Shown here one piece after another: positions 1-64,000 of a stretch of 64,000 nucleotides of DNA. The position numbers and the translations under genes are program-made. Source of the DNA: Exiguobacterium sp. s124 (GTDB lineage: Bacteria; Bacillota; Bacilli; Exiguobacteriales; Exiguobacteriaceae); contig NZ_JACSKH010000001.1 of the NCBI RefSeq assembly GCF_018617485.1, positions 558,001 through 622,000 on the forward strand. Reading direction: 5' to 3'. Under the pieces are notes generated by a model, which did no database searches, was not told the DNA's origin, and saw only the letters and a program-made list of their open reading frames with translations. Position 1 is the stretch's first letter. Each line of letters opens with the position of its first letter.

Positions 1-921
1 GCGATGTTAATTTCGCCGCTCATGACTCCGATTTTGAGTATCGGTCTCGCTTTGTCGCTCTATGATATGAAGTTACTTCGTGCGGGCGTGCGTCTGCTTC
101 TCGTTCAAGTCGCGGTCAGTCTCACCGTCGCGACGATCTATTTCGCCATCTCACCAATCACGTACGCGAGTAATGAAATCATCGCCCGGACGGAGCCGAC
201 GATTTGGGATGTCATCATCGCCTTCGCCGGGGGGACAGCCGGGATCATCGGGGCACAAAAGAAAATGAGCAACAACATCGTCCCGGGTGTCGCCATCGCG
301 ACCGCCTTGATGCCCCCGCTCTGTACTGTGGGATATTCGATCGCAACGTGGAACGTTGACTACTTGATCGGATCGAGCTATCTGTTCGTCATCAACTGTG
401 CGTTCATCGCCATCGCCACGTTCATCGGGGTCAAGTTCATGGGCATCTCACAAGTGTTGACGAAACAAGACGCCAACCATAAAAAAATCAATCGACTCCT
501 CATCGGGTTGTCTGTCCTCATCGTCGTGCCAAGTATCTTTTCGGCCGCGACACTCGTACAAGACAGCATCGTTCGGACGGGGATTAACAACTTCATCGAA
601 GAAGAGTTTTCGGACGCCATCATTATCAGTCAAGACTACGAAGAGGATAAAGATCTCCTCCTCGTGACGACGACAGGGAAACGATTGACCGAGGAAGAAC
701 TTGCGGAAATCGAATCACGGTTGCCGGACTACGGACTACATGCCATCGAATTGTCGGTGACACAGGTTCCGGATTTGAACGGACTGTCCGGCGAAAAAGT
801 GGCCGAACTGTTACAAAAATATTTAGAGAGCCGTCTCCAGCAGTTCAACCTGTTTGACAGCCGTCAAATCAATTTAGAAGACTTACCGTTCGAACTTCAG
901 AACGAGGTCAACCCAAACTAA
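1..921 (+). CDS. DUF389 family membrane protein (5' end missing)
   Basis: The reading frame is open at the left edge, so the start lies outside the window. The visible part has four to five hydrophobic segments with the family's conserved stretches (LISPLMTPI near the start, then AGGTAGIIGAQ and GVAIATALMPPLCT), followed by a soluble acidic C-terminal region of about 110 residues. This matches the DUF389 (TIGR00341-like) family of integral membrane proteins of unknown function. Nothing in the sequence shows a substrate. A hairpin terminator follows directly. The family call is good; the role is unknown. Confidence 0.8.
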   Translation, partial: AMLISPLMTPILSIGLALSLYDMKLLRAGVRLLLVQVAVSLTVATIYFAISPITYASNEIIARTEPTIWDVIIAFAGGTAGIIGAQKKMSNNIVPGVAIATALMPPLCTVGYSIATWNVDYLIGSSYLFVINCAFIAIATFIGVKFMGISQVLTKQDANHKKINRLLIGLSVLIVVPSIFSAATLVQDSIVRTGINNFIEEEFSDAIIISQDYEEDKDLLLVTTTGKRLTEEELAEIESRLPDYGLHAIELSVTQVPDLNGLSGEKVAELLQKYLESRLQQFNLFDSRQINLEDLPFELQNEVNPN

Positions 922-952
922 AAGACCATCGATTTTTTTCGATGGTCTTACT
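922..952. terminator. Bidirectional terminator between convergent genes
   Basis: AAGACCATCGA and TCGATGGTCTT form an 11-bp stem around a T-rich loop between the DUF389 gene and the convergent peptidase gene. Confidence 0.75.
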
Positions 953-954
953 CG

Positions 955-2649
955 TCAGTTCGCGAGTGGATGTTTCAAGAGATAGTCTTCGATTTGATCA
1001 ATCGTTTCTTTTAAAACACCGTCCGCGAATGGCGATTTGAGACCTGCCAGTTCGACGAGTTCGAGGAACGAGCGGCTTCCGCCTGCCTGACAAAGTGTGA
1101 GGTAATCGCTCCACGCAGCTTCGCGGTCTTCATGCATGCGTACCCAGAACTGGAACGCACACACTTGCGCGAGCGTATAGTCGATATAGTAGAACGGACT
1201 TTGGAAGATGTGCCCTTGTTGGTGCCACCATGCGCCTGATTCGAGATAGTCGTTCGTCTCATAATCACGATGCGGAAGATAGACCTTCTCCAAATCGCGC
1301 CATGCCTGACGTCGCTCGGCAGCTGTCATCTCTGGATTGCGGTAGACGACGTGTTGGAACTCATCGACGAGCACGCCGTATGGAAGGAACGTCATGCTGC
1401 CAGCCAAGTGGTTGAACTTGTACTTGTCGACTTGGTCGCCGAAGAAGAGCTCCATCCATGGCCAACAGAAGAACTCCATCGACATCGAATGGATTTCACA
1501 CGCCTCATACGTCGGGAAGGCGTATTCCGGAGTCGTCAAATGACGGCTCTCATATACTTGGAACGCGTGACCGACTTCGTGTGTGAGGACGTCGATATCT
1601 CCGGCCGTCCCGTTAAAGTTCGAGAAGATGAACGGAAGACCTTCAGACGGTAAGTATGTGCAATATCCGCCGCCAGCCTTACCTGGCTTCGCCGTCAAAT
1701 CGAGAGCGCCGCGCTCTTGCATGTATTGGAAGAATTTGTCCGTCTCGTTCGAGAGCTCATGATACATCTTGTTTCCACCTTCGATGATGAACGATTCATC
1801 TCCTTGAGGTGTCGCGTTACCGTCTGGGAAGACGAACGACTCATCGTAATAGTAGAGGTGATCGACGTCGATTCGTTTCGCCTGCTTGTCTTTCAACGCA
1901 GAAGCGAGCGGGACGATCACGTCACGGACTTGTTTCCGGAAGTTGTCGACCATCGACTCGTCATACCCGACGCGTTGCATGCGTGCATAGCCGAGCTCGA
2001 CGAATGAAGGGAATCCGAGCGCGTGGGCGATCTCTGTACGCACGCGTACGAGTTCACCGTAAATGCGGTCGAGCTCGTCACCGTTGTCAGAAAGATATGT
2101 ATAGCGGGCAACGGATGCGGCTTTTCGGACATCACGGTCAGGTGATTGAAGGTATGGACCGAACTGTGACAAGTTGAGCGTCTTGCCGTCAAATTCGATT
2201 TGTGCTGCTGACATGACTTTTTGATAAGCCGTCGCGAGGCGGTTCTCTTCCTGCAGTTTCGGGATGAGTGACTCTTCGAACGTCTCGAGCGCACGCTCGG
2301 CGAGGGAGAACAGCTGGCTGCCCCATTCCGCTTCGAGTTCAGAACGAAGCTCGTGGTTCGTCAAGACGCGGTAGTACGCTTGGATTTCTTTCTCATAGAC
2401 CGGGAGAGCATCGTCAAAGAAAGATTGTTCTTCCTCGTAAAAAGTATCGCGCGTGTCGACCGAGTGTCGGATCGCGACAAGCTGACTTTGTGTCTCAAAG
2501 TCGTTACGCTCCTTGTTGATTTGGCGAATAAGTTCGTTCGCTTCCTCGAGTGTGCTCGCTTGCTGTAATTCGGCAGAATAGTCCGACAATCTGCTGTTCA
2601 AAGCGTCCAAGTCGGGCCGTTCATATGACAATTTTGTGAAAGTCGTCAT
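955..2649 (-). CDS. M3 family oligoendopeptidase
   Basis: A 564-residue zinc metallopeptidase of the M3 family, predicted to cleave short peptides in the cytoplasm. The zinc motif HEVGHAFQ lies about two thirds along, with the downstream glutamate in YEACEIHSMSMEFF. The length fits the shorter M3 group rather than the ~600-residue PepF. I chose the ATG at 2649: GGAGG sits 8 nt before it, whereas the ATG 15 nt upstream overlaps that ribosome site. No signal peptide is visible. It is a single gene, divergent from the EIIA gene, with terminator hairpins on its downstream side. Confidence 0.88.
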   Translation of the reverse strand: MTTFTKLSYERPDLDALNSRLSDYSAELQQASTLEEANELIRQINKERNDFETQSQLVAIRHSVDTRDTFYEEEQSFFDDALPVYEKEIQAYYRVLTNHELRSELEAEWGSQLFSLAERALETFEESLIPKLQEENRLATAYQKVMSAAQIEFDGKTLNLSQFGPYLQSPDRDVRKAASVARYTYLSDNGDELDRIYGELVRVRTEIAHALGFPSFVELGYARMQRVGYDESMVDNFRKQVRDVIVPLASALKDKQAKRIDVDHLYYYDESFVFPDGNATPQGDESFIIEGGNKMYHELSNETDKFFQYMQERGALDLTAKPGKAGGGYCTYLPSEGLPFIFSNFNGTAGDIDVLTHEVGHAFQVYESRHLTTPEYAFPTYEACEIHSMSMEFFCWPWMELFFGDQVDKYKFNHLAGSMTFLPYGVLVDEFQHVVYRNPEMTAAERRQAWRDLEKVYLPHRDYETNDYLESGAWWHQQGHIFQSPFYYIDYTLAQVCAFQFWVRMHEDREAAWSDYLTLCQAGGSRSFLELVELAGLKSPFADGVLKETIDQIEDYLLKHPLAN

Positions 2650-2697
2650 TGTAAGCGCCTCCATCGTGTGAAATTTTTATAAAGTGTAAAAAGGGCT

Positions 2698-2713
2698 TGC
2701 AAAAGCGATTGCA
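2698..2713. promoter_or_regulatory. Inverted repeat TGCAA-N6-TTGCA
   Basis: A perfect 5-bp inverted repeat in the intergenic region between the M3 peptidase and crr. It looks like a dimeric-repressor half-site pair but has 6 rather than the 4 central bases usual for LacI-family sites. The cognate regulator is unknown. Confidence 0.3.
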
Positions 2714-2732
2714 CACTCGTATTCTTACGATG

Positions 2733-2747
2733 TGTAAAACGATTTCG
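2733..2747. promoter_or_regulatory. Candidate cre (CcpA) site upstream of crr
   Basis: TGTAAAACGATTTCG matches the catabolite-responsive element TGWAAANCGNTNWCA at all but the last constrained position. It lies between the divergent peptidase and EIIA genes. Confidence 0.4.
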
Positions 2748-2749
2748 CA

Positions 2750-2783
2750 CTACCTTATACCTACTATACCGTTTATAAGGTAG
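2750..2783. promoter_or_regulatory. 10-bp perfect inverted repeat upstream of crr
   Basis: CTACCTTATA (2750–2759) and TATAAGGTAG (2774–2783) are exact inverse complements 14 nt apart, just upstream of the likely crr promoter. It could be an operator or an RNA hairpin; I cannot assign a regulator. Confidence 0.4.
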
Positions 2784-2857
2784 GGATTGAAGTTTTAGCT
2801 TTTCGGGTATAAAGGTGAAGACTTCGATTCAATAGAACATGTTGGAGGGATTAAGCT

Positions 2858-3358
2858 ATGGGATTCTTTAAAAAACTATTTGGTGGTAAAGAAGAACAAC
2901 TCAACGCGGTTTCACCGCTTACAGGAAAGGTCGTCGACATCACGAACGTACCGGACCAAGTATTCTCACAAAAAATGATGGGTGACGGAATTGCGATCGA
3001 GCCGACAGAAGGCAAAGTCGTCTCACCGGTTAGCGGAACAATCGCTACAGTATTCCCGACGAAACATGCGATCGGTATCAATGCCGACAACGGTGCAGAG
3101 TACTTGATCCACATCGGTTTGGATACGGTAAACCTTAAAGGTGAAGGCTTCGAGACACACGTGACAGAAGGTCAGTCTGTCAAAGCAGGCGACCCGCTCG
3201 TCACGTTCGACCTCGATTTCATCAAAGCGAACGCTCCATCGACAATCACTCCGATCATCATCACGAACCATGATAGCTTCGGCGTGAACAAACTTGTCGC
3301 AGAAGGCGACACGGTGACAGCTGGATCTTCAGAAGTCGTTGAATTGACGAAGAAATAA
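2858..3358 (+). CDS. crr: PTS glucose-type EIIA component
   Basis: A 166-residue stand-alone EIIA of the glucose (Crr) family, a cytoplasmic phosphocarrier between HPr and sugar-specific EIIB domains. The two active-site histidines are seen as H70 (KHAIGI) and H85 (LIHIGLDTV), with the usual SPVSGTI stretch before them. GGAGG precedes the ATG. As a separate EIIA it can phosphorylate permeases that lack one, such as the TreP EIIBC encoded at 18.9 kb; that pairing is inference. The upstream region holds a cre-like site and two inverted repeats, and a terminator follows. Confidence 0.92.
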
Positions 3359-3371
3359 GAGAACGATCAAA

Positions 3372-3403
3372 ACTCGGGAGCTCACGCTTCCGAGTATTTT
3401 TTT
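3372..3403 (+). terminator. Rho-independent terminator of crr
   Basis: ACTCGGGAG and CTTCCGAGT form a stem with one G·T pair, followed by a run of T. Confidence 0.8.
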
Positions 3404-3448
3404 GTGAATTCGGGAATTATAATAAAAGAGAGGAAAGGGGGAATTGAG

Positions 3449-4048
3449 ATGGATGGTAAAAATGCACCATATCGGGGATACGGGGACCGAATTCGGATAT
3501 TACGAGAGCGGGCTGGATTGTCAATCGAGACACTTGCGGATCAAATCGGCGTGGCCCCATATTTTATTCGACGTACCGAACTGAGTGAGGTGTATCCGAC
3601 GATGCCTTACATAGAGGCGCTCGCAGAAGCTCTGCGCATCGATTCGAATTATTTGGCACGCCACATTTGGACAGGGGAGTCACTCAAAGTATTGATGCGT
3701 GGGAAAGTCCCCGAACTCGAACAGATGAAGCTCGCCTATGAAGAAGCGATGCACGGGAAGTCCGTCGAAGAGATGCAGCGACAGCTCGAGGAGCGGATGC
3801 GCATCTTTGACTTGATGCATGAAGAGGAGTTGCAGCGCATCTTCGAAGAGGACGAAGAGCCGACGACACACCATGCGCTTGAGGCACTCGTTGACGCGGT
3901 CCTAGACCTTGGACGGTCCCATGACACGAATCGGCACATCGTCCCGTTCGCCCGTTATGTGGAACGACTTGTCCCCGACCAGTTTGCGGACAACTCCTTC
4001 CAGTATGCAGAGTACGGCGTCGTGGATAAGTCATATAAATTGCAATGA
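3449..4048 (+). CDS. XRE-family transcriptional regulator
   Basis: A 199-residue protein with an N-terminal helix-turn-helix of the Xre/Cro type (about residues 10–65: YGDRIRILRERAGLSIETLA followed by IGVAPYFIRRTE). A charged helical region (LEQMKLAYEEAMHGKSVEEM) follows, then a C-terminal part of unknown fold. The ATG at 3449 is preceded by AAGGGGG at 7 nt; an earlier in-frame ATG at 3404 falls in the crr terminator. A single-gene unit between two terminators. Its target is unknown. Confidence 0.75.
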   Translation: MDGKNAPYRGYGDRIRILRERAGLSIETLADQIGVAPYFIRRTELSEVYPTMPYIEALAEALRIDSNYLARHIWTGESLKVLMRGKVPELEQMKLAYEEAMHGKSVEEMQRQLEERMRIFDLMHEEELQRIFEEDEEPTTHHALEALVDAVLDLGRSHDTNRHIVPFARYVERLVPDQFADNSFQYAEYGVVDKSYKLQ

Positions 4049-4062
4049 ACATAGAATGAAAA

Positions 4063-4097
4063 AATGACCAGGAGAATCATTTCCCCTGGTCATTTCT
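4063..4097. terminator. Bidirectional terminator
   Basis: AATGACCAGG and CCTGGTCATT form a 10-bp stem, with A-rich and T-rich flanks, between convergent genes. Confidence 0.75.
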
Positions 4098-4102
4098 ATT
4101 GA

Positions 4103-4528
4103 TTAGCGCATCGCACGCGCTTCGTAGCGTACTTTCGGACGTGTGCCGGCAAGTAAGAAGCCGAGCACGATATTCAAGATTGTAAGCACCCATCCGACAT
4201 AACCGAACGTGTAAGCGAGACTCGCTAGCACCGTTTGCCAGTCGAGCAGAGCTGCTGCGTCGCCGCGGAATGTGAAGCGGATGACGGTGAAGCCAATGAG
4301 TGTCGTTGCAGTAATCATGATGCCGATCCATGCGCCACCGAAGCGAGATGTTTGTGGACGTCTACTGACCGGATACCAAAATACAAGCGTTCCTACAAAT
4401 GTACTCGCCGCGTAAGCGAGCAAAAGTTGCCAAAGGGCATCTGCACCGAGAAATACTGTATAGCAAACAAATGTTGTCAGTGTCGTCATTAACGTAAAGA
4501 TTAAGGATGCGAGTAATCGTGATCGCAT
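4103..4528 (-). CDS. Small four-helix membrane protein, unknown
   Basis: 141 residues with four clear hydrophobic segments (about 5–27, 33–53, 67–87 and 100–127) and a basic C-terminus (RPKVRYEARAMR). GGAGG lies 10 nt before the ATG. I recognise no family motif. It stands alone between a convergent regulator gene and the ABC exporter operon, so context gives no function. Confidence 0.55.
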   Translation of the reverse strand: MRSRLLASLIFTLMTTLTTFVCYTVFLGADALWQLLLAYAASTFVGTLVFWYPVSRRPQTSRFGGAWIGIMITATTLIGFTVIRFTFRGDAAALLDWQTVLASLAYTFGYVGWVLTILNIVLGFLLAGTRPKVRYEARAMR

Positions 4529-4592
4529 AGTTCGTTTTCCTCCTCATATTGCACATTCCTTAGAGTAAACGAAAATAAATTTTCTGTAAATG

Positions 4593-5786
4593 TTATTGAC
4601 GGTTTTGTAATATTTGTCGCCATTGTTTAATGGCGTTCGTCCCATAGAACAAGACGCCGCCACGATAAAATTTCGAGCCGATCCATAGCGTCACGCCGAT
4701 TGTCCCGATGAGTAAACCAATCGAGAGCGCGACTTCCCACACGGCCACATCGACGAGCATGACCCGAAGGAACATGAGCATCGGCGCAAAGAACGGGACG
4801 AATGATAGAATCGTCACAATGGTCGCATCCGGATTGTTCAAGCCGAACATCGCCACTAAGAACGCTGCGACGAGAAGCATGATGACGGGCATGACCATCT
4901 GTTGCGACTCTTCGACGCGGCTGACGAGCGAGCCGAGAACGGCGAAGAGGGACGCATACAATAAGTAGCCGAGTAGGAAGAACACAAGTAGATAGATGAC
5001 GGCTCGTGCGTTCCCCGCATTTTCGATGACGGTTGTCGCTAACTCACTGCCGCTCGCGCTGACATAACCGAATCCGAGGAAAATCCCGATTTGGATGAGG
5101 GCGAGCGTCCCGATCGCGGTCACTTTGGCGAGCATATGCGTGACCGGATGGGTCGTCGAGATGATGAGCTCCATGACACGCGACGACTTCTCGGTCGTCA
5201 CTTCCGTTGAAATCATCGACCCGTACGTGATGATTGAGATGTACAAAAGCATCAACATGACGTAGACGAGTGCCGAAGATGAGAGAAGTTCATCCGAGTT
5301 TTCACCTCCACGCCCGAGATACGACTCATCGAGCTGAATCGGTTCGCTGAGAGCGGTGATGACGGCTGGGTCGACATCGGCTGATTCAATCAATTCCGCG
5401 TTTCGCAACTGTTGAAGCGATGTTTGCAAGAGAGTCGTAAATTCCTGTTCCGGACGTTCTGAGATGACACGGGCGTCGTAGCCATCGACGAAAGCGACGA
5501 CCCCGTACTCGCCGTCGTTGATTCCGGCCCGCGCTTCTTCTTCGGAGATGTCACTTACGGCGACGTCCTCATAGCCGAGCGACTTCATCGTATCAACGAG
5601 CGCTGGATTCTCCGATACGACGAGTGCACTCGCCTGTTCGGAATCCTCGAACGAGGACATGATGCGGTCGATGTTCGTGAATCCAAAGATGAAAAGAATC
5701 GTCAACGCCGTTGAGATGACGAACGCCTTCGAACGGATTCTCGATTTGAGTGTGAATGCATAGAGCGGTCCAAAGTTATGAAACAT
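4593..5786 (-). CDS. ABC-2 type exporter permease (NatB/YhaP-like)
   Basis: 397 residues: an N-terminal membrane helix, a ~160-residue extracytoplasmic region, then five or six hydrophobic helices, the plan of NatB/YhaP permeases. Family-like segments are TEKSSRVMELIISTTHP and the LRVMLVDVAVWE region. The chosen ATG at 5786 has GGAGG 9 nt before it and overlaps the ATPase stop codon by 11 nt, indicating translational coupling. With the ATPase it should form a two-gene exporter. The substrate (sodium ions, antibiotics or lipids in relatives) cannot be read from sequence. Confidence 0.82.
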   Translation of the reverse strand: MFHNFGPLYAFTLKSRIRSKAFVISTALTILFIFGFTNIDRIMSSFEDSEQASALVVSENPALVDTMKSLGYEDVAVSDISEEEARAGINDGEYGVVAFVDGYDARVISERPEQEFTTLLQTSLQQLRNAELIESADVDPAVITALSEPIQLDESYLGRGGENSDELLSSSALVYVMLMLLYISIITYGSMISTEVTTEKSSRVMELIISTTHPVTHMLAKVTAIGTLALIQIGIFLGFGYVSASGSELATTVIENAGNARAVIYLLVFFLLGYLLYASLFAVLGSLVSRVEESQQMVMPVIMLLVAAFLVAMFGLNNPDATIVTILSFVPFFAPMLMFLRVMLVDVAVWEVALSIGLLIGTIGVTLWIGSKFYRGGVLFYGTNAIKQWRQILQNRQ

Positions 5787-6666
5787 GCTGTCCGACCTCC
5801 TTGATAAAGATGTCATTGAGCGATACCGGTTGACGCATGAACGTCTTGACGTTCGCCTGATGGCGGACGAGTGTCGATAGAACGATATCACTGTCTTCGA
5901 ACGAATGCAGGCGTACTAAGTGACCGGATTTGTACGGCTCGATCGTCTCGACGACAGGAAGTGCTTCGAGTAATTGGATTTGGTCCGTCTCAATGAAGAG
6001 AGCCGGTTCGGCGTAACGCGACTTGATCGTCGGTACGTCACCACTGACAACTGCACGACCGCCTTTTAAAATCCCGACATGTTGACAGAGCTCTTCGACA
6101 TGCTCCATCCGGTGGCTGGAGAAGACGATGGTCGTCCCCGCGTCGCGCAAGGCGAGCACTTCACGTTTCAAAATCTCGACGTTGACCGGGTCCAGCCCAC
6201 TGAATGGCTCATCTAAGATGACGAGTTCAGGGTTGTGGAGCAGGGCGGCGACGAGTTGAATCTTCTGCTGATTCCCTTTTGACAGTTGTTCGACGCGCAT
6301 CGTCTCATACTGGGGGATCTCCAGCCGCTCGAGCCATGATTTGACCGCACGTTTGGCATCACTTGAGCGCATGCCTTTCAAACTGGCTAAAAAGACTAGT
6401 TGTTCGCGTACTTGTGACTTCGGGTAGAGGCCTCGTTCCTCTGGTAAGTATCCGACGATTCGATGGTCGACTGCTTTTCCGTTCCACGTGATCGTTCCAT
6501 CGGTCGGTTTTAAGATGTCGAGAATCATGCGGAATGTCGTCGTCTTTCCGGCGCCATTCGCTCCGAGTAGTCCAAACATTTCCCCTTGTGGGACTCGGAA
6601 AGTGAGGTCGTCGACAGCGGTGAAGTCACCGAATTCTTTGGTGACTCGTTCGATCTGTAATGCCAT
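5776..6666 (-). CDS. ABC transporter ATP-binding protein (NatA/YhaQ-like)
   Basis: 296 residues. Walker A GANGAGKTT, signature motif LSKGNQQK and Walker B LVILDEPFSGLDP are visible in order, followed by an ~80-residue C-terminal domain typical of the longer YhaQ-type ATPases. The ATG at 6666 follows GGAGG at 9 nt; an upstream in-frame start lacks a ribosome site. First gene of a two-gene operon with the permease, divergent from mhqO. Confidence 0.85.
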   Translation of the reverse strand: MALQIERVTKEFGDFTAVDDLTFRVPQGEMFGLLGANGAGKTTTFRMILDILKPTDGTITWNGKAVDHRIVGYLPEERGLYPKSQVREQLVFLASLKGMRSSDAKRAVKSWLERLEIPQYETMRVEQLSKGNQQKIQLVAALLHNPELVILDEPFSGLDPVNVEILKREVLALRDAGTTIVFSSHRMEHVEELCQHVGILKGGRAVVSGDVPTIKSRYAEPALFIETDQIQLLEALPVVETIEPYKSGHLVRLHSFEDSDIVLSTLVRHQANVKTFMRQPVSLNDIFIKEVGQHVS

Positions 6667-6724
6667 ATGCTTATACCTCCTTAGAATGTCTCTACTCCTA
6701 TCGTACGCCACCGTGAGCAAAAAG

Positions 6725-6753
6725 TTTCACTTTTTCTGGCAAATGATTTATCT
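6725..6753 (+). promoter_or_regulatory. Candidate sigma-A promoter of mhqO–mhqD
   Basis: TTTCAC (6725–6730), 17-nt spacer, TTATCT (6748–6753). The -10 is embedded in the MhqR-type operator, so repressor binding would occlude it. Confidence 0.5.
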
Positions 6754-6766
6754 TGAAATCAAGATA
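6749..6766. promoter_or_regulatory. MhqR-type operator
   Basis: TATCTTGAAATCAAGATA is a perfect 8+8 inverted repeat with a 2-bp centre, directly upstream of mhqO. It closely resembles the ATCTcgaAtTCgAGAT operator known for the MarR-type quinone sensor MhqR of B. subtilis. The repressor gene itself is not in this window. Confidence 0.7.
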
Positions 6767-6782
6767 ATAAAGGAGGATGACA

Positions 6783-7727
6783 ATGAATACGCAGTCTACA
6801 GGCATCCATCACATCTCATCGATGGTTCAAGATCCGCAACGTACGCTTGATTTTTATGGACAAGTGCTTGGTCTCCGTTTCGTGAAACAGACCGTTAATT
6901 TTGATGACCCGGGCACATATCATCTCTATTTCGGGGATGAAGTCGGCACACCGGGGACCGTGATCACGTTCTTCCCGATTCCAGGGTTAGGGAAGGGTCA
7001 GGTCGGAAGTGGCCAGGTCGGTGTGACGACATATCTCGTGCCGGCAGGAAGTTTACCGTTCTGGGAAGAAAGACTACAACAGCATAGAATCGCGACCGTT
7101 GCCACGGAACGGTTCGATGAGCCGTCGCTTCTTTTTGAAGATCCGGACGGACTCGTCGTCGAACTCGTCGCACGGGCTACAACGAAACAGACGCACTGGG
7201 TCATCCCGGGCGTCACGAAGAATGAGGCGATTGTCGGATTTGCCGGCGCTACGCTTTTATCAAAATCACCGGAAGAGACCGTGCGTTTGTTGGTGGAACT
7301 TTTCGGATTTGAACGGATCGAAGAAGATGAGGAATGGATTCGTCTGAAAGGGACGGCTGACTACGGGGACGTGATTGACGTCAAAAAGACGATTCTTCCG
7401 AACGGTGTGCCGGGAACGGGGACGGTCCACCATATCGCTTGGCGGGTTGCGGACGGTGAACGTTATTCAACCTGGCAAGATGCCATCTTTGATCTCGGAC
7501 TGAGACCGACCGAAGTGAAAGAACGGAACTATTTCCGCTCGGTTTATTTCCATGATGCCGGACGTATCCTGCACGAACTGGCGACAGACGTACCGGGATT
7601 CACCGTGGACGAATCGGTTGACACACTCGGTGAGACGTTACGTTTACCGCCATGGCTTGAAGCGGACCGCGACAAGATTGTCCGTACGTTACCAACCATT
7701 ACAATCCCGAAAGGAGAACGCATATGA
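6783..7727 (+). CDS. mhqO: Glyoxalase-family ring-cleaving dioxygenase (MhqO-like)
   Basis: 314 residues with two vicinal-oxygen-chelate modules. The first begins TGIHHISSMVQDPQRTLDFY; the second, about residue 150 on, carries VHHIAWRVADG. HH near residue 10, HH in VHHIAW and E in ILHELATD are likely metal ligands. B. subtilis MhqO/MhqA relatives help detoxify hydroquinones and related electrophiles. The ATG at 6783 has GGAGG 6 nt upstream; the ATG at 6777 abuts it. It is coupled to mhqD by an ATGA overlap and sits behind the MhqR-type operator, which supports the assignment. Confidence 0.82.
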   Translation: MNTQSTGIHHISSMVQDPQRTLDFYGQVLGLRFVKQTVNFDDPGTYHLYFGDEVGTPGTVITFFPIPGLGKGQVGSGQVGVTTYLVPAGSLPFWEERLQQHRIATVATERFDEPSLLFEDPDGLVVELVARATTKQTHWVIPGVTKNEAIVGFAGATLLSKSPEETVRLLVELFGFERIEEDEEWIRLKGTADYGDVIDVKKTILPNGVPGTGTVHHIAWRVADGERYSTWQDAIFDLGLRPTEVKERNYFRSVYFHDAGRILHELATDVPGFTVDESVDTLGETLRLPPWLEADRDKIVRTLPTITIPKGERI

Positions 7728-8323
7728 TTCATCAATTCATTCAAGGAACGAAAGAAACGACGCTCGTCTTATTACACGGAACAGGGGGGAGCGAGCAAGA
7801 CTTGATCCCGCTCGCGAAAGAGCTGTCACCGGAGTCAAACGTCCTGACGCTACGAGGGGATGTGCTTGAGAACGGGATGACCCGATTTTTCCGTCGTCAC
7901 GCGGAAGGCGTGCTTGATCTTGAAGATTTAAAGAAGCAGACGGAACGCTTCCTTCAGTTTTTAGATGATGCTGCAGCGGAATATGGTATCAAACGAGACA
8001 AGATGATCCCAATCGGTTATTCGAACGGGGCAAACTTGATCGGTTCTGCGCTGTACCGCCAACCGGCATTCGGGGCTTCACTCTTGTTCCATCCGATGGT
8101 CCCGGACCGCTCGCTCACTTTACCGGATTTGTCAGGGACGAATGTGTTCATTTCGGCAGGAGAGCGCGACCCGATTTGCCCGAAAGCAGAAACAGAAGAG
8201 CTGACATCGACACTCCGGAATGCCGGAGCGGACGTCGAGCTCTTCTATCATACGGGTGGGCATGAAGTGCGCATGGAAGAAGTCGAGGCGGCACGGACAT
8301 GGATTGCCGCTCACCTCGACTAA
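7724..8323 (+). CDS. mhqD: Carboxylesterase/phospholipase family hydrolase (MhqD-like)
   Basis: 199-residue alpha/beta hydrolase. The nucleophile elbow GYSNG puts Ser at residue 100, with oxyanion-region HGTGGSEQD near residue 18, an acid in AGERDPICP and the histidine in TGGHEV. The start codon overlaps the mhqO stop by 4 nt. In B. subtilis the equivalent genes are induced together by quinones and diamide. The natural substrate is not known from sequence. Confidence 0.8.
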   Translation: MIHQFIQGTKETTLVLLHGTGGSEQDLIPLAKELSPESNVLTLRGDVLENGMTRFFRRHAEGVLDLEDLKKQTERFLQFLDDAAAEYGIKRDKMIPIGYSNGANLIGSALYRQPAFGASLLFHPMVPDRSLTLPDLSGTNVFISAGERDPICPKAETEELTSTLRNAGADVELFYHTGGHEVRMEEVEAARTWIAAHLD

Positions 8324-8328
8324 TTCGT

Positions 8329-8817
8329 TCAAGCCATTTTTTTCGGTTTGTTCGGACGAGAATAGACGACGAGGACACCTCGGTCAATCAAATAGGCGGC
8401 GAATAAACGTTTTGCTTCCTCAGCACGCACAGTTCGGTCGATTTGGATATACAATCGGCCGAGCTTTTTTTGTGAGGTTCGCGTGAGCAACCAAATCGAA
8501 TCGAGCGTATACTGCCAGGTTTGGAGTGTGTCGCCACCGATATATAAGTAGCGATTTTGCGTACGCTCGAGCAAATAGTTGAGCCACCAGACGTCACGGA
8601 CCAGTTTGGCACAGACACCGAGCACGAACGTGAGACCGAGGAAGGCCATGCTAGACAACAGAGGATGAATGGCAGAGAAGCCGTTGCGGACCGATTCAAA
8701 GGCGATCATAAGTAGCCCGACGGAAAAGCTGCTGATGAACCACCAAAATCCGAAGTTAGAGAATGAACGTTTTGGGTCATGAACCATATGATGTCGATTC
8801 CGGATGATCGAAGCCAT
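8329..8817 (-). CDS. Two-helix membrane protein, unknown
   Basis: 162 residues, start supported by GGAGG at 8 nt. Two hydrophobic segments (about 20–40 and 52–73) are followed by a soluble ~85-residue C-terminal part with YLYIGGDTLQTWQYTLDSIW and a basic tail PNKPKKMA. The hydrophobic-hairpin-plus-cytoplasmic-tail layout suggests a membrane-anchored domain. No family recognised. Convergent with mhqD. Confidence 0.5.
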   Translation of the reverse strand: MASIIRNRHHMVHDPKRSFSNFGFWWFISSFSVGLLMIAFESVRNGFSAIHPLLSSMAFLGLTFVLGVCAKLVRDVWWLNYLLERTQNRYLYIGGDTLQTWQYTLDSIWLLTRTSQKKLGRLYIQIDRTVRAEEAKRLFAAYLIDRGVLVVYSRPNKPKKMA

Positions 8818-9146
8818 TCTTTCCACCTCCTTTATTAGAATATTCTGAATATTTAGTAACACTACTATACTATACTGTACCCAATCCCGTCTATTTGAAT
8901 ACGCACACAACGTGCTGAATCGTGAGGATTTTTTGATGTTTCGGCTTGCAATCGGCGAATTATGGGAATGATGACAATGAAGACATGAAAATTTTGTTGA
9001 AACGTAATTTCACTTGGCGTGGGAATCGATTATGATAGGTGAGGGATTTTTCCACATGACCTTTCAAGAATTCCGTATGTAAAGAGCACGTGAAAACATG
9101 AAGGTCAGCTTCATCGTAATCATCATAAAGAACTAGAGGGAATGTT
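8818..9146. promoter_or_regulatory. Intergenic region with putative promoter of the acyltransferase
   Basis: 329 bp between divergent genes. TGAAACGTAATTTCA (8998–9012) is a perfect TGAAA/TTTCA inverted repeat overlapping a possible -35 (TTTCAC 9008–9013), 17 nt before TATGAT (9031–9036). The remaining sequence shows no gene. Confidence 0.35.
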
Positions 9147-10202
9147 ATGAGAAATTATTGGTACGACAATATTAAGGGAGTGCTCGTCTTGCTCGTCGTG
9201 TTCGGTCACCTGTTGACGGACGTACGTGGCGCATACGACGATATTCTTCCGAAGTGGGTGTATTTGTTCCTGTACACCTTTCACATGCCGTTATTCATTA
9301 TGCTCAGCGGTTATTTTTATCGAGAGAACCGATATTTACGTGTGATTCAGTTGTTCGTCGTCTACGTCATCTGGCAAGTCATTCTCGGTTCATGGTTCGC
9401 CTTTACAGAAGGAATCCCGATCTTCTCACTTGAGAATCCGGGACTGAATCTTTTGAAGCCGTACTGGGCACTTTGGTATTTGATGGCGATCATTTTCTGG
9501 TACATCATCACCCCATACGTGACACAATTGAAAGGATATGTTCTCTATGCGCTCCTATTTGCGCTCTTATTCGGGTTCCAGGCCGAGGCGACCGGGTACT
9601 TCGCATTACGAAAAGTCATCATGTTCTATCCGTTCTTCCTGATTGGGAACTGGATGTCTGAACGAAATACGCTCAACTTCTTTGCATTACCGAAACGAGC
9701 CGAGAAGCGGAACCGATATCGGATTGGTGGGGCGATTGTCTTTATCACGTTGACGATTGGTCTATTGATTTCCATGCGTGTCCAACCAGCTGATACGTTC
9801 TATCATGTCGGAAATTTATTTAAGTTCCGTTTCGCTTATGATACGGCGGTTCCTGAAGCGATATGGAGCGGGCCATTCGCCTTCTTGATCGTCTATACGG
9901 TGTCTCTCCTCATGTCGATCAGCTTCGCACTCATCATTCCGGGACGAAAGCTGCCTATTTTCTCTCGGGCAGGGCGATATAGTTTATACGTGTATCTCGT
10001 TCACGTGTTCTTCGTCGTCGCATGGAAGGCGTTCGTGCCAGCTGGATTCATGCCGACGTCTTGGATGCAACTGCTCGTCTTGTTCGGCGTCGCATTCGTG
10101 ATGGTGCTCGTGATTATCAGTCCACCGATGGTCCGTCTGTTGCGTCCGCTCGTCGAGATTGATGTGAGGCGCGTACAAAATACGAAAGGTGTGAAAGGGT
10201 AA
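9147..10202 (+). CDS. Acyltransferase family 3 membrane protein (NolL/OafA type)
   Basis: 351 residues with about ten hydrophobic segments. It opens with YDNIKGVLVLLVVFGHL, the family's catalytic-histidine region, and continues with FHMPLFIMLSGYFY, both typical of integral membrane O-acyltransferases that modify cell-surface sugars. A ribosome site AGAGGGAA precedes the ATG. The acceptor is unknown; cell-wall or exopolysaccharide modification is the likely class. Single-gene unit. Confidence 0.78.
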   Translation: MRNYWYDNIKGVLVLLVVFGHLLTDVRGAYDDILPKWVYLFLYTFHMPLFIMLSGYFYRENRYLRVIQLFVVYVIWQVILGSWFAFTEGIPIFSLENPGLNLLKPYWALWYLMAIIFWYIITPYVTQLKGYVLYALLFALLFGFQAEATGYFALRKVIMFYPFFLIGNWMSERNTLNFFALPKRAEKRNRYRIGGAIVFITLTIGLLISMRVQPADTFYHVGNLFKFRFAYDTAVPEAIWSGPFAFLIVYTVSLLMSISFALIIPGRKLPIFSRAGRYSLYVYLVHVFFVVAWKAFVPAGFMPTSWMQLLVLFGVAFVMVLVIISPPMVRLLRPLVEIDVRRVQNTKGVKG

Positions 10203-10276
10203 AGTCTTTTCTAAACGCTTCATTTCCGCTACACTTTATAAAGAGGAAACGAAACTAGAGTTAAGGAAGTGACCCT

Positions 10277-10612
10277 ATGCCATACGAAAATGGAATGCAC
10301 AGCACAGAAGGCGACGTGAACGTCTCTCGTCACGTCGTGGAAATGATCGCCGCAGTCGCGGTTAAAGAAACGAAACACGTATCGTTCACACAAGAAGACA
10401 CGAAATTGTCAGAACGTGCGCTCATGAAACATGTGAAAGTAGATGAGTCAGAAGAAGGCATCACGATCAACTTGTCGCTTTACATCGCATATGGTCAGTC
10501 GATCATCAAGACAGTGACGGCTGTTCAAGAGCGAATCACGCAAGATATGGATACAATGCTCGCGATGACACCGCGTTCTGTGAACGTAAAAGTCGTCGGT
10601 ATTCAACTGTAA
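10277..10612 (+). CDS. Asp23/Gls24 family protein
   Basis: 111 residues. Motifs GDVNVSRHVVEMIAAVAV near the start and the GITINLSLYIAYG strand region match the Asp23/Gls24 (YloU/YqhY) family of alkaline-shock-type proteins. There is no membrane segment. In relatives these proteins are linked to envelope stress or lipid homeostasis. The ATG follows AAGGAAGTGACCCT. Its own terminator follows. Confidence 0.75.
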   Translation: MPYENGMHSTEGDVNVSRHVVEMIAAVAVKETKHVSFTQEDTKLSERALMKHVKVDESEEGITINLSLYIAYGQSIIKTVTAVQERITQDMDTMLAMTPRSVNVKVVGIQL

Positions 10613-10620
10613 TGGGGAGG

Positions 10621-10648
10621 GGAGAGCGGAAGCTCTTCTCTTTTTTTG
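10621..10648 (+). terminator. Terminator after the Asp23/Gls24 gene
   Basis: GAGAGC-GGAA-GCTCTTC stem followed by TCTTTTTTT. Confidence 0.65.
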
Positions 10649-10655
10649 ATTTTTG

Positions 10656-10669
10656 CGAAAACGGTTGCA
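10656..10669. promoter_or_regulatory. LacI-type operator half-match over the pgmB -35
   Basis: CGAAAACGGTTGCA agrees at 12 of 14 positions with TGCAAACGGTTGCA, the inverse complement of the site at 10709–10722. It overlaps the putative -35 hexamer. Confidence 0.45.
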
Positions 10670-10694
10670 TCAAGATAACGTTTTCATTTATAAT
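10665..10694 (+). promoter_or_regulatory. Candidate sigma-A promoter of pgmB
   Basis: TTGCAT (10665–10670), 18-nt spacer, perfect TATAAT (10689–10694). Confidence 0.65.
10673..10686. promoter_or_regulatory. cre-like site between -35 and -10 of pgmB
   Basis: On the minus strand TGAAAACGTTATCT matches the cre consensus TGWAANCGNTNWCA except at the last base. It lies in the promoter spacer, where CcpA binding would block transcription. Confidence 0.5.
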
Positions 10695-10708
10695 AGAAAT
10701 CGAACAAG

Positions 10709-10722
10709 TGCAACCGTTTGCA
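10709..10722. promoter_or_regulatory. LacI/GalR-type operator downstream of the pgmB start site
   Basis: TGCAACCGTTTGCA is a palindrome except at its centre, the shape of sugar-responsive LacI-family operators. It begins about 15 nt after the -10. Confidence 0.55.
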
Positions 10723-10811
10723 TCATTGACCAAACGTGCGACGGGTACTTGTCAAGTTCCCTAAGTGTAGTCTGACGACACAAGCATTTGAAGGAAAGGC
10801 GGAAAGCATGT

Positions 10812-11477
10812 ATGTCAACGATTGAAGCAGTGATTTTCGATTTGGACGGTGTCATCACTGACACGGCAGAGTACCATTACCTCGCTTGGAAGCAGCTCGG
10901 TGAAGAGCTCGGAATTTCATTTGACCGCGAATTCAACGAAACACTCAAAGGGGTGAGTCGGACTGAATCGCTCGAGCGGATCCTTACGCTCGGCGGAAAA
11001 CAGAACGATTTCACGCCGAAAGAGAAAGAAGAACTCGCTCAAAAGAAAAACGAGCATTACGTTGAACTCATTCAACATATCTCATCTGACGATCTTCTTC
11101 CTGGCATCGTTTCATTCCTTGATGAAATCAAAGAGGCGGGACTCAAAATCGGAATGGCGTCTGCTTCAAAGAACGCGTTTGCGGTCGTTGACGCACTAGG
11201 TGTCCGTCATTACTTCGACCATATTGTCGATGCAGCAACTGTCGCCCAGTCAAAACCGCACCCCGAAGTGTTTTTGAAAGCCGCTTCTGCCCTTGGCGTG
11301 AAACCCGAACTCGCCATCGGTATTGAAGACGCGGCTGCCGGCGTAACTGCAATCAAAGCGGCAAACATGTTTGCTGTCGCCGTCGGAGAAGAATCGATGC
11401 TCGGTCATGCAGACCTTATCGTCGCTTCTACTGACGAACTTTCACTCGAACGCATCCTCGAACGCGCTCGCGTGTAA
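10812..11477 (+). CDS. pgmB: Beta-phosphoglucomutase
   Basis: 221-residue HAD-superfamily enzyme. FDLDGVITDTAEYHYLAWK carries the nucleophile D10 and acid/base D12; later motifs are GMASASKN, KPHPEVFLKA and GIEDAAAG. It converts beta-glucose-1-phosphate to glucose-6-phosphate, normally after maltose or trehalose phosphorolysis. The ATG at 10812 follows AAGGAAAGGCGG. No disaccharide phosphorylase lies beside it here, which is unusual, though its promoter carries sugar-type operators. A strong terminator follows. Confidence 0.88.
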   Translation: MSTIEAVIFDLDGVITDTAEYHYLAWKQLGEELGISFDREFNETLKGVSRTESLERILTLGGKQNDFTPKEKEELAQKKNEHYVELIQHISSDDLLPGIVSFLDEIKEAGLKIGMASASKNAFAVVDALGVRHYFDHIVDAATVAQSKPHPEVFLKAASALGVKPELAIGIEDAAAGVTAIKAANMFAVAVGEESMLGHADLIVASTDELSLERILERARV

Positions 11478-11499
11478 TGGACTACAATCATCTTCCGTG

Positions 11500-11536
11500 A
11501 GACGGCGACTGCCCCGAACAGTCGCCGTCTTTTTGT
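11500..11536 (+). terminator. Terminator of pgmB
   Basis: GACGGCGACTG and CAGTCGCCGTC make an 11-bp stem, followed by TTTTTG. Confidence 0.85.
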
Positions 11537-11687
11537 TATTGGTCCAAAAGTCCCGAACAGACAATAATGCCCAAAAAAAGATGACAAAGACATTACAAAT
11601 CCGTTACAATTCTAAAGAGATATTTTTGTAAATAATTTATATAAATAGAATCGTGTATTTTAATTGTATATAGAAGGGGATTTGTGT

Positions 11688-12098
11688 ATGGAATTCACTA
11701 ATAAGAATGAACATATTTATCGAGAATTGTTGGAAATTGAAGAGTCATATCGACAACTCCAACAACGTGCTGAATATTTGATTTCTGAATTAAATCGAAA
11801 TCAAGATCAAGAAACTGCGCTCTCGGAGATGACCAAACGCTTACGTCCTCGACGCGTCAACCAACGTTATCCACTTGATGTGTATGTTCATCAAGTAACC
11901 GACTTATTAAAAGAACGGCAAACCATGAGTGTGCGTGACATTCAGATGGAACTGGAACTTCGTTATCGTCATCATATTAGTAACATTTATCAGTTGATGG
12001 TGAAAATTGAAGGGGTAAATCCAGAAATCAAAAAGGTTGGCCGCGGTTTATATACATACGAGCCGGTAACAGAAGAAGAGACAGTGACACATACATAA
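11688..12098 (+). CDS. Rok-like DNA-binding protein (candidate nucleoid-associated repressor)
   Basis: 136 residues in an AT-rich context. Residues ~5–40 form a charged coiled coil (REL-LEIEESYRQLQQRAEYL). A linker follows, then a C-terminal domain from about 75 (MSVRDIQMELELRYRHHISN ... EIKKVGRGLYTYEP). The layout and the C-terminal pattern resemble B. subtilis Rok, from memory: SSELQKEIEKES..I.NMTTFMQSLIK..PEVKKPYRGQYILEG. Rok is an oligomeric winged-helix protein that silences AT-rich and competence genes. Similarity was judged by eye. The ATG follows AGAAGGGGATTTGTGT. If not Rok, it is an unassigned winged-helix protein. Confidence 0.5.
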   Translation: MEFTNKNEHIYRELLEIEESYRQLQQRAEYLISELNRNQDQETALSEMTKRLRPRRVNQRYPLDVYVHQVTDLLKERQTMSVRDIQMELELRYRHHISNIYQLMVKIEGVNPEIKKVGRGLYTYEPVTEEETVTHT

Positions 12099-12102
12099 TC
12101 AT

Positions 12103-12136
12103 GAGTCGATGGGGAGCGCTCCGTCGGCTCTTTGTT
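12103..12136 (+). terminator. Probable terminator after the Rok-like gene
   Basis: GAGTCGA and TCGGCTC pair with one G·T, enclosing GGAGCGCTCC; TTTGTTG follows. Confidence 0.5.
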
Positions 12137-12220
12137 GTAAACGGACTGACATAAACTGAATGGTTTAAAATATGATATAATCGTCAGAGTCTATTTTTTT
12201 GAGAGAGGAACTGTCGGCCC

Positions 12221-13273
12221 ATGTTATGGATTGCCATGTTGGTTAGTTTTGTAATGGCCATCTTGATTACACCGCTCGTTCGACGATTTGCATTTTTCAT
12301 CGGTGCTGTGGATCATCCGAATGCACGAAAAGTACATTTACGAACGATGCCACGAATCGGTGGTCTTGCGATTTTTATTTCGTTTTTCATTGGCTATGCA
12401 CTGTTACTTCCGACGAGTCGGTATAATGACGCGATCCTGATTGGAGCCGTCGTAATTATTTTAACCGGGTTGATTGATGATCGATTTCAATTATCGGCGC
12501 GTGTAAAATTGATGGGTCAAATCATTGTGACCGTCGTCATCCTCAACTCAGGGATGCGAATCGAGTTAATCAATTTACCGTTTGATCAACAATTATACCT
12601 CGGATGGTGGAGTGTCCCGTTGACGTTTATCTGGTTGATTGGAATCATGAATTCCATTAATTTAATTGATGGATTGGATGGCCTTGCAGCTGGTGTCTCG
12701 AGTATTGCGTTGGCCACAATCGCGGTATTGGCCATCATTCAAGGGAATGTATTTTTGACTATGATGGTCTTGTTGTTACTCGCTAGTACATTAGGGTTTC
12801 TCGTGCATAATTTTTATCCCGCTAAAATCTTTATGGGAGATACAGGTTCGTTATTTTTGGGTTATATGTTAGCTGTGTTTTCTTTGTTAGGCTTTAAGAA
12901 TGTGACATTGTTTTCACTCGTCGTTCCGGTCTTGTTGCTCGGTTTGCCGATTTCAGATACGATTTTCGCGATTGTACGCCGGCTCGTCCAAGGTCGACCA
13001 CCGATGTCACCCGATAAATCGCACATGCACCATCAGTTGATCGACATGGGGTTCACGACACGCCAGGCTGTCCTACTCATGTATGGGATGACCCTTTTCT
13101 TTGGGATCTCTTCGATCTTGTTTGCGAAGACGACGATGGTCGGGGCAGTCATCACGTTCGTCGTGGTCCTCATCGTCATTGAACTGATTGTCGAATCGAC
13201 CGAACTTATTCATCCGAACTATAAACCAATCATCCGTACGTCCCGGCGACTTTTGGGTCGTCCGAGGACATAA
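12221..13273 (+). CDS. tagO: Undecaprenyl-phosphate GlcNAc-1-phosphate transferase
   Basis: 350-residue polytopic enzyme of the MraY/WecA family. Motifs in order: DHPNARKVHLRTMPRIGG, LIDDRF (catalytic aspartates), NLIDGLDGLAAG, KIFMGDTGSLFLGY and the histidine-rich KSHMHHQLIDMG of the WecA/TagO branch. It moves GlcNAc-1-phosphate onto undecaprenyl phosphate at the inner face of the membrane, the first step of wall teichoic acid synthesis. Beside it are an LCP transferase and yvyE, as in B. subtilis. A terminator follows. Confidence 0.93.
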   Translation: MLWIAMLVSFVMAILITPLVRRFAFFIGAVDHPNARKVHLRTMPRIGGLAIFISFFIGYALLLPTSRYNDAILIGAVVIILTGLIDDRFQLSARVKLMGQIIVTVVILNSGMRIELINLPFDQQLYLGWWSVPLTFIWLIGIMNSINLIDGLDGLAAGVSSIALATIAVLAIIQGNVFLTMMVLLLLASTLGFLVHNFYPAKIFMGDTGSLFLGYMLAVFSLLGFKNVTLFSLVVPVLLLGLPISDTIFAIVRRLVQGRPPMSPDKSHMHHQLIDMGFTTRQAVLLMYGMTLFFGISSILFAKTTMVGAVITFVVVLIVIELIVESTELIHPNYKPIIRTSRRLLGRPRT

Positions 13274-13275
13274 AC

Positions 13276-13314
13276 AAACGGCCGGTATCGCCAAGCGATA
13301 TCGGCCGTTTTCTT
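13276..13314. terminator. Terminator between convergent tagO and the LCP gene
   Basis: AACGGCCGGTATCG and CGATATCGGCCGTT pair around CCAAG; T-rich on one side. Confidence 0.75.
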
Positions 13315-14321
13315 TAGTAAATCGTCGTCTCGGTCATTGAGTCATCTGTCTCATCCGTTGAAGGTTCGTCTGCCGTGACGGGCATCCCAAGCTCTGTTTG
13401 GAGAAGGGCTTGCGCGTCGCGGAGGTCAGCGGGGTCAAGTTCGTAATAATAGACACCGTTCAACGTCAAATCGGTTCCTTCAAGTGTTTCACGATTGAAC
13501 GTCTTGAGGGATTTCGTATACGGTTGAAGCTGTGAGGCTTCCGACAAGGACATATTTGTTCGAATGTTCTCGCCGACCGCATTCATGATTCGGTTCAACT
13601 TGGTGAAAGAGTTGATTGTGGTCGCCTCGTTGATGATGGCCTCGATCACTTGTTGCTGTCGACCTGCCCGACCGACGTCACCGGCTGGGTCTTCTTTTCG
13701 CATACGGGCGTACGCGAGCGCTTCTTTCCCGTTCAACACTTGCACGCCAGGCTCTAACTCGACGTTCCCGGTCGCTTTTCCGGAAATCGGGATGAGGACA
13801 TCGATTTCGACACCTCCGACCGCATCGACGAGGTCTTCGATTCCGTCAAAGTTAATGGTCGCATAGTAGTCGATTGGAATGTCGAGCAAGTTCTCGACGG
13901 TCGCGATCGTTGCATCGATGCCTCCGTACGAATAAGCATGGTTAATCTTGTCTTTGAATGGGTCGCTTTCATCGAGGATAATGTCGACATACGAGTCGCG
14001 TGGAATGCTGACGAGTGTCACTTGTCGCGATTCCTTGTTGAACGTCGCTACCATCAACGAGTCACTTCGACCTTCTTCGAGTGAGGCGCCGCCGTCGACA
14101 CCTGCTAACAAGACGGAGAAGTGATCTTTCGTCAAGTCGATAATTTCGTCACGACGTTCCGACTTGTCGCCACGTTCCAACTCTTTATTTGCATTTTCGG
14201 CTGTATCGTTCGCTTTGAAGACAAAATAGCCGAAAGCGGAACCGCCGATCAGCAAGACGACACCCAGCACGATGAGGACGATTTTCCAAGGTGACTTTTT
14301 CTTGCGTGGGGGTGTTTCCAT
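13314..14321 (-). CDS. LytR-CpsA-Psr (LCP) family wall polymer transferase
   Basis: 335 residues: a short basic cytoplasmic start (RKKKSPWKI), one membrane helix (about 12–34), then an extracytoplasmic LCP domain with GRSDSLMVATFN, VSIPRDSYVDI, DKINHAYSYGG and YARMRKEDPAGDVGRAGRQQ, carrying the conserved Arg and Asp residues. Such proteins attach teichoic acid or other polymers to peptidoglycan. The acidic Ser/Thr-rich tail is probably disordered. GAGGA precedes the ATG. Its place next to tagO supports a TagT/U/V-like role. Confidence 0.88.
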   Translation of the reverse strand: METPPRKKKSPWKIVLIVLGVVLLIGGSAFGYFVFKANDTAENANKELERGDKSERRDEIIDLTKDHFSVLLAGVDGGASLEEGRSDSLMVATFNKESRQVTLVSIPRDSYVDIILDESDPFKDKINHAYSYGGIDATIATVENLLDIPIDYYATINFDGIEDLVDAVGGVEIDVLIPISGKATGNVELEPGVQVLNGKEALAYARMRKEDPAGDVGRAGRQQQVIEAIINEATTINSFTKLNRIMNAVGENIRTNMSLSEASQLQPYTKSLKTFNRETLEGTDLTLNGVYYYELDPADLRDAQALLQTELGMPVTADEPSTDETDDSMTETTIY

Positions 14322-14362
14322 ATGGATTCCTCATTTCAGTTGTTTCTTTTAGTATAGGCGTT

Positions 14363-15004
14363 TCAGCGTTTGAAATCACGTTCGATGATGCGGATATCGT
14401 GAGTTTGTAGTGTACCTTGACCGTTCGTCATGTCTGTCAACCAAGCGAGTGCGGTATCGGTTTCTTCAACTGGGACCGACACGTGGAACGTGACGAGGTC
14501 GGCGTAAGAGATGTCGTCGAGCAAGTAGGCGGACTGTCTCAATTCGTTCTCGACTTTGCCGATCCATGTGTAGTCGACGGTAAGCGTTAATTGCTGCATT
14601 TGCAAACGTTCGACAATCCCGATCGCGTCGAGTCCCTCGCTGACGGTCCCACCATATGCCCGGATGAGCCCGCCGCCCCCTAATTTGATTCCCCCAAAAT
14701 AACGTGTCACGACGACGACGGTGTCTTTGAGATGACGCTTCCGTAAAACTTCGAGCATCGGCATGCCCGCGGTGCCGCTCGGTTCCCCGTCATCGTTCGC
14801 TTTTTGATGTTCATTTCGTTCCCCGATGATGTAGGCGGAACAGTTGTGGTTCGCGTTCCAATGCTCTTTTTTGATGCTTTGGATGAACGTCTGCGCCTCT
14901 TCCTCGGTTTCGACACGTTTGAAGTGAGCGATAAATTTTGATTTTTGTATAACGACTTCGTATGTTCCACTTTGTTTTATAGTATAATTTGACTCAATAG
15001 ACAT
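14363..15004 (-). CDS. yvyE: YigZ/IMPACT family protein YvyE
   Basis: 213 residues. The N-terminal IMPACT domain shows KSKFIAHFKRVETEEEA, ANHNCSAYIIG, DDGEPSGTAGMPMLEVL and VVTRYFGGIKLGGGGLIRAY; a ferredoxin-like C-terminal domain follows. Family members bind ribosome-related factors or nucleic acid, but the bacterial role is unclear. Position between the LCP gene and degS matches B. subtilis yvyE. Confidence 0.88.
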   Translation of the reverse strand: MSIESNYTIKQSGTYEVVIQKSKFIAHFKRVETEEEAQTFIQSIKKEHWNANHNCSAYIIGERNEHQKANDDGEPSGTAGMPMLEVLRKRHLKDTVVVVTRYFGGIKLGGGGLIRAYGGTVSEGLDAIGIVERLQMQQLTLTVDYTWIGKVENELRQSAYLLDDISYADLVTFHVSVPVEETDTALAWLTDMTNGQGTLQTHDIRIIERDFKR

Positions 15005-15110
15005 TTCTGAAAATTCTCCTTTCTATTTTTGAATATTTTTTTTAAAATTCAAGTAGGCACATACGCTTCACTTAGCGAATGCAATTATAGAAAATCTCTC
15101 ATGTTCACTG

Positions 15111-15136
15111 TAAACCTGTTTTAGAGTGGACGATAT
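15111..15136 (+). promoter_or_regulatory. Possible sigma-D-type promoter upstream of degS
   Basis: TAAA (15111–15114), 14-nt spacer, GACGATAT (15129–15136), one base off the sigma-D -10 GCCGATAT. No comparably good sigma-A promoter was seen, but this is weak evidence. Confidence 0.3.
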
Positions 15137-15183
15137 ATAAGGATAGATGAGGATTAACTACCGAACTATTAGGGGATGGCATC

Positions 15184-16308
15184 GTGAATCATATTACCGA
15201 TCGGACAGCTTTAGAACATATCATAACAAATATGATTGAAACGGTGACGGAAAGTAAAGAGGAGATTGTCCGTATAACCGAAAGTTCAGCAACTGAATAT
15301 TCAGCAATTCAAAACGAGTTAAAAGAATTGACGGATAAAATCGAGTTCTACATCGAGGAGTCCGATCGACTCGACCGACTTGTGAAAGCCGCAAAAGCCA
15401 AGCTCGTTCAAGTCAGTAAAAAGTTTCATATACATAGTGAGCAAGAAATTCGTGAAGCCTACGAACGGGCGAACCAGATGCAACTGGAACGTTTTCTCGT
15501 TCAAAAAGAAGAGATGGCGGCACAGCAACGGCGAAATGATTTAGAGCGGCGTCTTCTTATTTTAGAGGACACGATTGAACGGGCCGAAAAATTGATTGGT
15601 CGCGTCAGCGTCGTCTTGAACTTCTTACGAGACGACCTGCAACAAGAATATTCGGACATGATGAAAAAGCAGGAGATGGCCATCGGTGTATTCGAAGCGG
15701 CCGAGCGCGAACGGCGCCATCTAGCCCGTGAGATGCACGACGGACCGGCGCAATCGCTTGCCCATATTTTGATACGTGCCGATCTGATTGAAAAGACGTT
15801 CGATAAACGAGGGAAAGACGAGGCGTTTGCCGAACTGCATGAATTGAAAAAGTTGATTCGGGGAGCACTCGTAGACGTACGGCGCTTGATTTACGACTTA
15901 CGTCCGATGTCACTTGACGATTTAGGCTTTTTACCGACGCTTGAGCGCTATCTCCACCAAACGGAGGAGTATACGACCATCAAGACACGCCTTAACTATC
16001 GAGGGTCACGCGCCCGTCTGCCAGAGAAGTTAGAAATCAACGTGTTCCGTCTCGTACAAGAAGCGGTGCAAAATGCGATCAAGCATGCCAAGACGCCAGA
16101 GATTATCGTCAATGTCGAACAGGCGAGCGATGTGATTCACCTTCACATCCGCGACTATGGCATCGGTTTCGAACCGAGTACGATTGGTGAAGAATCATTT
16201 GGAATCGTCGGGATGCGTGAACGAATTGAGTTGGTGAGCGGAAGTATCACCATTGACTCGGAAGTCGGCAAGGGGACGGTCGTCCGGATGTCGATTCCGA
16301 TTCCGTGA
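15184..16308 (+). CDS. degS: Sensor histidine kinase DegS
   Basis: 374-residue cytoplasmic kinase without membrane segments. A long coiled-coil sensor region (about 20–165) is followed by the HisKA_3 dimerisation helix with the phosphorylated His185 in [13 protein letters not shown], then a GHKL ATPase domain ([37 protein letters not shown]). It starts with GTG after AGGGGATGGCATC. It phosphorylates DegU, which follows 22 nt later. DegSU controls degradative enzymes, motility and competence in Bacillus. Confidence 0.93.
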
Positions 16309-16330
16309 GAGAACAAGGGGGAAGACATAC

Positions 16331-17023
16331 ATGGAAATGACACAGACACGCATTGCAATCGTGGATGATCACGAACTGTTCCGCGAAGGATTGAAGCGGA
16401 TTTTTGATTTAGAAGATGAATTTACGGTCGTCGCAGAAGGGCGTACGGGTCGCGAGGCCATTCGCATCGCTGGCGAACAAAAACCGGAGATTATGATCTT
16501 AGACATCAACATGCCGGACATGAACGGAATTGAGGCGACGAAACAACTGTCTCTCCTTTCACCGGAGACACGCGTCCTCATCCTCTCGATCCATGATGAT
16601 GAATCGTATATCACGCATGCGCTCGAAGCGGGCGCGTCTGGTTTTCTATTAAAAGAAGTGGCGTCGACCGAATTGATTTCGGCGGTCCGCGCCGTCGCTC
16701 GGGACGGGGCTTACCTTCATCCGAAAGTAACGACGAACGTCTTGAAAGAGTACCGTCGTCTCTTACAATTCAAAGGGGAACAAGCGGGTCGTGGCGTCGA
16801 GAGTCGCACGGATGACCCGGTGTACCAATTGTTGTCACGTCGCGAGGTAGAGGTGTTGCACCTTCTCGCGGACGGTCGGTCGAACCGAGATATCAGTGAC
16901 ATGTTGTTCATCAGTGAGAAAACGGTTAAAAACCATGTGTCCTCTGTCCTCCGTAAAATGGATGTGAATGACCGGACGCAAGCGGTCGTTGATGCGATTC
17001 GCCGAGGTTGGGTCGAGATTTGA
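16331..17023 (+). CDS. degU: Response regulator DegU
   Basis: 230 residues of the NarL/FixJ type. Receiver domain with acidic pocket [11 protein letters not shown], phospho-acceptor D58 in [12 protein letters not shown] and Lys in FLLKEVAS. LuxR-type helix-turn-helix at the end: [20 protein letters not shown] and [16 protein letters not shown]. The ATG follows AAGGGGG at 9 nt and an in-frame upstream start lies within degS. Cotranscribed with degS. Confidence 0.95.
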
Positions 17024-17051
17024 GCGTCACCGATGCTTTACCTCGTTTTTG

Positions 17052-17060
17052 TGTTACAAT
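17052..17060 (+). promoter_or_regulatory. Extended -10 element upstream of degV
   Basis: TGTTACAAT matches TGnTATAAT with one change; no convincing -35 was found. Confidence 0.35.
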
Positions 17061-17117
17061 ATGGAATGGAATCCTAACATAATTGGAAAATGAAACGACG
17101 TAAAGTGAGGATATAGT

Positions 17118-17966
17118 ATGGGAAACATTGCGATTTTAACCGACAGTACCGCCTATCTGTCGGATGATTTTTTGGCACGACATGACGTCCATGTCGCACC
17201 ACTCAGTGTCATCTTCGATGGCGCGTCGTACCGCGAGTCGATCGATATGTCGACAGAGGCGTTTTATGAGCGAATCGAGGCAGGAAAACTACCGACGACG
17301 TCGCAGCCGGTCATCGGTGAGACGGTCGAGTTGATTGAAAACTTGCCAGACGATGTGACGGATGTGATCGCCATCACGCTATCAAGTGGCATCAGCGGAA
17401 CGTACCAATCGATGGTCGCGATAAATGATATGGTCGATGTGACCGTTCATGCGTTTGACTCAGAAATTTCTTGTATGCCGCAAGCATTTCTTGTGGAAGA
17501 GGCGTTAAACCTTCGTGACAAAGGAGCGACACCGGAAGAGATCATCGCTCGACTCGAGACGGTCCGTGATTCGATTCGCGCCTACTTCGTCGTCGATGAC
17601 CTCGACCATCTACAACGTGGTGGACGATTGAGCGCCGCGCAAGCGCTCGTCGGCTCGTTCTTACAAATCAAGCCGGTCCTACACTTCCAAGACAAATTGA
17701 TCGTCCCATTTGAGAAGATTCGTACGTATAAGAAGGCTGTGCGTCGAATCGAAGAAATGATGGACGAGTCGATTACTGGAGACGGTGAGGGATACTGTAT
17801 CGGAATCATTCACGCTAACTGCCCGGAGCGTCAGGCGGAAGAAATCGCTTCGATGAAACAGAAATTCCCGAAAGCACACATCTCGGGAAGCCATTTCGGT
17901 CCGGTCATCGGAACGCATCTCGGACCTGGTGCAATCGGCATCACTTGGTATCGTCGCGAATGGTAA
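17118..17966 (+). CDS. degV: DegV family fatty-acid-binding protein
   Basis: 282 residues. Opens with IAILTDSTAYLS and carries TTSQPVIGE, AITLSSGISGTYQS, DLDHLQRGGRLSAAQALVGS, and a C-terminal GPVIGTHLGPGAIGITW. DegV/FakB proteins bind a fatty acid and present it to a fatty acid kinase. Adjacent to degSU as in B. subtilis, but it appears to have its own promoter and a strong terminator. Confidence 0.9.
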   Translation: MGNIAILTDSTAYLSDDFLARHDVHVAPLSVIFDGASYRESIDMSTEAFYERIEAGKLPTTSQPVIGETVELIENLPDDVTDVIAITLSSGISGTYQSMVAINDMVDVTVHAFDSEISCMPQAFLVEEALNLRDKGATPEEIIARLETVRDSIRAYFVVDDLDHLQRGGRLSAAQALVGSFLQIKPVLHFQDKLIVPFEKIRTYKKAVRRIEEMMDESITGDGEGYCIGIIHANCPERQAEEIASMKQKFPKAHISGSHFGPVIGTHLGPGAIGITWYRREW

Positions 17967-17970
17967 ACCA

Positions 17971-18000
17971 AAAGACGACCGTTTCCGGTCGTCTTTTTCA
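17971..18000 (+). terminator. Terminator of degV
   Basis: AAGACGACC and GGTCGTCTT form a 9-bp stem around GTTTCC, followed by TTTT. Confidence 0.85.
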
Positions 18001-18017
18001 ATGGAGGAGGGAATGCG

Positions 18018-18725
18018 ATGGCGAAATATCGCCAAATATTTGAGCGCTTGGCAGAAGAGATGCGCAACGGCACGAGACCTGCAGATTCGAAACTTCCGTC
18101 TGAGACGGAATTGATGCATCAGTTCGAGGCAAGTCGGGGAACGGTCCGCAAGGCGCTCGATCTGTTGCAAGAGAACGGTTATGTCCGGAAGCATCACGGG
18201 AAAGGCGTCTTCGTGTTGAAACGTGACCAGATCGAGTTTCAATTCAACGGCATCGTCAGTTTCTCGGAAGTGTACGCCAGCATGCTCGGCCGTTCCATTC
18301 AGACGCACGTTGCGGCGTTCGAAGAGATGGAGGCCCCACCTTGGCTCGTCGAACGGATGAACTTGAAGGCGGGGACACATGTGTTTCGCATCGAGCGGGT
18401 CCGGAACTTTGACGGGGAAAACGTCATCTTAGACATCAACTATTTCGTCAAAGACCTCGTTCCTGGATTAACAGAAGAGATTGCCGCTCGTTCCATCTAT
18501 GGATATATTGAAGGTGAACTCGGCTTACAGATTAGCTACGCCAAACGGAAGATCGCGGCGGAAGACGTGACCGAACTCGACCGGATGCGTCTCGATTTGC
18601 ATGACTATGAGTATGTCATCGTCATCACGAACGATACGTTTTTATATGAAGGACAGCAATTTGAATATACGGAGTCACGTCACCGCCTGGACAAGTTTCA
18701 GTTCAGTGACGTTGCTCGGCGCTAG
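18018..18725 (+). CDS. treR: Trehalose operon repressor (GntR family)
   Basis: 235 residues. N-terminal winged helix (KLPSETELMHQFEASRGTVR) of the GntR family, then a UTRA ligand domain (FSEVYASMLGRSIQTHV, FRIERVRNFDGENVILDINYF). In B. subtilis TreR senses trehalose-6-phosphate. GGAGG precedes the ATG. It lies directly upstream of treP–treA, whose promoter carries two TreR-like operators. It has its own terminator, so the permease and hydrolase form a separate unit. Confidence 0.9.
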   Translation: MAKYRQIFERLAEEMRNGTRPADSKLPSETELMHQFEASRGTVRKALDLLQENGYVRKHHGKGVFVLKRDQIEFQFNGIVSFSEVYASMLGRSIQTHVAAFEEMEAPPWLVERMNLKAGTHVFRIERVRNFDGENVILDINYFVKDLVPGLTEEIAARSIYGYIEGELGLQISYAKRKIAAEDVTELDRMRLDLHDYEYVIVITNDTFLYEGQQFEYTESRHRLDKFQFSDVARR

Positions 18726-18755
18726 ACCTCTTTCGAACAGGAAGAGGTTTTTGTT
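18726..18755 (+). terminator. Terminator of treR
   Basis: ACCTCTTTC pairs with GGAAGAGGT (one G·T), followed by TTTTTG. Confidence 0.7.
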
Positions 18756-18813
18756 TGACGGAGAACGGATAAGGAAATTTTTTACATGAATAATCACTAG
18801 AATGTTTCTTGGT

Positions 18814-18831
18814 AACTTGTATATATAAGTT
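18814..18831. promoter_or_regulatory. TreR-type operator 1
   Basis: AACTTGTATATATAAGTT, an imperfect palindrome containing a TTGTATATA core, lies just upstream of the treP -35. Confidence 0.65.
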
Positions 18832-18832
18832 G

Positions 18833-18861
18833 TTGACGTAACTTATATAGATAAGTTATAC
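18833..18861 (+). promoter_or_regulatory. treP–treA promoter
   Basis: TTGACG (18833–18838), 17-nt spacer, TTATAC (18856–18861), or TATACT with an 18-nt spacer. Confidence 0.7.
18840..18857. promoter_or_regulatory. TreR-type operator 2 inside the promoter
   Basis: AACTTATATAGATAAGTT, a 7+7 palindrome, fills the spacer between -35 and -10. It begins 26 bp after operator 1, so the two lie on nearly similar helix faces. Confidence 0.65.
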
Positions 18862-18877
18862 TTTGTTTGTACTCATA

Positions 18878-18891
18878 AGTAACCGTTTTCA
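18878..18891. promoter_or_regulatory. cre site downstream of the treP start
   Basis: Minus strand TGAAAACGGTTACT fits the cre consensus except at its last base. A related sequence (TTAATCGTTTTCA) follows in tandem. The position suggests CcpA roadblock or promoter interference. Confidence 0.5.
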
Positions 18892-18924
18892 TTAATCGTT
18901 TTCAAACAAAGGAGGACATTAAAC

Positions 18925-20373
18925 ATGAAGGCAGATTATCGTCAAATTGCCGCAGATATTTTAGAAGCGATCGGCGGCAAAGAGAACGTGGATAAGGCCG
19001 CACACTGTGTGACGCGTCTCCGCCTCTCGCTCAAAGATCAGTCAAAAGTCGATGAGGCACGTGTGAAGGAAGTCGATCTCGTCAAAGGAGCGTTCGAGAA
19101 CTCAGGCGTGTATCAAATCGTTATCGGAGCCGGCGATGTCGATCGCGTCTATGCCGAGTTCATCAAACTCGCGGGACTAGAGGCGGCAACGGTTGCCGAG
19201 GTCAAATCCGCAGGCGGCAAAAAAATGAATCCGCTTCAAAAACTCGTCAAAGTCTTCTCTGACGTCTTTATGCCAATCATTCCAGCCATCATCGTGGCCG
19301 GTCTCCTCATGGGGATCAACAACTTACTTGCTTCAGAAGGTCTCTTCATCGAAGGGCAGACGCTCATCGAGGCTTATCCGAACCTACAAGGACTTTGGGA
19401 CCTGATCAACATGATGGCGAACACGTCATTCGTCTTCTTACCGGCACTCGTCGGATGGTCGGCGACGAAACGTTTCGGCGGAAGCGAAGTACTCGGGATC
19501 GTCATGGGTCTCTTGCTTGTCCACCCGGACCTCTTGAACGCATGGGGCTACGGTACGGCAGCACTTGAAGGCGAAGTACCGACATTCGATATCCTCGGAC
19601 TCTTCGAGATCGAGAAAGTTGGATACCAAGGTCAAATCTTGCCGGTCCTCGCCGCGGCTTATATTTTGAGCCAAATTGAGATGTTCTTGAAAAAACGTGT
19701 ACCGAACGCGATTCAACTCTTGGTCGTTCCAATCACGACAATCGTCGTCACTGGATTCCTCGCACTCGCAATCGTTGGACCGGTCACACGCGGAATCGGG
19801 AACTTGATTGCGACAGGACTCGTCAACACGTTTGAAGCGGTACCAGTTGTCGGGGCACTCCTCTTCGGATTGTTCTATGCACCACTCGTCGTCACAGGGA
19901 TGCACCACTTGTTCATCGCCATCGACCTTCAGTTGATTGCCGATACAGGCGGTACGTTCATCTGGCCGATGATCGCACTCTCAAATATTGCCCAAGGTTC
20001 TGCCGCATTTGCGATGTTCTTCGTCTACAAGCACAACGCGAAGCAAAAGAGCATGGCATCGACTTCAGCGATCTCTGCCTACTTCGGCATCACGGAGCCG
20101 GCGATGTTCGGGGTCAACTTGCCGAATAAATTCCCGTTCTACTCTGCGATGATCGGGTCGGCAATTGCAGCAATCTTCATCACATTGAACGATGTTCAAG
20201 CAATCGCAATCGGTGTCGGAGGACTCCCTGGATTCCTCTCAATCTTCACAGATAAAATCCTTCTCTTCATCGTCGGCATGATCATTGCGATCATCGTCCC
20301 GTTCGCGCTCACATTCATCTTGTCGAAGCGTTACATGAAGAAAGGTGAAATCGAAGAAAACAAAGTCGCATAA
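18925..20373 (+). CDS. treP: PTS trehalose-specific EIIBC permease
   Basis: 482 residues. The EIIB domain has phosphorylated C28 in AAHCVTRLRLSLKD. The EIIC domain (about 105–475) has around ten membrane segments, with LVVTGMHHLFIAIDLQLI and ISAYFGITEPAMFGVNLPNK. It imports trehalose as trehalose-6-phosphate. There is no EIIA domain, so a separate one is needed; the crr product is a candidate. GGAGG precedes the ATG. First gene of the tre unit. Confidence 0.93.
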   Translation: MKADYRQIAADILEAIGGKENVDKAAHCVTRLRLSLKDQSKVDEARVKEVDLVKGAFENSGVYQIVIGAGDVDRVYAEFIKLAGLEAATVAEVKSAGGKKMNPLQKLVKVFSDVFMPIIPAIIVAGLLMGINNLLASEGLFIEGQTLIEAYPNLQGLWDLINMMANTSFVFLPALVGWSATKRFGGSEVLGIVMGLLLVHPDLLNAWGYGTAALEGEVPTFDILGLFEIEKVGYQGQILPVLAAAYILSQIEMFLKKRVPNAIQLLVVPITTIVVTGFLALAIVGPVTRGIGNLIATGLVNTFEAVPVVGALLFGLFYAPLVVTGMHHLFIAIDLQLIADTGGTFIWPMIALSNIAQGSAAFAMFFVYKHNAKQKSMASTSAISAYFGITEPAMFGVNLPNKFPFYSAMIGSAIAAIFITLNDVQAIAIGVGGLPGFLSIFTDKILLFIVGMIIAIIVPFALTFILSKRYMKKGEIEENKVA

Positions 20374-20455
20374 GCATTGACTCGGGAGGGAGGGACGGCA
20401 GTTCTTCCCTCTTTCTTATTGAAATGAAAACTCTTACAAAAAGGAGATGTCGTTG

Positions 20456-22090
20456 ATGACACAGAAAAATTGGCGCAAATCAGTCGTCTATCAAATTTAC
20501 CCGAAAAGTTTTTACAGTCCGGAAGGGAACGCGACCGGATCAATCAAAGGGGTGACGGCGAAGCTAGATTACTTGGCAGAACTCGGCATCGAATACATTT
20601 GGATGACGCCTGTCTATCAGTCACCTCAACACGATAACGGCTATGACGTGAGTGATTACTATGCCATCGACCCTTCATACGGTACGATGGAAGACCTCGA
20701 CGAATTGATCCGTGAGGCAGAGGCGCGGGGCATCGGCCTTATGATGGACATCGTCGTCAACCACTCGTCGACCGACCACGAATGGTTCCAAAAGTCGCTA
20801 TCGGGAGACGAACGATACCGTGACTACTACATCTGGCGTGACGAACCGACGAACTGGGAATCGAAGTTCGGTGGGAACGCGTGGGAATATGATGAGAAGA
20901 GCAGACAATACTATCTCCATCTGTTCGACGTGACCCAGGCCGACTTGAACTGGGAGAACGAGCAGATGCGCGAGGACGTCTATGAGATGATGCGTTTCTG
21001 GCGCGAGAAAGGGATCAAAGGGTTCCGTCTCGACGTCATCAACTTGATCTCAAAAGAACAAGACTTCCCAGAGGACGAGTCGGACGGTCGGAAATTCTAT
21101 ACGGACGGTCCACGCATCCACGAATATTTGAAAGAGATGAACCGCGAAGTATTTGACGGTCATGATGTCATCACGGTCGGTGAGATGTCGTCGACGACGC
21201 TTGACCACTGTGTGCGTTATTCGAACCCGGACGAGAACGAACTCAGCATGACGTTCAGCTTCCACCACTTGAAAGTCGACTATCCGAACGGCGAGAAATT
21301 CGTCGCGGCACCATTTGACTTCATCCAATTGAAAGACATCATGTCGACGTGGCAACAAGGGATGCATGGGAAGGGATGGAACGCCATCTTCTGGTGCAAC
21401 CACGACCAACCGCGTGTCGTCAGCCGTTTCGGGAACGACACGAACCATCGCGTCGAGAGCGCGAAGATGCTCGCGACCGTGCTCCACGGGCTCCAAGGGA
21501 CACCTTACATCTATCAAGGAGAAGAAATCGGGATGACGAATCCTGGTTTTGACGACTTAAATGAGTATCGAGACATCGAGACGCTCAACAACTATAAGTT
21601 GAAACGCGAAGAAGGCGTGTCGCATGAAGACATGATGGCGGCCATCAAACAAAAGTCACGCGACAACTCGCGGACGCCGATGCAGTGGGATGCGACGATA
21701 CATGCCGGTTTCACGGATGGCACACCGTGGATTAACGTGGCACCGAACTATCAAGACGTGAACGTCGAAGCGGCGCTCGATGACCCGAATTCGGTGTTCT
21801 ACCACTACAAGAACTTGATTGCGTTACGAAAAGAACTTGACGTCTTGACGGACGGGGACTACACGCTCCTCACGCCTGATTCGTTAGACGTTTGGGCATA
21901 TACACGGAAGACCGACCGCGAGGAACTCCTCGTCGTCGCCAACTTCTATGGAACCGAAACGACGTACACGATTCCGGAAGATTTCGAGCGGGTGAGCGTC
22001 GTCAGCCACAACTACGACGTGCCTGAGCTCGACGGGACGACGTTGTCCCTTCGTCCGTACGAGGCGATCATGTTCTACAAACAGAAATAA
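20456..22090 (+). CDS. treA: Trehalose-6-phosphate hydrolase (GH13)
   Basis: 544 residues with the GH13 regions in order: DIVVNHSSTDHEWF, GFRLDVINLISK (nucleophile Asp), VGEMSS (acid Glu) and WCNHDQPRVVSRFG. It splits trehalose-6-phosphate into glucose and glucose-6-phosphate. The ATG at 20456 is preferred because AAAGGAG lies 9 nt upstream, while the earlier ATG at 20447 abuts it. It follows treP by 82 nt. Confidence 0.93.
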   Translation: MTQKNWRKSVVYQIYPKSFYSPEGNATGSIKGVTAKLDYLAELGIEYIWMTPVYQSPQHDNGYDVSDYYAIDPSYGTMEDLDELIREAEARGIGLMMDIVVNHSSTDHEWFQKSLSGDERYRDYYIWRDEPTNWESKFGGNAWEYDEKSRQYYLHLFDVTQADLNWENEQMREDVYEMMRFWREKGIKGFRLDVINLISKEQDFPEDESDGRKFYTDGPRIHEYLKEMNREVFDGHDVITVGEMSSTTLDHCVRYSNPDENELSMTFSFHHLKVDYPNGEKFVAAPFDFIQLKDIMSTWQQGMHGKGWNAIFWCNHDQPRVVSRFGNDTNHRVESAKMLATVLHGLQGTPYIYQGEEIGMTNPGFDDLNEYRDIETLNNYKLKREEGVSHEDMMAAIKQKSRDNSRTPMQWDATIHAGFTDGTPWINVAPNYQDVNVEAALDDPNSVFYHYKNLIALRKELDVLTDGDYTLLTPDSLDVWAYTRKTDREELLVVANFYGTETTYTIPEDFERVSVVSHNYDVPELDGTTLSLRPYEAIMFYKQK

Positions 22091-22096
22091 GCAAGT

Positions 22097-22128
22097 GGGA
22101 CCCGACTTTTTCGTCGGGTCCTATTTGT
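22097..22128 (+). terminator. Terminator of the tre operon
   Basis: GGACCCGAC and GTCGGGTCC enclose TTTTTC; TATTTG follows. Confidence 0.8.
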
Positions 22129-22214
22129 GTTTAATCGATTGCTTGTCCTTCATAAGTTGAGTCGCAGTCGCGTCTCCAATTTGCTAGCGTGAAAGGAAAA
22201 AGGAGCAAGGAAAT

Positions 22215-23372
22215 ATGGGAGAACTCATCGTCGCATCAAACGGGACGCGCGCCATCCGCTTCGGCATCTGCCAACGCTGCCTCAGCACGAACGTCCGGAC
22301 CTTCACCTGTCATCACGGTTCGTGTGCCTACTGCCGGAACTGTCTGTATCTCGGACGCGTCTGTCGCTGTGACTTTTTAGAAGAGAGGGACATCACGACT
22401 CCACCCGAGACGACCGAATTGACGATGCCGTTCGAACTCGCACTTGCCCAAACGCGGGTCGCGAATCAGTTGCTCGCTTGGTGGGACGACCGCAAGACGG
22501 GGCTCGTCCACGCGGTGTGTGGGGCCGGGAAGACCGAGATGACGTTCCCGGTGATCGAGCGGGTCGTCAATGAAGGGAAGCGGGTGTTGATTGTATCCCC
22601 ACGGAAAGACGTCGCCCTCGAATGGGTGGAACGGCTCGAACGAGCATTCACCGTACCCGTCACGAGACGATACGGGGGTGGGGAAAAAGCTTCCATCGGG
22701 ATGATCACCGTCGCGACCGCGCCGTTACTACTCAATCTACGTCATGTGTTCGATTATGTGCTCGTCGATGAGTCCGATGCCTTCCCGTTCGCCTTTGACG
22801 TCACGTTATGGCGCACCATCCTTCGGGTCGGGAAAGGGGTGTTTGTCTTCATCACGGCGACCCCGACCGTATGGCAACAGATGGTTTCGACAGTTCATCT
22901 GTCTCGCCGTTATCACGGGTTCGATTTACCCGTGCCGACACTCGTCAAACAGACCGATGAGCGACTCTTCGACTTTTGTCGACGTCATGCATCGAAACCG
23001 CGTCTCTTGTTCGTGCCGACGAAGCCTGATCTGGAACGGTATCAAAAGACTTTAGAAGACGCAGGATTTACGTGTCGGATGGTGTCTGCCGAGACAGAGG
23101 AACGGACCGACGCGCTTCACTGGCTTCAAGAGACGAAGGGGATTGTCCTCGCGACATCAATCTGGGAGCGGGGGATGACAGTTCGAGACGTGCAGGTCGG
23201 GGTGGTCGAAAGTGAGCATCGGCTCTTCTCGACACGCGGGCTCATCCAAATGGCGGGCCGGGCCGGGCGAAAACCGGATGCGCCGACAGGGGAGGTCTGT
23301 TTCTTTTACGGGGAGCGGACGTTCCGACAAGACCTCGCCATTCGCGCGATTCAGAAGGCGAACAGACGATGA
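22215..23372 (+). CDS. comFA: Late competence helicase ComFA
   Basis: 385 residues. An N-terminal four-cysteine zinc region (CQRC, CHHGSCAYCRNCLYLGRVCRC) precedes a superfamily-2 helicase core: Walker A CGAGKTE, Walker B VLVDESDAF, motif III ITATPT, and C-terminal ATSIWERGMTV plus QMAGRAGR. It powers uptake of transforming single-stranded DNA at the membrane. The stop overlaps comFC by 4 nt. No ComK box was obvious upstream. Confidence 0.92.
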   Translation: MGELIVASNGTRAIRFGICQRCLSTNVRTFTCHHGSCAYCRNCLYLGRVCRCDFLEERDITTPPETTELTMPFELALAQTRVANQLLAWWDDRKTGLVHAVCGAGKTEMTFPVIERVVNEGKRVLIVSPRKDVALEWVERLERAFTVPVTRRYGGGEKASIGMITVATAPLLLNLRHVFDYVLVDESDAFPFAFDVTLWRTILRVGKGVFVFITATPTVWQQMVSTVHLSRRYHGFDLPVPTLVKQTDERLFDFCRRHASKPRLLFVPTKPDLERYQKTLEDAGFTCRMVSAETEERTDALHWLQETKGIVLATSIWERGMTVRDVQVGVVESEHRLFSTRGLIQMAGRAGRKPDAPTGEVCFFYGERTFRQDLAIRAIQKANRR

Positions 23373-24037
23373 ACTGTCTCCTTTGTCACCAACCGATGAC
23401 CGTCCCGTGGACACCAGCCACGTTATGGAGACGCGACTGGGTGTGCCCATCGTGTGAGGACCGACTGACACCGCTCCATGGAGGCTGTCCGCGTTGCGGT
23501 CAACCGAACGAAACCGGTGAGACGTGCCCGGACTGTATCCGCTGGCTCGCACTCGGGTTGGATTTGACCGTTCATTGTCTATACGCGTATGACGAGGCGG
23601 GTGTTGAATGGCTACATCGCTTCAAGTTCAGTGGGGACGTCGCCATCGCCGCGTCGGTCGCACCAGTGCTTCGAAAGCTAAGAGAACCGGGCGTGACGTA
23701 TGTACCCGTCCCGCTCAGTGATGAACGACTCCGATTGCGTCGCTTCAATCAAGCAGAACTGCTCGCGCGAAAGATCGGTCCGACCCGACAACTGATCGAA
23801 AAGAACGAGGTTTCAAGTCAACGCGAACTCGGGAAAGAAGAAAGACGACACCGAACGAATCCTTTCACTGTACCAACTTCAGTGAAATATGGGAAAATCA
23901 TTCTTGTAGACGACGTCTATACGACGGGGACGACGCTCCATCAGGCAGCATTTTCGTTACGGCAGGCGGGTGCGACAGAAGTTTCTGCGATTTGCTTATT
24001 TCGGGCGCTAAACAAATCAAAAACGCGTCCGATATAA
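23369..24037 (+). CDS. comFC: Competence protein ComFC
   Basis: 222 residues. Four-cysteine zinc motifs (CLLC, CPSC, CPRC, CPDC) followed by a phosphoribosyltransferase-like domain ending in ILVDDVYTTGTTLHQAA, the PRPP-binding signature. It works with ComFA in DNA uptake. There is no comFB between them, unlike B. subtilis. It runs on into the flagellar operon. Confidence 0.92.
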   Translation: MNCLLCHQPMTVPWTPATLWRRDWVCPSCEDRLTPLHGGCPRCGQPNETGETCPDCIRWLALGLDLTVHCLYAYDEAGVEWLHRFKFSGDVAIAASVAPVLRKLREPGVTYVPVPLSDERLRLRRFNQAELLARKIGPTRQLIEKNEVSSQRELGKEERRHRTNPFTVPTSVKYGKIILVDDVYTTGTTLHQAAFSLRQAGATEVSAICLFRALNKSKTRPI

Positions 24038-24055
24038 AGAGCAGAGGTGAAACCA

Positions 24056-24442
24056 ATGAATGCAGCATCTTGCCAAATGTGCGGACGCTTGTTTATGAAA
24101 CAAGGTCGCTCGCCTTATTGCCCATCATGTAGTGAAGTCGACTATCAAAACTTTTTGAAAGTCCGTGACTTCATTCGTGAACCAGAAAACAAATCAACGA
24201 ACATCGGCATCCTCGTCGAAGCGACGGGTGTGTCAGAACTTGATATCACGCGATATATCCATGAAGGACGCCTGATCATCAAGGACAACCCGGAACTCTT
24301 GATCGGCTGCGTACGTTGCGGTCAACCGACGAACGAAGGGAAAGTGTGTTCGAACTGCCAGAGAGATATGCAGAAGGAACTGTCTAGTCTACAAGAGAGC
24401 TTGACGAAATCGTCATCTGCTCGCGCTTATCGTTTGGATTAA
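24056..24442 (+). CDS. yvyF: Flagellar-region zinc protein YvyF
   Basis: 128 residues. CQMCGRLF plus CPSC at the N-terminus and CVRCGQPTNEGKVCSNC at the C-terminus form two zinc-finger pairs around a MerR-like helix region (ILVEATGVSELDITRYIHEG). It matches the TIGR03826 flagellar-operon family located before flgM. Function unknown. AGAGGTG precedes the ATG at 24056. Confidence 0.82.
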   Translation: MNAASCQMCGRLFMKQGRSPYCPSCSEVDYQNFLKVRDFIREPENKSTNIGILVEATGVSELDITRYIHEGRLIIKDNPELLIGCVRCGQPTNEGKVCSNCQRDMQKELSSLQESLTKSSSARAYRLD

Positions 24443-24465
24443 CATCATGAAGAGGGGGAAGACGC

Positions 24466-24717
24466 ATGCGCATCGATTCAGCCAAGTGGGTACACTTACC
24501 GAACACTTATGAAAAGAAAACGCAAGTCGAGCCGAAGCCCGCGCTATCACGCCAAACGGACCAATTGTCAATCTCGGCGGAAGCCCGCGCCCGGTTTGAA
24601 GAACCGGTGAAACATCCGGACCGTCTCGCAAAAATCGACGCTTTGAAAGCAGAGATTGATGCGGGCACGTATTCACGGGACGCGCGTGAAATCGCCAAAC
24701 GCTTTCTACAAGGATGA
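24466..24717 (+). CDS. flgM: Anti-sigma-D factor FlgM
   Basis: 83 residues, a usual FlgM length. It carries LSRQTDQLSISAEARARFE and a C-terminal helix IDALKAEIDAGTYSRDAREIAKRFL that binds sigma-D. It keeps late flagellar genes off until the hook is finished. The flanking genes match B. subtilis order. Confidence 0.88.
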   Translation: MRIDSAKWVHLPNTYEKKTQVEPKPALSRQTDQLSISAEARARFEEPVKHPDRLAKIDALKAEIDAGTYSRDAREIAKRFLQG

Positions 24718-24771
24718 ATGGAAGCGAGGTCCGTTTGAGGCCTTCGCACTGAATAACACGGCACGGAAGCT

Positions 24772-24815
24772 GACTAAATAAGGGGCACCCCTTTCTTTAG
24801 TCGGCTCTTTTTTTG
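24772..24815 (+). terminator. Hairpin between flgM and flgN
   Basis: AGCTGACTAAA and TTTAGTCGGCT pair around a GGGGCACCCC inner hairpin; CTTTTTTT follows. It may reduce read-through into flgN. Confidence 0.7.
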
Positions 24816-24831
24816 AGAAAAGGAGAGACTC

Positions 24832-25188
24832 ATGCTCACATTACATAAACGTTTACTCGAATTGGCCTATACGAAAGAACAGCTGCTCGTTCAAAATGAC
24901 ATGGCCGCTTTTAGCGCGCTCGTTAAAGAAGAGGCGAAACTCGTCCGACAAATCTCACAAAAAGAAGCAGAACGACTTCAAGGGACGTATGAATTGGACG
25001 ATGAAGAGATAGAGGAACTGAGACCGGTCTTGTTCGAGTTGAAGCGTCAGAACGAATTGAACGCGTCACTTCTCGAACAGTCCCTTCGTTATATTACCTG
25101 GCACTTGGACATGCTCTTGCCAGAAGCAGATGATTTCACATACGGACAACAGGCGTTTGAAACACGCTCGTTCAGCCGTGACGTTTAA
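24832..25188 (+). CDS. flgN: Flagellar export chaperone FlgN
   Basis: 118 residues, almost wholly alpha-helical by composition, with LLELAYTKEQLLVQNDMAAF and LKRQNELNASLLEQSLRYI typical of FlgN/YvyG. It should guard FlgK and FlgL before export; both genes follow at once. AAAGGAG precedes the ATG. Confidence 0.85.
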   Translation: MLTLHKRLLELAYTKEQLLVQNDMAAFSALVKEEAKLVRQISQKEAERLQGTYELDDEEIEELRPVLFELKRQNELNASLLEQSLRYITWHLDMLLPEADDFTYGQQAFETRSFSRDV

Positions 25189-25202
25189 GGAGGAAGTACA
25201 GA

Positions 25203-26705
25203 ATGGGTTCAACATTTATGGGATTAGAGACGGCGCGTCGCAGTTTGACGACACACCAGTGGGCGCTCCAGGCAACGGGGAACAACGTGGCGAACGCCTC
25301 AAACCCTGGCTATTCACGCCAACGTCTCACCCTCGGGATGACCGAACAACTCTCGGTCAACTTCGGTGGCACGAAAGCCGGACAATTCGGGACCGGAGTG
25401 CGTGGGGAAACGCTCGCTCGGATTCGCGATCTCATGATCGACCAACAGTATCGCGACGAATCGGTGAAGAACGCGTTCTATGCGACGAAAGAGGCGGCGT
25501 TCGGTCGGATGGAGGACATCATCAACGAACCGTCTGAGAACGGTCTCGCCAAATCGCTCGACTTGTTCTGGGCATCGCTCCAAGACTTGTCGGTCAACCC
25601 GGACGATACAGGTGCACGAAGCGTCGTTCGCCAGCGGGCAATGACGCTCGCCGAGACGTTCAACTACATGTCTTCGTCGCTGACGAAAGTGCAAGATGAT
25701 TTGAAAGCAGAAGCGGGCGTCGTGTCGAAAAAGATCAATGACCTGTTGACGAAAATCAATAACGTGAACCGCCAAATCGGAGATGCGGAACCACTCGGAG
25801 TCTTGCCGAATGAACTATATGACGAACGCGACCGTTATATGGACGAACTCTCACAATATATCGAGTTCGAGCGCGTGCCAGTCGATTATGTAAATGGTGA
25901 GACGCGCGGGAATTCGCAACGTGTCGCCGAAGGACGCGTTGATATTCGAGTCGTCGTCGGTGGGAAAGAGGTGAAGCTCGTGGATGGTCTCACGGGTGGA
26001 GTCGGTAAAATGGATGATATGACGATGACGAACGCGGCTGGTGGAACGTCGAAGCTTACATTTAATGATTTGCCGAATGGAAAGCTGAAAGCACTTGTGG
26101 ATATGTACGGCTCGTCTACAGGGGCTGAGGCACATGACGGTGCCTTCACAAAAATGCTCAAAGACTTGGATGTGATGGCACAAGAATTCTCAACCGAATT
26201 CAACGCGTTGCACAACACCTTCTATGATGGGAATGTAAATGATAACCCCCGAAAAAAAGGGGCTGACTTTTTTGTGGTCGGTGATGCAAAAACGTTGAAA
26301 GTCAATTCAGTCATCATAGACAACTTAAACTTAATTGCCATCTCGAAAGATCAAAACATAGGTGACGGTAGCGGTGCACTCGAATTAGCCAACTTAAAAA
26401 ATAAGCTCCTCACGTTTACAGATGGTTCGTCCACCGCTACAACTTCAATCGGTCGTTACTATCAAAATGTCATCGGAAACATGGCCGTCGAGGCGAGTCA
26501 AAATGCGAATTTGGCGAAAAGTACATTTGCCCTCATGAGCAGTTCTGACCAACGACGCCAATCGGTCAGCGCGGTGTCACTTGATGAAGAAATGACGATG
26601 ATGATTCAATATCAGCACGCTTATAACGCAGCGGCACGAAACATCACAACGGTTGATGAAATGTTAGACAAAATCATTAACGGCATGGGTGTCGTAGGGA
26701 GGTAA
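25203..26705 (+). CDS. flgK: Hook-filament junction protein FlgK (HAP1)
   Basis: 500 residues. The N-terminal rod/hook signature (ARRSLTTHQWALQATGNNVA followed by NASNPGYSRQR) and C-terminal MMIQYQHAYNAAARNITTVDEML mark the D0 helices. The middle is variable and more AT-rich from about 26220 to 26460, as surface-exposed domains often are. GGAGG precedes the ATG. Followed by flgL. Confidence 0.95.
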   Translation: MGSTFMGLETARRSLTTHQWALQATGNNVANASNPGYSRQRLTLGMTEQLSVNFGGTKAGQFGTGVRGETLARIRDLMIDQQYRDESVKNAFYATKEAAFGRMEDIINEPSENGLAKSLDLFWASLQDLSVNPDDTGARSVVRQRAMTLAETFNYMSSSLTKVQDDLKAEAGVVSKKINDLLTKINNVNRQIGDAEPLGVLPNELYDERDRYMDELSQYIEFERVPVDYVNGETRGNSQRVAEGRVDIRVVVGGKEVKLVDGLTGGVGKMDDMTMTNAAGGTSKLTFNDLPNGKLKALVDMYGSSTGAEAHDGAFTKMLKDLDVMAQEFSTEFNALHNTFYDGNVNDNPRKKGADFFVVGDAKTLKVNSVIIDNLNLIAISKDQNIGDGSGALELANLKNKLLTFTDGSSTATTSIGRYYQNVIGNMAVEASQNANLAKSTFALMSSSDQRRQSVSAVSLDEEMTMMIQYQHAYNAAARNITTVDEMLDKIINGMGVVGR

Positions 26706-26711
26706 TGACTG

Positions 26712-27662
26712 ATGCGTGTCACACAGACGATGCTCACACAGACGAACTTAAAACATTTATCGAGCAGCTATAACACGCTTGCTCGCGTTCAGGAACAACT
26801 GATTAGCGGAAAACGAATCCAAAAAGCATCAGAGGACCCGGTCGTTGCGATGCAAGGTATTCGTTATCGAACCGAGGTGCGTGAAGTCGATCAATTCCGT
26901 CGCAACGTCAGCGAGGCGACGAGCTGGATGGATATGACGGACTCGACATTGAACGAGGTCACAGAAGCTGTCAAACGAATTCGCGAATTGACGACGCAAG
27001 CTGCGAACGATACGTATGAATCATCACAACGCGCAATCATCAAGAGCGAGGTTGACCAGTTGATCGAGCACATCGGTTCACTCGCGAACTCGAAATCTGG
27101 CGAAAAATATATCTACAATGGTACGAAAACGGATAAACCTTTGATTGATATGGACAAGTTGAAAGGTTACTTAGAAAATGATCCAGCTAATCCGGTTGCG
27201 ATTGATGACATTTTCCAATCTGGAAATGTTCCGGGTGACCCAAATCCATCAGGACAGATTCAGTTCGAGGTGTCTAAAGGGATTACGATGCAAGTGAACA
27301 TGCAACCGGAAACCGTCTTTGGGAAGGAACTCTTCGAAGGGTTGAAACAATTAAGTGGCTTGCTTGCGAGTACAACTACAGGTGGCTCTGACTTGTCAGC
27401 TCATCTTGAGACACTAGATACAATTGGTCAGAACTTGATTACGGAACGCTCCGAACTCGGTGCTCGTGCGAACCGCCTTGAACTTGTCGATAACCGACTA
27501 CAAGATCACGAAATCATTGCGAAGACAATCATGTCCGATAACGAAGACATCGACGTTGAGAAAGTCATTATGGAATTGAAGTCACATGAGACAGTACACC
27601 GGGCGGCACTCTCAGCCGGCGCCCGTATCATCCAGCCGACACTTCTTGACTTCCTTCGGTAA
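26712..27662 (+). CDS. flgL: Hook-filament junction protein FlgL (HAP3)
   Basis: 316 residues with flagellin-like N-terminus (RVTQTMLTQTNLKHLSSSYN, ISGKRIQKASEDPVVA) and C-terminal helix. It forms the second junction ring between hook and filament. The start lies 6 nt after the flgK stop. Confidence 0.95.
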   Translation: MRVTQTMLTQTNLKHLSSSYNTLARVQEQLISGKRIQKASEDPVVAMQGIRYRTEVREVDQFRRNVSEATSWMDMTDSTLNEVTEAVKRIRELTTQAANDTYESSQRAIIKSEVDQLIEHIGSLANSKSGEKYIYNGTKTDKPLIDMDKLKGYLENDPANPVAIDDIFQSGNVPGDPNPSGQIQFEVSKGITMQVNMQPETVFGKELFEGLKQLSGLLASTTTGGSDLSAHLETLDTIGQNLITERSELGARANRLELVDNRLQDHEIIAKTIMSDNEDIDVEKVIMELKSHETVHRAALSAGARIIQPTLLDFLR

Positions 27663-27668
27663 TCGATT

Positions 27669-28244
27669 ATGAATCTCGCGAGACTTGAGATGCGGCAGAC
27701 GTATGCCGCAATCCAGATGACGTCGAACCGACCGGTGCTTGAGATGCGTCAAGGTCGGGCGGACATGTCGATTCAACAAGGAAAAGCTGAGATGATGCAA
27801 CAGACGACGCCCGGGGAACTACAGGTTGATTCCTCTGTGGCGAGAAGTGAGAGCAACCTAAAGGGCGCACTCGAGCTTGGACGATCTTTCGGACAGATGG
27901 GTGAACAAGGCGCCCGTGAGGCGATGGCAAACATCGCACGGGACGGGGACCGTATGATGCGCATCGAGAACGGCAACCCGATTCCCTCGATAGCGGCAGA
28001 GAAAGTGAACGACCCTTATCCCATCGTCGAGATGGGCTATATGCCGAAATCGATTGATCGTGTCAAGTTGACGTACACGCCGGCAGATGTGAAAATCGAA
28101 TGGAATATCACACCACCCCAAATTGATGTATCGCTCACTCCGGCAGACATTTCGTTCACGCCATGGACGACGGACATTTCACTCCGTCAACAGGCATCGC
28201 TCGAGATGTGGCCGGTCGGTGGGATGTATGATGAAACGCGTTGA
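27669..28244 (+). CDS. yviE: DUF6470 family protein YviE
   Basis: 191 residues, methionine- and glutamine-rich, with paired motifs such as LTYTPADVKIEWNITPP and LTPADISFTP. Position between flgL and fliW matches B. subtilis yviE. Function unknown. Confidence 0.8.
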   Translation: MNLARLEMRQTYAAIQMTSNRPVLEMRQGRADMSIQQGKAEMMQQTTPGELQVDSSVARSESNLKGALELGRSFGQMGEQGAREAMANIARDGDRMMRIENGNPIPSIAAEKVNDPYPIVEMGYMPKSIDRVKLTYTPADVKIEWNITPPQIDVSLTPADISFTPWTTDISLRQQASLEMWPVGGMYDETR

Positions 28245-28259
28245 AAGTGAGGACAATCC

Positions 28260-28697
28260 ATGTTCATTGAAACAGACTACTTTGGAAAGATTGAAATAAA
28301 TGAAGCCGAGACAATCACGTTCGTCAGCGAGATTCCAGGGTTCCCGGATTCGAAGACGTTCGTCTTGATCCCTTATGGGGAAGAGTTGCCGTTCTGGTCG
28401 CTCCAGTCGATTGAGGAACAGGCATGTGCATTTGTCGTGACCAATCCATTTTGGCACAAGTCGGACTATGCGTTCGAATTGTCGGACGGTGCGAAAGATC
28501 AACTTGGAATCGAGGAGGCGGAACATGTATCGGTTTACTCCATTGTCACGCTCCGCGAACCGTTTGAATCATCAACGCTTAATTTAAAAGCACCGATTGT
28601 CATCGAGACAAAGGAACGACGAGGGAAACAGGTAATTTTAGATGATGTTTATCCGGCACGTTATCCTCTTGGCGGAACGAAAGCGGAGGTGCGCTGA
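28260..28697 (+). CDS. fliW: Flagellar assembly factor FliW
   Basis: 145 residues ([56 protein letters not shown]). FliW binds either CsrA or flagellin, relieving CsrA repression of flagellin mRNA once flagellin leaves the cell. The stop codon shares one base with the csrA start. Confidence 0.94.
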
Positions 28698-28924
28698 TGC
28701 TCGTATTGAAACGAAAACAAGGTGAGGCGATTCATATCGGAGATGACGTGACGCTCACCGTGCTTGCCATCGAAGGTGACCAAGTGAAGCTTGGCATCGA
28801 TGCCCCACGCCATATCGACATTCATCGTCATGAAGTATACATTCAAATGCAGGAAGAGAATGAGTCGGCACGAGACAGTGCCAACTTGATGAAACAGATG
28901 ATTCAAAAGAAGTCGGAAGCGTGA
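28697..28924 (+). CDS. csrA: Translational regulator CsrA
   Basis: 75 residues: [41 protein letters not shown]. It binds GGA motifs in mRNA leaders and blocks ribosome access. Likely targets here are the two tandem flagellin leaders at 40.6 and 42.1 kb. Its C-terminal extension (residues ~55–75) is of the Bacillus kind. Confidence 0.95.
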
Positions 28925-29016
28925 GCTTTCGACTTTTTTCATAAATGTGGAACCCAAGGGTGACATAGCTCACTAATTTGGGATAGGATGGAAACGGAAA
29001 GGGAGGAGGGGAATCG

Positions 29017-30072
29017 TTGGGAACCGTCATCAATAGTTTTGTGATCAACATCAGTCTCATTTTTTTATTCATGTCGCTCACGTTTTATGTGATGCGGACG
29101 GTCTTGCCGATTCAGCCGACTTCTCCGCGCTTTGTACGCTTTTGGTTCGGTGTGTCAAATGGACTGACAGCCATTCTATTGACGATCAATGCAATCGAGC
29201 TTGGTGATGCGTTGATTGATCTTCGTCTCATCCCCATCGCCTTGTCGGCAACTTATGCCGGACCATTTGGGGCAATTGTCACCCTTGGACTCATCTTTAT
29301 TGGACGCATGACCTTACATGGAATGAGTGCTCCTTTCATTGATGCCATCCTCATGTTTATTGTGTTCTACTTGTTTTCGCTCCTCCTCTCACGTATTTCG
29401 ATGCATCGAGCACGAGGATATGCCATCTATATCGGGTTTGGCGCACTGCTCGTCTTAATCCGTGTGACTGGAAACGTGGATGCTCGCGTATTTATGAATG
29501 TTTTCGTTCCGTATTTTCTCATGTTATCACTTGGAGCGTGGCTCTGTTATTGGGCCGCAAAGAAGCTAGAGACACATTTATGGATGTTTCTCCTTCACAC
29601 CCACCGGGCGACCATCGATGAACTGACAGGGCTTCCGAACCGATACCGAACGCTCGAACAGATGAACGATTTAGAGATGTCTGGTAAGCCATGGACGTTA
29701 CTTGTCATTGATGTCGATCATTTCAAACAGTTGAATGATACATATGGACATTTAGTTGGAGACGCGGCACTCCGTCATATTGGACAGACGTTGGAACGCA
29801 TATCGCCTCCGGAAGGGTTCGTTGGGCGTTACGGAGGGGAAGAATTCTTGCTTGTTCTAGAAGGCAGTACGGGCGTAGAGGAAGTGGCAGAGAAAATCGT
29901 TGAAACCGTGCGACTTACTACGTTCGAATGCCAAGGTGAGGTAATCCCGATGACCGTCTCCATCGGAGCTGCGATAGCAGAGCTAGAACCGAGTATGGCC
30001 GTGTTCGAACGGGCGGACGAAGCTTTGTATGCAGCAAAACGAAATGGACGAGATCAAGTCCGATTCGCATAA
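29017..30072 (+). CDS. Membrane-bound diguanylate cyclase (5TM + GGDEF)
   Basis: 351 residues. Five or six hydrophobic segments (to about residue 185) of the 5TMR-LYT sensor type are followed by a GGDEF domain (LTGLPNRYRTLEQMN, LVIDVDHFKQLNDTYGH, RYGGEEFLLVLE). The active motif GGEEF is intact. The RxxD inhibitory site expected just before it is replaced by EGFV, so product inhibition is probably absent. The start is TTG at 29017 behind GGAGGAGGGG. It should make cyclic di-GMP and so may influence motility. Confidence 0.88.
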   Translation: MGTVINSFVINISLIFLFMSLTFYVMRTVLPIQPTSPRFVRFWFGVSNGLTAILLTINAIELGDALIDLRLIPIALSATYAGPFGAIVTLGLIFIGRMTLHGMSAPFIDAILMFIVFYLFSLLLSRISMHRARGYAIYIGFGALLVLIRVTGNVDARVFMNVFVPYFLMLSLGAWLCYWAAKKLETHLWMFLLHTHRATIDELTGLPNRYRTLEQMNDLEMSGKPWTLLVIDVDHFKQLNDTYGHLVGDAALRHIGQTLERISPPEGFVGRYGGEEFLLVLEGSTGVEEVAEKIVETVRLTTFECQGEVIPMTVSIGAAIAELEPSMAVFERADEALYAAKRNGRDQVRFA

Positions 30073-30077
30073 AAAAC

Positions 30078-30119
30078 CCCCTATAACCGTTGGCGATGTC
30101 TGTCCAGCGGTTATAGGGG
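30078..30119. terminator. Strong bidirectional terminator
   Basis: CCCCTATAACCG and CGGTTATAGGGG make a 12-bp stem between convergent genes; A-run on the left serves the minus-strand gene. Confidence 0.8.
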
Positions 30120-30128
30120 ATTTCACGT

Positions 30129-31043
30129 TTAGTGGATGTTTTTCTTTTTGAATTGTCCGCCCCTGACGTCGTGAATATTGCCGATGGCGAGGAACGCCTT
30201 CTCGTCATAATCGTCGAGAATATCTTTCAACTTCGTCTCTTCAAGTCGACTGATGACCGTGAAGACAACTTTCTTCCCATCTCCGGTGTAGGCACCTTCA
30301 CCATGTAGGTACGTCACGCCCCGACCGAGTCGGTCCATGATGGCTTGTCCGATATCGTCTGGTGCGGACGTGATGATCCACGCCGCCTTCGATTGGTCAA
30401 TCCCCTCTAAGACGACATCAATCGTCTTGAACGCAATGAAGTACGTGAGGAGGGAATACATCGCCCGGTCCCAACTAAAGACGAAACCGGCTGTCCCGAG
30501 AATGAAGATATTGAAGAACATGACGATCTCGCCGACGGAAAATGGTAAGCGGTTCGTGAAAGCGACAGCAAGAATTTCGGTTCCGTCGAGTGACCCCCCG
30601 GCCCGAATGACGAGTCCGATGCCGGCGCCAAGTAAGAAACCGCCGAAGACGGTCGACAGAAGGAGGTCGTCCGTGAACGGTTTGATGTTGTGAAGAACGA
30701 TTGTAAAGCCTGACATGAGCAGAATCGCTGTCAACGTGACGACAGCGAACGTCTTTCCGATTTGTCGATATCCGAAATAGATGAACGGCAAATTGAACAA
30801 GACGAGCCAGATGGCGAGTTTCGTCTCTGTCAAATATGACACGATAATCGAGACGCCGACGATTCCGCCGTCAATGATTTGGTTTGGAACGAGGAACGCC
30901 TCCAAGCCGACTGCGAAGACAAGTGATCCGAGAAGCAAGAGGACGACTTTCGCAAACAGTTCGGACGCCTTGATCGGATTATGTTCGCGCCTTAAGCGTT
31001 GCACTTCCTCCGGTGTCGGGGAAGGCATGGGTGTACGCTGCAT
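30129..31043 (-). CDS. YitT family membrane protein (copy 1)
   Basis: 304 residues. Five or so membrane helices with VPNQIIDGGIVGVSIIVSYL and RAGGSLDGTEILAVAFTNRL, then a C-terminal soluble DUF2179 domain (ITSAPDDIGQAIMDRLGRGV, DEKAFLAIGNIHDVRGG). The family's transport role is not established. The ATG follows AAAGGGGG at 8 nt. Divergent from a second copy 180 bp away. Confidence 0.85.
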   Translation of the reverse strand: MQRTPMPSPTPEEVQRLRREHNPIKASELFAKVVLLLLGSLVFAVGLEAFLVPNQIIDGGIVGVSIIVSYLTETKLAIWLVLFNLPFIYFGYRQIGKTFAVVTLTAILLMSGFTIVLHNIKPFTDDLLLSTVFGGFLLGAGIGLVIRAGGSLDGTEILAVAFTNRLPFSVGEIVMFFNIFILGTAGFVFSWDRAMYSLLTYFIAFKTIDVVLEGIDQSKAAWIITSAPDDIGQAIMDRLGRGVTYLHGEGAYTGDGKKVVFTVISRLEETKLKDILDDYDEKAFLAIGNIHDVRGGQFKKKNIH

Positions 31044-31222
31044 ACATGGTGCCCCCTTTCCATTTTCTTAATTATAACAAATGATGCGAACCCAAAATCA
31101 TTTAGGACAGAGAATCTGACATGAATATTCAGAATAGAATGATGATTCTCCATAAATTATTTCGCTATTGTTTTATGTTAGGCTAAGAAAGTTGTTGAAC
31201 AATGGATGGAGGTTTATACAGG

Positions 31223-32083
31223 ATGAAACGAGAAAACAAAACGGGGTTGATGGCGTTTCAAATGGTCATGAACATCATCGGGGGACTCATCGCGGCGTAT
31301 GGACTGGAGTCCGTCCTCATTCCGAATCACGTATCGGACGGAGGCGTCACGGGCATCAGTATTGTCGGATCGCAGCTGACAGAGTTGCCGCTTGGTATTT
31401 TCATCGGAGTGTTAAATATTCCGTTTGTTTATCTTGGCTATAAACAAATCGGGAAGAGCTTTGCCATTCTTTCGGTAACCGGGATTTCATCCTTGTCTGT
31501 CGGTACGGTGATCATGCACCATGTTCCGACCATCATCGAGGGGGATGCGCTCCTCATCACCGTGGTCGGAGGGATCATCCTCGGGTTCGGGATGGGGATT
31601 TCTCTTCGCAACGGGGGAGCGCTTGACGGCATCGACATGTTGGCCGTCCTGTTATCACGGAAACTGCCTTTCGGTACCAGTGATTTGATTCTGTTTTTGA
31701 ATACATTCGTCTTTATTGTCGTCTCGACCGTATTTGGTCTTCAGGGAGCCGTATTGTCCGCAATCGCATACTTCATTGCCTCGAAAGTGATTCATATCGT
31801 CGAAGAGGGATTAAGCGGGGCGAAAACGTTCAAAATCATCACGAGTGAACCGCAGGAGATGGTTGAAACGATTCGAGACCGTCTTGGACGGAGCGCCACG
31901 TTGAATCAGATCCAAGGTGCGTATTCAAAAGAAAGCTATTACGAAATCACGTGTGTCATCAACCGGCTCGAAGAACGGAAAATCAAAGACATCATCGATG
32001 GGATCGACCCGAAAGCGTTCGTCGTCGTGTACGAAGTGACGGAAGTCAAAGGCGGGAATTTCCAAAAACGCGATATTCACTAA
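31223..32083 (+). CDS. YitT family membrane protein (copy 2)
   Basis: 286 residues with the same plan as copy 1: IPNHVSDGGVTGISIVGSQL, RNGGALDGIDMLAVLLSRKL, then DUF2179 (ITSEPQEMVETIRDRLGRSA). Both copies end in a related GGxFxKxxIH motif. The ATG at 31223 is chosen because GGAGG lies 10 nt upstream; an ATG at 31202 lacks a ribosome site. Confidence 0.85.
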   Translation: MKRENKTGLMAFQMVMNIIGGLIAAYGLESVLIPNHVSDGGVTGISIVGSQLTELPLGIFIGVLNIPFVYLGYKQIGKSFAILSVTGISSLSVGTVIMHHVPTIIEGDALLITVVGGIILGFGMGISLRNGGALDGIDMLAVLLSRKLPFGTSDLILFLNTFVFIVVSTVFGLQGAVLSAIAYFIASKVIHIVEEGLSGAKTFKIITSEPQEMVETIRDRLGRSATLNQIQGAYSKESYYEITCVINRLEERKIKDIIDGIDPKAFVVVYEVTEVKGGNFQKRDIH

Positions 32084-32113
32084 CGGATGGCCACGTGCTG
32101 TCCGTTTTTTGTG
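32083..32113 (+). terminator. Terminator after YitT copy 2
   Basis: AACGGATGGC and GCTGTCCGTT pair, followed by TTTTT. Confidence 0.6.
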
Positions 32114-32224
32114 TGACCGGGAAACGTGTGCCTCGAAAACATTCCGCATGTGCGAAGCGTCCATGCAGGAAAACGGACATGGGAAGTGGAATGAGACGAG
32201 GCAAGGGAAAGGGGAGGATGGAGC

Positions 32225-32512
32225 ATGTATGCACTGATCGGCAAGCTCGTCACGAAAGCGGGACAACGCGACCGGCTCGTGGCGATTTTATCGGAAGCGG
32301 CACGGGAGATGGAGGCGACGCCAGACTGTGAATCGTATCGGGTCCACGTGTCGCTCGACGAGGCGGACACGGTGTTCGTCTATGAAGTGTGGCGGAGTGA
32401 GGATGCGCATGCGGCGTCGTTGTCGCTTGCTGAAGTGAGGGCGTATATCGATCAGGCGAAGCCTATCCTTGAGCAGATGGAGCGGATCGCCACGCTCGAA
32501 CTGCGGACGTGA
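32225..32512 (+). CDS. ABM-domain putative quinol monooxygenase
   Basis: 95-residue dimeric ferredoxin-fold protein (YALIGKLVTKAGQRDRLVAI, CESYRVHVSLDEADTVFVYE, EVWRSEDAHAASL). Antibiotic-biosynthesis-monooxygenase (YgiN-like) families oxidise quinols or related compounds. Cofactor-free enzymes of this size are common and the substrate is unknown. Confidence 0.75.
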   Translation: MYALIGKLVTKAGQRDRLVAILSEAAREMEATPDCESYRVHVSLDEADTVFVYEVWRSEDAHAASLSLAEVRAYIDQAKPILEQMERIATLELRT

Positions 32513-32529
32513 CGGATTGAATGAAGAGA

Positions 32530-32560
32530 CGGATGACCACGCGTCATGCGTCTTTTTTGC
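32530..32560 (+). terminator. Terminator after the ABM gene
   Basis: GACGGATGAC and GTCATGCGTC pair with a central mismatch, followed by TTTTTT. Confidence 0.6.
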
Positions 32561-32614
32561 AGGAGAAATACTTCGGTAGCGAGAACAAGACAGGATTCGG
32601 AAAGGAGGGAACGT

Positions 32615-33550
32615 ATGCGTCCACTCATACTCGGTGTCTTCGCAGCCTTGTTTTTTGCGAGCACGTTCGTGTTGAATGAAGTGATGCAAGTCGGGGGAGG
32701 CAGCTTCGCCTACAGTGCCTCACTTCGCTTTTTATGGATGATCCCGTTGTTGATGATTGTCGTCGCCTTACGGGGCGGGCTTAAACGGGTCGTCACGGCA
32801 CTGACGGACAATCCGCGTCCGTGGTTCGTCTGGGGGACGGTCGGGTTCGGTTTCTTTTACATCCCAATCTGTCTCGCCGCCGAGGTCGCACCCCCGTGGC
32901 TCATCGCGGGCACATGGCAAGTGACGATCGTCGCCGGCGCGCTCTTGTCGCCACTTTTCAAGAAGGCGGACGGGTCACGCGAACAGATCCCGTGGCGTGG
33001 ACTACGATTCTCGAGCCTGATCTTGATTGGGGTCGTCTTGATGCAAGTCGAGTTCTTCGAATCGTTCGAGCCTCGTTTCCTCTGGCTCGGCATCGTCCCG
33101 GTCGTCATCGCGGCCTTCGCCTATCCGCTCGGTAACCGAAAGATGATGCAACATACGGACCTCGACGTGTTCGAACGCATTCTCGGGATGTGCCTCGGGT
33201 CGCTCCCGGTCTGGTTCTTATTGTTCGGGTACGGCTTGACGACGGGTCGCCCCTCATCGAGCCAGCTCGGGCAGACGTTCCTCGTCGCCCTGTTGTCAGG
33301 GATTGTCGCGACCGTCCTATTTTTCAAGGCGACGGATCTCGTCAAGCACGATATGGGAAAACTGGCGTCCGTCGAGGCGACGCAGGCGCTCGAGGTATTG
33401 TTCGCCCTCATCGGAGAGCTCCTCTTCCTCCATGCGGTCATGCCGTCACCGATCGCCTTGACCGGGATCACGCTCGTCATGGTTGGAGTCGTCTTCCATA
33501 GCCGCAGCCAATTCATCGAGCTTCCAACGGCGTTGCAAAAAGAGGCATAA
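32615..33550 (+). CDS. EmrE/DMT-superfamily efflux transporter
   Basis: 311 residues with about ten hydrophobic segments (ILGVFAALFFASTFVLNEVM, PPWLIAGTWQVTIVAGALLS, TATVLFFKATDLVKHDMGKL). It fits the 'multidrug resistance efflux transporter' branch of the drug/metabolite superfamily. AAGGAGG precedes the ATG at 32615. Substrate unknown. Confidence 0.78.
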   Translation: MRPLILGVFAALFFASTFVLNEVMQVGGGSFAYSASLRFLWMIPLLMIVVALRGGLKRVVTALTDNPRPWFVWGTVGFGFFYIPICLAAEVAPPWLIAGTWQVTIVAGALLSPLFKKADGSREQIPWRGLRFSSLILIGVVLMQVEFFESFEPRFLWLGIVPVVIAAFAYPLGNRKMMQHTDLDVFERILGMCLGSLPVWFLLFGYGLTTGRPSSSQLGQTFLVALLSGIVATVLFFKATDLVKHDMGKLASVEATQALEVLFALIGELLFLHAVMPSPIALTGITLVMVGVVFHSRSQFIELPTALQKEA

Positions 33551-33551
33551 A

Positions 33552-33583
33552 AAAATACCTCGCTCCTTCGAGCGAGGTATTGT
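33552..33583. terminator. Bidirectional terminator
   Basis: AATACCTCGCT and AGCGAGGTATT, 11-bp stem with CCTTCG loop. Confidence 0.8.
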
Positions 33584-34083
33584 CATGAACTTGTCGTCAA
33601 ACTGCCTTTGACTTTGTCATAGAAGTCATCCATCATACCAGTACGGCTACCGAGCTGGCAAATGAGTTCGAGCGTTTCTTTATAGAACTTTTTGACGAGT
33701 CCTTTGTTTTTAATCCCCTCCATCGACGCGAGCGTCTTGTCGAGGTTCTCTAAAATCTCTTTGATCTGAGCGTCCGAGTCCGGTTTGACGACCGTCATGT
33801 TCTCCGGGATGCTGACGACCTTCTCTTGACCTTGGTGGCGGAACGATGCGCCGAAGCCGAGGTTCTCGATGAAGAGGTGCGGCATGACCTTTTGACCGAA
33901 GAAGTGCTTGTGCCAATCTGTCGCTTTCATCGTGTCCATATCTTGCTTGAACGTAGAAGCCGTCGAGACGTATTGTTTAAACAAATCCGTCATGAACTTC
34001 TCGATGACCGGGATTTGAAGGGCGAAGACGTTTTTTAGGAGCGCGTCGAGCTGTGCGCGCGACAAAGTAGTTTCGTTAGACAT
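33583..34083 (-). CDS. Helical protein of unknown function
   Basis: 166 residues, no membrane segment or signal. Amphipathic helices dominate (LLKNVFALQIPVIEKFMTDL, IKEILENLDKTLASMEGIKN). GAGGA precedes the ATG. I do not recognise the family. The helix pattern resembles granule-associated or coiled-coil proteins, but that is only a compositional impression. Confidence 0.55.
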   Translation of the reverse strand: MSNETTLSRAQLDALLKNVFALQIPVIEKFMTDLFKQYVSTASTFKQDMDTMKATDWHKHFFGQKVMPHLFIENLGFGASFRHQGQEKVVSIPENMTVVKPDSDAQIKEILENLDKTLASMEGIKNKGLVKKFYKETLELICQLGSRTGMMDDFYDKVKGSLTTSS

Positions 34084-34239
34084 GTCAGTTCCTCTTTTCT
34101 CTAGTACGTTACTACCATCGTATGGGATTGGCGGACGGTCGTCAATGTAAGGGAAAACATTTTTTCAGAATATTTGATGAAAAGTCATCAACTTGTGGGA
34201 TAATCAAGTGAAGACATCAACAACTAGGGAGTGGTTCTT

Positions 34240-34725
34240 GTGAACAAATCGATGAAATGGGCGCTCGCGCTCGGTGTGACAGGTGCATTGGTGGCAACGG
34301 TCGGTGTCGTGTCGTCCCGGGGACGGACAGAGGATACGACGCAGACGATCCGTGACCGAGAGCTCGGTTATGAGATCATCTTGCCTTCAAAGATCGTTGC
34401 GGCGATCGAGCGCGGTGACGTCTATATCGAGAAGGCACAGGACGTCGTCGACATCGGGGACACGAAGAGCTACAGCACGTTCGATTTGTACTATAACGTC
34501 GAGGACGGAGACGACCAGCTCTTGTTCCACTTGGACTTGGTCGACCGTGAATTGACGGAAGAGGCGTTCGCGACAGAGGTCGGTTACGGCAACTATCTCG
34601 GTACGAACGACAAGACGTTCTTCTGGGTCGAACCGACAGAGGCCGTCCCGGGTGCCGAGGCGCATACGGATGAGATCGCTGAATTGATCGAGACGCTCCC
34701 TGAGTTAGAGTTCCGGACGTTATAA
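34240..34725 (+). CDS. Exported or membrane-anchored protein, unknown
   Basis: 161 residues. Positive start and one hydrophobic helix (about 6–26, MKWALALGVTGALVATVGVV) suggest an uncleaved anchor or signal peptide; no lipobox cysteine. The rest is an acidic extracellular domain (GYEIILPSKIVAAIERGDVY). Start GTG at 34240 behind AGGGAG. No family recognised. Confidence 0.55.
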   Translation: MNKSMKWALALGVTGALVATVGVVSSRGRTEDTTQTIRDRELGYEIILPSKIVAAIERGDVYIEKAQDVVDIGDTKSYSTFDLYYNVEDGDDQLLFHLDLVDRELTEEAFATEVGYGNYLGTNDKTFFWVEPTEAVPGAEAHTDEIAELIETLPELEFRTL

Positions 34726-34734
34726 TCTCGTAAG

Positions 34735-34761
34735 TGGGCTCGCTACGGCGGGCTTTTTCCT
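34735..34761 (+). terminator. Probable terminator
   Basis: GCTCGC and GCGGGC pair (one G·T) followed by TTTTTCC. Confidence 0.5.
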
Positions 34762-34791
34762 TTGTGCTACAATACAGATGAGGTGATGTAC

Positions 34792-35619
34792 ATGAATTGG
34801 ACAGTAGAAGAAGTCAAACAAGCGGATGATGTGAAAATGTTAGAACAGGCGGTCAATGCGAACGACAAGATCGACGTCAAAGTCGGTCATGAATCGGTCG
34901 GACAGAACGACTATGCGGTATATGACGGGGAGACGCTCGTCGGGTATCTCATGCTCTTCCCGTATCTCCCGAACGAGTATGAGGTGAACGCACTCGTCCA
35001 TCCGGAATACCGGAAACAAGGTGTGTTCACGGCATTGCTCGAGACGGCGAGACAGGATGCGAAACTGAACGGCTGTGAGGCGTTCACGTTCGTCATCGAC
35101 CGAAACTCAGCATCTGGGAAAGCGGTGCTCGAGCACCTTCAAGCGGCGTACCAGTTCTCGGAATACAATCTCGTCTTGAAGAAGGCGGAACTGTTCTTGA
35201 AACCGGACGAGGTATCGCTCCGTGAGGCGACGGCGGACGACCGTCCACTCATCATCGCGACGCTCAGCGAGGCGTTCGGTGACTCGGTCGATGTAACGGA
35301 AAACATCTATCAGCAAATCGACACACCAGACCGTGTGACGTATATCGGCGAAGTCGACGGCAAACCGGTCGGCGTCATCCGTGCCCTTCTCGTCGGTGAC
35401 GACGCGGCAAGCATCCACGCGTTCGGCGTCAAAGCAGGAGAGCAAGGCAAAGGCTACGGCAGGAAGATGTTGAAGCAGATGGTGCAACAATTGTTCCGCA
35501 TGGGCCGGACGAAAGTCGAGCTCGATGTCGAGACGGAAAACAAGGCGGCGCTCGAAATCTATAAGCGCGCAGGATTTGCAGAGAACGGCGGCTATGAATT
35601 TTACATGATTGAATTATGA
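34792..35619 (+). CDS. Tandem GNAT N-acetyltransferase
   Basis: 275 residues with two GNAT halves. The first (about 1–130) has YEVNALVHPEYRKQGVFTAL; the second (about 145–275) has HAFGVKAGEQGKGYGRKML, a full acetyl-CoA-binding Q/RxxGxG/A motif, and ENKAALEIYKRAGFA. The first half's motif is weaker, so it may be non-catalytic. GAGG precedes the ATG at 34792. Acceptor unknown. Confidence 0.82.
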   Translation: MNWTVEEVKQADDVKMLEQAVNANDKIDVKVGHESVGQNDYAVYDGETLVGYLMLFPYLPNEYEVNALVHPEYRKQGVFTALLETARQDAKLNGCEAFTFVIDRNSASGKAVLEHLQAAYQFSEYNLVLKKAELFLKPDEVSLREATADDRPLIIATLSEAFGDSVDVTENIYQQIDTPDRVTYIGEVDGKPVGVIRALLVGDDAASIHAFGVKAGEQGKGYGRKMLKQMVQQLFRMGRTKVELDVETENKAALEIYKRAGFAENGGYEFYMIEL

Positions 35620-35629
35620 GGTGAACCGC

Positions 35630-35953
35630 ATGGTGAAAAATCTGAAATGGCTCGGTGCGGCGTTTGAAGCCTTTCTTGGGATCCCGATTCTCGGTGGCCT
35701 TTTCATCATCGGGATGGGCTATTCGCCCCTCGGATTCATGTTCGTCTATCACGTCATCGTGTTGATTCTTTCGTTCAGCCGACTGAATCGATTCTCGTAC
35801 GGCGCGGCCGTCGGGATCACGGCATCGGTCCTTGGGTTCATCCCGATTGTCGGGATGATGCTCCACTGGGCGGCAGCGATTACGCTCGCGATTGACGCAG
35901 CGACGACACCACGACGAGTGACGCGCGTCGAACGTGACGATGAAGCATTTTAA
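35630..35953 (+). CDS. Small membrane protein, unknown
   Basis: 107 residues with three hydrophobic segments (about 8–30, 35–52 and 58–88) and a charged tail (RRVTRVERDDEAF). It begins 10 nt after the acetyltransferase stop with GAGGTG before the ATG, so it is likely cotranscribed. Family not recognised. Confidence 0.6.
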   Translation: MVKNLKWLGAAFEAFLGIPILGGLFIIGMGYSPLGFMFVYHVIVLILSFSRLNRFSYGAAVGITASVLGFIPIVGMMLHWAAAITLAIDAATTPRRVTRVERDDEAF

Positions 35954-35980
35954 CGTACTCCTTTCTGGGGTGCGTTTTTT
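35952..35980 (+). terminator. Terminator after the small membrane protein
   Basis: ACGTACTCC pairs with GGGGTGCGT through two G·T pairs, followed by TTTTTT. Confidence 0.6.
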
Positions 35981-36017
35981 CATTGACCAAACGTTCAACT
36001 GAAAACGCTATACATTC

Positions 36018-36039
36018 ATTGGAAATCGGACGATATAGG
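36018..36039 (+). promoter_or_regulatory. Weak sigma-D-like element upstream of the chemoreceptor
   Basis: TACA, a 14-nt spacer, then GACGATAT, one base off in each sigma-D element. Motility context favours it, but the match is marginal. Confidence 0.25.
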
Positions 36040-36071
36040 GAGTGATGAACACAATGAGGAGGAACAACACA

Positions 36072-37364
36072 GTGAAAGTATTTAAAAACTTTACGACACA
36101 ACTGCTTGCGTGGATTTTGGTCACGTCCTTTATCACGGGTGGCGCGGTCGGCTACATCACGCTATTGCTTTTGACAGAACTCGAGATGGAACAAGGTCAG
36201 GTCATGCTCGTCGGTACGGTCGTCGCGTTACTTATCTCGTCACTCGGCGGCATCGTCATTTACTTGATCGCCCGTCGTCCACTGAAAGCGGTCGAGATGG
36301 CTTCAGAAAAAGCTGTCGAAGTCGGGAACGGTGATTTGACGGTCCACTTCGCGGACGAGAAGACATCAGACCGTTCAGAGATGGGACGTTTGCTCTTGTC
36401 GATGGACAACATGGTCGAGCACCTTCGGGAGCAAGGGACGAACATGCGTTATACGGCGGACCAGTTGACAGGTTCGGCGCAAGAAATTGCGGCAGCGGTC
36501 CAAGAAGGAAACGTGGCGGGCGAGAATATTCGCGTCGCGATGGATTCCCTCAACAAGATGTTAGAAGACAACGTCAGTGCGACGTACAGCTCGATGGACT
36601 TGCTTGGAGCGGTCGCGCGGACGATGGAGAGTATCCGTCAAGAAATGTCATCGGCGCTTGATTCAGCGAGCGAGATGCAACAGGAAGCAGAGAGTGGGAA
36701 AGGTCTCGCTTCCTCTTCGGTTCATGCGATGCATGCAATTGCTGGGAAAGTGGAACAGTCATCGACACTCAACAGCCAGTTGACGGAAATGACAGGTGAA
36801 ATTTCACGTATCACGGATGTCATCAGTGACATCTCGGCACAGACGAACTTGCTTGCCTTAAACGCGTCGATTGAAGCGGCACGTGCCGGGGAGCATGGTC
36901 GTGGATTCGCCGTCGTTGCGGCAGAAGTGAAAAAGCTCGCGGAACAAACGGCGAACTCGACACAAGAAATCACGGATCTCATCGTCGACGTGAAGCGTCT
37001 CGTTGGCGATACGTCGTCTTCAATGGCGAACGTGAAAGCAGAAGTCGAGACAGGCGTCGGCTTGGTTGAAAAAGCAGGTGGTGCGTTCGCATCGATTCAT
37101 AACTCGGCAAATGAAGTGTACAGCCACGTGCATTCGGTCGATTCACTCCTTGATGAGTCACGTGGTCAGATCGATTCGGTCGTGACGAACTCGGCGGGCA
37201 TCGTCGGTATGGTCGAAGAAGCATCGCGTTATGCGAATGAAGTGACGTCAGCGGCGAGCCAGCAAGCGGCAAGCCTTGGGGAAGTGAACGGGGCGATGAC
37301 AGAGTTGGTTCGTGTTGCAGAGAGTTTACAGAATGAGACGGAACAGATGAAAGTCGAAGCATAA
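36072..37364 (+). CDS. Methyl-accepting chemotaxis protein
   Basis: 430 residues from a GTG at 36072 (AGGAGG at 9 nt; ATG at 36054 is possible). Two closely spaced membrane helices (about 9–30 and 39–62) leave almost no extracellular sensor domain. A HAMP-like region ([20 protein letters not shown]) and the signalling tip [20 protein letters not shown] followed by [18 protein letters not shown] are seen. With so little outside, it may sense membrane, cytoplasmic or energy signals. Single gene between terminators. Confidence 0.88.
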
Positions 37365-37373
37365 CATATAGAC

Positions 37374-37428
37374 ATACCTCCACGGATATCGGCGATGAGA
37401 AGCCGATTTCTATGGAGGTATTTTTTGA
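37374..37428 (+). terminator. Terminator of the chemoreceptor gene
   Basis: ATACCTCCACGGATATCGGC pairs with the segment 37402–37421 (internal mismatches), then TTTTTT. Confidence 0.7.
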
Positions 37429-37478
37429 TTAGGCAGATTGTATATACAGTTTCGATTGCACTTCTTTTCGGTTAGAAC

Positions 37479-37525
37479 ACAAAAGACGAATCTGATCACG
37501 TTATGCGACCAGGTTCGTCTTTTGT
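37479..37525. terminator. Terminator downstream of the glucosaminidase gene
   Basis: ACAAAAGACGAATCTG and CAGGTTCGTCTTTTGT form a long stem with one mismatch. Confidence 0.7.
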
Positions 37526-37557
37526 TTGAGAAGGGATATAATGTCTCTTCTTGTAGA

Positions 37558-40293
37558 TTAATAAATGAAACGTGGAATATCGAATTCGGCTGTATAAGAA
37601 TCAAGTAATTTGTAAATCTCGTGAATCTTATACGTCTGTTTAAATGCCCAACCAATATCGGTTGCGTATTGATACGTTCCAGGTTTTGCTGGGTTGAAGC
37701 GCATCTTATAAAGTGTGTTCTGTTGACGTGAGTTATTGATGTATCTTGCACTGATCCATTGTCCGCCTCCATAGATGGCTTTCGCCGGAGTGACCCATCC
37801 ATTATCGAACGCGTACTTCGCTCCACCTGCTAATGGATTCGAATCCGTCGCGCCGATTCCGAACATGTTGTAGACGAGATGTTTCTTCGTCTCATCAGTG
37901 GTACTCAAGTTACCATTTTCATCTACCCAAACACCTTTTGCAAGAGTTGATGTACCGTTACCAGTTTCCAGGAATGCATGCGACATCAAGTACACTTCAT
38001 TGATGTTAAATGCTTTACCTGAGTCAATGAAAGCTTGTGCTTGTCCATCAAGAATACCCTTGCCGACCAATGCTTTGTTCAAAACAGTTGCAGATGCATT
38101 CGTTGGTTTCGAAAGGTCTAAGAACTGGAACGATTCGTAAGGTGATTCAAGTGCTTTTTCAAATTCGACCAAACGTGGGTCAACACGATTTAAGATGTCT
38201 TCTTCAGTAGCCAAGCGCCACGTGTTATCAAAGACGCGTTCTGATTCTCCTGCTTTGCGTTTGTAGCTAATGATGTAGAAGTTGTCCTTCTCACCTAACA
38301 CGTTGACGATACTGTTCACATTTAAGATTCCGTAAATATGAGAGTTCGTATTTGAATCTGCTCGAACGCGGAGACCTGATACGGTAATTCTGCCAGTATT
38401 CGTGCCTTCAATCAGTTCAACGTATTCTTGTGAAACATAGGCAGCTGTCCCTCTATACTTATCGGTTTGAGCATTGACTCCTTTTTGGATATCAACCATG
38501 TCTGTCAATTTGTATGCGTAGTCAGTGTAATTCAAGACAACATTTTTTGAGCCAGGAATTGTCTCAGGAACTGTTGGACCTGTATAAGGTTTGATGTAAT
38601 CGCGACTGACGTACGCTGTAACGAATTTGTCGTTGACGACATATTCGATTTGAGACCAATCACTATTCACATCTTTAATGACACCGATGATTTGATTCTT
38701 CTCTAATTGACCGATTTTATTCGTAGACGTGACGCCTGGAGTGCTTCGCACGTTTAATCCATCTACTGTGACAACGGCTTCATACTTGATTTCATAATCG
38801 GTATCTTCCGCTGGTTCACTCGGCTTGGCTGGTGCTTTGTCAGTCAAGTATTTCTTCGCGACGTAACCGGTCTTCCCGTCATATTTCACTTTATACCAAT
38901 CACCATGTGATGAGACGTACTCGACTTTCTCATTCGGCAAAATGGTCATAAGAAGGCTGCCGCTAGTTGATGCCTTGTCACGTAAGTTCAAATTGACGGT
39001 CGTGTAATAATATTTCTTCACGACTGGAGTTTCCGGTTTTGAAGGAGTCGTTTTGACTTCTGACAAATATTTACTAGACACATAACCTGTTTTGCTACCG
39101 TATTGAACGCGATACCAACTACCCGATTTTGAGATGTATTTGACTGTCTTGTTTTTCGGGATCGTCACGAGAATCTTGCCTGACGTAGATGCCGAACTAC
39201 GCAAGTTCAAATTCTCTGTCGTTTTATAAGCTTTCGACGTAGCATTGGTTGTTGGTGGTTTTGTCGCTGGTGGCTTAGCCGCCGGTGTGGATGTTTTTGT
39301 CGCCTTTATGTATTTAGACGAGACATAACCAGTCTTCGAACCATATTTGACGCGATACCAACTACCTGATTTCGAGACATACTTCACTTCTTTACCTTTT
39401 GGAATCGTGAGGATGCGAGATCCAGAAGTTGAAGCTTTTGTCCGCATGTTCAAATTGACGGTAGTCGTGTATTTCGTTGTCGTTTTGTTTGAGCTAGTTG
39501 ATGTTGATGGTGGCTTCGATGTCGAAGTAGAGTCATCTTTTACAACTTTTGTCGTTGATTTCACATATTTAGACGAAACGTAACCGGTCTTCGAGCCGTA
39601 TTTGACGCGATACCAGCTACCTGACTTCGAGAGATATTGAATCTCTTTCCCTTTTGGAATCGTGAGGATACGCGATCCAGAAGTCGACGCTTTTGTGCGC
39701 ATATTCAAGTTGACCGTCGTAGTATAAACCTTCTTCGTTGAACTAGAAGATGATGAAGTCGATGTCTTCGAAACTGTTGACGTCGCTTCTTTAATAACTT
39801 TGTTCTCAGATTTTACATATTTTGATGAGACATAACCGGTCTTTGAACCGTATTTGACGAGATACCAGCTACCTGATTTTGAGATGTATTGAATCTCTTT
39901 GTTTTTCGGGATCGTCAATAAGACTTTCGCCTTTAAGCTCGCAGACGAACGTAAGTTAAGATTCTCCGTAACGCTATATACTTTTTCGACTTTTTGCGCG
40001 CTTGTCGATGAAGTCGAAGTCATTTTGAGATAAGTAGAAGAAACGTAACGTTGTTTCCCTTTGTATTCGATTTTTGCCCATGTTCCTTTTGTGCTCAATA
40101 CAGAGATTTTTGTCCCTTTTGTGAGCTTCCCAACGATCGGGGAAGATGTAGAGGAAGATTGTCGGACATTTAATACGGCTGTGTCGACGGTTGCAGTTTT
40201 CGATGCGGCGTCTGCGTGTTGAGTGTAAAGTGTAGCGAACAATGCGCCACTTAAGAAAATGGCTGTACTCAACCGCTTAGTTTGTTTGTTCAA
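37558..40293 (-). CDS. Secreted SH3-repeat beta-N-acetylglucosaminidase
   Basis: 911 residues. Signal peptide about 1–30 (ending QHADAA), then eight bacterial SH3 (SH3b) modules near residues 33–91, 104–162, 189–246, 273–331, 355–411, 427–485, 505–569 and 635–677, joined by Ser/Thr/Pro/Lys linkers. A GH73-like LytD/LytG-type glucosaminidase domain ends the protein (about 740–900), with likely catalytic E776 in SHAFLETGNG. It should bind and cut peptidoglycan during growth or flagellar insertion. The start is TTG behind AAGGAGG. A promoter is at 40342–40371. Modules 2–5 are nearly identical, suggesting recent duplication. Confidence 0.88.
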   Translation of the reverse strand: MNKQTKRLSTAIFLSGALFATLYTQHADAASKTATVDTAVLNVRQSSSTSSPIVGKLTKGTKISVLSTKGTWAKIEYKGKQRYVSSTYLKMTSTSSTSAQKVEKVYSVTENLNLRSSASLKAKVLLTIPKNKEIQYISKSGSWYLVKYGSKTGYVSSKYVKSENKVIKEATSTVSKTSTSSSSSSTKKVYTTTVNLNMRTKASTSGSRILTIPKGKEIQYLSKSGSWYRVKYGSKTGYVSSKYVKSTTKVVKDDSTSTSKPPSTSTSSNKTTTKYTTTVNLNMRTKASTSGSRILTIPKGKEVKYVSKSGSWYRVKYGSKTGYVSSKYIKATKTSTPAAKPPATKPPTTNATSKAYKTTENLNLRSSASTSGKILVTIPKNKTVKYISKSGSWYRVQYGSKTGYVSSKYLSEVKTTPSKPETPVVKKYYYTTVNLNLRDKASTSGSLLMTILPNEKVEYVSSHGDWYKVKYDGKTGYVAKKYLTDKAPAKPSEPAEDTDYEIKYEAVVTVDGLNVRSTPGVTSTNKIGQLEKNQIIGVIKDVNSDWSQIEYVVNDKFVTAYVSRDYIKPYTGPTVPETIPGSKNVVLNYTDYAYKLTDMVDIQKGVNAQTDKYRGTAAYVSQEYVELIEGTNTGRITVSGLRVRADSNTNSHIYGILNVNSIVNVLGEKDNFYIISYKRKAGESERVFDNTWRLATEEDILNRVDPRLVEFEKALESPYESFQFLDLSKPTNASATVLNKALVGKGILDGQAQAFIDSGKAFNINEVYLMSHAFLETGNGTSTLAKGVWVDENGNLSTTDETKKHLVYNMFGIGATDSNPLAGGAKYAFDNGWVTPAKAIYGGGQWISARYINNSRQQNTLYKMRFNPAKPGTYQYATDIGWAFKQTYKIHEIYKLLDSYTAEFDIPRFIY
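38839..39984 (-). repeat. Tandem SH3b-module coding repeats
   Basis: Five consecutive ~250-bp units encode modules 2–6. The shared stretch SGSWYRVKYGSKTGYVSSKY recurs with few changes in modules 2 to 5, and the linkers vary in length and Ser/Thr content. Unit number is likely variable by recombination. Confidence 0.7.
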
Positions 40294-40341
40294 TGGTTTC
40301 CCTCCTTGATTCCTAATTCAATATAAAGATGACTCGACACA

Positions 40342-40371
40342 AGTATAGAGAAAGTAGGGAAGTGATTGAAA
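40342..40371 (-). promoter_or_regulatory. Candidate sigma-A promoter of the glucosaminidase gene
   Basis: On the minus strand TTTCAA (40371–40366), 18-nt spacer, TATACT (40347–40342). Confidence 0.5.
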
Positions 40372-40536
40372 GGAAATATTTCAAAAAGGGGTAAACGTTT
40401 CAAACAAAGAGGAAAATTAGATAATTTATCCTATTGTTGATAGGATGTATAGGAGGAATAGACGGAAAGACTGAGAAATGACGGAATCAAGCGAAGTGTA
40501 GATGAAAAAGAAATAAGAAAGAATGATAAAAACTGT

Positions 40537-40563
40537 TAAACAATCTGAATAGAGTTCCGATAT
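40537..40563 (+). promoter_or_regulatory. sigma-D promoter of flagellin 1
   Basis: TAAA (40537–40540), 15-nt spacer, TCCGATAT (40556–40563), against the sigma-D consensus TAAA-N15-GCCGATAT. The same arrangement precedes flagellin 2. Confidence 0.8.
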
Positions 40564-40569
40564 AGAGTA

Positions 40570-40686
40570 TGGAAACGTCAAAATCGTTCCAAATAATGTA
40601 AGGTGAGGGGCCGGCCTAAACCTTACATGCTCGGACAAACGGACTTGGAAGAGCGGAAAAACTCAAACCTATGGAGGGAACTTACA
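40570..40686 (+). promoter_or_regulatory. Structured flagellin leader with CsrA-type GGA motifs
   Basis: First hairpin GGAAACG/CGTTCC (40571–40590). Second hairpin ATGTAAGG (40596–40603) / CCTTACAT (40621–40628) with a GGCCGGCC palindrome in its loop. Then GGA motifs at 40633, 40641, 40647, 40655, 40673 and 40677, the last two in the ribosome site GGAGGG. Multiple GGA motifs over the Shine-Dalgarno are the hallmark of CsrA-repressed leaders. A full-length near copy precedes flagellin 2. Confidence 0.65.
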
Positions 40687-41514
40687 ATGATCATCAACCA
40701 CAACCTTAACGCAATGAACGCACACCGCAACATGTCGATCAACACGGGCAACGCCGGGAAAGCGATGGAGAAATTGTCTTCAGGTCTTCGCATCAACCGT
40801 GCAGGCGACGACGCAGCTGGACTTTCAATCTCTGAGAAGATGCGCGGACAGATTCGCGGTCTTGATATGGCTTCTAAGAATGCGCAAGACGGAATCTCAT
40901 TGATCCAAACGGCTGAAGGTGCATTGAACGAAACGCATGCAATTTTACAACGTCAGCGAGAACTCGTTGTTCAAGCTGGTAACGAAGGTACTTTAGCTGC
41001 TGATGATTTGTCTGCTATTCAAGATGAAATTACAGAATTAAATTCAGAGTTAACTGGGATTGCAACTCGTACAGAATTTAACGGTAAAAAATTGTTAAAT
41101 GGTTCTTATAGTGCTGATTTACAAATTGGTGCAAACAATACACAACAATTAACTTTGACAATTGATTCAGATGGATCAGGAGCAGGATTTGATGCTACTG
41201 ACTTAGGAGTAAGTGCTATTGCTGCTAGTGGTACAAGCGCGGACGCTGACCTTACATTAGTAGATGCTGCAATTAAGAAAGTATCGGCATCACGTTCAAG
41301 TTTGGGTGCGAACCAAAACCGACTCGAGCACACGATCAAAAACCTCGAAAACGCATCAGAAAACCTCACAGCTGCAGAATCACGTATCCGTGACGTTGAC
41401 ATGGCGAAAGAGATGATGAATTTTACGAAGAACAACATCTTGAACCAAGCTTCGCAAGCAATGCTAGCTCAAGCCAACTCTGCACCGCAGGCAGTACTTC
41501 AACTCCTTAGGTAA
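40687..41514 (+). CDS. hag: Flagellin 1 (unspliced reading frame; contains the start of a group I intron)
   Basis: 275 residues. D0/D1 helices at both ends are near identical to flagellin 2 (IINHNLNAMNAHRNMSINTG, LSSGLRINRAGDDAAGLSIS; C-terminal SRIRDVDMAKEMMNFTKNNI). The short central region is AT-rich and different. The last 14 codons (41470–41511) encode QANSAPQAVLQLLR plus stop, and in my reading already belong to a group I intron. Splicing would join codon 261 to 41861–41905 and give QANQQPQAVLQLLR, again 275 residues. An upstream in-frame ATG at 40603 lies in the mRNA leader and lacks a ribosome site. Expression is probably sigma-D and FliW/CsrA dependent. Confidence 0.93.
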   Translation: MIINHNLNAMNAHRNMSINTGNAGKAMEKLSSGLRINRAGDDAAGLSISEKMRGQIRGLDMASKNAQDGISLIQTAEGALNETHAILQRQRELVVQAGNEGTLAADDLSAIQDEITELNSELTGIATRTEFNGKKLLNGSYSADLQIGANNTQQLTLTIDSDGSGAGFDATDLGVSAIAASGTSADADLTLVDAAIKKVSASRSSLGANQNRLEHTIKNLENASENLTAAESRIRDVDMAKEMMNFTKNNILNQASQAMLAQANSAPQAVLQLLR

Positions 41515-41860
41515 GAATTGACGGGCGTCTTGTCTGGTAACGGATAAGAGTATAACTGGGTGAATTGCTGGAACTCCTTAGAGCCATCCTTACGACAACG
41601 TGACTGGAAACGGTGAGCGTGAACGTTTTGAAAAAAGGAAGGGATTGGACAATCAGCAGCCAAGCATCTGTCAGGAAACTGTGATGAAGGTTCAACGACT
41701 AGGATGGACGACCTACTGACTCTACTATCTATGGTTATGAGATCCGTACCTCGTAGACGGCGAGGGAAGTGCCCAGCCCCGATTTTACAATGTGATTTTT
41801 TTAAAACATGTAAAAGGGTGAAGATATAGTCTGGACCATATTGAAAAATATGGATATCTG
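41470..41860 (+). other. Group I self-splicing intron in the flagellin gene (391 nt, no ORF)
   Basis: Conserved core elements appear in order. P2 TCTTGTC/GATAAGA at 41528–41534/41543–41549; P3 5' strand TATAAC at 41551 pairing with GTTAT at 41734–41738. P element ATTGCTGGAA with P4 TTGCTG at 41565–41570 pairing with CAGCAG in Q (AATCAGCAGCCAAGC, 41651–41665). R GTTCAACGACTAG (from 41690) with GACTA pairing to TAGTC in S AAGATATAGTCTGG (41821–41834), forming P7. P9 is CCATATT/AATATGG. The intron ends in G at 41860. Extra sequence between R and P3' suggests subgroup IA. The 5' splice site after T41469 is inferred from frame and from flagellin 2; P1 is weak there (GCTC with GGGC, including a U·G). 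No homing endonuclease is encoded. Confidence 0.85.
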
Positions 41861-41905
41861 CAAGCAAACCAACAGCCACAAGCTGTACTTCAATTGCTCC
41901 GTTAA
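41861..41905 (+). other. Flagellin 1 second exon (alternative C-terminus)
   Basis: Fourteen codons plus TAA encode QANQQPQAVLQLLR, identical at protein level to the end of flagellin 2. Directly preceded by the intron's terminal G. It has no start codon or ribosome site of its own and can be expressed only through splicing to 41469. Confidence 0.82.
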
Positions 41906-41935
41906 TCTAGCAATTAAGTATTTAATCGTTTTATT

Positions 41936-41967
41936 AAACCGTGGAGCTTATGCTTCACGGTTTTTTT
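41936..41967 (+). terminator. Terminator of the flagellin 1 unit
   Basis: AAACCGTGGAGC and GCTTCACGGTTT pair (one G·T) around TTAT, followed by TTTT. It lies after exon 2, so the transcript includes the intron and exon 2. Confidence 0.85.
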
Positions 41968-42112
41968 ATGTCTTGCCATTTGAAGACGAATGACCAACAA
42001 GTTCGATTTAAACATTGGGCAATCTCTTTATTTGTCACTCCTTGTTTTCTTTTAAAAATCTATATTGTCAAAAATATGGTCTAATCAATTGGTTTGAAGA
42101 TTTGTAAAAAGC

Positions 42113-42139
42113 TAAACACTTTGATTCTTTATCCGATAT
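42113..42139 (+). promoter_or_regulatory. sigma-D promoter of flagellin 2
   Basis: TAAA (42113–42116), 15-nt spacer, TCCGATAT (42132–42139). Sequence downstream of the -10 is almost identical to that of flagellin 1. Confidence 0.8.
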
Positions 42140-42145
42140 AGAGTA

Positions 42146-42262
42146 TGGAAACGTTGAAATCGTTCCAAATAATGTAAGGCGAGGGGCCGGCCTAAACCTT
42201 GCATGCTCGGACAAACGGACTTGGAAGAGCGGAAAAACTCAAACCTATGGAGGGAACTTATA
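42146..42262 (+). promoter_or_regulatory. Flagellin 2 leader, near copy of the flagellin 1 leader
   Basis: Same two hairpins and the same series of GGA motifs. The second stem has ATGTAAGG with CCTTGCAT, so one A–U pair becomes G·U. The strict conservation suggests a regulated RNA structure or recent gene conversion. Confidence 0.65.
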
Positions 42263-43108
42263 ATGATTATCAACCACAACCTTAACGCAATGAACGCACA
42301 CCGCAACATGTCGATCAACACGGGCAACGCCGGGAAAGCGATGGAGAAATTGTCTTCAGGTCTTCGCATCAACCGTGCAGGCGACGACGCAGCTGGACTT
42401 TCAATCTCTGAGAAGATGCGCGGACAGATTCGCGGTCTTGATATGGCTTCTAAGAATGCGCAAGACGGAATCTCATTGATCCAAACGGCTGAAGGTGCAT
42501 TGAACGAAACACATGACATTCTTCAGCGCATGCGTGAATTGACAGTACAGGCTGGAAACGAAGGAACTAACGCACCAGAAGATCTTGATGCAATCAAGTC
42601 TGAAATGGACCAACTTATTGCTGAAATTGATGGAATTGGTGATCGAACACAATTTAACGGTAAGACTTTATTGGATGGTTCACAAGCCTCTGGTACAGGG
42701 GATCTTGTTTTCCAAATTGGTGCAAACAACGGTCAAAAATTAACTTTGAATATCGACAGCATGAAAGCAGCTGATTTGGGAACAACAGTTGCAGTTTCAG
42801 ATCTTGATGTAACAGATTTTACGACTAATACTTTCGATGATCAATTGACTGGGATTGATGAAGCGATTCAATCAGTGTCTGATCAACGTTCTAGTTTGGG
42901 TGCGAACCAAAACCGACTCGAGCACACAATCAAAAACCTCGAAAACGCATCAGAAAACCTCACAGCTGCAGAATCACGTATCCGTGACGTTGACATGGCG
43001 AAAGAGATGATGAATTTCACGAAGAACAACATCTTGAACCAAGCTTCGCAAGCAATGCTAGCGCAAGCAAACCAACAACCACAAGCTGTTCTTCAATTGC
43101 TCCGTTAA
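42263..43108 (+). CDS. hag: Flagellin 2
   Basis: 281 residues. First ~80 and last ~65 residues are almost identical to flagellin 1 at DNA level; the centre (about 42540–42890) differs. It ends QANQQPQAVLQLLR without an intron. At the position matching the proposed 5' splice site it has GCG (43061–43063) rather than GCT. GGAGGG precedes the ATG. Both tandem copies probably enter the same filament. Confidence 0.95.
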   Translation: MIINHNLNAMNAHRNMSINTGNAGKAMEKLSSGLRINRAGDDAAGLSISEKMRGQIRGLDMASKNAQDGISLIQTAEGALNETHDILQRMRELTVQAGNEGTNAPEDLDAIKSEMDQLIAEIDGIGDRTQFNGKTLLDGSQASGTGDLVFQIGANNGQKLTLNIDSMKAADLGTTVAVSDLDVTDFTTNTFDDQLTGIDEAIQSVSDQRSSLGANQNRLEHTIKNLENASENLTAAESRIRDVDMAKEMMNFTKNNILNQASQAMLAQANQQPQAVLQLLR

Positions 43109-43140
43109 TTCAGAGGTCATCCGTTTATAGCATTCTAATG

Positions 43141-43176
43141 AAAGGCTGTGAAGCATATGCTTCACAGCCTTTTTCG
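43141..43176 (+). terminator. Terminator of flagellin 2
   Basis: AGGCTGTGAAGC and GCTTCACAGCCT, perfect 12-bp stem with ATAT loop, then TTTTT. Confidence 0.9.
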
Positions 43177-43478
43177 TGTTTTGTCACTCTCTATCGATTA
43201 GTGTAGTAGATGGTGATTTGAAGATTAGTTTTTAATATTAAATAGCTTTCGGACGAACATGACTTAAAGTGAAGTATGTTTTGAAATTATTTAGTACTTT
43301 GATTCTTTAATTGCGTCAAAGAAAGTAAAATTTTTTACAACAAAAATTCAAACAAATAAATACAATAAATCCTTTAAGGGTTTTTTACATAAACAATTCA
43401 ATTTATCAAATCGCTATAAATTTACTTCGTTCGTACCGATAATGTCCATGAGAACATTTATAAAGGGAGTAGACGAAT
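43177..43478 (+). promoter_or_regulatory. AT-rich gap with sigma-D-type promoter of flaG
   Basis: About 300 bp without a gene. TAAA (43417–43420), 14-nt spacer, ACCGATAA (43435–43442) resembles a sigma-D promoter for flaG–fliD–fliS–fliT. ACTTTGATTCTTTA at 43296–43309 repeats the spacer sequence of the flagellin 2 promoter, but no -10 follows. Confidence 0.5.
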
Positions 43479-43835
43479 ATGAACCCGACCATATCAGAAG
43501 TCCGGTTGCACCTACCGTCTTCCGTCTTGCCATATGAACAAACAAAAAACGTGTTCGTCGAAGCGAATCAAGCAAAGCTTGCTGACGAAGGTATCGTCAT
43601 TCTTCCGACGCCTCAGCACGTTACAAAGTTAGAGGCGGCCGTCGAGAAGGCGAATCAGATGTTAGAACAACAACGGACAGGATTAAAATTCATGAAGCAT
43701 GAAAAGTTGAATGATTATTACATTCAAATCGTAGATTCCAATAACGATGTCATTCGTGAAATTCCGAGTAAAAAGTCATTGGACTTTTTTGCGGCGTTTA
43801 TGGAATTTAACCATCTCTTCGATGAACGAGTATAA
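43479..43835 (+). CDS. flaG: FlaG family protein
   Basis: 118 residues. The C-terminal FlaG domain (ANQMLEQQRTGLKFMKHEKL, YYIQIVDSNNDVIREIPSKK) is clear. FlaG/YvyC affects filament length in several bacteria. First gene of the flaG–fliD–fliS–fliT unit; AAAGGGAG precedes the ATG. Confidence 0.88.
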   Translation: MNPTISEVRLHLPSSVLPYEQTKNVFVEANQAKLADEGIVILPTPQHVTKLEAAVEKANQMLEQQRTGLKFMKHEKLNDYYIQIVDSNNDVIREIPSKKSLDFFAAFMEFNHLFDERV

Positions 43836-43847
43836 AGGAGTGATTTG

Positions 43848-45332
43848 ATGACTACCCCAATTCGATTCGGTGGCTTGGCAAGTGGAATCGATACAGACTC
43901 GATTATAAAACAATTAATGACAGTAGAGAGAATTCCGGTTGATCGACTGGAACAAAAAAAACAACTGACAACTTGGAAGGTGGACGCTTTTCGGGAGGTC
44001 AACCGTTCGCTTTTGGCACTTCGAAATAATGCAGTCGATTTAACATTAAGTAAGAATTTTTATGCGAGAATTGCAACTTCATCTGATGAATCGAGAGTGT
44101 CGGTAAGTGCGACTCCTTCTGCAGGGAATACTTCCATTCAAATTACGGAGGTTACTGCTTTGGCGAAAAGTGCATCAACTTACAGTGTCATGCCAAACGG
44201 TGTAACAGAAGTGGTTGATCAGAACAATGTCAAAGTGACAAAGGACACTAAGTTAGTAGATTTGAACGGAGTGAGTCCTTCTACACTGTCTTTCAAATCA
44301 AGCGAGAGCGGTACGTTGGTGTCGTTAAATTTAACAGACACTTCTACAGTAGGCGATTTATTAAATAAACTGAATGCCAAGGATAGTGGGGTTTCTGCAT
44401 TTTTTGATGATGCGACAGGGAAATTGTCAATCACATCGAGACAAACGGGTACTGATGCGACAATTGAATTCAATGATACGACTATTACAGATGCTTTTTA
44501 TTTAACGAACGGAGTAAATGGCTCGAATGCGGAATTTACTGTCAATGGAATGGCTATCTCTCGTGCAAGCAATACTGTCACGATTGATAATGTAACCCTT
44601 ACGTTAAATCAAACATTCAATGCGAGCAGTTCGCCTGTATCGCTGAATACAAAACCAGATACGCAAGCTGTATTCGATAAAATTAAATCATTTGTCGATA
44701 AATACAATGAAACGATTGAACTAATGAGTAATAAGTATTCTGAGCGTCAGTACCGTGACTTCCCCCCTCTAACAACAGAACAAAAGGAAGAGTTGAGTGA
44801 AGAGGAAATCAAGAAATGGGAAGAAAAAGCGATGAGTGGACTCTTACGAAGTGATTCAAAGTTACGTTCCGGGTTAGATAGTTTAAGAAGTGCATGGTCA
44901 TCCACTGATGTTACGACTTCAGGCCCGAATCAACTTTATCAAATTGGTTTGTCTACCGGTAAAGATTTTAGAGCGGGTGGAAAGATTGAAATCGATGAAG
45001 TGAAGTTAAAAGAAGCGATTGAAACAGACCCGGAGTCGGTATACAAGTTGTTTTCAGATTCAACAAACGGGTTACTGACCAAAGTACGCGACATCACAAG
45101 AGACGTTCGAACTGGAATTACCAGAGAGGCTGGTGCTGATGGTGGCGTTTCAAATTCATTTAGCTTAGGCAGAGAATTAGTGACAATCGATAAAAGAATT
45201 GATTCTTTAAACCGTCAGTTGTTTGACAAAGAAAACGCCTACTATCGACGCTTTACAGCCATGGAAAAAGCGATGAATCAGGCAAACTCACAGGCAGGAT
45301 ATCTTCAACAGTATTTAGGCGGAGGCATGTAA
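43848..45332 (+). CDS. fliD: Filament cap protein FliD (HAP2)
   Basis: 494 residues. N-terminal RFGGLASGIDTDSIIKQLMT and the C-terminal region with INRQLF-like DSLNRQLFDKENAYYRRFTA and QANSQAGYLQQYL are typical. It caps the filament and folds flagellin subunits. Codon use in the middle (44100–44700) is noticeably AT-rich. ATG at 43848 has GGAG at 7 nt. Confidence 0.94.
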   Translation: MTTPIRFGGLASGIDTDSIIKQLMTVERIPVDRLEQKKQLTTWKVDAFREVNRSLLALRNNAVDLTLSKNFYARIATSSDESRVSVSATPSAGNTSIQITEVTALAKSASTYSVMPNGVTEVVDQNNVKVTKDTKLVDLNGVSPSTLSFKSSESGTLVSLNLTDTSTVGDLLNKLNAKDSGVSAFFDDATGKLSITSRQTGTDATIEFNDTTITDAFYLTNGVNGSNAEFTVNGMAISRASNTVTIDNVTLTLNQTFNASSSPVSLNTKPDTQAVFDKIKSFVDKYNETIELMSNKYSERQYRDFPPLTTEQKEELSEEEIKKWEEKAMSGLLRSDSKLRSGLDSLRSAWSSTDVTTSGPNQLYQIGLSTGKDFRAGGKIEIDEVKLKEAIETDPESVYKLFSDSTNGLLTKVRDITRDVRTGITREAGADGGVSNSFSLGRELVTIDKRIDSLNRQLFDKENAYYRRFTAMEKAMNQANSQAGYLQQYLGGGM

Positions 45333-45346
45333 GAGGAGGAATTTAA

Positions 45347-45721
45347 GTGGTAGCCAATCCATACGCAGCTTATCAAAACAATGCGGTCACGACCGCAAAC
45401 CCACAGGAACTGACGCTTATGCTTTATGATGGGGCACTCAAGTTCATGCGCCTCGCCAAGATAGCCATCGATCAGGGCCATCCTGATTTAAAAAATACTA
45501 ACATTCAAAAGACGCAAGCCATCTTCCAAGAACTTCGTCTGACACTCAATAAAGATATCGCCCTCTCGGAGAACTTAGACTCGCTCTATGAATATATGTT
45601 GCGCCGTCTCGTTGATGCAAACGTCAAGAACGACACGACGATTCTCGATGAGGTGATCGCTTTTACAACCGAACTCCGTGACACGTGGAAGGAAGCGATG
45701 AAACTCGCGAAGCAGTCATGA
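45347..45721 (+). CDS. fliS: Flagellin export chaperone FliS
   Basis: 124 residues: ANPYAAYQNNAVTTANPQEL, LMLYDGALKFMRLAKIAI, typical of FliS. It binds the flagellin C-terminal helix before export. GTG start behind AGGAGGAATTTAA. The stop overlaps the next start (ATGA). Confidence 0.94.
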   Translation: MVANPYAAYQNNAVTTANPQELTLMLYDGALKFMRLAKIAIDQGHPDLKNTNIQKTQAIFQELRLTLNKDIALSENLDSLYEYMLRRLVDANVKNDTTILDEVIAFTTELRDTWKEAMKLAKQS

Positions 45722-46071
45722 GACCGATTGATGAAATCATTTTAAAAACTCAGCATCTGAAAGAGTTGCTGGCAAAAGTTCCGGAAGAGCCGACGTACGA
45801 CACGTGGATGGAACAAATCCATGAGCTCCTGGACGACCGGGAACAATTGCTTGCGGCACACGGACCTGATTTACAGAAAGCCGATCAGACAGTCATTCGA
45901 CAGCTCGTCGATGACAGTCAAAAGATTGCACGTCTGATTGAAGCTGAACACCAACGTCTTGGCATGTCGCTCGGGACGGCCCGAATGGAACGGAAAACAG
46001 TCAAGTCGTATGTCGACCCATATGAGGACGTGGATTCAAACTTTTCCGGTTTATTTGACCAACAGACGTAA
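45718..46071 (+). CDS. fliT: FliT-like flagellar chaperone
   Basis: 117 residues, helical and charged (MRPIDEIILKTQHLKELLAK, LLDDREQLLAAHGPDL). Position after fliS and size match FliT-like proteins that guard FliD. It lacks its own strong ribosome site and is probably coupled to fliS through the 4-nt overlap. Identification rests on context more than sequence. Confidence 0.68.
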   Translation: MRPIDEIILKTQHLKELLAKVPEEPTYDTWMEQIHELLDDREQLLAAHGPDLQKADQTVIRQLVDDSQKIARLIEAEHQRLGMSLGTARMERKTVKSYVDPYEDVDSNFSGLFDQQT

Positions 46072-46072
46072 T

Positions 46073-46106
46073 AAAGCTCGGAGGCGCATGCCTTCGAGCT
46101 TTTTAT
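46073..46106 (+). terminator. Terminator of the flaG–fliT operon
   Basis: AAGCTCGGAGGC and GCCTTCGAGCTT pair (one G·T) around GCAT; TTTTT follows. T/A flanks may also serve the convergent gene. Confidence 0.8.
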
Positions 46107-46109
46107 GTA

Positions 46110-46487
46110 TTAAGAAGTTTTGATTTGGCGACGCATGCGAATGATGAAATAGGAAATGGTAAATAAAATCAGACCGCTTACAGAAAAGTTTAAATAGAGC
46201 CTCACAGCATCGTGAAGCGATACAACTGGTGTAGTACTGCCGAACCAAAGAAGAGGCAATATCGTCATATGCATGATACTCCAATGAATGAAAATCTGTT
46301 TTTTGAACGACCACTGTCTGACTTCGTAAATAACACTCGTGAGTCCGAGAAAGAAAGCGACCCCGGTGTAGATGAGCATTGTATGTGCGGTGTTTGTATT
46401 TTCAAACAATCCTTGATAGAGTGCGATTATCACAAACGGGAGCGACCATAAGAGACTCCTCACGAACCCTTTCTTTAGCAATGGCAT
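46110..46487 (-). CDS. DUF3021 family membrane protein
   Basis: 125 residues with four membrane helices (LLWSLPFVIIALYQGLFENT, MLIYTGVAFFLGLTSVIYEV, IHWSIMHMTILPLLWFG, LNFSVSGLILFTISYFIIRM). The plan fits DUF3021, whose members are often paired with a LytTR regulator; none is adjacent here. ATG at 46487 has AAGGG at 9 nt. Function unknown. Confidence 0.65.
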   Translation of the reverse strand: MPLLKKGFVRSLLWSLPFVIIALYQGLFENTNTAHTMLIYTGVAFFLGLTSVIYEVRQWSFKKQIFIHWSIMHMTILPLLWFGSTTPVVSLHDAVRLYLNFSVSGLILFTISYFIIRMRRQIKTS

Positions 46488-46647
46488 ATGAATCATCCCT
46501 TCATTGAATCGTTGAGTATACATACGCGCGCAACGAAAAAAAAGTTTCAGATAGAAAGCAAGGATGAAATAACGTCTGTTTTCCGCTATAATCGGGTAAA
46601 CATCAATGTAGCCGTTGCTTCTTTTCTGGAAAGAGGAGGGAAACGAG

Positions 46648-46833
46648 ATGCGTGAGAAAGAATCTAAGCCGGTATCATCACGGAAACGTCGTTATTTCGT
46701 CTATGGTCCAGAGGGAGCATATGATGAGTACGTGGAACGGGACCCGAAACTCGAGGCATATGTCGAGGACGAGACGCCGCTTGAGGATCGTCCCGATCCA
46801 TACGAGGAAGAAGAACTGAAATCAAGAGGATAA
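46648..46833 (+). CDS. Small acidic protein, unknown
   Basis: 61 residues with a basic start (KPVSSRKRRYFVYGPEGAYD) and strongly acidic end (EDRPDPYEEEELKSRG). GAGGAGGG precedes the ATG. A terminator follows, so it is probably a real small gene. No family recognised. Confidence 0.55.
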   Translation: MREKESKPVSSRKRRYFVYGPEGAYDEYVERDPKLEAYVEDETPLEDRPDPYEEEELKSRG

Positions 46834-46841
46834 GTGTATGT

Positions 46842-46877
46842 GTCAAGGTCCGATTGTGGACCTTGACTTTTATTTTA
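46842..46877 (+). terminator. Terminator of the small acidic protein gene
   Basis: GTCAAGGTCC and GGACCTTGAC, 10-bp perfect stem, then TTTTATTTT. Confidence 0.85.
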
Positions 46878-46968
46878 CCTGGAATGTTTTCTTGCCACCG
46901 TAAGGTTTGCCAATTCGTTATATTCGTCTTAACCACATCACTTAGATTATGAAAAGGGAGAGATGAAG

Positions 46969-47595
46969 ATGAACATGAAACGATTTGGCTTACTGATGGC
47001 AGTACCGCTCGCACTACTCGTCGGATGCGGGGAAGCAGATGAACTGAAGACGACGGCAACGGATACGGAAGAAGTGACAGAGGCGGAGACAAGTGCGCCG
47101 GAAGAGACGGCTGCTGAAGAGACGGACGTCCAAGAGAGTGAACTCGGAACGAACAAAATCTATATGAAGAACAAGGCACTCACGATCACGGAAACGATGG
47201 GGCCGATTCAGTTCGCAATCGACAAAGTGCAGACATCACGTCTCACAGTTGCAGAAGCGTACAAAGATTCATTTGACGGGCAGGATGAGGTGACGGTCGT
47301 TGCGATGAATATGCTTGCTGAAAACACGGTCGACGAGACGATGAGCTTCCATCCGAACCAGGCGACGCTCGTGACGAACACGGGGGAGCAAGTGTCTTCT
47401 GACATTTGGTTCTCAGATGACGTCGGTGGCGAATTTATGGGGAAAGTAGAGAAAGAAGGGAACGTCCTCTTCTTCGTGAAAGCAAAGCCGGAAGAACTGA
47501 CTGACCTTAAAGTTGTCATCGACGGACCTTTTGATGAGAACTTCGACAAAGTGGCAGAGGAGCGCTATGAATATACGATCAACGTGACAAAATAA
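46969..47595 (+). CDS. Lipoprotein with DUF4352-like domain
   Basis: 208 residues. Lipoprotein signal with lipobox LLVGC (Cys about residue 20), an acidic Thr/Glu linker, then a beta-rich domain (IQFAIDKVQTSRLTVAEAYK, VTVVAMNMLAENTVDETMSF) like the telokin-type DUF4352/DUF5067 domains. Expected on the outer face of the membrane. ATG at 46969 is best spaced from GGGAG. Function unknown. Confidence 0.7.
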   Translation: MNMKRFGLLMAVPLALLVGCGEADELKTTATDTEEVTEAETSAPEETAAEETDVQESELGTNKIYMKNKALTITETMGPIQFAIDKVQTSRLTVAEAYKDSFDGQDEVTVVAMNMLAENTVDETMSFHPNQATLVTNTGEQVSSDIWFSDDVGGEFMGKVEKEGNVLFFVKAKPEELTDLKVVIDGPFDENFDKVAEERYEYTINVTK

Positions 47596-47599
47596 AAGG

Positions 47600-47636
47600 T
47601 GGCGTGCCGAACGAATACCGGCACGCCTTTTGTATG
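47600..47636 (+). terminator. Terminator of the lipoprotein gene
   Basis: GGCGTGCCG and CCGGCACGCC stem, followed by TTTT. Confidence 0.8.
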
Positions 47637-47693
47637 GTCTAAACCCGATAAGAGGGAGATCATGAAACTATTCTATCTCCTAGGAGGTTCACG

Positions 47694-48278
47694 ATGAAGA
47701 ACGTTTATCTGCTCAAATATGACCGACAGCTCCATTATGAATGGTCGAGTCGGGTCATTGAAGAAATGGAAGACTATGTGTTGTTGTATGCGAGACCAGG
47801 ACGGACGCTTCGGCATCATACGCAAAGCGCCAGTTATACGTATGATTCTCACTCGTTGGAGTGTTTCATGAGGCATAAAGGATTCACGCTACAACTCGAT
47901 TTAGAGCAAGATGGAACGTTGCGGTGGTACTCCAATATTGGTCTTCCACCGACCATTACAGCTGAGGAGATTCATTTCGTTGACTTGGATATCGACTTTG
48001 TTGCGCGACAGCCGGGTGAATGGCAGCTCGTCGATGAAGAAGAGTTCGACATTAATCGAGTGCGATACGATTATCCTGAGTCGGTCATTTCGGAAGTATG
48101 GCAAACCGTTGATGAGGTGAAACAACGAATTCGACTACAGCAATTTCCCTTTGATGGATCCTTGGAAAGACGTCTCATCGAACTCTCCGAACTGGAAAAC
48201 CTCACTTCCGCTGATGTGGTAGTGGAATCGACAAGACGTCCCAGTCGCTTCCCGCGAACAGTTTGGCAAGATAGATAA
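47694..48278 (+). CDS. DUF402 family protein
   Basis: 194 residues. The DUF402 core is visible: LRWYSNIGLPPTI, EIHFVDLDIDFVARQPGEWQ, VDEEEFD, with metal-ligand aspartates. Relatives include nucleoside di-/triphosphatases of the Ntdp type. GGAGG precedes the ATG. Its last 77 bp overlap the convergent DinB-family gene. Confidence 0.75.
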   Translation: MKNVYLLKYDRQLHYEWSSRVIEEMEDYVLLYARPGRTLRHHTQSASYTYDSHSLECFMRHKGFTLQLDLEQDGTLRWYSNIGLPPTITAEEIHFVDLDIDFVARQPGEWQLVDEEEFDINRVRYDYPESVISEVWQTVDEVKQRIRLQQFPFDGSLERRLIELSELENLTSADVVVESTRRPSRFPRTVWQDR

Positions 48279-48702
48279 TCTGTCCTACGTGATAGCCGTA
48301 ATGCGACACTTGTCGCTCAATCGCATCGATGACAGAGTGCGCTTCCCCCCGAATCATCACTTCTTTTCCTAAGTCTTCTGGTTTCAGGTCAGCCAATACA
48401 TCGTCTAATAGTTGCCAACGCTCGTCCCATACCTGCATGAGCTCTTCACGGGATAATTGTTGGTCTTCAAACTCGGCATCACGATTGCGATCGGGTTTTT
48501 CGCCGTCTGTCGTCAAAAAGTCGGTCCAACGTGACTTCATGTTGTTTGCCACATGCTGGATGATGAGGGCGAGGGAGAGGGTGTCTGGTGCGAGCGTTTT
48601 GTGCAAATCTTCGTCACTTACTTGGACGAGCGCACGTTCGGCAAGTTGTTTTTGGCTATTGAACGTGGCGCGTACCGTATCGAGATAGTGTGTTTCAAAC
48701 AT
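48202..48702 (-). CDS. DinB-superfamily protein (DUF1572-like)
   Basis: 166 residues of the four-helix DinB/YfiT fold. Likely metal-binding histidines are IIQHVANNMKSRW near residue 50 and VSHYGYHVGQIIYLAKLF near residue 140. Bacillithiol-linked transferases share the fold, but the reaction is unknown. ATG at 48702 has GGAGG at 9 nt. Confidence 0.78.
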   Translation of the reverse strand: MFETHYLDTVRATFNSQKQLAERALVQVSDEDLHKTLAPDTLSLALIIQHVANNMKSRWTDFLTTDGEKPDRNRDAEFEDQQLSREELMQVWDERWQLLDDVLADLKPEDLGKEVMIRGEAHSVIDAIERQVSHYGYHVGQIIYLAKLFAGSDWDVLSIPLPHQRK

Positions 48703-48809
48703 AGAGAGGGTCCTCCTTTGATATGTAGACTCTTTATCTATACCCAATCATCGAATCCCTCAATGAGGACATCATAAAAAACGTAGGAAAAAATATCCTA
48801 CGCTTTCGA

Positions 48810-49475
48810 TTATGCATGTTCCAAACGGAAATCCTCCCAGTGCGTTCGCGCCTGATTGCGAATCCGCTCTGATACTTCCTTGCTGTTGAGAAGAATCCCG
48901 TACCAGCGACGTGCGTCCTCATAATAATCGAGCGCAGCGGAGAGGTCGGCGATTCGTAACATAAGCTGATCGTACGGCAGACCCGTACGAATCGGGTCCG
49001 TATACGCCTCTTGCACCTCGTTGTATTTATCGAGTGTTCGCTGCATCCATTCCCGCTCTGATGTATGATCGCCAATCAAACGATACATCCAGACGAGACG
49101 CATTCCGAGCATGGCAACGACCGAAGGTTTTTGTCCGCTTAACTGCGCCGTCATGACCGCAAATTTATAAAGAAGGATGACGTGTTCGTGGGAGCGTTTT
49201 CCTTTCAGTATGTTCGGGTTCACTTGATTGAAATAATGCGTTTCGAGCGCTTCGCGATTATGTTTTCGCACCTTGTCAAACGAGTCATGAAAGACGAGAT
49301 GGCAATGGTCGCATACAGTCGGTTCGTATAAATACGGATTCGGACCGTCATACGTCGTATAGCCGTCCTTCGCGACCTCGAGCGGTCGGATGTGACGCGA
49401 CAAGACACGTTGGGACTTGCTTTCTTGTAAACAATACGGACATTTGACTTTCTTTAAAAACAAATGTTCAGCCAT
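48810..49475 (-). CDS. DUF2225 family zinc protein
   Basis: 221 residues. Two cysteine pairs, VKCPYCLQES and TVCDHCHLVFHDSF, form a zinc site; the C-terminal half is TPR-like helices (LSAALDYYEDARRWYGILLN). Last gene of the second flagellar cluster, 10 nt after yaaR. Function unknown. Confidence 0.75.
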   Translation of the reverse strand: MAEHLFLKKVKCPYCLQESKSQRVLSRHIRPLEVAKDGYTTYDGPNPYLYEPTVCDHCHLVFHDSFDKVRKHNREALETHYFNQVNPNILKGKRSHEHVILLYKFAVMTAQLSGQKPSVVAMLGMRLVWMYRLIGDHTSEREWMQRTLDKYNEVQEAYTDPIRTGLPYDQLMLRIADLSAALDYYEDARRWYGILLNSKEVSERIRNQARTHWEDFRLEHA

Positions 49476-49484
49476 TTCGACACC

Positions 49485-49928
49485 TCACACATAGACGTTG
49501 ACGAGCAATCCGCGAATCTCACCGACCTGGTCCAGGAGAGAAAGGCGAGAGGCTTCTCCTGAGATGACCTGGTCCGTCAAAGCGAGGAGCTTTTGGTCGA
49601 CTTGTTCGACGACCTTATAGATTTTTGCACGACCCCTACGATTGAAACCGCGCTTGTCCTCGAGACGGAGTGCCGCGTCAACGGCCTCTTTCATAAAGTC
49701 TTTAATCATTTGTTTGTATTCGGCGAGCGCCTCGACAGTCTGGCTCTCGGCGAGCAGTTCCCCTTGTTCGTGAATTGCAGCGATTTGACGATGGAAGCGT
49801 TCATGCTCGCGGTCTTCACGTTTTTGTCCAATCACATTTTGGAAGGAGACGCCGGGTTCGACTTCGGGGCGTTTCGTCTTACTTGAGCCGAGGAGCGATT
49901 GCGTCTCCATGATGCGACGAATGTCCAT
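49485..49928 (-). CDS. yaaR: YaaR family protein (DUF327)
   Basis: 147 residues, helical and charged: SFQNVIGQKREDREHERFHR, LAEYKQMIKDFMKEAVDAAL, RGRAKIYKVVEQVDQKLLAL. Matches the DUF327 YaaR family of unknown role. Here it follows a flagellin, which hints at an export- or filament-linked job. Confidence 0.75.
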   Translation of the reverse strand: MDIRRIMETQSLLGSSKTKRPEVEPGVSFQNVIGQKREDREHERFHRQIAAIHEQGELLAESQTVEALAEYKQMIKDFMKEAVDAALRLEDKRGFNRRGRAKIYKVVEQVDQKLLALTDQVISGEASRLSLLDQVGEIRGLLVNVYV

Positions 49929-49952
49929 ATGGGCAACCGTCCTTTCTTTAGG

Positions 49953-50855
49953 TTAGTTCAATAATTGTAACACGCCTTGTGGCAGTGCGTTCGATTGTGC
50001 AATCATCGCCATGCCGGACTGATTCAAGATGTTTAAACGGGCGAAGTCCATCATTTCACGAGCCATATCAGCGTCACGGATACGTGACTCCGACGCCGTC
50101 AAGTTTTCGGAGCCGATAGCAACGACACTAACGTTCGCTTCAAGTCGGTTTTGAATCGCTCCGAGTTTCGAACGCTCGAGCGATACGCGGTTGATAGCCG
50201 CGTCGAATTTCGAAATGGCTTCCTCAGCCTTGGCTGGCGTCAAGACGCTCAACGCATAATACACTTTATTCGGCGTCTTTAAATCGTTATCGTGATCGAC
50301 GGCAGGCAATTTTCCACCCCCGGGCGTTGTTGTCGTAATCTTTAAAGCATGTGCCCGCATGTCTTCCACGTTTAAGATGACAGCTTCGTTGCTTCCGGCA
50401 CCGATCTGGAAGAAGAGGGTGTTTTCACCCTTCATATATTCCCCGTTCATGACTTTCTTTGAGTTGAACTCTGTCGTTTCCGCGATTCGTGTCACTTCTT
50501 CCGTCAAGGCGTTAATTTCTTCTTGGACGGCTTTCGCATCATCTCCGCTAAGCGTTCCGTTCGCTGCCTGAACCGACAATTCGCGCATGCGTTGGAGAAG
50601 GGAATGTGTCTCGTTCATCCCACCTTCTAGCGATTGCGTGAGCGAAATGCCGTCCAACGTGTTGCGTTCGGCCATCGAGAGCGAGTCGAGACGCATTCGC
50701 ATCTTCTCCGAGATCGCAAGACCTGCCGCGTCGTCGGACGCTTTGTTGATGCGAACCCCGCTTGAGAGTCGGTCCATCGTCTTCTTCATCGACGCTTGGT
50801 TTAAGGAGAGGGATGTATAGGCTTTTAACGCTTGGACGTTATTCGTAATTTTCAT
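49953..50855 (-). CDS. Flagellin 3 (divergent)
   Basis: 300 residues. N-terminus KITNNVQALKAYTSLSLNQA, LSSGVRINKASDDAAGLAIS and C-terminus SRIRDADMAREMMDFARLNI ending NALPQGVLQLLN are flagellin D0/D1. It is clearly different from the tandem pair and lacks their leader. The ATG at 50855 has GGAGG at 8 nt and lies inside the end of fliS2 (17-nt overlap). It may be a minor or alternative filament subunit. Confidence 0.9.
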   Translation of the reverse strand: MKITNNVQALKAYTSLSLNQASMKKTMDRLSSGVRINKASDDAAGLAISEKMRMRLDSLSMAERNTLDGISLTQSLEGGMNETHSLLQRMRELSVQAANGTLSGDDAKAVQEEINALTEEVTRIAETTEFNSKKVMNGEYMKGENTLFFQIGAGSNEAVILNVEDMRAHALKITTTTPGGGKLPAVDHDNDLKTPNKVYYALSVLTPAKAEEAISKFDAAINRVSLERSKLGAIQNRLEANVSVVAIGSENLTASESRIRDADMAREMMDFARLNILNQSGMAMIAQSNALPQGVLQLLN

Positions 50856-51219
50856 AACGGTTTCCTCCAGTCGGGACGGGATGTAGTTTCGCACGTTCCA
50901 TCGCTTCGCTCCATGTTTGATCCAGGTCGCTTGCGAGCGTATGTAATTCTGCGATTTTTTTCTTGTCTTGATCGATGATCGCTTCAACACTGGCATTCGC
51001 CATGTATAAATAAATTTCATCGAGTTGTGCAGCGATGATGCCACCACCATCGTGTAGTCCTTGATGGAGCTTCACCAACAGCTCGCGTGCTTGACGTAAG
51101 TGACGATTGCGTTCGGCGATGGTCGAATCTTGAGCGCGTTCATAATGATACGTGAGTGCGTGTAACATCGCCTGCGTCAGTTCTTCTGGCCTCATCTCAT
51201 ATAGTTGGGTTGAATTCAT
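50839..51219 (-). CDS. FliS paralogue
   Basis: 126 residues resembling FliS: PEELTQAMLHALTYHYERAQ, LYMANASVEAIIDQDKKKI, LDQTWSEAMERAKL. Less like FliS of the main operon. It is translationally coupled to flagellin 3 and overlaps the upstream gene by 4 nt, so it is probably the dedicated chaperone of flagellin 3. Confidence 0.75.
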   Translation of the reverse strand: MNSTQLYEMRPEELTQAMLHALTYHYERAQDSTIAERNRHLRQARELLVKLHQGLHDGGGIIAAQLDEIYLYMANASVEAIIDQDKKKIAELHTLASDLDQTWSEAMERAKLHPVPTGGNRYENYE

Positions 51220-51506
51220 CCTTGTTCTCCTTTAATGGAATCGAGTTCTTCAATCAAAAGCAACACTTCCGCCATCACGTCATAGAGCTGCGGGGGAATG
51301 GCGTCCCCTAAGTCGAGATCGAGCAGATGACCGAGCAACGAGTGATCGTTTTCAACGGCGACCCCACGAGCGCGGGCTTCTTGTAAAATCTTTTCGGCGA
51401 CCGCGCCTGTACCGCGCGCGACGATGACGGGCGCCTTGTCCGTCGATTCGTCATAGCGGACGACCGCGGCCGTCTTTCGTTTCGTCAAATCCATGCGTTG
51501 GTACAT
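51216..51506 (-). CDS. FlhB C-terminal-like protein (YlqH type)
   Basis: 96 residues corresponding to the cytoplasmic C-terminal domain of FlhB/EscU (KRKTAAVVRYDESTDKAPVI, VARGTGAVAEKILQEARARG). The autocleavage NPTH motif is absent. B. subtilis YlqH is such a stand-alone domain, found next to YlqG as here. Might act in export-substrate switching. Confidence 0.82.
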   Translation of the reverse strand: MYQRMDLTKRKTAAVVRYDESTDKAPVIVARGTGAVAEKILQEARARGVAVENDHSLLGHLLDLDLGDAIPPQLYDVMAEVLLLIEELDSIKGEQG

Positions 51507-51515
51507 CGGGGCCTC

Positions 51516-53234
51516 CTAAATTCTGAAGTCATAGCCGGTCGTCGGTGCGATCTTAGGCTCATCGGCGACACGTTCGGCTTTCGTGAGTGGTTTGAATTGG
51601 GTCGTCACACTCTTATAACCGATTGTCTCGAGCGTCTGTTCGATCTTGCCGAGGAGCGGGCGTGCGAGTCGTTCGACCGTCGTATCGTCATGTTCGAGCG
51701 TGAGGCGGAGGTTTCGGTCTTTCGCCTCGAGTTTGACGCCGATCTCGCCGAGGCGAGGTGTCTCTAAACGGATATAGAGGACGCTGTTCTCCCAGTCGAC
51801 GACGTCACCGGCCTCCCGGTTTTGGATATGGACGTGAATCCCGGTGTCGATCTCCTGCACTTTCGCCGGAAGGGCGAACAGGAGCTGGAGGAGCTGCCCG
51901 CCATCGAGTCGATTAAGCGTCTGTTGAACCTGGAGGAACGAAGCGAGTCGTTGGGCCTCGGGATTCGTCGTATCCCCTCGTACCGACAATGCGGATGTTG
52001 GCGTATTCGATGTCGCTTGAACGGCTTGCGCTTGAGCCTGTACACGTTGTGTCACTTCCTGCACATGGCGGCCTGATAACGTCGAATCGAGCTTGAGTGG
52101 CGCAATGCTGGGGATTTCTCCGGCACGTGTCGCCCCGTGCGGGATATATTCGATGCGTGCCTGGTTCGGCGCGTAGCGGAAATCGTTTAAGGTCGCCCGA
52201 ACTTCTTTGACGAGTGCCGCGCTCTCTTGCGGTTTTGTCGAAAGGAGCGACAGCGCGACATCGAGTTTGGCCGTCATGGCGACGAGCTGCTTTTCTTGGG
52301 TCACGTCGGTATGAAGCAGTGCATCCGTTTTTTGAACGAGTTGTGTCAAACGGGTAGAAACGGTCTCGAGAGCAGGTCGTGCCGAATGTGGGTTTGTCTC
52401 AATCAATGCGGCGACTTGTCCAAGCTGTTTCGTCACCGTCGCTTGTTCGTTTCTGAATGTGTTTGTTACGTTCGCGAGATGACTCGTCACTTCCTTGACC
52501 ATGACTTGGCGTCCATTGACCGATGGAAGCGGCAACGGTTCGGTGCGCTCCATCTTCGGTGGGATAGGCAAGTCACGAATCACTCGATCGATCGTCTCCG
52601 GCGTCGGCGTCACCCGTTCGCTCACGGGACGTGACAAGTTGACGAGTTCGACGTATCGCTCTTTTTTTGGATACGGCGCGTCTGGCGCCGGCGGTGTGAG
52701 GAGCTGTCTCGCTTCATGTAAGGAGAGGACGGCGATTTCTCGTGCGACCTCTCGGGGAACGGTCGGCGTGTCGAGCGTCTTCAGATGAAGGATGACGTCG
52801 CGCATGTCTCCTTTAAAGGCCGTCTCGAGCAAGCGCACCGTGTCCTCGTTCATCGGCAAGCGCCCGGATTGAAGCAGTCGGCTGACCGCGCTTCGCACTT
52901 CAGGTGGAAGGGCGGCGAGGAGCGTCTGGATCTTCGCGTCAAGCTTTGACGATGCAGGTGGTGCGGGTTCAAGCGTCTCTTCCTTTTGTGGAACAACGGT
53001 CGCGAGCAAGACGCCGTCCTGTTCGGCAAGCGTCACTTGGAACGGGTTCGTCTTCGGGAGTCCGTCTTTGAATGTGACCTCGACTTCTTCACCGTTGATC
53101 TTGACGATTGCGGAGTCGGGGCCTGTCTGTTTGACGAGCTCGGCCTTATAGGTCCGGTTCGTCTGGATGCCTGGTAAGACCGAACTGACGGCGGTCGCTT
53201 GGGCTTGAATTTGCATGTTTGTCACCTCGACCAT
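51516..53234 (-). CDS. FliK-like hook-length/YlqG-type protein
   Basis: About 572 residues (an ATG at 53216 is equally well served by GAGG). Long low-complexity middle rich in Thr, Val, Pro and Gln. The C-terminal domain near 470–560 (LLFALPAKVQEIDTGIHVHI, LYIRLETPRLGEIGVKLEAK) resembles the flagellar hook-length control domain. Pairing with the FlhB-like gene matches ylqG–ylqH in B. subtilis. Role in hook-length control is not shown; a FliK proper may lie elsewhere. Confidence 0.7.
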   Translation of the reverse strand: MVEVTNMQIQAQATAVSSVLPGIQTNRTYKAELVKQTGPDSAIVKINGEEVEVTFKDGLPKTNPFQVTLAEQDGVLLATVVPQKEETLEPAPPASSKLDAKIQTLLAALPPEVRSAVSRLLQSGRLPMNEDTVRLLETAFKGDMRDVILHLKTLDTPTVPREVAREIAVLSLHEARQLLTPPAPDAPYPKKERYVELVNLSRPVSERVTPTPETIDRVIRDLPIPPKMERTEPLPLPSVNGRQVMVKEVTSHLANVTNTFRNEQATVTKQLGQVAALIETNPHSARPALETVSTRLTQLVQKTDALLHTDVTQEKQLVAMTAKLDVALSLLSTKPQESAALVKEVRATLNDFRYAPNQARIEYIPHGATRAGEIPSIAPLKLDSTLSGRHVQEVTQRVQAQAQAVQATSNTPTSALSVRGDTTNPEAQRLASFLQVQQTLNRLDGGQLLQLLFALPAKVQEIDTGIHVHIQNREAGDVVDWENSVLYIRLETPRLGEIGVKLEAKDRNLRLTLEHDDTTVERLARPLLGKIEQTLETIGYKSVTTQFKPLTKAERVADEPKIAPTTGYDFRI

Positions 53235-53274
53235 AATATCGACCTCTTTTTCAAAAAATGAAGCGAAACAAACG

Positions 53275-53303
53275 AAAAAACCTTCCGTCTTTTCGACGGA
53301 AGG
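53275..53303 (-). terminator. Terminator of comK
   Basis: On the minus strand CCTTCCGTC and GACGGAAGG pair around GAAAA, followed by TTTTTT. It separates comK from the flagellar cluster. Confidence 0.8.
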
Positions 53304-53307
53304 CATG

Positions 53308-53802
53308 TCATGATTCAAGCACAGGGCTCGCGTTCAATTGTTGAAACCGGGCGACGAGTTCACCTGTCGCTTTCAGTTGGTTCCGAAGGACGTACGATGT
53401 CGCGTTCGTCTGGATTTGATGTCCATCTTTTGTGAGGACGAGGCCGTTCGGCTCCTCCTCGATGTTCAGTATGTCTCGAATATGGGACCAGGCATACCAT
53501 TCACAATCGTCTCGCTTCGGAGACTTCGTCGGGAAAAAGACGAGTCCGCTTGTCGGCTCAATCACGACAGGGACTTTTCCTTTTATGCCGGCGACGCGTT
53601 TGGCGATGAAGATTCTTTCCTCGATTGAACTGTTGTACTGTCGGCAAGAAAGTTGCAGCAACTGGTACGGTCGGAGCGGGGTCGAAATCTCGGTGCCATC
53701 CTCGAGAATGATCCGTGACTGCTTCATGATATCAAAGCAAGGGAGAATTGCCACGGTTCGCTTTGTGATGCGGTATTTTTCCTCGGAATAGTAGGAGCGC
53801 AT
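53308..53802 (-). CDS. comK: Competence transcription factor ComK
   Basis: About 164 residues. The pattern AILPCFDIMKQSRIILEDGT, LQLSCRQYNSSIEERIFIAK, PVVIEPTSGLVFFPTKSPKR and CEWYAWSHI lines up with B. subtilis ComK (from memory: MKPLQIVDRSCRFFGSSYAG, PPIMVDP, FLFPTLSSTRPQCGW). ComK activates late competence genes. GAGGAGG lies 12 nt before the ATG at 53802; an earlier ATG at 53814 abuts it. The protein is shorter at the C-terminus than the 192-residue B. subtilis protein. Confidence 0.82.
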   Translation of the reverse strand: MRSYYSEEKYRITKRTVAILPCFDIMKQSRIILEDGTEISTPLRPYQLLQLSCRQYNSSIEERIFIAKRVAGIKGKVPVVIEPTSGLVFFPTKSPKRDDCEWYAWSHIRDILNIEEEPNGLVLTKDGHQIQTNATSYVLRNQLKATGELVARFQQLNASPVLES

Positions 53803-53980
53803 ACGCTGCACCATCCTCCTCGTATTAGATTTTCAGGATCGGCTAAAAGACAAACCTAAATCATCTTCTAAATGATATATCACAAAAAATGTAAATTCAA
53901 CAAGTCGATATGAAAAGTAGGGGAATAGAATTCCAATGAAAGCCAAATGACGAAACGTTTACAAATATTTGAGAAAGTAT

Positions 53981-54009
53981 TTGTCACGCTTACAAGAAGG
54001 TGGTAAGAT
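53981..54009 (+). promoter_or_regulatory. Promoter of the cold-shock gene
   Basis: TTGTCA (53981–53986), 17-nt spacer, TAAGAT (54004–54009). The ~50-nt leader that follows is moderately long, as in cold-shock mRNAs. Confidence 0.6.
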
Positions 54010-54065
54010 TAGCCGTAGAGGACAATCCTCTGTATTCTCCAATGGTGAAAGGAATGGATTTACAC

Positions 54066-54263
54066 ATGGTAGGTAAAGTAAAATGGTTTAACTCAGAAAA
54101 AGGTTTTGGATTCATCGAAGTAGAAGGCGGCAAAGACGTGTTCGTACACTTCTCAGCAATCCAATCTGAAGGCTACAAATCACTTGACGAAGGTCAAGAC
54201 GTAGAGTTTGAAATCGTTGATGGCGAGCGTGGCCCACAAGCGGCTAACGTTGTAAAATTATAA
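54066..54263 (+). CDS. Cold-shock protein (CspB-like RNA chaperone)
   Basis: 65 residues, a single OB fold with RNP motifs KGFGFIEV and DVFVHFSAI and ending [11 protein letters not shown]. It binds single-stranded RNA and DNA and prevents mRNA structure in the cold. ATG at 54066 gives the normal length. Confidence 0.95.
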
Positions 54264-54276
54264 TTTCAAACCGTGA

Positions 54277-54311
54277 AGCCGGCTCCCTCGGGAGTCGGCT
54301 TTTTATTTTTC
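54277..54311 (+). terminator. Terminator of the cold-shock gene
   Basis: AGCCGGCTCC and GGAGTCGGCT (one mismatch or G·T) around CTCG, then TTTTATTTTT. Confidence 0.8.
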
Positions 54312-54424
54312 TTACATAATGAAAAAACGCGTTTAAAAATGGGTGGAATGGGTATTTTCTTTCTATACCTTTCGCTCGTTGTAGGAGATGTTGAATTCGG
54401 AACAAAATTGTCATTATTTTCTGA

Positions 54425-54438
54425 TGATAACGTTTTCA
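54425..54438. promoter_or_regulatory. cre-like site over the hpf -35
   Basis: TGATAACGTTTTCA, near-palindromic, matches the cre consensus at all but one constrained base and overlaps the hpf -35. Confidence 0.5.
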
Positions 54439-54462
54439 AACATGGCGATTTCGGGGTATAAT
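54432..54462 (+). promoter_or_regulatory. hpf promoter(s)
   Basis: TTTTCA (54433–54438), 18-nt spacer, perfect TATAAT (54457–54462). An overlapping GTTTTC (54432–54437) with 16-nt spacer to GGGTAT (54454–54459) resembles a sigma-B promoter, although its spacer is slightly long. Confidence 0.5.
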
Positions 54463-54568
54463 ATTAGTGAGCCACCTGGTTCCACTTTCTTTTTAAGAAA
54501 TGAAGCAGGAGATTCTGTCTCGTTCGACGAATCATTGGTTCAAGCGGTTATTTTAAGGAGGAGTTCAG

Positions 54569-55132
54569 ATGATTTATAACATTCGCGGCGAAAACATTGA
54601 GGTCACACCAGCAATCAAAGACTATGTCGAGAAAAAGCTGGAGAAGTTGACTCGGTATTTCACAACTCCTACGGATGCACAGACGGCTTACGTCAACTTA
54701 AAAGTGTATAACGAGAAACAAAAAGTGGAAGTGACGATCCCGATGCCGAACTTGTTGCTCCGTGCCGAGGACATCAACCTCGACATGTACGCGGCAATCG
54801 ACCTCGTCGTCGATAAATTGGAACGTCAAATCCGTAAACACAAAACGAAGCTCAACCGTAAAGGACGCGGGAAAGAAGGTGGCGTCGGCGAGTACTTCAA
54901 GTCCCTTGAAGGACCTGATGATGCACCGGCCGTCTACGATGAGGACGAGGCAGAACTCGAACTCGTACGGACGAAACGCTTCACATTGAAACCGATGGAC
55001 ACGGAAGAGGCAATTCTTCAAATGGACATGCTCGGTCACAGCTTCTTCGTCTTCTCTGACGCGGAAACGGGCAACACGAACGTCGTCTACCGTCGTAAAG
55101 ATGGGAAGTATGGCTTGATCGAACCAGAATAA
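54569..55132 (+). CDS. hpf: Long-form ribosome hibernation factor HPF
   Basis: 187 residues: N-terminal HPF domain (IYNIRGENIEVTPAIKDYVE, EKKLEKLTRYF) and C-terminal dimerisation domain (RTKRFTLKPMDTEEAILQMD, GHSFFVFSDAETGNTNVVYR). It pairs 70S ribosomes into inactive 100S dimers in stationary phase. AAGGAGGAG precedes the ATG. Position before secA as in Bacillus. Confidence 0.95.
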   Translation: MIYNIRGENIEVTPAIKDYVEKKLEKLTRYFTTPTDAQTAYVNLKVYNEKQKVEVTIPMPNLLLRAEDINLDMYAAIDLVVDKLERQIRKHKTKLNRKGRGKEGGVGEYFKSLEGPDDAPAVYDEDEAELELVRTKRFTLKPMDTEEAILQMDMLGHSFFVFSDAETGNTNVVYRRKDGKYGLIEPE

Positions 55133-55148
55133 TATACTTGACCTTACA

Positions 55149-55180
55149 CGACCCTCCGGCTTCGGAGGGTCGTTTCGTTT
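55149..55180 (+). terminator. Terminator of hpf
   Basis: CGACCCTCCG and CGGAGGGTCG, 10-bp stem with GCTT loop, then TTTCGTTTTG. Confidence 0.75.
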
Positions 55181-55271
55181 TGCCTTTCCTTGAAAGGTGG
55201 CACCACTTCGGTTAAACTGTACATTAGGGAAAAAACATGCATTTTTTAGTGAGTGCAGAGGAGATATGAGT

Positions 55272-57794
55272 ATGGCGAACTTTTTGAAAGAGTTATTTGC
55301 TCCACAGAAACGAGTATTGAAAAAAGCAGAGAAAGCGGCCGACTTGATCGAGTCGTTCGCCGAACCAATCAAAGCATTGTCAGACGAACAGCTTCAAGCG
55401 AAGACAGAAGAGTTTCGTGCACGCTTAGACAAAGGTGAGACGCTCGACGATATCTTGCCAGAAGCGTTCGCGGTCTGTCGCGAGGCATCTGAACGTGTGC
55501 TCGGCATGCGTCACTATCGTGTCCAGCTCATCGGGGGCTACGTGCTCCATAACGGTGACATCGCCGAAATGAAAACCGGTGAAGGGAAGACGCTCGTCGC
55601 GACACTTCCGGTCTACTTGAACGCGCTCACGAGCCGTGGCGTACACGTCGTAACGGTCAACGAATACTTGGCGAAGCGAGATAAAGAACTCATGGAGCCG
55701 CTCTATTTCGCACTCGGTCTCTCGGTCGGACTCAACGTGTCGAACATGGACCGTGTCGAGAAACAGGCGGCCTACAATTGTGATATCACGTACTCGACGA
55801 ACAACGAGCTCGGTTTCGACTACCTCCGTGACAACATGGTCCTTTATAAGGAAGACCGTGTTCAGCGTGAGCTCTACTATACGATCGTCGATGAAGTCGA
55901 CTCGATTCTCGTCGATGAGGCGCGTACCCCGCTCATCATCTCGGGATCGGCTCAAAAATCGACAGAGCTTTACACACGTGCGGATGCATTCGTCCGTACG
56001 TTAAAAGAGGAAGAAGATTACACGGTCGATATCAAGACGAAATCGGTCCTCTTGACGGACCAAGGGGTCGACCTCGCCGAGAAGTTCTTCGGCATCGACA
56101 ACTTGTTCGCCATCGAGCACGTCGCGGTCAACCACCACGTCGGGCTCGCCCTTCGTGCGAACGCGGTCATGCATCACGACATCGACTATATGGTACGTGA
56201 CGGACAAGTCATGATCATCGACCAGTTTACCGGTCGTGTCATGGACGGACGTCGCTACTCGGAAGGTCTTCACCAAGCGATCGAGGCGAAAGAAGGCGTC
56301 GAGATTCAACGCGAATCGATGACGCTCGCGACAATCACGTATCAGAACTACTTCCGTATGTACGAGAAGCTTGCCGGGATGACCGGTACGGCGAAGACAG
56401 AGGAAGAAGAGTTCCGTAACATCTACAACATGCAAGTCGTGACGATTCCGACAAACAAACCGATCCTTCGTGAGGACCGTTCGGACCTCATCTTCAAATC
56501 GATGGAAGGGAAGTTCAAAGCCGTCGTCGAGGAAATCGCATCGGTTCACGCGACAGGTCAGCCGATCCTCGTCGGTACGGTCGCTGTCGAAACGTCTGAA
56601 TATTTGAGCAAGCTCTTGACGAAGAAGAAGATTCGTCACGACGTCTTGAACGCGAAGAACCACGCACGTGAGGCGGAAATCATTGAGAATGCCGGTCAAA
56701 AAGGTTCGGTCACGATCGCGACGAACATGGCTGGTCGTGGTACCGACATCAAGCTTGGTGAAGGTGTCATCGACCTCGGTGGTCTCTATATCATCGGGAC
56801 AGAGCGTCACGAGTCACGTCGGATCGATAACCAGCTCCGTGGTCGTTCAGGTCGTCAAGGGGACCCGGGTAAATCCCAGTTCTACTTGTCACTCGAAGAT
56901 GAACTCATGCGTCGCTTCGGAACGGATAGCCTCCAGAACATGATGGAGCGTCTCGGGATGGATGACACGCAACCGATTGAGAGCCGCATGGTATCGAAAG
57001 CGGTCGAATCGGCTCAAAAACGCGTCGAAGGTAACAACTATGACGCGCGTAAACAGCTTCTTGGTTACGATAACGTCATGGCCGACCAACGGAAGGTCAT
57101 GTATAAAGACCGCTCGAGCATCCTCGAGAACGAGTCGGTCACGGATATCGTCCGTTCGATGATGGCACAGACGGTCGAACTCGGCGTCGGTCAATATACG
57201 CCGATCGAACTCGTACCAGAAGAGTGGAACATCGACGAGCTCGCGCACTGGGCGAACCAGACGCTCGCGCTCGAGCGAGCGGTCGAAGGCAAAGATTTCT
57301 TCGGCAAAGAACGCGAAGAGATTATCGAACTCCTCATGGAGCGCGTGAACGAACAGTACGAGGCGAAACGTCAACTCGCACCGCCTGAGCGCTTCAACGA
57401 GTTCGAGAAGATCATCGTGCTCCGTGCCGTCGACTCGCACTGGATGTCTCACATCGACCATATGGATCAGTTGCGTCAAGGGATTCATCTCCGTGCATAC
57501 GGACAAAACGACCCGCTCCGCGAGTACCAGGCGGAAGGGATTAACATGTTCGATGCGATGAACGCAGCCATCTCAGAAGAAGTGACAGGCTTCGTGCTCC
57601 GTGCCGAAGTCGGGGACAACCTCCGACGCGAGAAAGTCGTCGAAGAGGAAGTCGCCGTCTCAGGCAAGGAAGATGCACCGGTTAAGAAGAAACCGGTCCG
57701 TCGTTCGAAAGAAGACAGCATCGGCCGGAACGATCCGTGCTGGTGTGGCTCTGGTAAGAAGTTCAAGAACTGTCACGGTAGACAACAGGCTTAA
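55272..57794 (+). CDS. secA: Preprotein translocase ATPase SecA
   Basis: 840 residues. Walker [12 protein letters not shown], Walker B region [20 protein letters not shown], preprotein cross-linking domain, second ATPase half ([30 protein letters not shown]) and C-terminal zinc motif [14 protein letters not shown]. It drives protein export through SecYEG. The ATG at 55272 follows GAGGAG at 8 nt; an in-frame start at 55197 would add 25 untypical residues. Confidence 0.97.
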
Positions 57795-57800
57795 TTATTG

Positions 57801-57828
57801 AAGAGGCGGGTCCGCTCGCCTCTTTCCT
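57801..57828 (+). terminator. Hairpin between secA and prfB
   Basis: AAGAGGCG and CGCCTCTT pair, followed by TCC; the T-run is short, so it may be leaky. Confidence 0.5.
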
Positions 57829-57849
57829 ACGGAAAGGTGAATCAACACT

Positions 57850-58950
57850 ATGGAAATTTCAGATATTCGGAACGAACTTGAGGCAATGGCGAAGCGCCTC
57901 GAGAATTACAGAGCTTCGCTCAACTTAACGGAGAAAGAAGCACGCATCGCCGAACTCGAGAACGAGATGACATACCCTGACTTTTGGGACAACCAAGAGA
58001 AGGCACAGAAAGTCATCGATGAGTCGAACGGTCTCAAAGCGATGGTCGACAAGTACCAAGACCTCGCGACACAGCATGAGGACGGCGAAGTGACGCTTGA
58101 ACTCATCAAGGAAGAGCCGGATGTAGAGATGCAAGAAGAGCTCGCGGAGACGATTCAATCGCTCAAGAAAGAGTTCGATGACTTTGAGCTTGAAATCCTC
58201 TTGAACGGACCGTACGATGCGAACAACGCAATCTTGGAATTACACCCGGGTGCGGGCGGTACTGAGTCACAAGACTGGGCATCGATGCTCCTTCGGATGT
58301 ATCAGCGTTTCGCAGACAAACAAGGCTGGAAAGTCGAGACGGTCGATTACCTTCCTGGTGAAGAAGCGGGCGTCAAATCGGTCACGCTCCGCATCGTCGG
58401 TCATAACGCATACGGCTACTTGAAGGCAGAGAAAGGGATTCACCGATTGGTCCGCATCTCGCCGTTCGACTCGTCAGGCCGTCGTCACACGTCGTTCGTG
58501 TCATGTGACGTCATGCCAGAATTCGATGACGACATCGAAATCGAAGTGCGCACAGAAGACCTCCGCATCGACACGTACCGCGCGTCAGGTGCTGGCGGAC
58601 AGCACATCAACACGACGGACTCTGCCGTTCGGATCACGCACGTGCCGACAGGTGTCGTCGTCTCATGTCAGACGGAACGTTCACAGATCAAGAACCGTGA
58701 GTCTGCGATGAAGATGTTGAAAGCGAAATTGTACCAACGCGAACTCGACGAGCAGCAACGTAAGCTCGACGAGATTCGTGGAGAGAAGACGGACATCGGT
58801 TGGGGTAGCCAAATCCGTTCATACGTCTTCCACCCTTATTCGATGGTCAAAGACCACCGTACAAACCATGAGGTCGGAAACACAAGTGGTGTCATGGATG
58901 GCGATGTCATGCCGTTCATCGATGCGTATCTTCGTAAAACAAATATGTGA
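57850..58950 (+). CDS. prfB: Peptide chain release factor 2, no frameshift
   Basis: 366 residues. Stop-codon recognition [13 protein letters not shown] and catalytic GGQ in [10 protein letters not shown] are present. Most bacteria, including B. subtilis, place a TGA near codon 25 and need a programmed +1 shift; here codons 23–26 (57916–57927) read Ser-Leu-Asn-Leu with no stop and no upstream Shine-Dalgarno-like stimulator. The autoregulatory loop is therefore absent. Follows secA. Confidence 0.97.
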
Positions 58951-58955
58951 TGCAT

Positions 58956-58985
58956 GTGGCTCAAAGACTCCCGTCTTTGGGCCAC
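58956..58985 (+). terminator. Long hairpin after prfB
   Basis: GTGGCTCAAAGAC and GTCTTTGGGCCAC, 13-bp stem (one G·T) around TCCC. No T-run follows, so it is more likely an mRNA stabiliser or weak attenuator than a full terminator. Confidence 0.55.
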
Positions 58986-59011
58986 GTTGTCTGTAAAGGA
59001 GAATTTCTTTA

Positions 59012-59869
59012 ATGAAGCAAATCGTCAAAGACTATCTGTATTTGTTGTCCGGTTCGGTGTTCGTCGCCTCGGCCTTCAGCTTATTCCTATTGCCGAACAA
59101 CCTTGCGTCGGGCGGGGTGAGCGGGATCTCGGTCATCACGTATGAGCTGTTCGGCATCTCGCCGGGGGCGTTCCAACTCGTGGCGAACGTGTTGCTGCTC
59201 ATCATCGGGTGGGCCATCCTTGGTCTCGGATTCGGTGTGAAGTCACTCGTCGGCTCGATCTTTTTACCAGGTGTCATCCTATTCTATGAGGCAATCGATG
59301 CTGGGGCTGCCGTGAACGACACGTTACTCGCCGCCATCTTTGGTGGAGTCGGTGTCGGTGTCGGACTCGGACTCATCTTCCGGGGACGTGCCTCGACAGG
59401 GGGGATGGACTTGATCGCGCAGATCTTACATAAGTTCACGCACATCCCGCTTTATCTTTGTATCGCCATCCTTGACGGCATGGTCGTCTTGACGGCCGCT
59501 GTCACGTTCTCGTTCTCGACCGGGCTCTATGCACTTATCGCGTTATTCATCACGGTCAAGATGATCGACTTCGTCCAGCTCGGGTTCACGCAGGACAAGA
59601 TGGCGTATATCATTTCGGAAAAACGGGACTTCATCGTCCGTGCCGTGTTTGAAGAGCTCGACCGTGGCGCGACAGAGATTCAGGCGATCGGGGCATATTC
59701 TCGTCTCGACCGTCCGATGCTCATGATTGTCGTCCGTCAGAGCGAGGTGAGCCGACTGAAAGAAATCATTCGTCGGATCGACCCCGAGGCGTTCCTCGTC
59801 TTCAGCGAGGCGCACGAGGTGCTCGGACAAGGGTTCACGTCGGACAAACGTTATATCAACGTGCCGTAA
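59012..59869 (+). CDS. yvjA: YitT family membrane protein YvjA (copy 3)
   Basis: 285 residues: about five membrane helices (LLPNNLASGGVSGISVITYE, FRGRASTGGMDLIAQILHKF), then DUF2179 (ISEKRDFIVRAVFEELDRGA). Position between prfB and cccB matches B. subtilis yvjA. GGAG precedes the ATG. Third YitT member in this window. Confidence 0.88.
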   Translation: MKQIVKDYLYLLSGSVFVASAFSLFLLPNNLASGGVSGISVITYELFGISPGAFQLVANVLLLIIGWAILGLGFGVKSLVGSIFLPGVILFYEAIDAGAAVNDTLLAAIFGGVGVGVGLGLIFRGRASTGGMDLIAQILHKFTHIPLYLCIAILDGMVVLTAAVTFSFSTGLYALIALFITVKMIDFVQLGFTQDKMAYIISEKRDFIVRAVFEELDRGATEIQAIGAYSRLDRPMLMIVVRQSEVSRLKEIIRRIDPEAFLVFSEAHEVLGQGFTSDKRYINVP

Positions 59870-59977
59870 GTTGTGGAATCTTTGTGTACTTTTCGTGAGA
59901 TTAGGTTAGAAAGCACACGTGAACGGCTATAATGGTAAATGTAGGTCATTTCTACAACTTAGGAGGGGAACGTGGTT

Positions 59978-60313
59978 ATGAAAAAATGGATGATGGCCAT
60001 CGGCCTCGGCGCCATGCTGACACTCGGCGCATGTGGCGGCGGTGAAGAAGAGGACACGTCGAGCAACGGGGATTCGGGCTCGAACACGGCATCGGTTGAC
60101 GCGGAAGCGGTATACGCACAAAACTGTGCGGCATGTCACGGTGCGAACCTTGAGGGAATGAGTGGTCCGTCACTCGAGCAAGTCGGTGCTCGTTTGTCGG
60201 CAGAAGAAATTGAAAACGTCATCCGTAACGGTCAAGGCGCGATGCCTGCGAACGTCCTCGAAGACGATGAAGAGATCACGGCAGTCGCCGCTTGGCTCGC
60301 TGAGAAAAAATAA
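59978..60313 (+). CDS. cccB: Lipoprotein cytochrome c-551 (CccB-like)
   Basis: About 111 residues. Lipobox LTLGAC, an acidic/Ser linker, then a small class I cytochrome domain with haem motif CAACH and axial methionine in GAMPANV. It carries electrons on the outer face of the membrane. A GTG at 59972 is an alternative start. Confidence 0.88.
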   Translation: MKKWMMAIGLGAMLTLGACGGGEEEDTSSNGDSGSNTASVDAEAVYAQNCAACHGANLEGMSGPSLEQVGARLSAEEIENVIRNGQGAMPANVLEDDEEITAVAAWLAEKK

Positions 60314-60320
60314 GATAGGG

Positions 60321-60355
60321 AAGCGCGGAGTGAACATTCACCTCGTGCTTTTTTG
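60321..60355 (+). terminator. Terminator of cccB
   Basis: AAGCGCGGAGTGAA and TTCACCTCGTGCTT pair imperfectly, then TTTTT. Confidence 0.6.
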
Positions 60356-60426
60356 TTTGGGGTGTTATTTCTTGGGGAATTATTGTTAGGGTAATAGTAG
60401 ATGTTATGGAAATGGAGTGATGACAA

Positions 60427-62034
60427 TTGAAGACGAAGTTGATTGACTGGCCGACTTTTATTGGCTCGTTTGTACTACTGTTAGGGGTGACGTTACCGCT
60501 CATCTTCTTCCCGGAGACGGGGAAGGCATGGGTTGGAGCGGCGAACGAATACATGACCTCTAACTTTGGGGTATTGTACTTAGCGATGGGGTTAGGTGCG
60601 TTCGGATTTTTGATCTTTATTGCCTTTAGTAAGAATGGTCACATCAAATTAGGTCGTGAAGATGAAGAACCCGAATTCAGTACGTTCTCGTGGGCGGCGA
60701 TGTTGTTTGCTGCCGGAATCGGATCCAGTATCCTTTATTGGTCGGTCATTGAATGGGTCTATTACTATGAGGGACCGCCGTTCGGGCTGACACCCGAGTC
60801 ACCTGAAGCCATCCAGTGGTCGACGGCTTACGGCATGTTCCACTGGGGACCGATTGCCTGGGCAATCTATACGTTACCGGCATTGCCAATCGCTTATTTC
60901 TTCTATGTACGCAAAAAGTCGGTATTGAAAGTAAGTGAAGCGGTACGTCCGGTGATCGGGAAATGGGCGGACGGCCCAATCGGTAAATTGATTGATATCT
61001 TATTTATTTTTGGATTATTAGGTGGTGCCGGGACGACGCTCGCTCTCGGGACACCGATGATTGCCGAAGGGGTCAACGAACTGACAGGTATTCCGGTCAC
61101 GCTCGGTATGCAGGCCGTCATCATGTTGATTTGTACCGTCATCTTCGCCGTCAGCTCATATATCGGGCTGAAAGGCGGGATCAAAGTGCTCAGTGACTTG
61201 AATATTTGGCTCGCGCTCGGGATTTTGACGTTCGTCTTCATCTTTGGCCCGACGCGTTTCATTTTGGAGACGACGTTTAATGGAGTCGGGATCGTCATGG
61301 ACAACTTCTTCCGCATGGCGACATGGATGGAGCCGTTCGGTGACTTCGGTGGCTTCGCGACGACCGGGTTCCCTGAATCATGGACCGTCTTCTACTGGGC
61401 ATGGTGGCTCGTATATGCACCGTTCGTCGGATTGTTCGTCGCTCGTATCTCTCGCGGCCGGACGATTCGGAATATGATCTTTGGGACGATGGTGTACGGG
61501 ACGCTCGGTTGTATCCTGTTCTTCGGGATTCTCGGGAACTATGGTCTCTACCTCCACTTGAGCGGCACGTTCGATGTCGTCGGTTATATGGCAGCGAACG
61601 GTCCGGCTCCGACGATTATCGCCATCATCAGTCAATTGCCGTTCGGGAAGGTCGTTGTCGGCGTATTCACACTTCTCGCCATCATCTTTTTGGCGACGAC
61701 GTTCGACTCATCGTCTTACATCTTGGCGTCAGTCACACAGAAGCATGTCGAGGACGAGCCAATCGTCTGGAACCGTCTCTTCTGGGCATTCGCACTCGCC
61801 ATCATGCCGCTCACGCTCATGTTCCTCGGTGGGCTCGATACGTTACAGACGGCAAGTATCGTCGGTGGGTTCCCATTGATCTTTATCATGTTCCTCCTGG
61901 CGTGGTCGTTCGTCCGGGTGTCGAGTCGGGACATTCGTGCCTCCGATGATTATGAATCGCCGACGATCCATATCAAGTATCGGAAGCGTAAAAAATCACC
62001 GTTCGATGCGCTGAAAGAAAAGCCGCACGACTAA
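60427..62034 (+). CDS. BCCT family betaine/choline/carnitine transporter
   Basis: 535 residues, about twelve membrane helices. The family signature SWTVFYWAWW and aromatic stretch YWSVIEWVYYYEGPP are present. It should import a quaternary-ammonium osmoprotectant with sodium or protons. Start is TTG at 60427 (GGAG at 9 nt). A short eight-codon ATG frame (60420–60446) overlaps it in another frame. The gene interrupts the usual cccB–ftsE order. Confidence 0.9.
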   Translation: MKTKLIDWPTFIGSFVLLLGVTLPLIFFPETGKAWVGAANEYMTSNFGVLYLAMGLGAFGFLIFIAFSKNGHIKLGREDEEPEFSTFSWAAMLFAAGIGSSILYWSVIEWVYYYEGPPFGLTPESPEAIQWSTAYGMFHWGPIAWAIYTLPALPIAYFFYVRKKSVLKVSEAVRPVIGKWADGPIGKLIDILFIFGLLGGAGTTLALGTPMIAEGVNELTGIPVTLGMQAVIMLICTVIFAVSSYIGLKGGIKVLSDLNIWLALGILTFVFIFGPTRFILETTFNGVGIVMDNFFRMATWMEPFGDFGGFATTGFPESWTVFYWAWWLVYAPFVGLFVARISRGRTIRNMIFGTMVYGTLGCILFFGILGNYGLYLHLSGTFDVVGYMAANGPAPTIIAIISQLPFGKVVVGVFTLLAIIFLATTFDSSSYILASVTQKHVEDEPIVWNRLFWAFALAIMPLTLMFLGGLDTLQTASIVGGFPLIFIMFLLAWSFVRVSSRDIRASDDYESPTIHIKYRKRKKSPFDALKEKPHD

Positions 62035-62052
62035 AAAAATGACAGTTTTGTG

Positions 62053-62082
62053 AAGGGTGTTCCTACGGGAGCGCCCTTTTTG
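62053..62082 (+). terminator. Terminator of the BCCT gene
   Basis: AAGGGTGTTCC pairs with GGGAGCGCCCTT through G·T pairs; TTTT follows. Confidence 0.65.
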
Positions 62083-62387
62083 TAGTGTGGTTTCAGCATT
62101 CCTATAAATAAAGTGAAAGCCAGGTTCATCACGACATTTTCACATCGAACTCAATCGAACTGAAACAATCCTGTAATGGTGTTTTAAAAGGTGGATTGAT
62201 ATAATTGTAGTCGCTTCACCTATGCCCTAGATGAATTTTTGACCAGGCGAACATGAAAAACGATACCTTGACAGAGGGAGTTGTTTCCTGTAAAAAAGAC
62301 TCTAGGCGAAATATACAGTAACTAAAACAAATGAATGAATTCGTCATAGATGCATGAAAATATTTTAAAAAGGGTAGGGAATAAGTT
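62083..62387 (+). promoter_or_regulatory. ftsE upstream region with candidate promoters
   Basis: An extended -10 TGATATAAT (62197–62205) lies about 180 nt before ftsE, and a TTGACA (starting near 62268) with a weak TAAAAA 17 nt later lies closer. No gene is seen in this ~300-bp gap. Confidence 0.4.
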
Positions 62388-63074
62388 ATGATCTCGATGC
62401 AAAAAGTCAGTAAAGTATATCCAAACGGCGTCGTTGCCATGGATGACCTCGATCTAGAGATTCGCGATGGCGAGTTCCTTTATGTAGTCGGACCATCCGG
62501 TGCCGGAAAGTCGACATTCATGAAGATGATTTATCGTGAGGAGAAACCGACAGCTGGTCAATTATTGATTGATGGGCTCGATGTTGGGAAATTAAAAGAC
62601 CGGCATGTGCCGAAGTTACGTCGCCAACTCGGCGTCATCTTCCAGGATTTTAAATTACTTCCGTCGCTCACAGTGTATGAGAATGTTGCGTTCGCATTAG
62701 AAGTCGTGGGAGCAGACACGTCGTCGATTCGTAAACAAGTCATGGATGTGTTAAATCTTGTCGGATTGAAAAACAAGGCTCGCAACTATCCAGATGAACT
62801 TTCAGGTGGGGAACAGCAACGTGTCTCGATCGCTCGAGCAATCGTGAACAAGCCGAAGCTGATCATTGCCGATGAGCCGACAGGGAACTTAGACCCTGAG
62901 ACTGCATGGGGCATTATGGAAGTGTTTGAAGAGATTCACCGCCGCGGAGCGACAATTGTCATGGCCACACACAACCGTGACATCGTCGATAAGATTCGTC
63001 ACCGCGTCATCGCGATTGAGAACGGGAAAGTAGTTCGCGATGAAGAGAAAGGAGCATATGGCTATGATGTTTAA
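62388..63074 (+). CDS. ftsE: Cell-division ABC ATPase FtsE
   Basis: 228 residues. Walker [11 protein letters not shown]-loop [18 protein letters not shown], signature LSGGEQQRV, Walker [13 protein letters not shown]. With FtsX it controls peptidoglycan hydrolases (CwlO in Bacillus). The stop overlaps the ftsX start by 11 nt. Confidence 0.96.
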
Positions 63075-63966
63075 GACTGGATTGCGCCATTTGCGTGAAG
63101 GGTTCAAAGGAACACTTCGTAATGGATGGATGTCATTTGCGGCAATCAGTGCCGTGACGATTACGTTGTTGCTTGTCGGTGTATTTGCACTCGTCATGTT
63201 CAACATCAACGAAATTTCAGATAATGTCGAGAACGACGTTGAGATTCAAGTGTTCATCACCCGTACGGCTGATGAAAATTCTGTTGAACAACTCGGACAG
63301 AATATAGAAGAGGTTCCGGGTGTATCAACGGTCACATTTAGCTCGAAAGAAGATGAGTTGCAAAAGTTCCAAGACCAACTCGGTGACGATGCGGCTGCGT
63401 ACGGTACGGTTGAAAAAGACAACCCGCTCCACGCCCGTTATATCGTCAAAGCACAAGACCCGACAGAACTAGAGGAAGTGGCCAAATCGGTCGGTTCACT
63501 CGATAATGTTGACGATGTGAAATACGGAAAAGACTACATCGACAAAATGTTCGCCTTCTTCAACGGGATTCGCATCGGTGGACTCGCGTTGATCGTCGGT
63601 TTGACGTTAATGGCGATGTTCCTGATTTCCAATACAATTAAAATGACGATTTTCTCACGTCGCCGTGAGATTGAAATCATGCGACTCGTTGGTGCGAAGA
63701 ACAGCTTTATCCGTTGGCCATTCTTCATCGAAGGATTGCTTCTCGGTATGCTTGGGGCTCTCGTCCCGATTCTCGTCATTTATTTCGGATATGACGTCGC
63801 ATATAGTGCTTTACAACCATCGCTTGATCAATTGAATAGTGATATATTTAAGTTGATTGATCCGTCGACGCTCACGGTACAAGTATCACTCGTCTTACTT
63901 GCGCTCGGTGCGTTCATCGGAATCTGGGGATCGACGACATCGCTCGGTCGCTTCTTGAAAATCTAA
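63064..63966 (+). CDS. ftsX: Cell-division permease-like protein FtsX
   Basis: 300 residues. N-terminal TM helix (FAAISAVTITLLLVGVFAL), ~110-residue extracytoplasmic loop (VEIQVFITRTADENSVEQLG), then three TM helices (KMTIFSRRREIEIMRLVGAK between them). ATG at 63064 is best spaced from AAAGGAG (9 nt). Couples FtsE ATP use to wall hydrolase activation. Confidence 0.95.
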   Translation: MMFKTGLRHLREGFKGTLRNGWMSFAAISAVTITLLLVGVFALVMFNINEISDNVENDVEIQVFITRTADENSVEQLGQNIEEVPGVSTVTFSSKEDELQKFQDQLGDDAAAYGTVEKDNPLHARYIVKAQDPTELEEVAKSVGSLDNVDDVKYGKDYIDKMFAFFNGIRIGGLALIVGLTLMAMFLISNTIKMTIFSRRREIEIMRLVGAKNSFIRWPFFIEGLLLGMLGALVPILVIYFGYDVAYSALQPSLDQLNSDIFKLIDPSTLTVQVSLVLLALGAFIGIWGSTTSLGRFLKI

Positions 63967-63989
63967 CTTAAATAAGGAGGAGTTGGCGG

Positions 63990-64000
63990 ATGAAACGTTC
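63990..64000 (+). CDS. Start of a downstream gene (3' end outside the window)
   Basis: AAGGAGGAG is followed at a normal distance by ATG AAA CGT. Only three codons are visible. After ftsX, relatives carry a wall hydrolase or CtpB-type protease, but identity cannot be read here. Confidence 0.5.

Follow-up and report, generated by a model that had tools for sequence, protein, structure and literature searches.

The second flagellin unit of Exiguobacterium sp. s124 is best explained as this genus's version of an accessory module for flagellin export that is conserved in Bacillota and comprises a FliK-like protein, an FlhB-CC-like protein, the FliS paralogue FliS2 and a flagellin, usually accompanied by YaaR. 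The docking tyrosine of FliS2 appears, from the aligned proteins, to have moved to the opposite end from that of a normal FliS, and we infer from the sequences that the unit is an export kit of its own in which the docking motif has been relocated.

Organization of the locus

The window, i.e. the whole stretch analysed, spans 64,000 nt of Exiguobacterium sp. s124 (GCF_018617485.1, NZ_JACSKH010000001.1, positions 558,001–622,000, forward strand). The following features are given in window coordinates.

53308..53814, minus strand: comK, upstream neighbour (ComK, 99.1 bits), beyond the terminator and not counted in the unit
53275..53303, minus strand: intrinsic terminator separating comK from the unit (CCTTCCGTC/GACGGAAGG plus T-run), aligned and conserved in the window and 18 relatives
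53236..53262, minus strand: sigma-D-like promoter before the FliK-like gene (TTCA-N15-GTCGATAT)
51516..53216, minus strand: FliK-like gene, 566 aa counted from an ATG with a good ribosome site, lying just beyond the span of the original prediction
51216..51506, minus strand: FlhB-CC-like gene for a stand-alone FlhB C-terminal protein, 96 aa (Bac_export_2 match)
50839..51219, minus strand: fliS2, FliS paralogue (Pfam FliS) with a C-terminal tyrosine tail (...NRYENYE)
49953..50855, minus strand: hag3, module flagellin, 300 aa (Flagellin_N/_C and tree)
49485..49928, minus strand: yaaR (DUF327; Pfam match), single copy in the genome
48810..49475, minus strand: DUF2225 gene (Pfam match), single copy in the genome
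48776..48802, minus strand: terminator closing the unit (CGTAGGA/TCCTACG plus T-run), read from the sequence, with no program score
40687..43108, plus strand: hag1 and hag2, main flagellins included as a reference; both have TAAA-N15-TCCGATAT at -150
45347..45721, plus strand: fliS1, classical, for comparison (N-terminal NPYAAYQNN; TIGR00208, 135.3 bits)

Along the unit, the FliK-like and FlhB-C genes are separated by 9 nt, followed by overlaps of 4 nt between FlhB-C and FliS2 and of 17 nt between FliS2 and Hag3, and by gaps of 24 nt before YaaR and 9 nt before DUF2225. The six-gene minus-strand unit with gaps or overlaps of 4–25 nt had thus been predicted exactly, as judged by open reading frames, Pfam families and a gene order found in 18/18 relatives. 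Equally exact was the 17-nt overlap, in which the Hag3 ATG lies at 50855 and the FliS2 stop ends at 50839, and which is identical in all 18 other Exiguobacterium genomes. Purifying selection acts across the six genes, with dN/dS values of 0.013–0.071 for the pairs computed, one FliS2 pair being saturated.

Both GTCGATAT and the TTCA are invariant in the window and the 18 relatives. The sigma-D consensus has TAAA at -35, which TTCA matches in two of four positions, and a sigma-D pattern scan of the window returned no matches, as did a ComK-box pattern scan. Promoter-like sites precede 32 of 51 FliK-like genes compared with 98 of 495 control open reading frames. The idea that the unit lacks a GGA leader and so escapes FliW/CsrA is unsupported as stated: five GGA copies, located inside the fliS2 coding sequence, occur in the 80 nt before hag3 in the window (2–5 in the 18 relatives), as against six each for hag1 and hag2.

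Protein families

Open reading frames and family matches support the view that the unit holds a second flagellin together with a separate FliS. Hag3 matched Flagellin_N (135.5 bits) and Flagellin_C (86.7 bits), both above cut-off, and FliS2 matched Pfam FliS PF02561 with 52.3 bits, above the gathering score of 26.7; with the FliS equivalog model TIGR00208 it reached 29 bits, below the cut-off of 53.75, compared with 135.3 for FliS1. FlhB-C scored 48.5 bits with Pfam Bac_export_2, above cut-off, and 82.4 bits with TIGR00789, below the curated cut-off of 117.35. YaaR (DUF327, 127 bits) and the DUF2225 protein (107.8 bits) lie above their gathering scores of 25.8 and 21, respectively. The FliK-like protein matched Flg_hook PF02120 with 15.4 bits (E 0.016), below the cut-off of 29.8, so that its name is a weak assignment based on this sub-cut-off match and gene context; the gene is homologous to the FliK-like genes of other modules.

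Distribution of the module

All unit genes are found in the same order in the 18 other Exiguobacterium genomes, and the unit is intact, with all genes, in 14/14 genomes of the sister genus. A FliS2 profile search yielded 54 further loci (L158–L211) in Bacillaceae, Jeotgalibacillus, Paenibacillaceae and Heliobacteriaceae, all of which have FliK-like and FlhB-C genes flanking FliS2, and 50 of which have YaaR after the module, the remaining four being short loci. In the class sample outside Exiguobacteriaceae, FliK-like and FlhB-C genes each lie near FliS2 in 17 of 18 loci and YaaR in 7; its lack beside the module in the other 11 counts against the best explanation. DUF2225 is a unit member only in Exiguobacteriaceae. 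Since each of the 46 class-sample genomes with FliS2 showed two FliS-type matches, FliS2 is an addition to FliS1 and not a replacement. Bit score alone fails to split the two, as five checked matches at 89.9–103 bits (L241–L245) are classical FliS, and FliS2 was therefore called by best match and neighbourhood.

In the literature searched, no description was found of a four- to five-gene module for flagellin export that occurs across several Firmicutes families. Of note, the occurrence of the module in several other families had not been foreseen.

The proposed docking tyrosine of FliS2

The four-helix FliS fold is kept, as a model of the Cytobacillus homologue L172, used in place of the window protein, superposed on B. 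subtilis FliS from the flagellin complex (6gow_E) with a Z-score of 19.7 over 110 residues and an rmsd of 1.1, followed by unrelated bundles at Z 13.8 or less. A tyrosine at the N-terminal FlhA-docking position (Tyr10) is present in 2 of 97 FliS2 and 53 of 55 FliS1, and one within the last 30 residues in 96 of 97 and 10 of 55, respectively, leaving out seven FliS2 and one FliS1 that could not be anchored. The exception is L240, a FliS2-like protein in which this C-terminal stretch is free of tyrosine. The column of L172 Tyr136 is invariant in the FliS2 alignment (A3), window row included. When the classical N-terminal motif was turned into an 11-residue profile, the best-scoring site fell within the final quarter of the protein in 42 of 53 non-Exiguobacterium FliS2 (in 200 rounds of shuffling, this number averaged 12.3 and never exceeded 21) but in just 2 of 19 Exiguobacterium FliS2, with scores low in absolute terms. 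This change of ends was likewise no part of the original prediction.

FlhA binding is served by Tyr10 in FliS, Tyr106 in FliT and the C-terminal Tyr122 in FlgN (as given in the part of PMC5932034 available), and B. subtilis FliS Y7A,Y10A shows null behaviour (PMC6070490, same limitation). Alternatively, the C-terminal tyrosine of FliS2 may not be meant for FlhA and belong to an autoinhibitory tail, or to one binding YaaR or FlhB-CC, with the gate reached via another surface. The low confidence of the predicted tail (pLDDT near 51 in the model), the weak motif match in Exiguobacterium and the availability of FlhB-CC, and often YaaR, as partners would fit such a tail; nevertheless, the residue that FliS, FliT and FlgN need to dock on FlhA is gone N-terminally and near-universal C-terminally in FliS2, and we consider this reading unlikely.

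The module flagellins and their proposed pairing with FliS2

In the tree, a single branch (100/99) separates 28 main flagellins from 51 module flagellins plus 19 Hag3, by which Hag3 and the module flagellins are an old lineage apart from the main flagellins. The last residue is Q or K in 33/33 aligned module flagellin rows (17 rows of another length were left out), N in 19/19 Hag3 and R in 23/27 main flagellin rows. The length of the module flagellins is very variable (about 270–1105 aa), and no convincing extra Pfam domain, as a sign of cargo, was found in the variable region of 10 large ones among the 53 extracted. At the presumed position of R57 of B. subtilis Hag, Hag3 has D. The Hag variant R57E is non-swarming according to the available part of PMC6070490.

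This variable length and the D at the presumed R57 position would suit a module with another output, namely a flagellin secreted to the medium or serving as an adhesin, outside the swimming filament; we deem this very improbable in view of the sigma-D-like promoters and of D0/D1 helices that are complete in Hag3 as well as in all 10 of the large module flagellins examined. Equally improbable is an ordinary recent hag/fliS duplication that drifted into a redundant minor subunit with incidental FliK/FlhB neighbours, as might be read from the three flagellins in the window strain's genome and the multiplication of the main flagellins themselves within Exiguobacterium, because the old separate lineage, the gene order recurring across families and the dN/dS values speak against it, and a recent duplication was rejected on tree and synteny.

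The idea that FliS2 and Hag3 are a matched chaperone–cargo pair has partial support: the fixed gene neighbourhood and the module-specific flagellin C-termini favour it, but distance correlations controlled for YaaR (n=46) gave a partial r of 0.12 and thus no tie between the two over and above the history common to all genes of the unit. Where a main flagellin was also present (16 loci), the partial r of FliS2 was 0.09 with the module flagellin and 0.19 with the main flagellin.

YaaR and DUF2225

The proposed tie of both families to flagella is borne out by their occurrence, which tracks flagellated genomes in raw co-occurrence counts that ignore kinship, and by a published motility defect upon inactivation of the DUF2225 protein LEPBIa0550 of Leptospira biflexa (available part of PMC12236494). 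A consistent DUF2225 neighbourhood with flagellar genes in other Bacillota was rejected, as these lay within about 8 kb in just 3 of 40 sampled loci (L096, L097 and L104). The YaaR model matched the DUF327 structures 2qup (Z 17.8) and 2p61; the designed protein 6y06 also ranked high, and the helical bundles that came next were unrelated and did not exceed Z 11.8. No FliS/FlgN-like chaperone was listed among these fold matches, which is no argument against such a role.

Proposed mechanism

The best explanation, to which we assign a probability of roughly 0.6, is an accessory export kit in which FliS2 takes the module flagellin to the common gate and docks on FlhA through its C-terminal tyrosine. 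FliS2 would bind the C-terminus of the module flagellin, bring this cargo to the flagellar export gate that the main flagellin also uses, and dock via the tyrosine of the C-terminal tail and not via an N-terminal helix. The FliK-like/FlhB-CC-like pair may tune gate specificity or timing for the module cargo, with YaaR as a probable cytoplasmic helical-bundle helper. The second flagellin would then join the filament, or part of it, of the one flagellar apparatus, and the main flagellin would stay with FliS1. Weighing against this explanation are the low-confidence FliS2 tail, the poor motif match in Exiguobacterium, L240, the distance correlations and the sub-cut-off FliK match of the Exiguobacterium protein.

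A more far-reaching version, which we offer as speculation with the odds well against it, holds that FliS2, with its tyrosine for FlhA docking on a C-terminal tail that is free, is like FlgN, perhaps requires no release of autoinhibition and delivers its flagellin ahead of the main one. A second, soluble specificity switch, from module to main flagellin, would be formed by the FliK-like and FlhB-CC-like proteins, and in many Firmicutes the filament would have two parts, of which the one next to the hook would consist of module flagellin.

FliS2 would be a type III chaperone whose FlhA-docking motif has been rearranged in nature, with which it can be tested whether the tyrosine position sets the export order. 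Moreover, YaaR (DUF327) and DUF2225, families without known function, gain a concrete place to look.

Comparison with known systems

The YlqG–YlqH pair of the rnhB–sucC locus consists of a FliK-like protein and a stand-alone FlhB-CC, and Helicobacter FlhX is a 'spare part' for FlhB-CC; a FliK-like protein and a stand-alone FlhB-CC are what these systems and the unit have in common. Because the canonical ylqG–ylqH pair is also present in the window strain's genome, in its usual place, the FliK-like/FlhB-C pair of the window is an extra, flagellin-tied one. Leptospira biflexa LEPBIa0550 shares Pfam DUF2225 but comes from a spirochaete, with no flagellin module mentioned in the part of the report available (PMC12236494). 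Clostridioides difficile likewise has two FliS genes per genome, whose fliS2 shares its name with ours, with no orthology implied; unlike the window genes, its fliS1 and fliS2 are adjacent, between csrA and fliD (PMC4026244, available part). With the B. subtilis FliS/Hag/FliW system (PMC6070490, available part), the unit shares the FliS core fold and flagellin D0/D1, whereas in FliS2 the N-terminal Y7/Y10 docking segment is missing and a tyrosine tail is found at the C-terminus instead, and the module flagellin falls into a lineage of its own, whose last residue is Q, K or N and not R. By tyrosine position, FliS2 is likened to FlgN and FliT, whose docking tyrosine is also near the C-terminus (PMC5932034, available part), although their substrates are FlgK/FlgL and FliD, unlike that of FliS2.

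Architecture and conservation of the unit

The unit comprises six genes, listed from the FliK-like to the DUF2225 end.

Genes of the unit in the window
51516-53216, minus strand, FliK-like gene (weak FliK assignment)
51216-51506, minus strand, FlhB-C gene (Pfam match over cut-off)
50839-51219, minus strand, fliS2 (Pfam FliS over cut-off)
49953-50855, minus strand, hag3 (Pfam flagellin over cut-off)
49485-49928, minus strand, yaaR (Pfam DUF327 over cut-off)
48810-49475, minus strand, DUF2225 gene (Pfam DUF2225 over cut-off)

In this order, successive genes are separated (+) or overlapped (-) by +9, -4, -17, +24 and +9 nt. The upstream end is marked by comK and then a terminator kept in the window and 18 relatives, and a terminator-like stem with a T-run lies downstream of the DUF2225 gene. 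Genus-wide, comK (53308-53814) is found directly upstream of the unit, yet behind the conserved terminator. Because a single full flhB and a canonical ylqG-ylqH pair are located elsewhere in the genome, the FlhB-C gene of the unit brings the FlhB-type genes to three, and its FliK-like/FlhB-C pair is additional to the canonical one; YaaR and DUF2225 occur in one copy each in Exiguobacterium sp. s124.

By sequence comparison, the unit is fixed in Exiguobacterium and under selection. Gene content and order, the flanks (before csp-hpf-secA and after a DinB-like gene) and the 17-nt FliS2/Hag3 overlap were unchanged in 18/18 other genomes of the genus, and dN/dS of the six genes was 0.013-0.071 (window against five relatives; one FliS2 pair saturated). 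The complete unit, including DUF2225, was also present in 14/14 sampled genomes of the sister genus. Within the Exiguobacterium loci, Hag3 was 76-92% identical to its orthologues, main flagellins 49-77% and FliD 46-70%. Across the genus, main flagellins have multiplied and diversified, with two in the window (40603-43108) and four in tandem at another locus (L031), and FliD identity between species was only 46-70%, compared with 84-93% for FliS1; the surface parts of the main filament change fast. Adjoining the flagellin genes, the product of 37558-40293 (911 aa) is probably an autolysin, judging by eye from its numerous SH3-like repeats and an end that resembles a glucosaminidase.

Distribution of the module

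Among other Bacillota, the surroundings of DUF327 genes revealed a similar gene run in members of two further families (L136, L138). A scan with the FliS2 alignment yielded 65 loci, comprising 54 module loci outside Exiguobacterium, 10 from Exiguobacterium and a lone unlike match in a Thiobacillus MAG (L222). In tblastn searches of the 54 loci (L158-L211), FliK-like and FlhB-C genes were found near FliS2 in 54/54 and YaaR in 50/54, the remaining four being short loci of 3.3-11.9 kb, and DUF2225 was found near FliS2 in 0/54. Where flanks allowed, a frequent position was between comFA-comFC and flgK-flgL-fliW-hag.

From 299 genomes sampled evenly across the class, 37 places high in the match list were then retrieved. 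Among these, FliK-like and FlhB-C genes accompanied 17 of 18 FliS2 loci from outside Exiguobacteriaceae, and YaaR accompanied 7; YaaR was missing from the module in the class-sample loci of one family (f126). In most loci of that family (L231-L239), the module lies after or near fliD-fliS1. Five other matches, at 89.9-103 bits, were classical FliS, with FliK-like or FlhB-C neighbours in 0/5. All 46 FliS2-bearing genomes of the class sample (18, plus 14 Exiguobacterium and 14 sister-genus genomes) carried a second FliS-type match. A different type of FliS duplication was seen at L245 (G532:C1:3135000-3152000), where a flagellin is flanked by two very similar classical fliS genes.

FliS2 and the docking tyrosine

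According to PMC5932034, the N-terminal helix of classical FliS docks on FlhA via Ile7, Tyr10 and Val13, and the docking residues FliT Tyr106 and FlgN Tyr122 both lie towards the C-terminus. In B. subtilis, loss of FliS residues 2-18 or the Y7A,Y10A substitution is equivalent to a null (PMC6070490). Among anchored sequences (97 of 104 FliS2; 55 of 56 FliS1), a tyrosine occupied the classical N-terminal spot in 2/97 FliS2 versus 53/55 FliS1, the two FliS1 misses having it by eye with the anchor misplaced, and fell within the last 30 residues in 96/97 versus 10/55. The C-terminal tyrosine column was invariant in a 50-row FliS2 alignment that included the window row. FliS2 tails read AYEKNV or AYEQNV, and NPYQQREM in f126, the latter similar to the classical FliS start NPYQAYQQN with its NPY motif. 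A classical-start profile, with low absolute scores throughout, matched best within the final quarter of the protein in 42/53 non-Exiguobacterium FliS2, versus a mean of 12.3 and a maximum of 21 in 200 shuffled rounds, but in only 2/19 Exiguobacterium FliS2. The AlphaFold model of a Cytobacillus homologue had a confident core (Z 14.4-19.7 to FliS structures, versus 13.8 for unrelated bundles) and a low-confidence tail helix (128-140). The computed shift suggests that the docking tyrosine of FliS2 moved from the N-terminal to the C-terminal end, from which the protein would dock.

Module flagellin

The module flagellin forms a separate lineage. In an unrooted D0/D1 tree of 98 rows, with two incomplete module rows excluded and some long rows uncertain, a branch (100/99) parted 28 main flagellins from 51 module flagellins and 19 Hag3, the latter forming a clade with 100/100 support on a long stem (1.49). 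The last residue was Q or K in 33/33 module rows that share one length (17 rows of a different length uncounted; L161 removed as a long branch), N in 19/19 Hag3 and R in 23/27 main flagellins, one further main row lacking an anchor. PMC6070490 reports that B. subtilis hag R304E almost abolishes swarming and filaments. Module flagellins range from about 270 to 1105 aa. Distance correlations between FliS2 and flagellin gave no sign of co-evolution beyond what the common history of the unit accounts for.

Expression signals

Just upstream of the FliK-like ATG, all 19 Exiguobacterium sequences carry TTCA-N15-GTCGATAT, which reads as a sigma-D-like promoter whose -35 is weak; the element upstream of hag1 and hag2 is TAAA-N15-TCCGATAT. 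Outside the genus, sigma-D-like sites occurred <=90 nt upstream of FliK-like genes in 32/51 modules versus 98/495 other ORFs (Fisher p 4e-10, ignoring kinship among sequences; three of 54 modules excluded for short upstream sequence). The original prediction held that the unit has no GGA leader and should escape FliW/CsrA control. This absence cannot be claimed, since five GGA precede hag3 within 80 nt, similar to hag1/hag2 (six), although those before hag3 fall in coding sequence and do not prove a CsrA site. The hag1 and hag2 leaders (40540-40687 and 42110-42263) are nearly identical and span ~150 nt. Each is a candidate for CsrA/FliW control, with an inverted repeat that encloses a GGCCGGCC palindrome and with six GGA among its final 80 nt.

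YaaR and DUF2225

Across 299 phylum genomes, 241 of them with FliS and counted irrespective of kinship, DUF2225 occurred in 121, with FliS in 116 (114 after dropping thirteen weak FliS matches), and DUF327 in 139, with FliS in 133 (130 after the same step). YaaR resembles DUF327 proteins of solved structure, none of them with a named function. A DUF2225 protein is required for normal motility of Leptospira biflexa, as stated in PMC12236494. Another Bacillota genome has a DUF2225 gene flanked by flgB-flgC-fliE-fliF on one side and fliS-fliD-hag on the other (L104, G228:C15:42000-58000).

Proposed mechanism and relation to known systems

The fold, distribution, promoter-like sites and tyrosine shift come directly from computation. 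The module would constitute a dedicated export kit for the second flagellin, going through the common gate; binding, docking, export order and filament place of its products are what we infer. The literature searched, with subscription papers mostly outside it, gave no description of a fixed module or an end-switched tyrosine. The gene names fliS1 and fliS2 are also in use in Clostridioides difficile. FliS, flagellin, FlhB-CC and FliK-like proteins are known kinds, and what is new is that they form a fixed module and that the docking tyrosine has switched ends.
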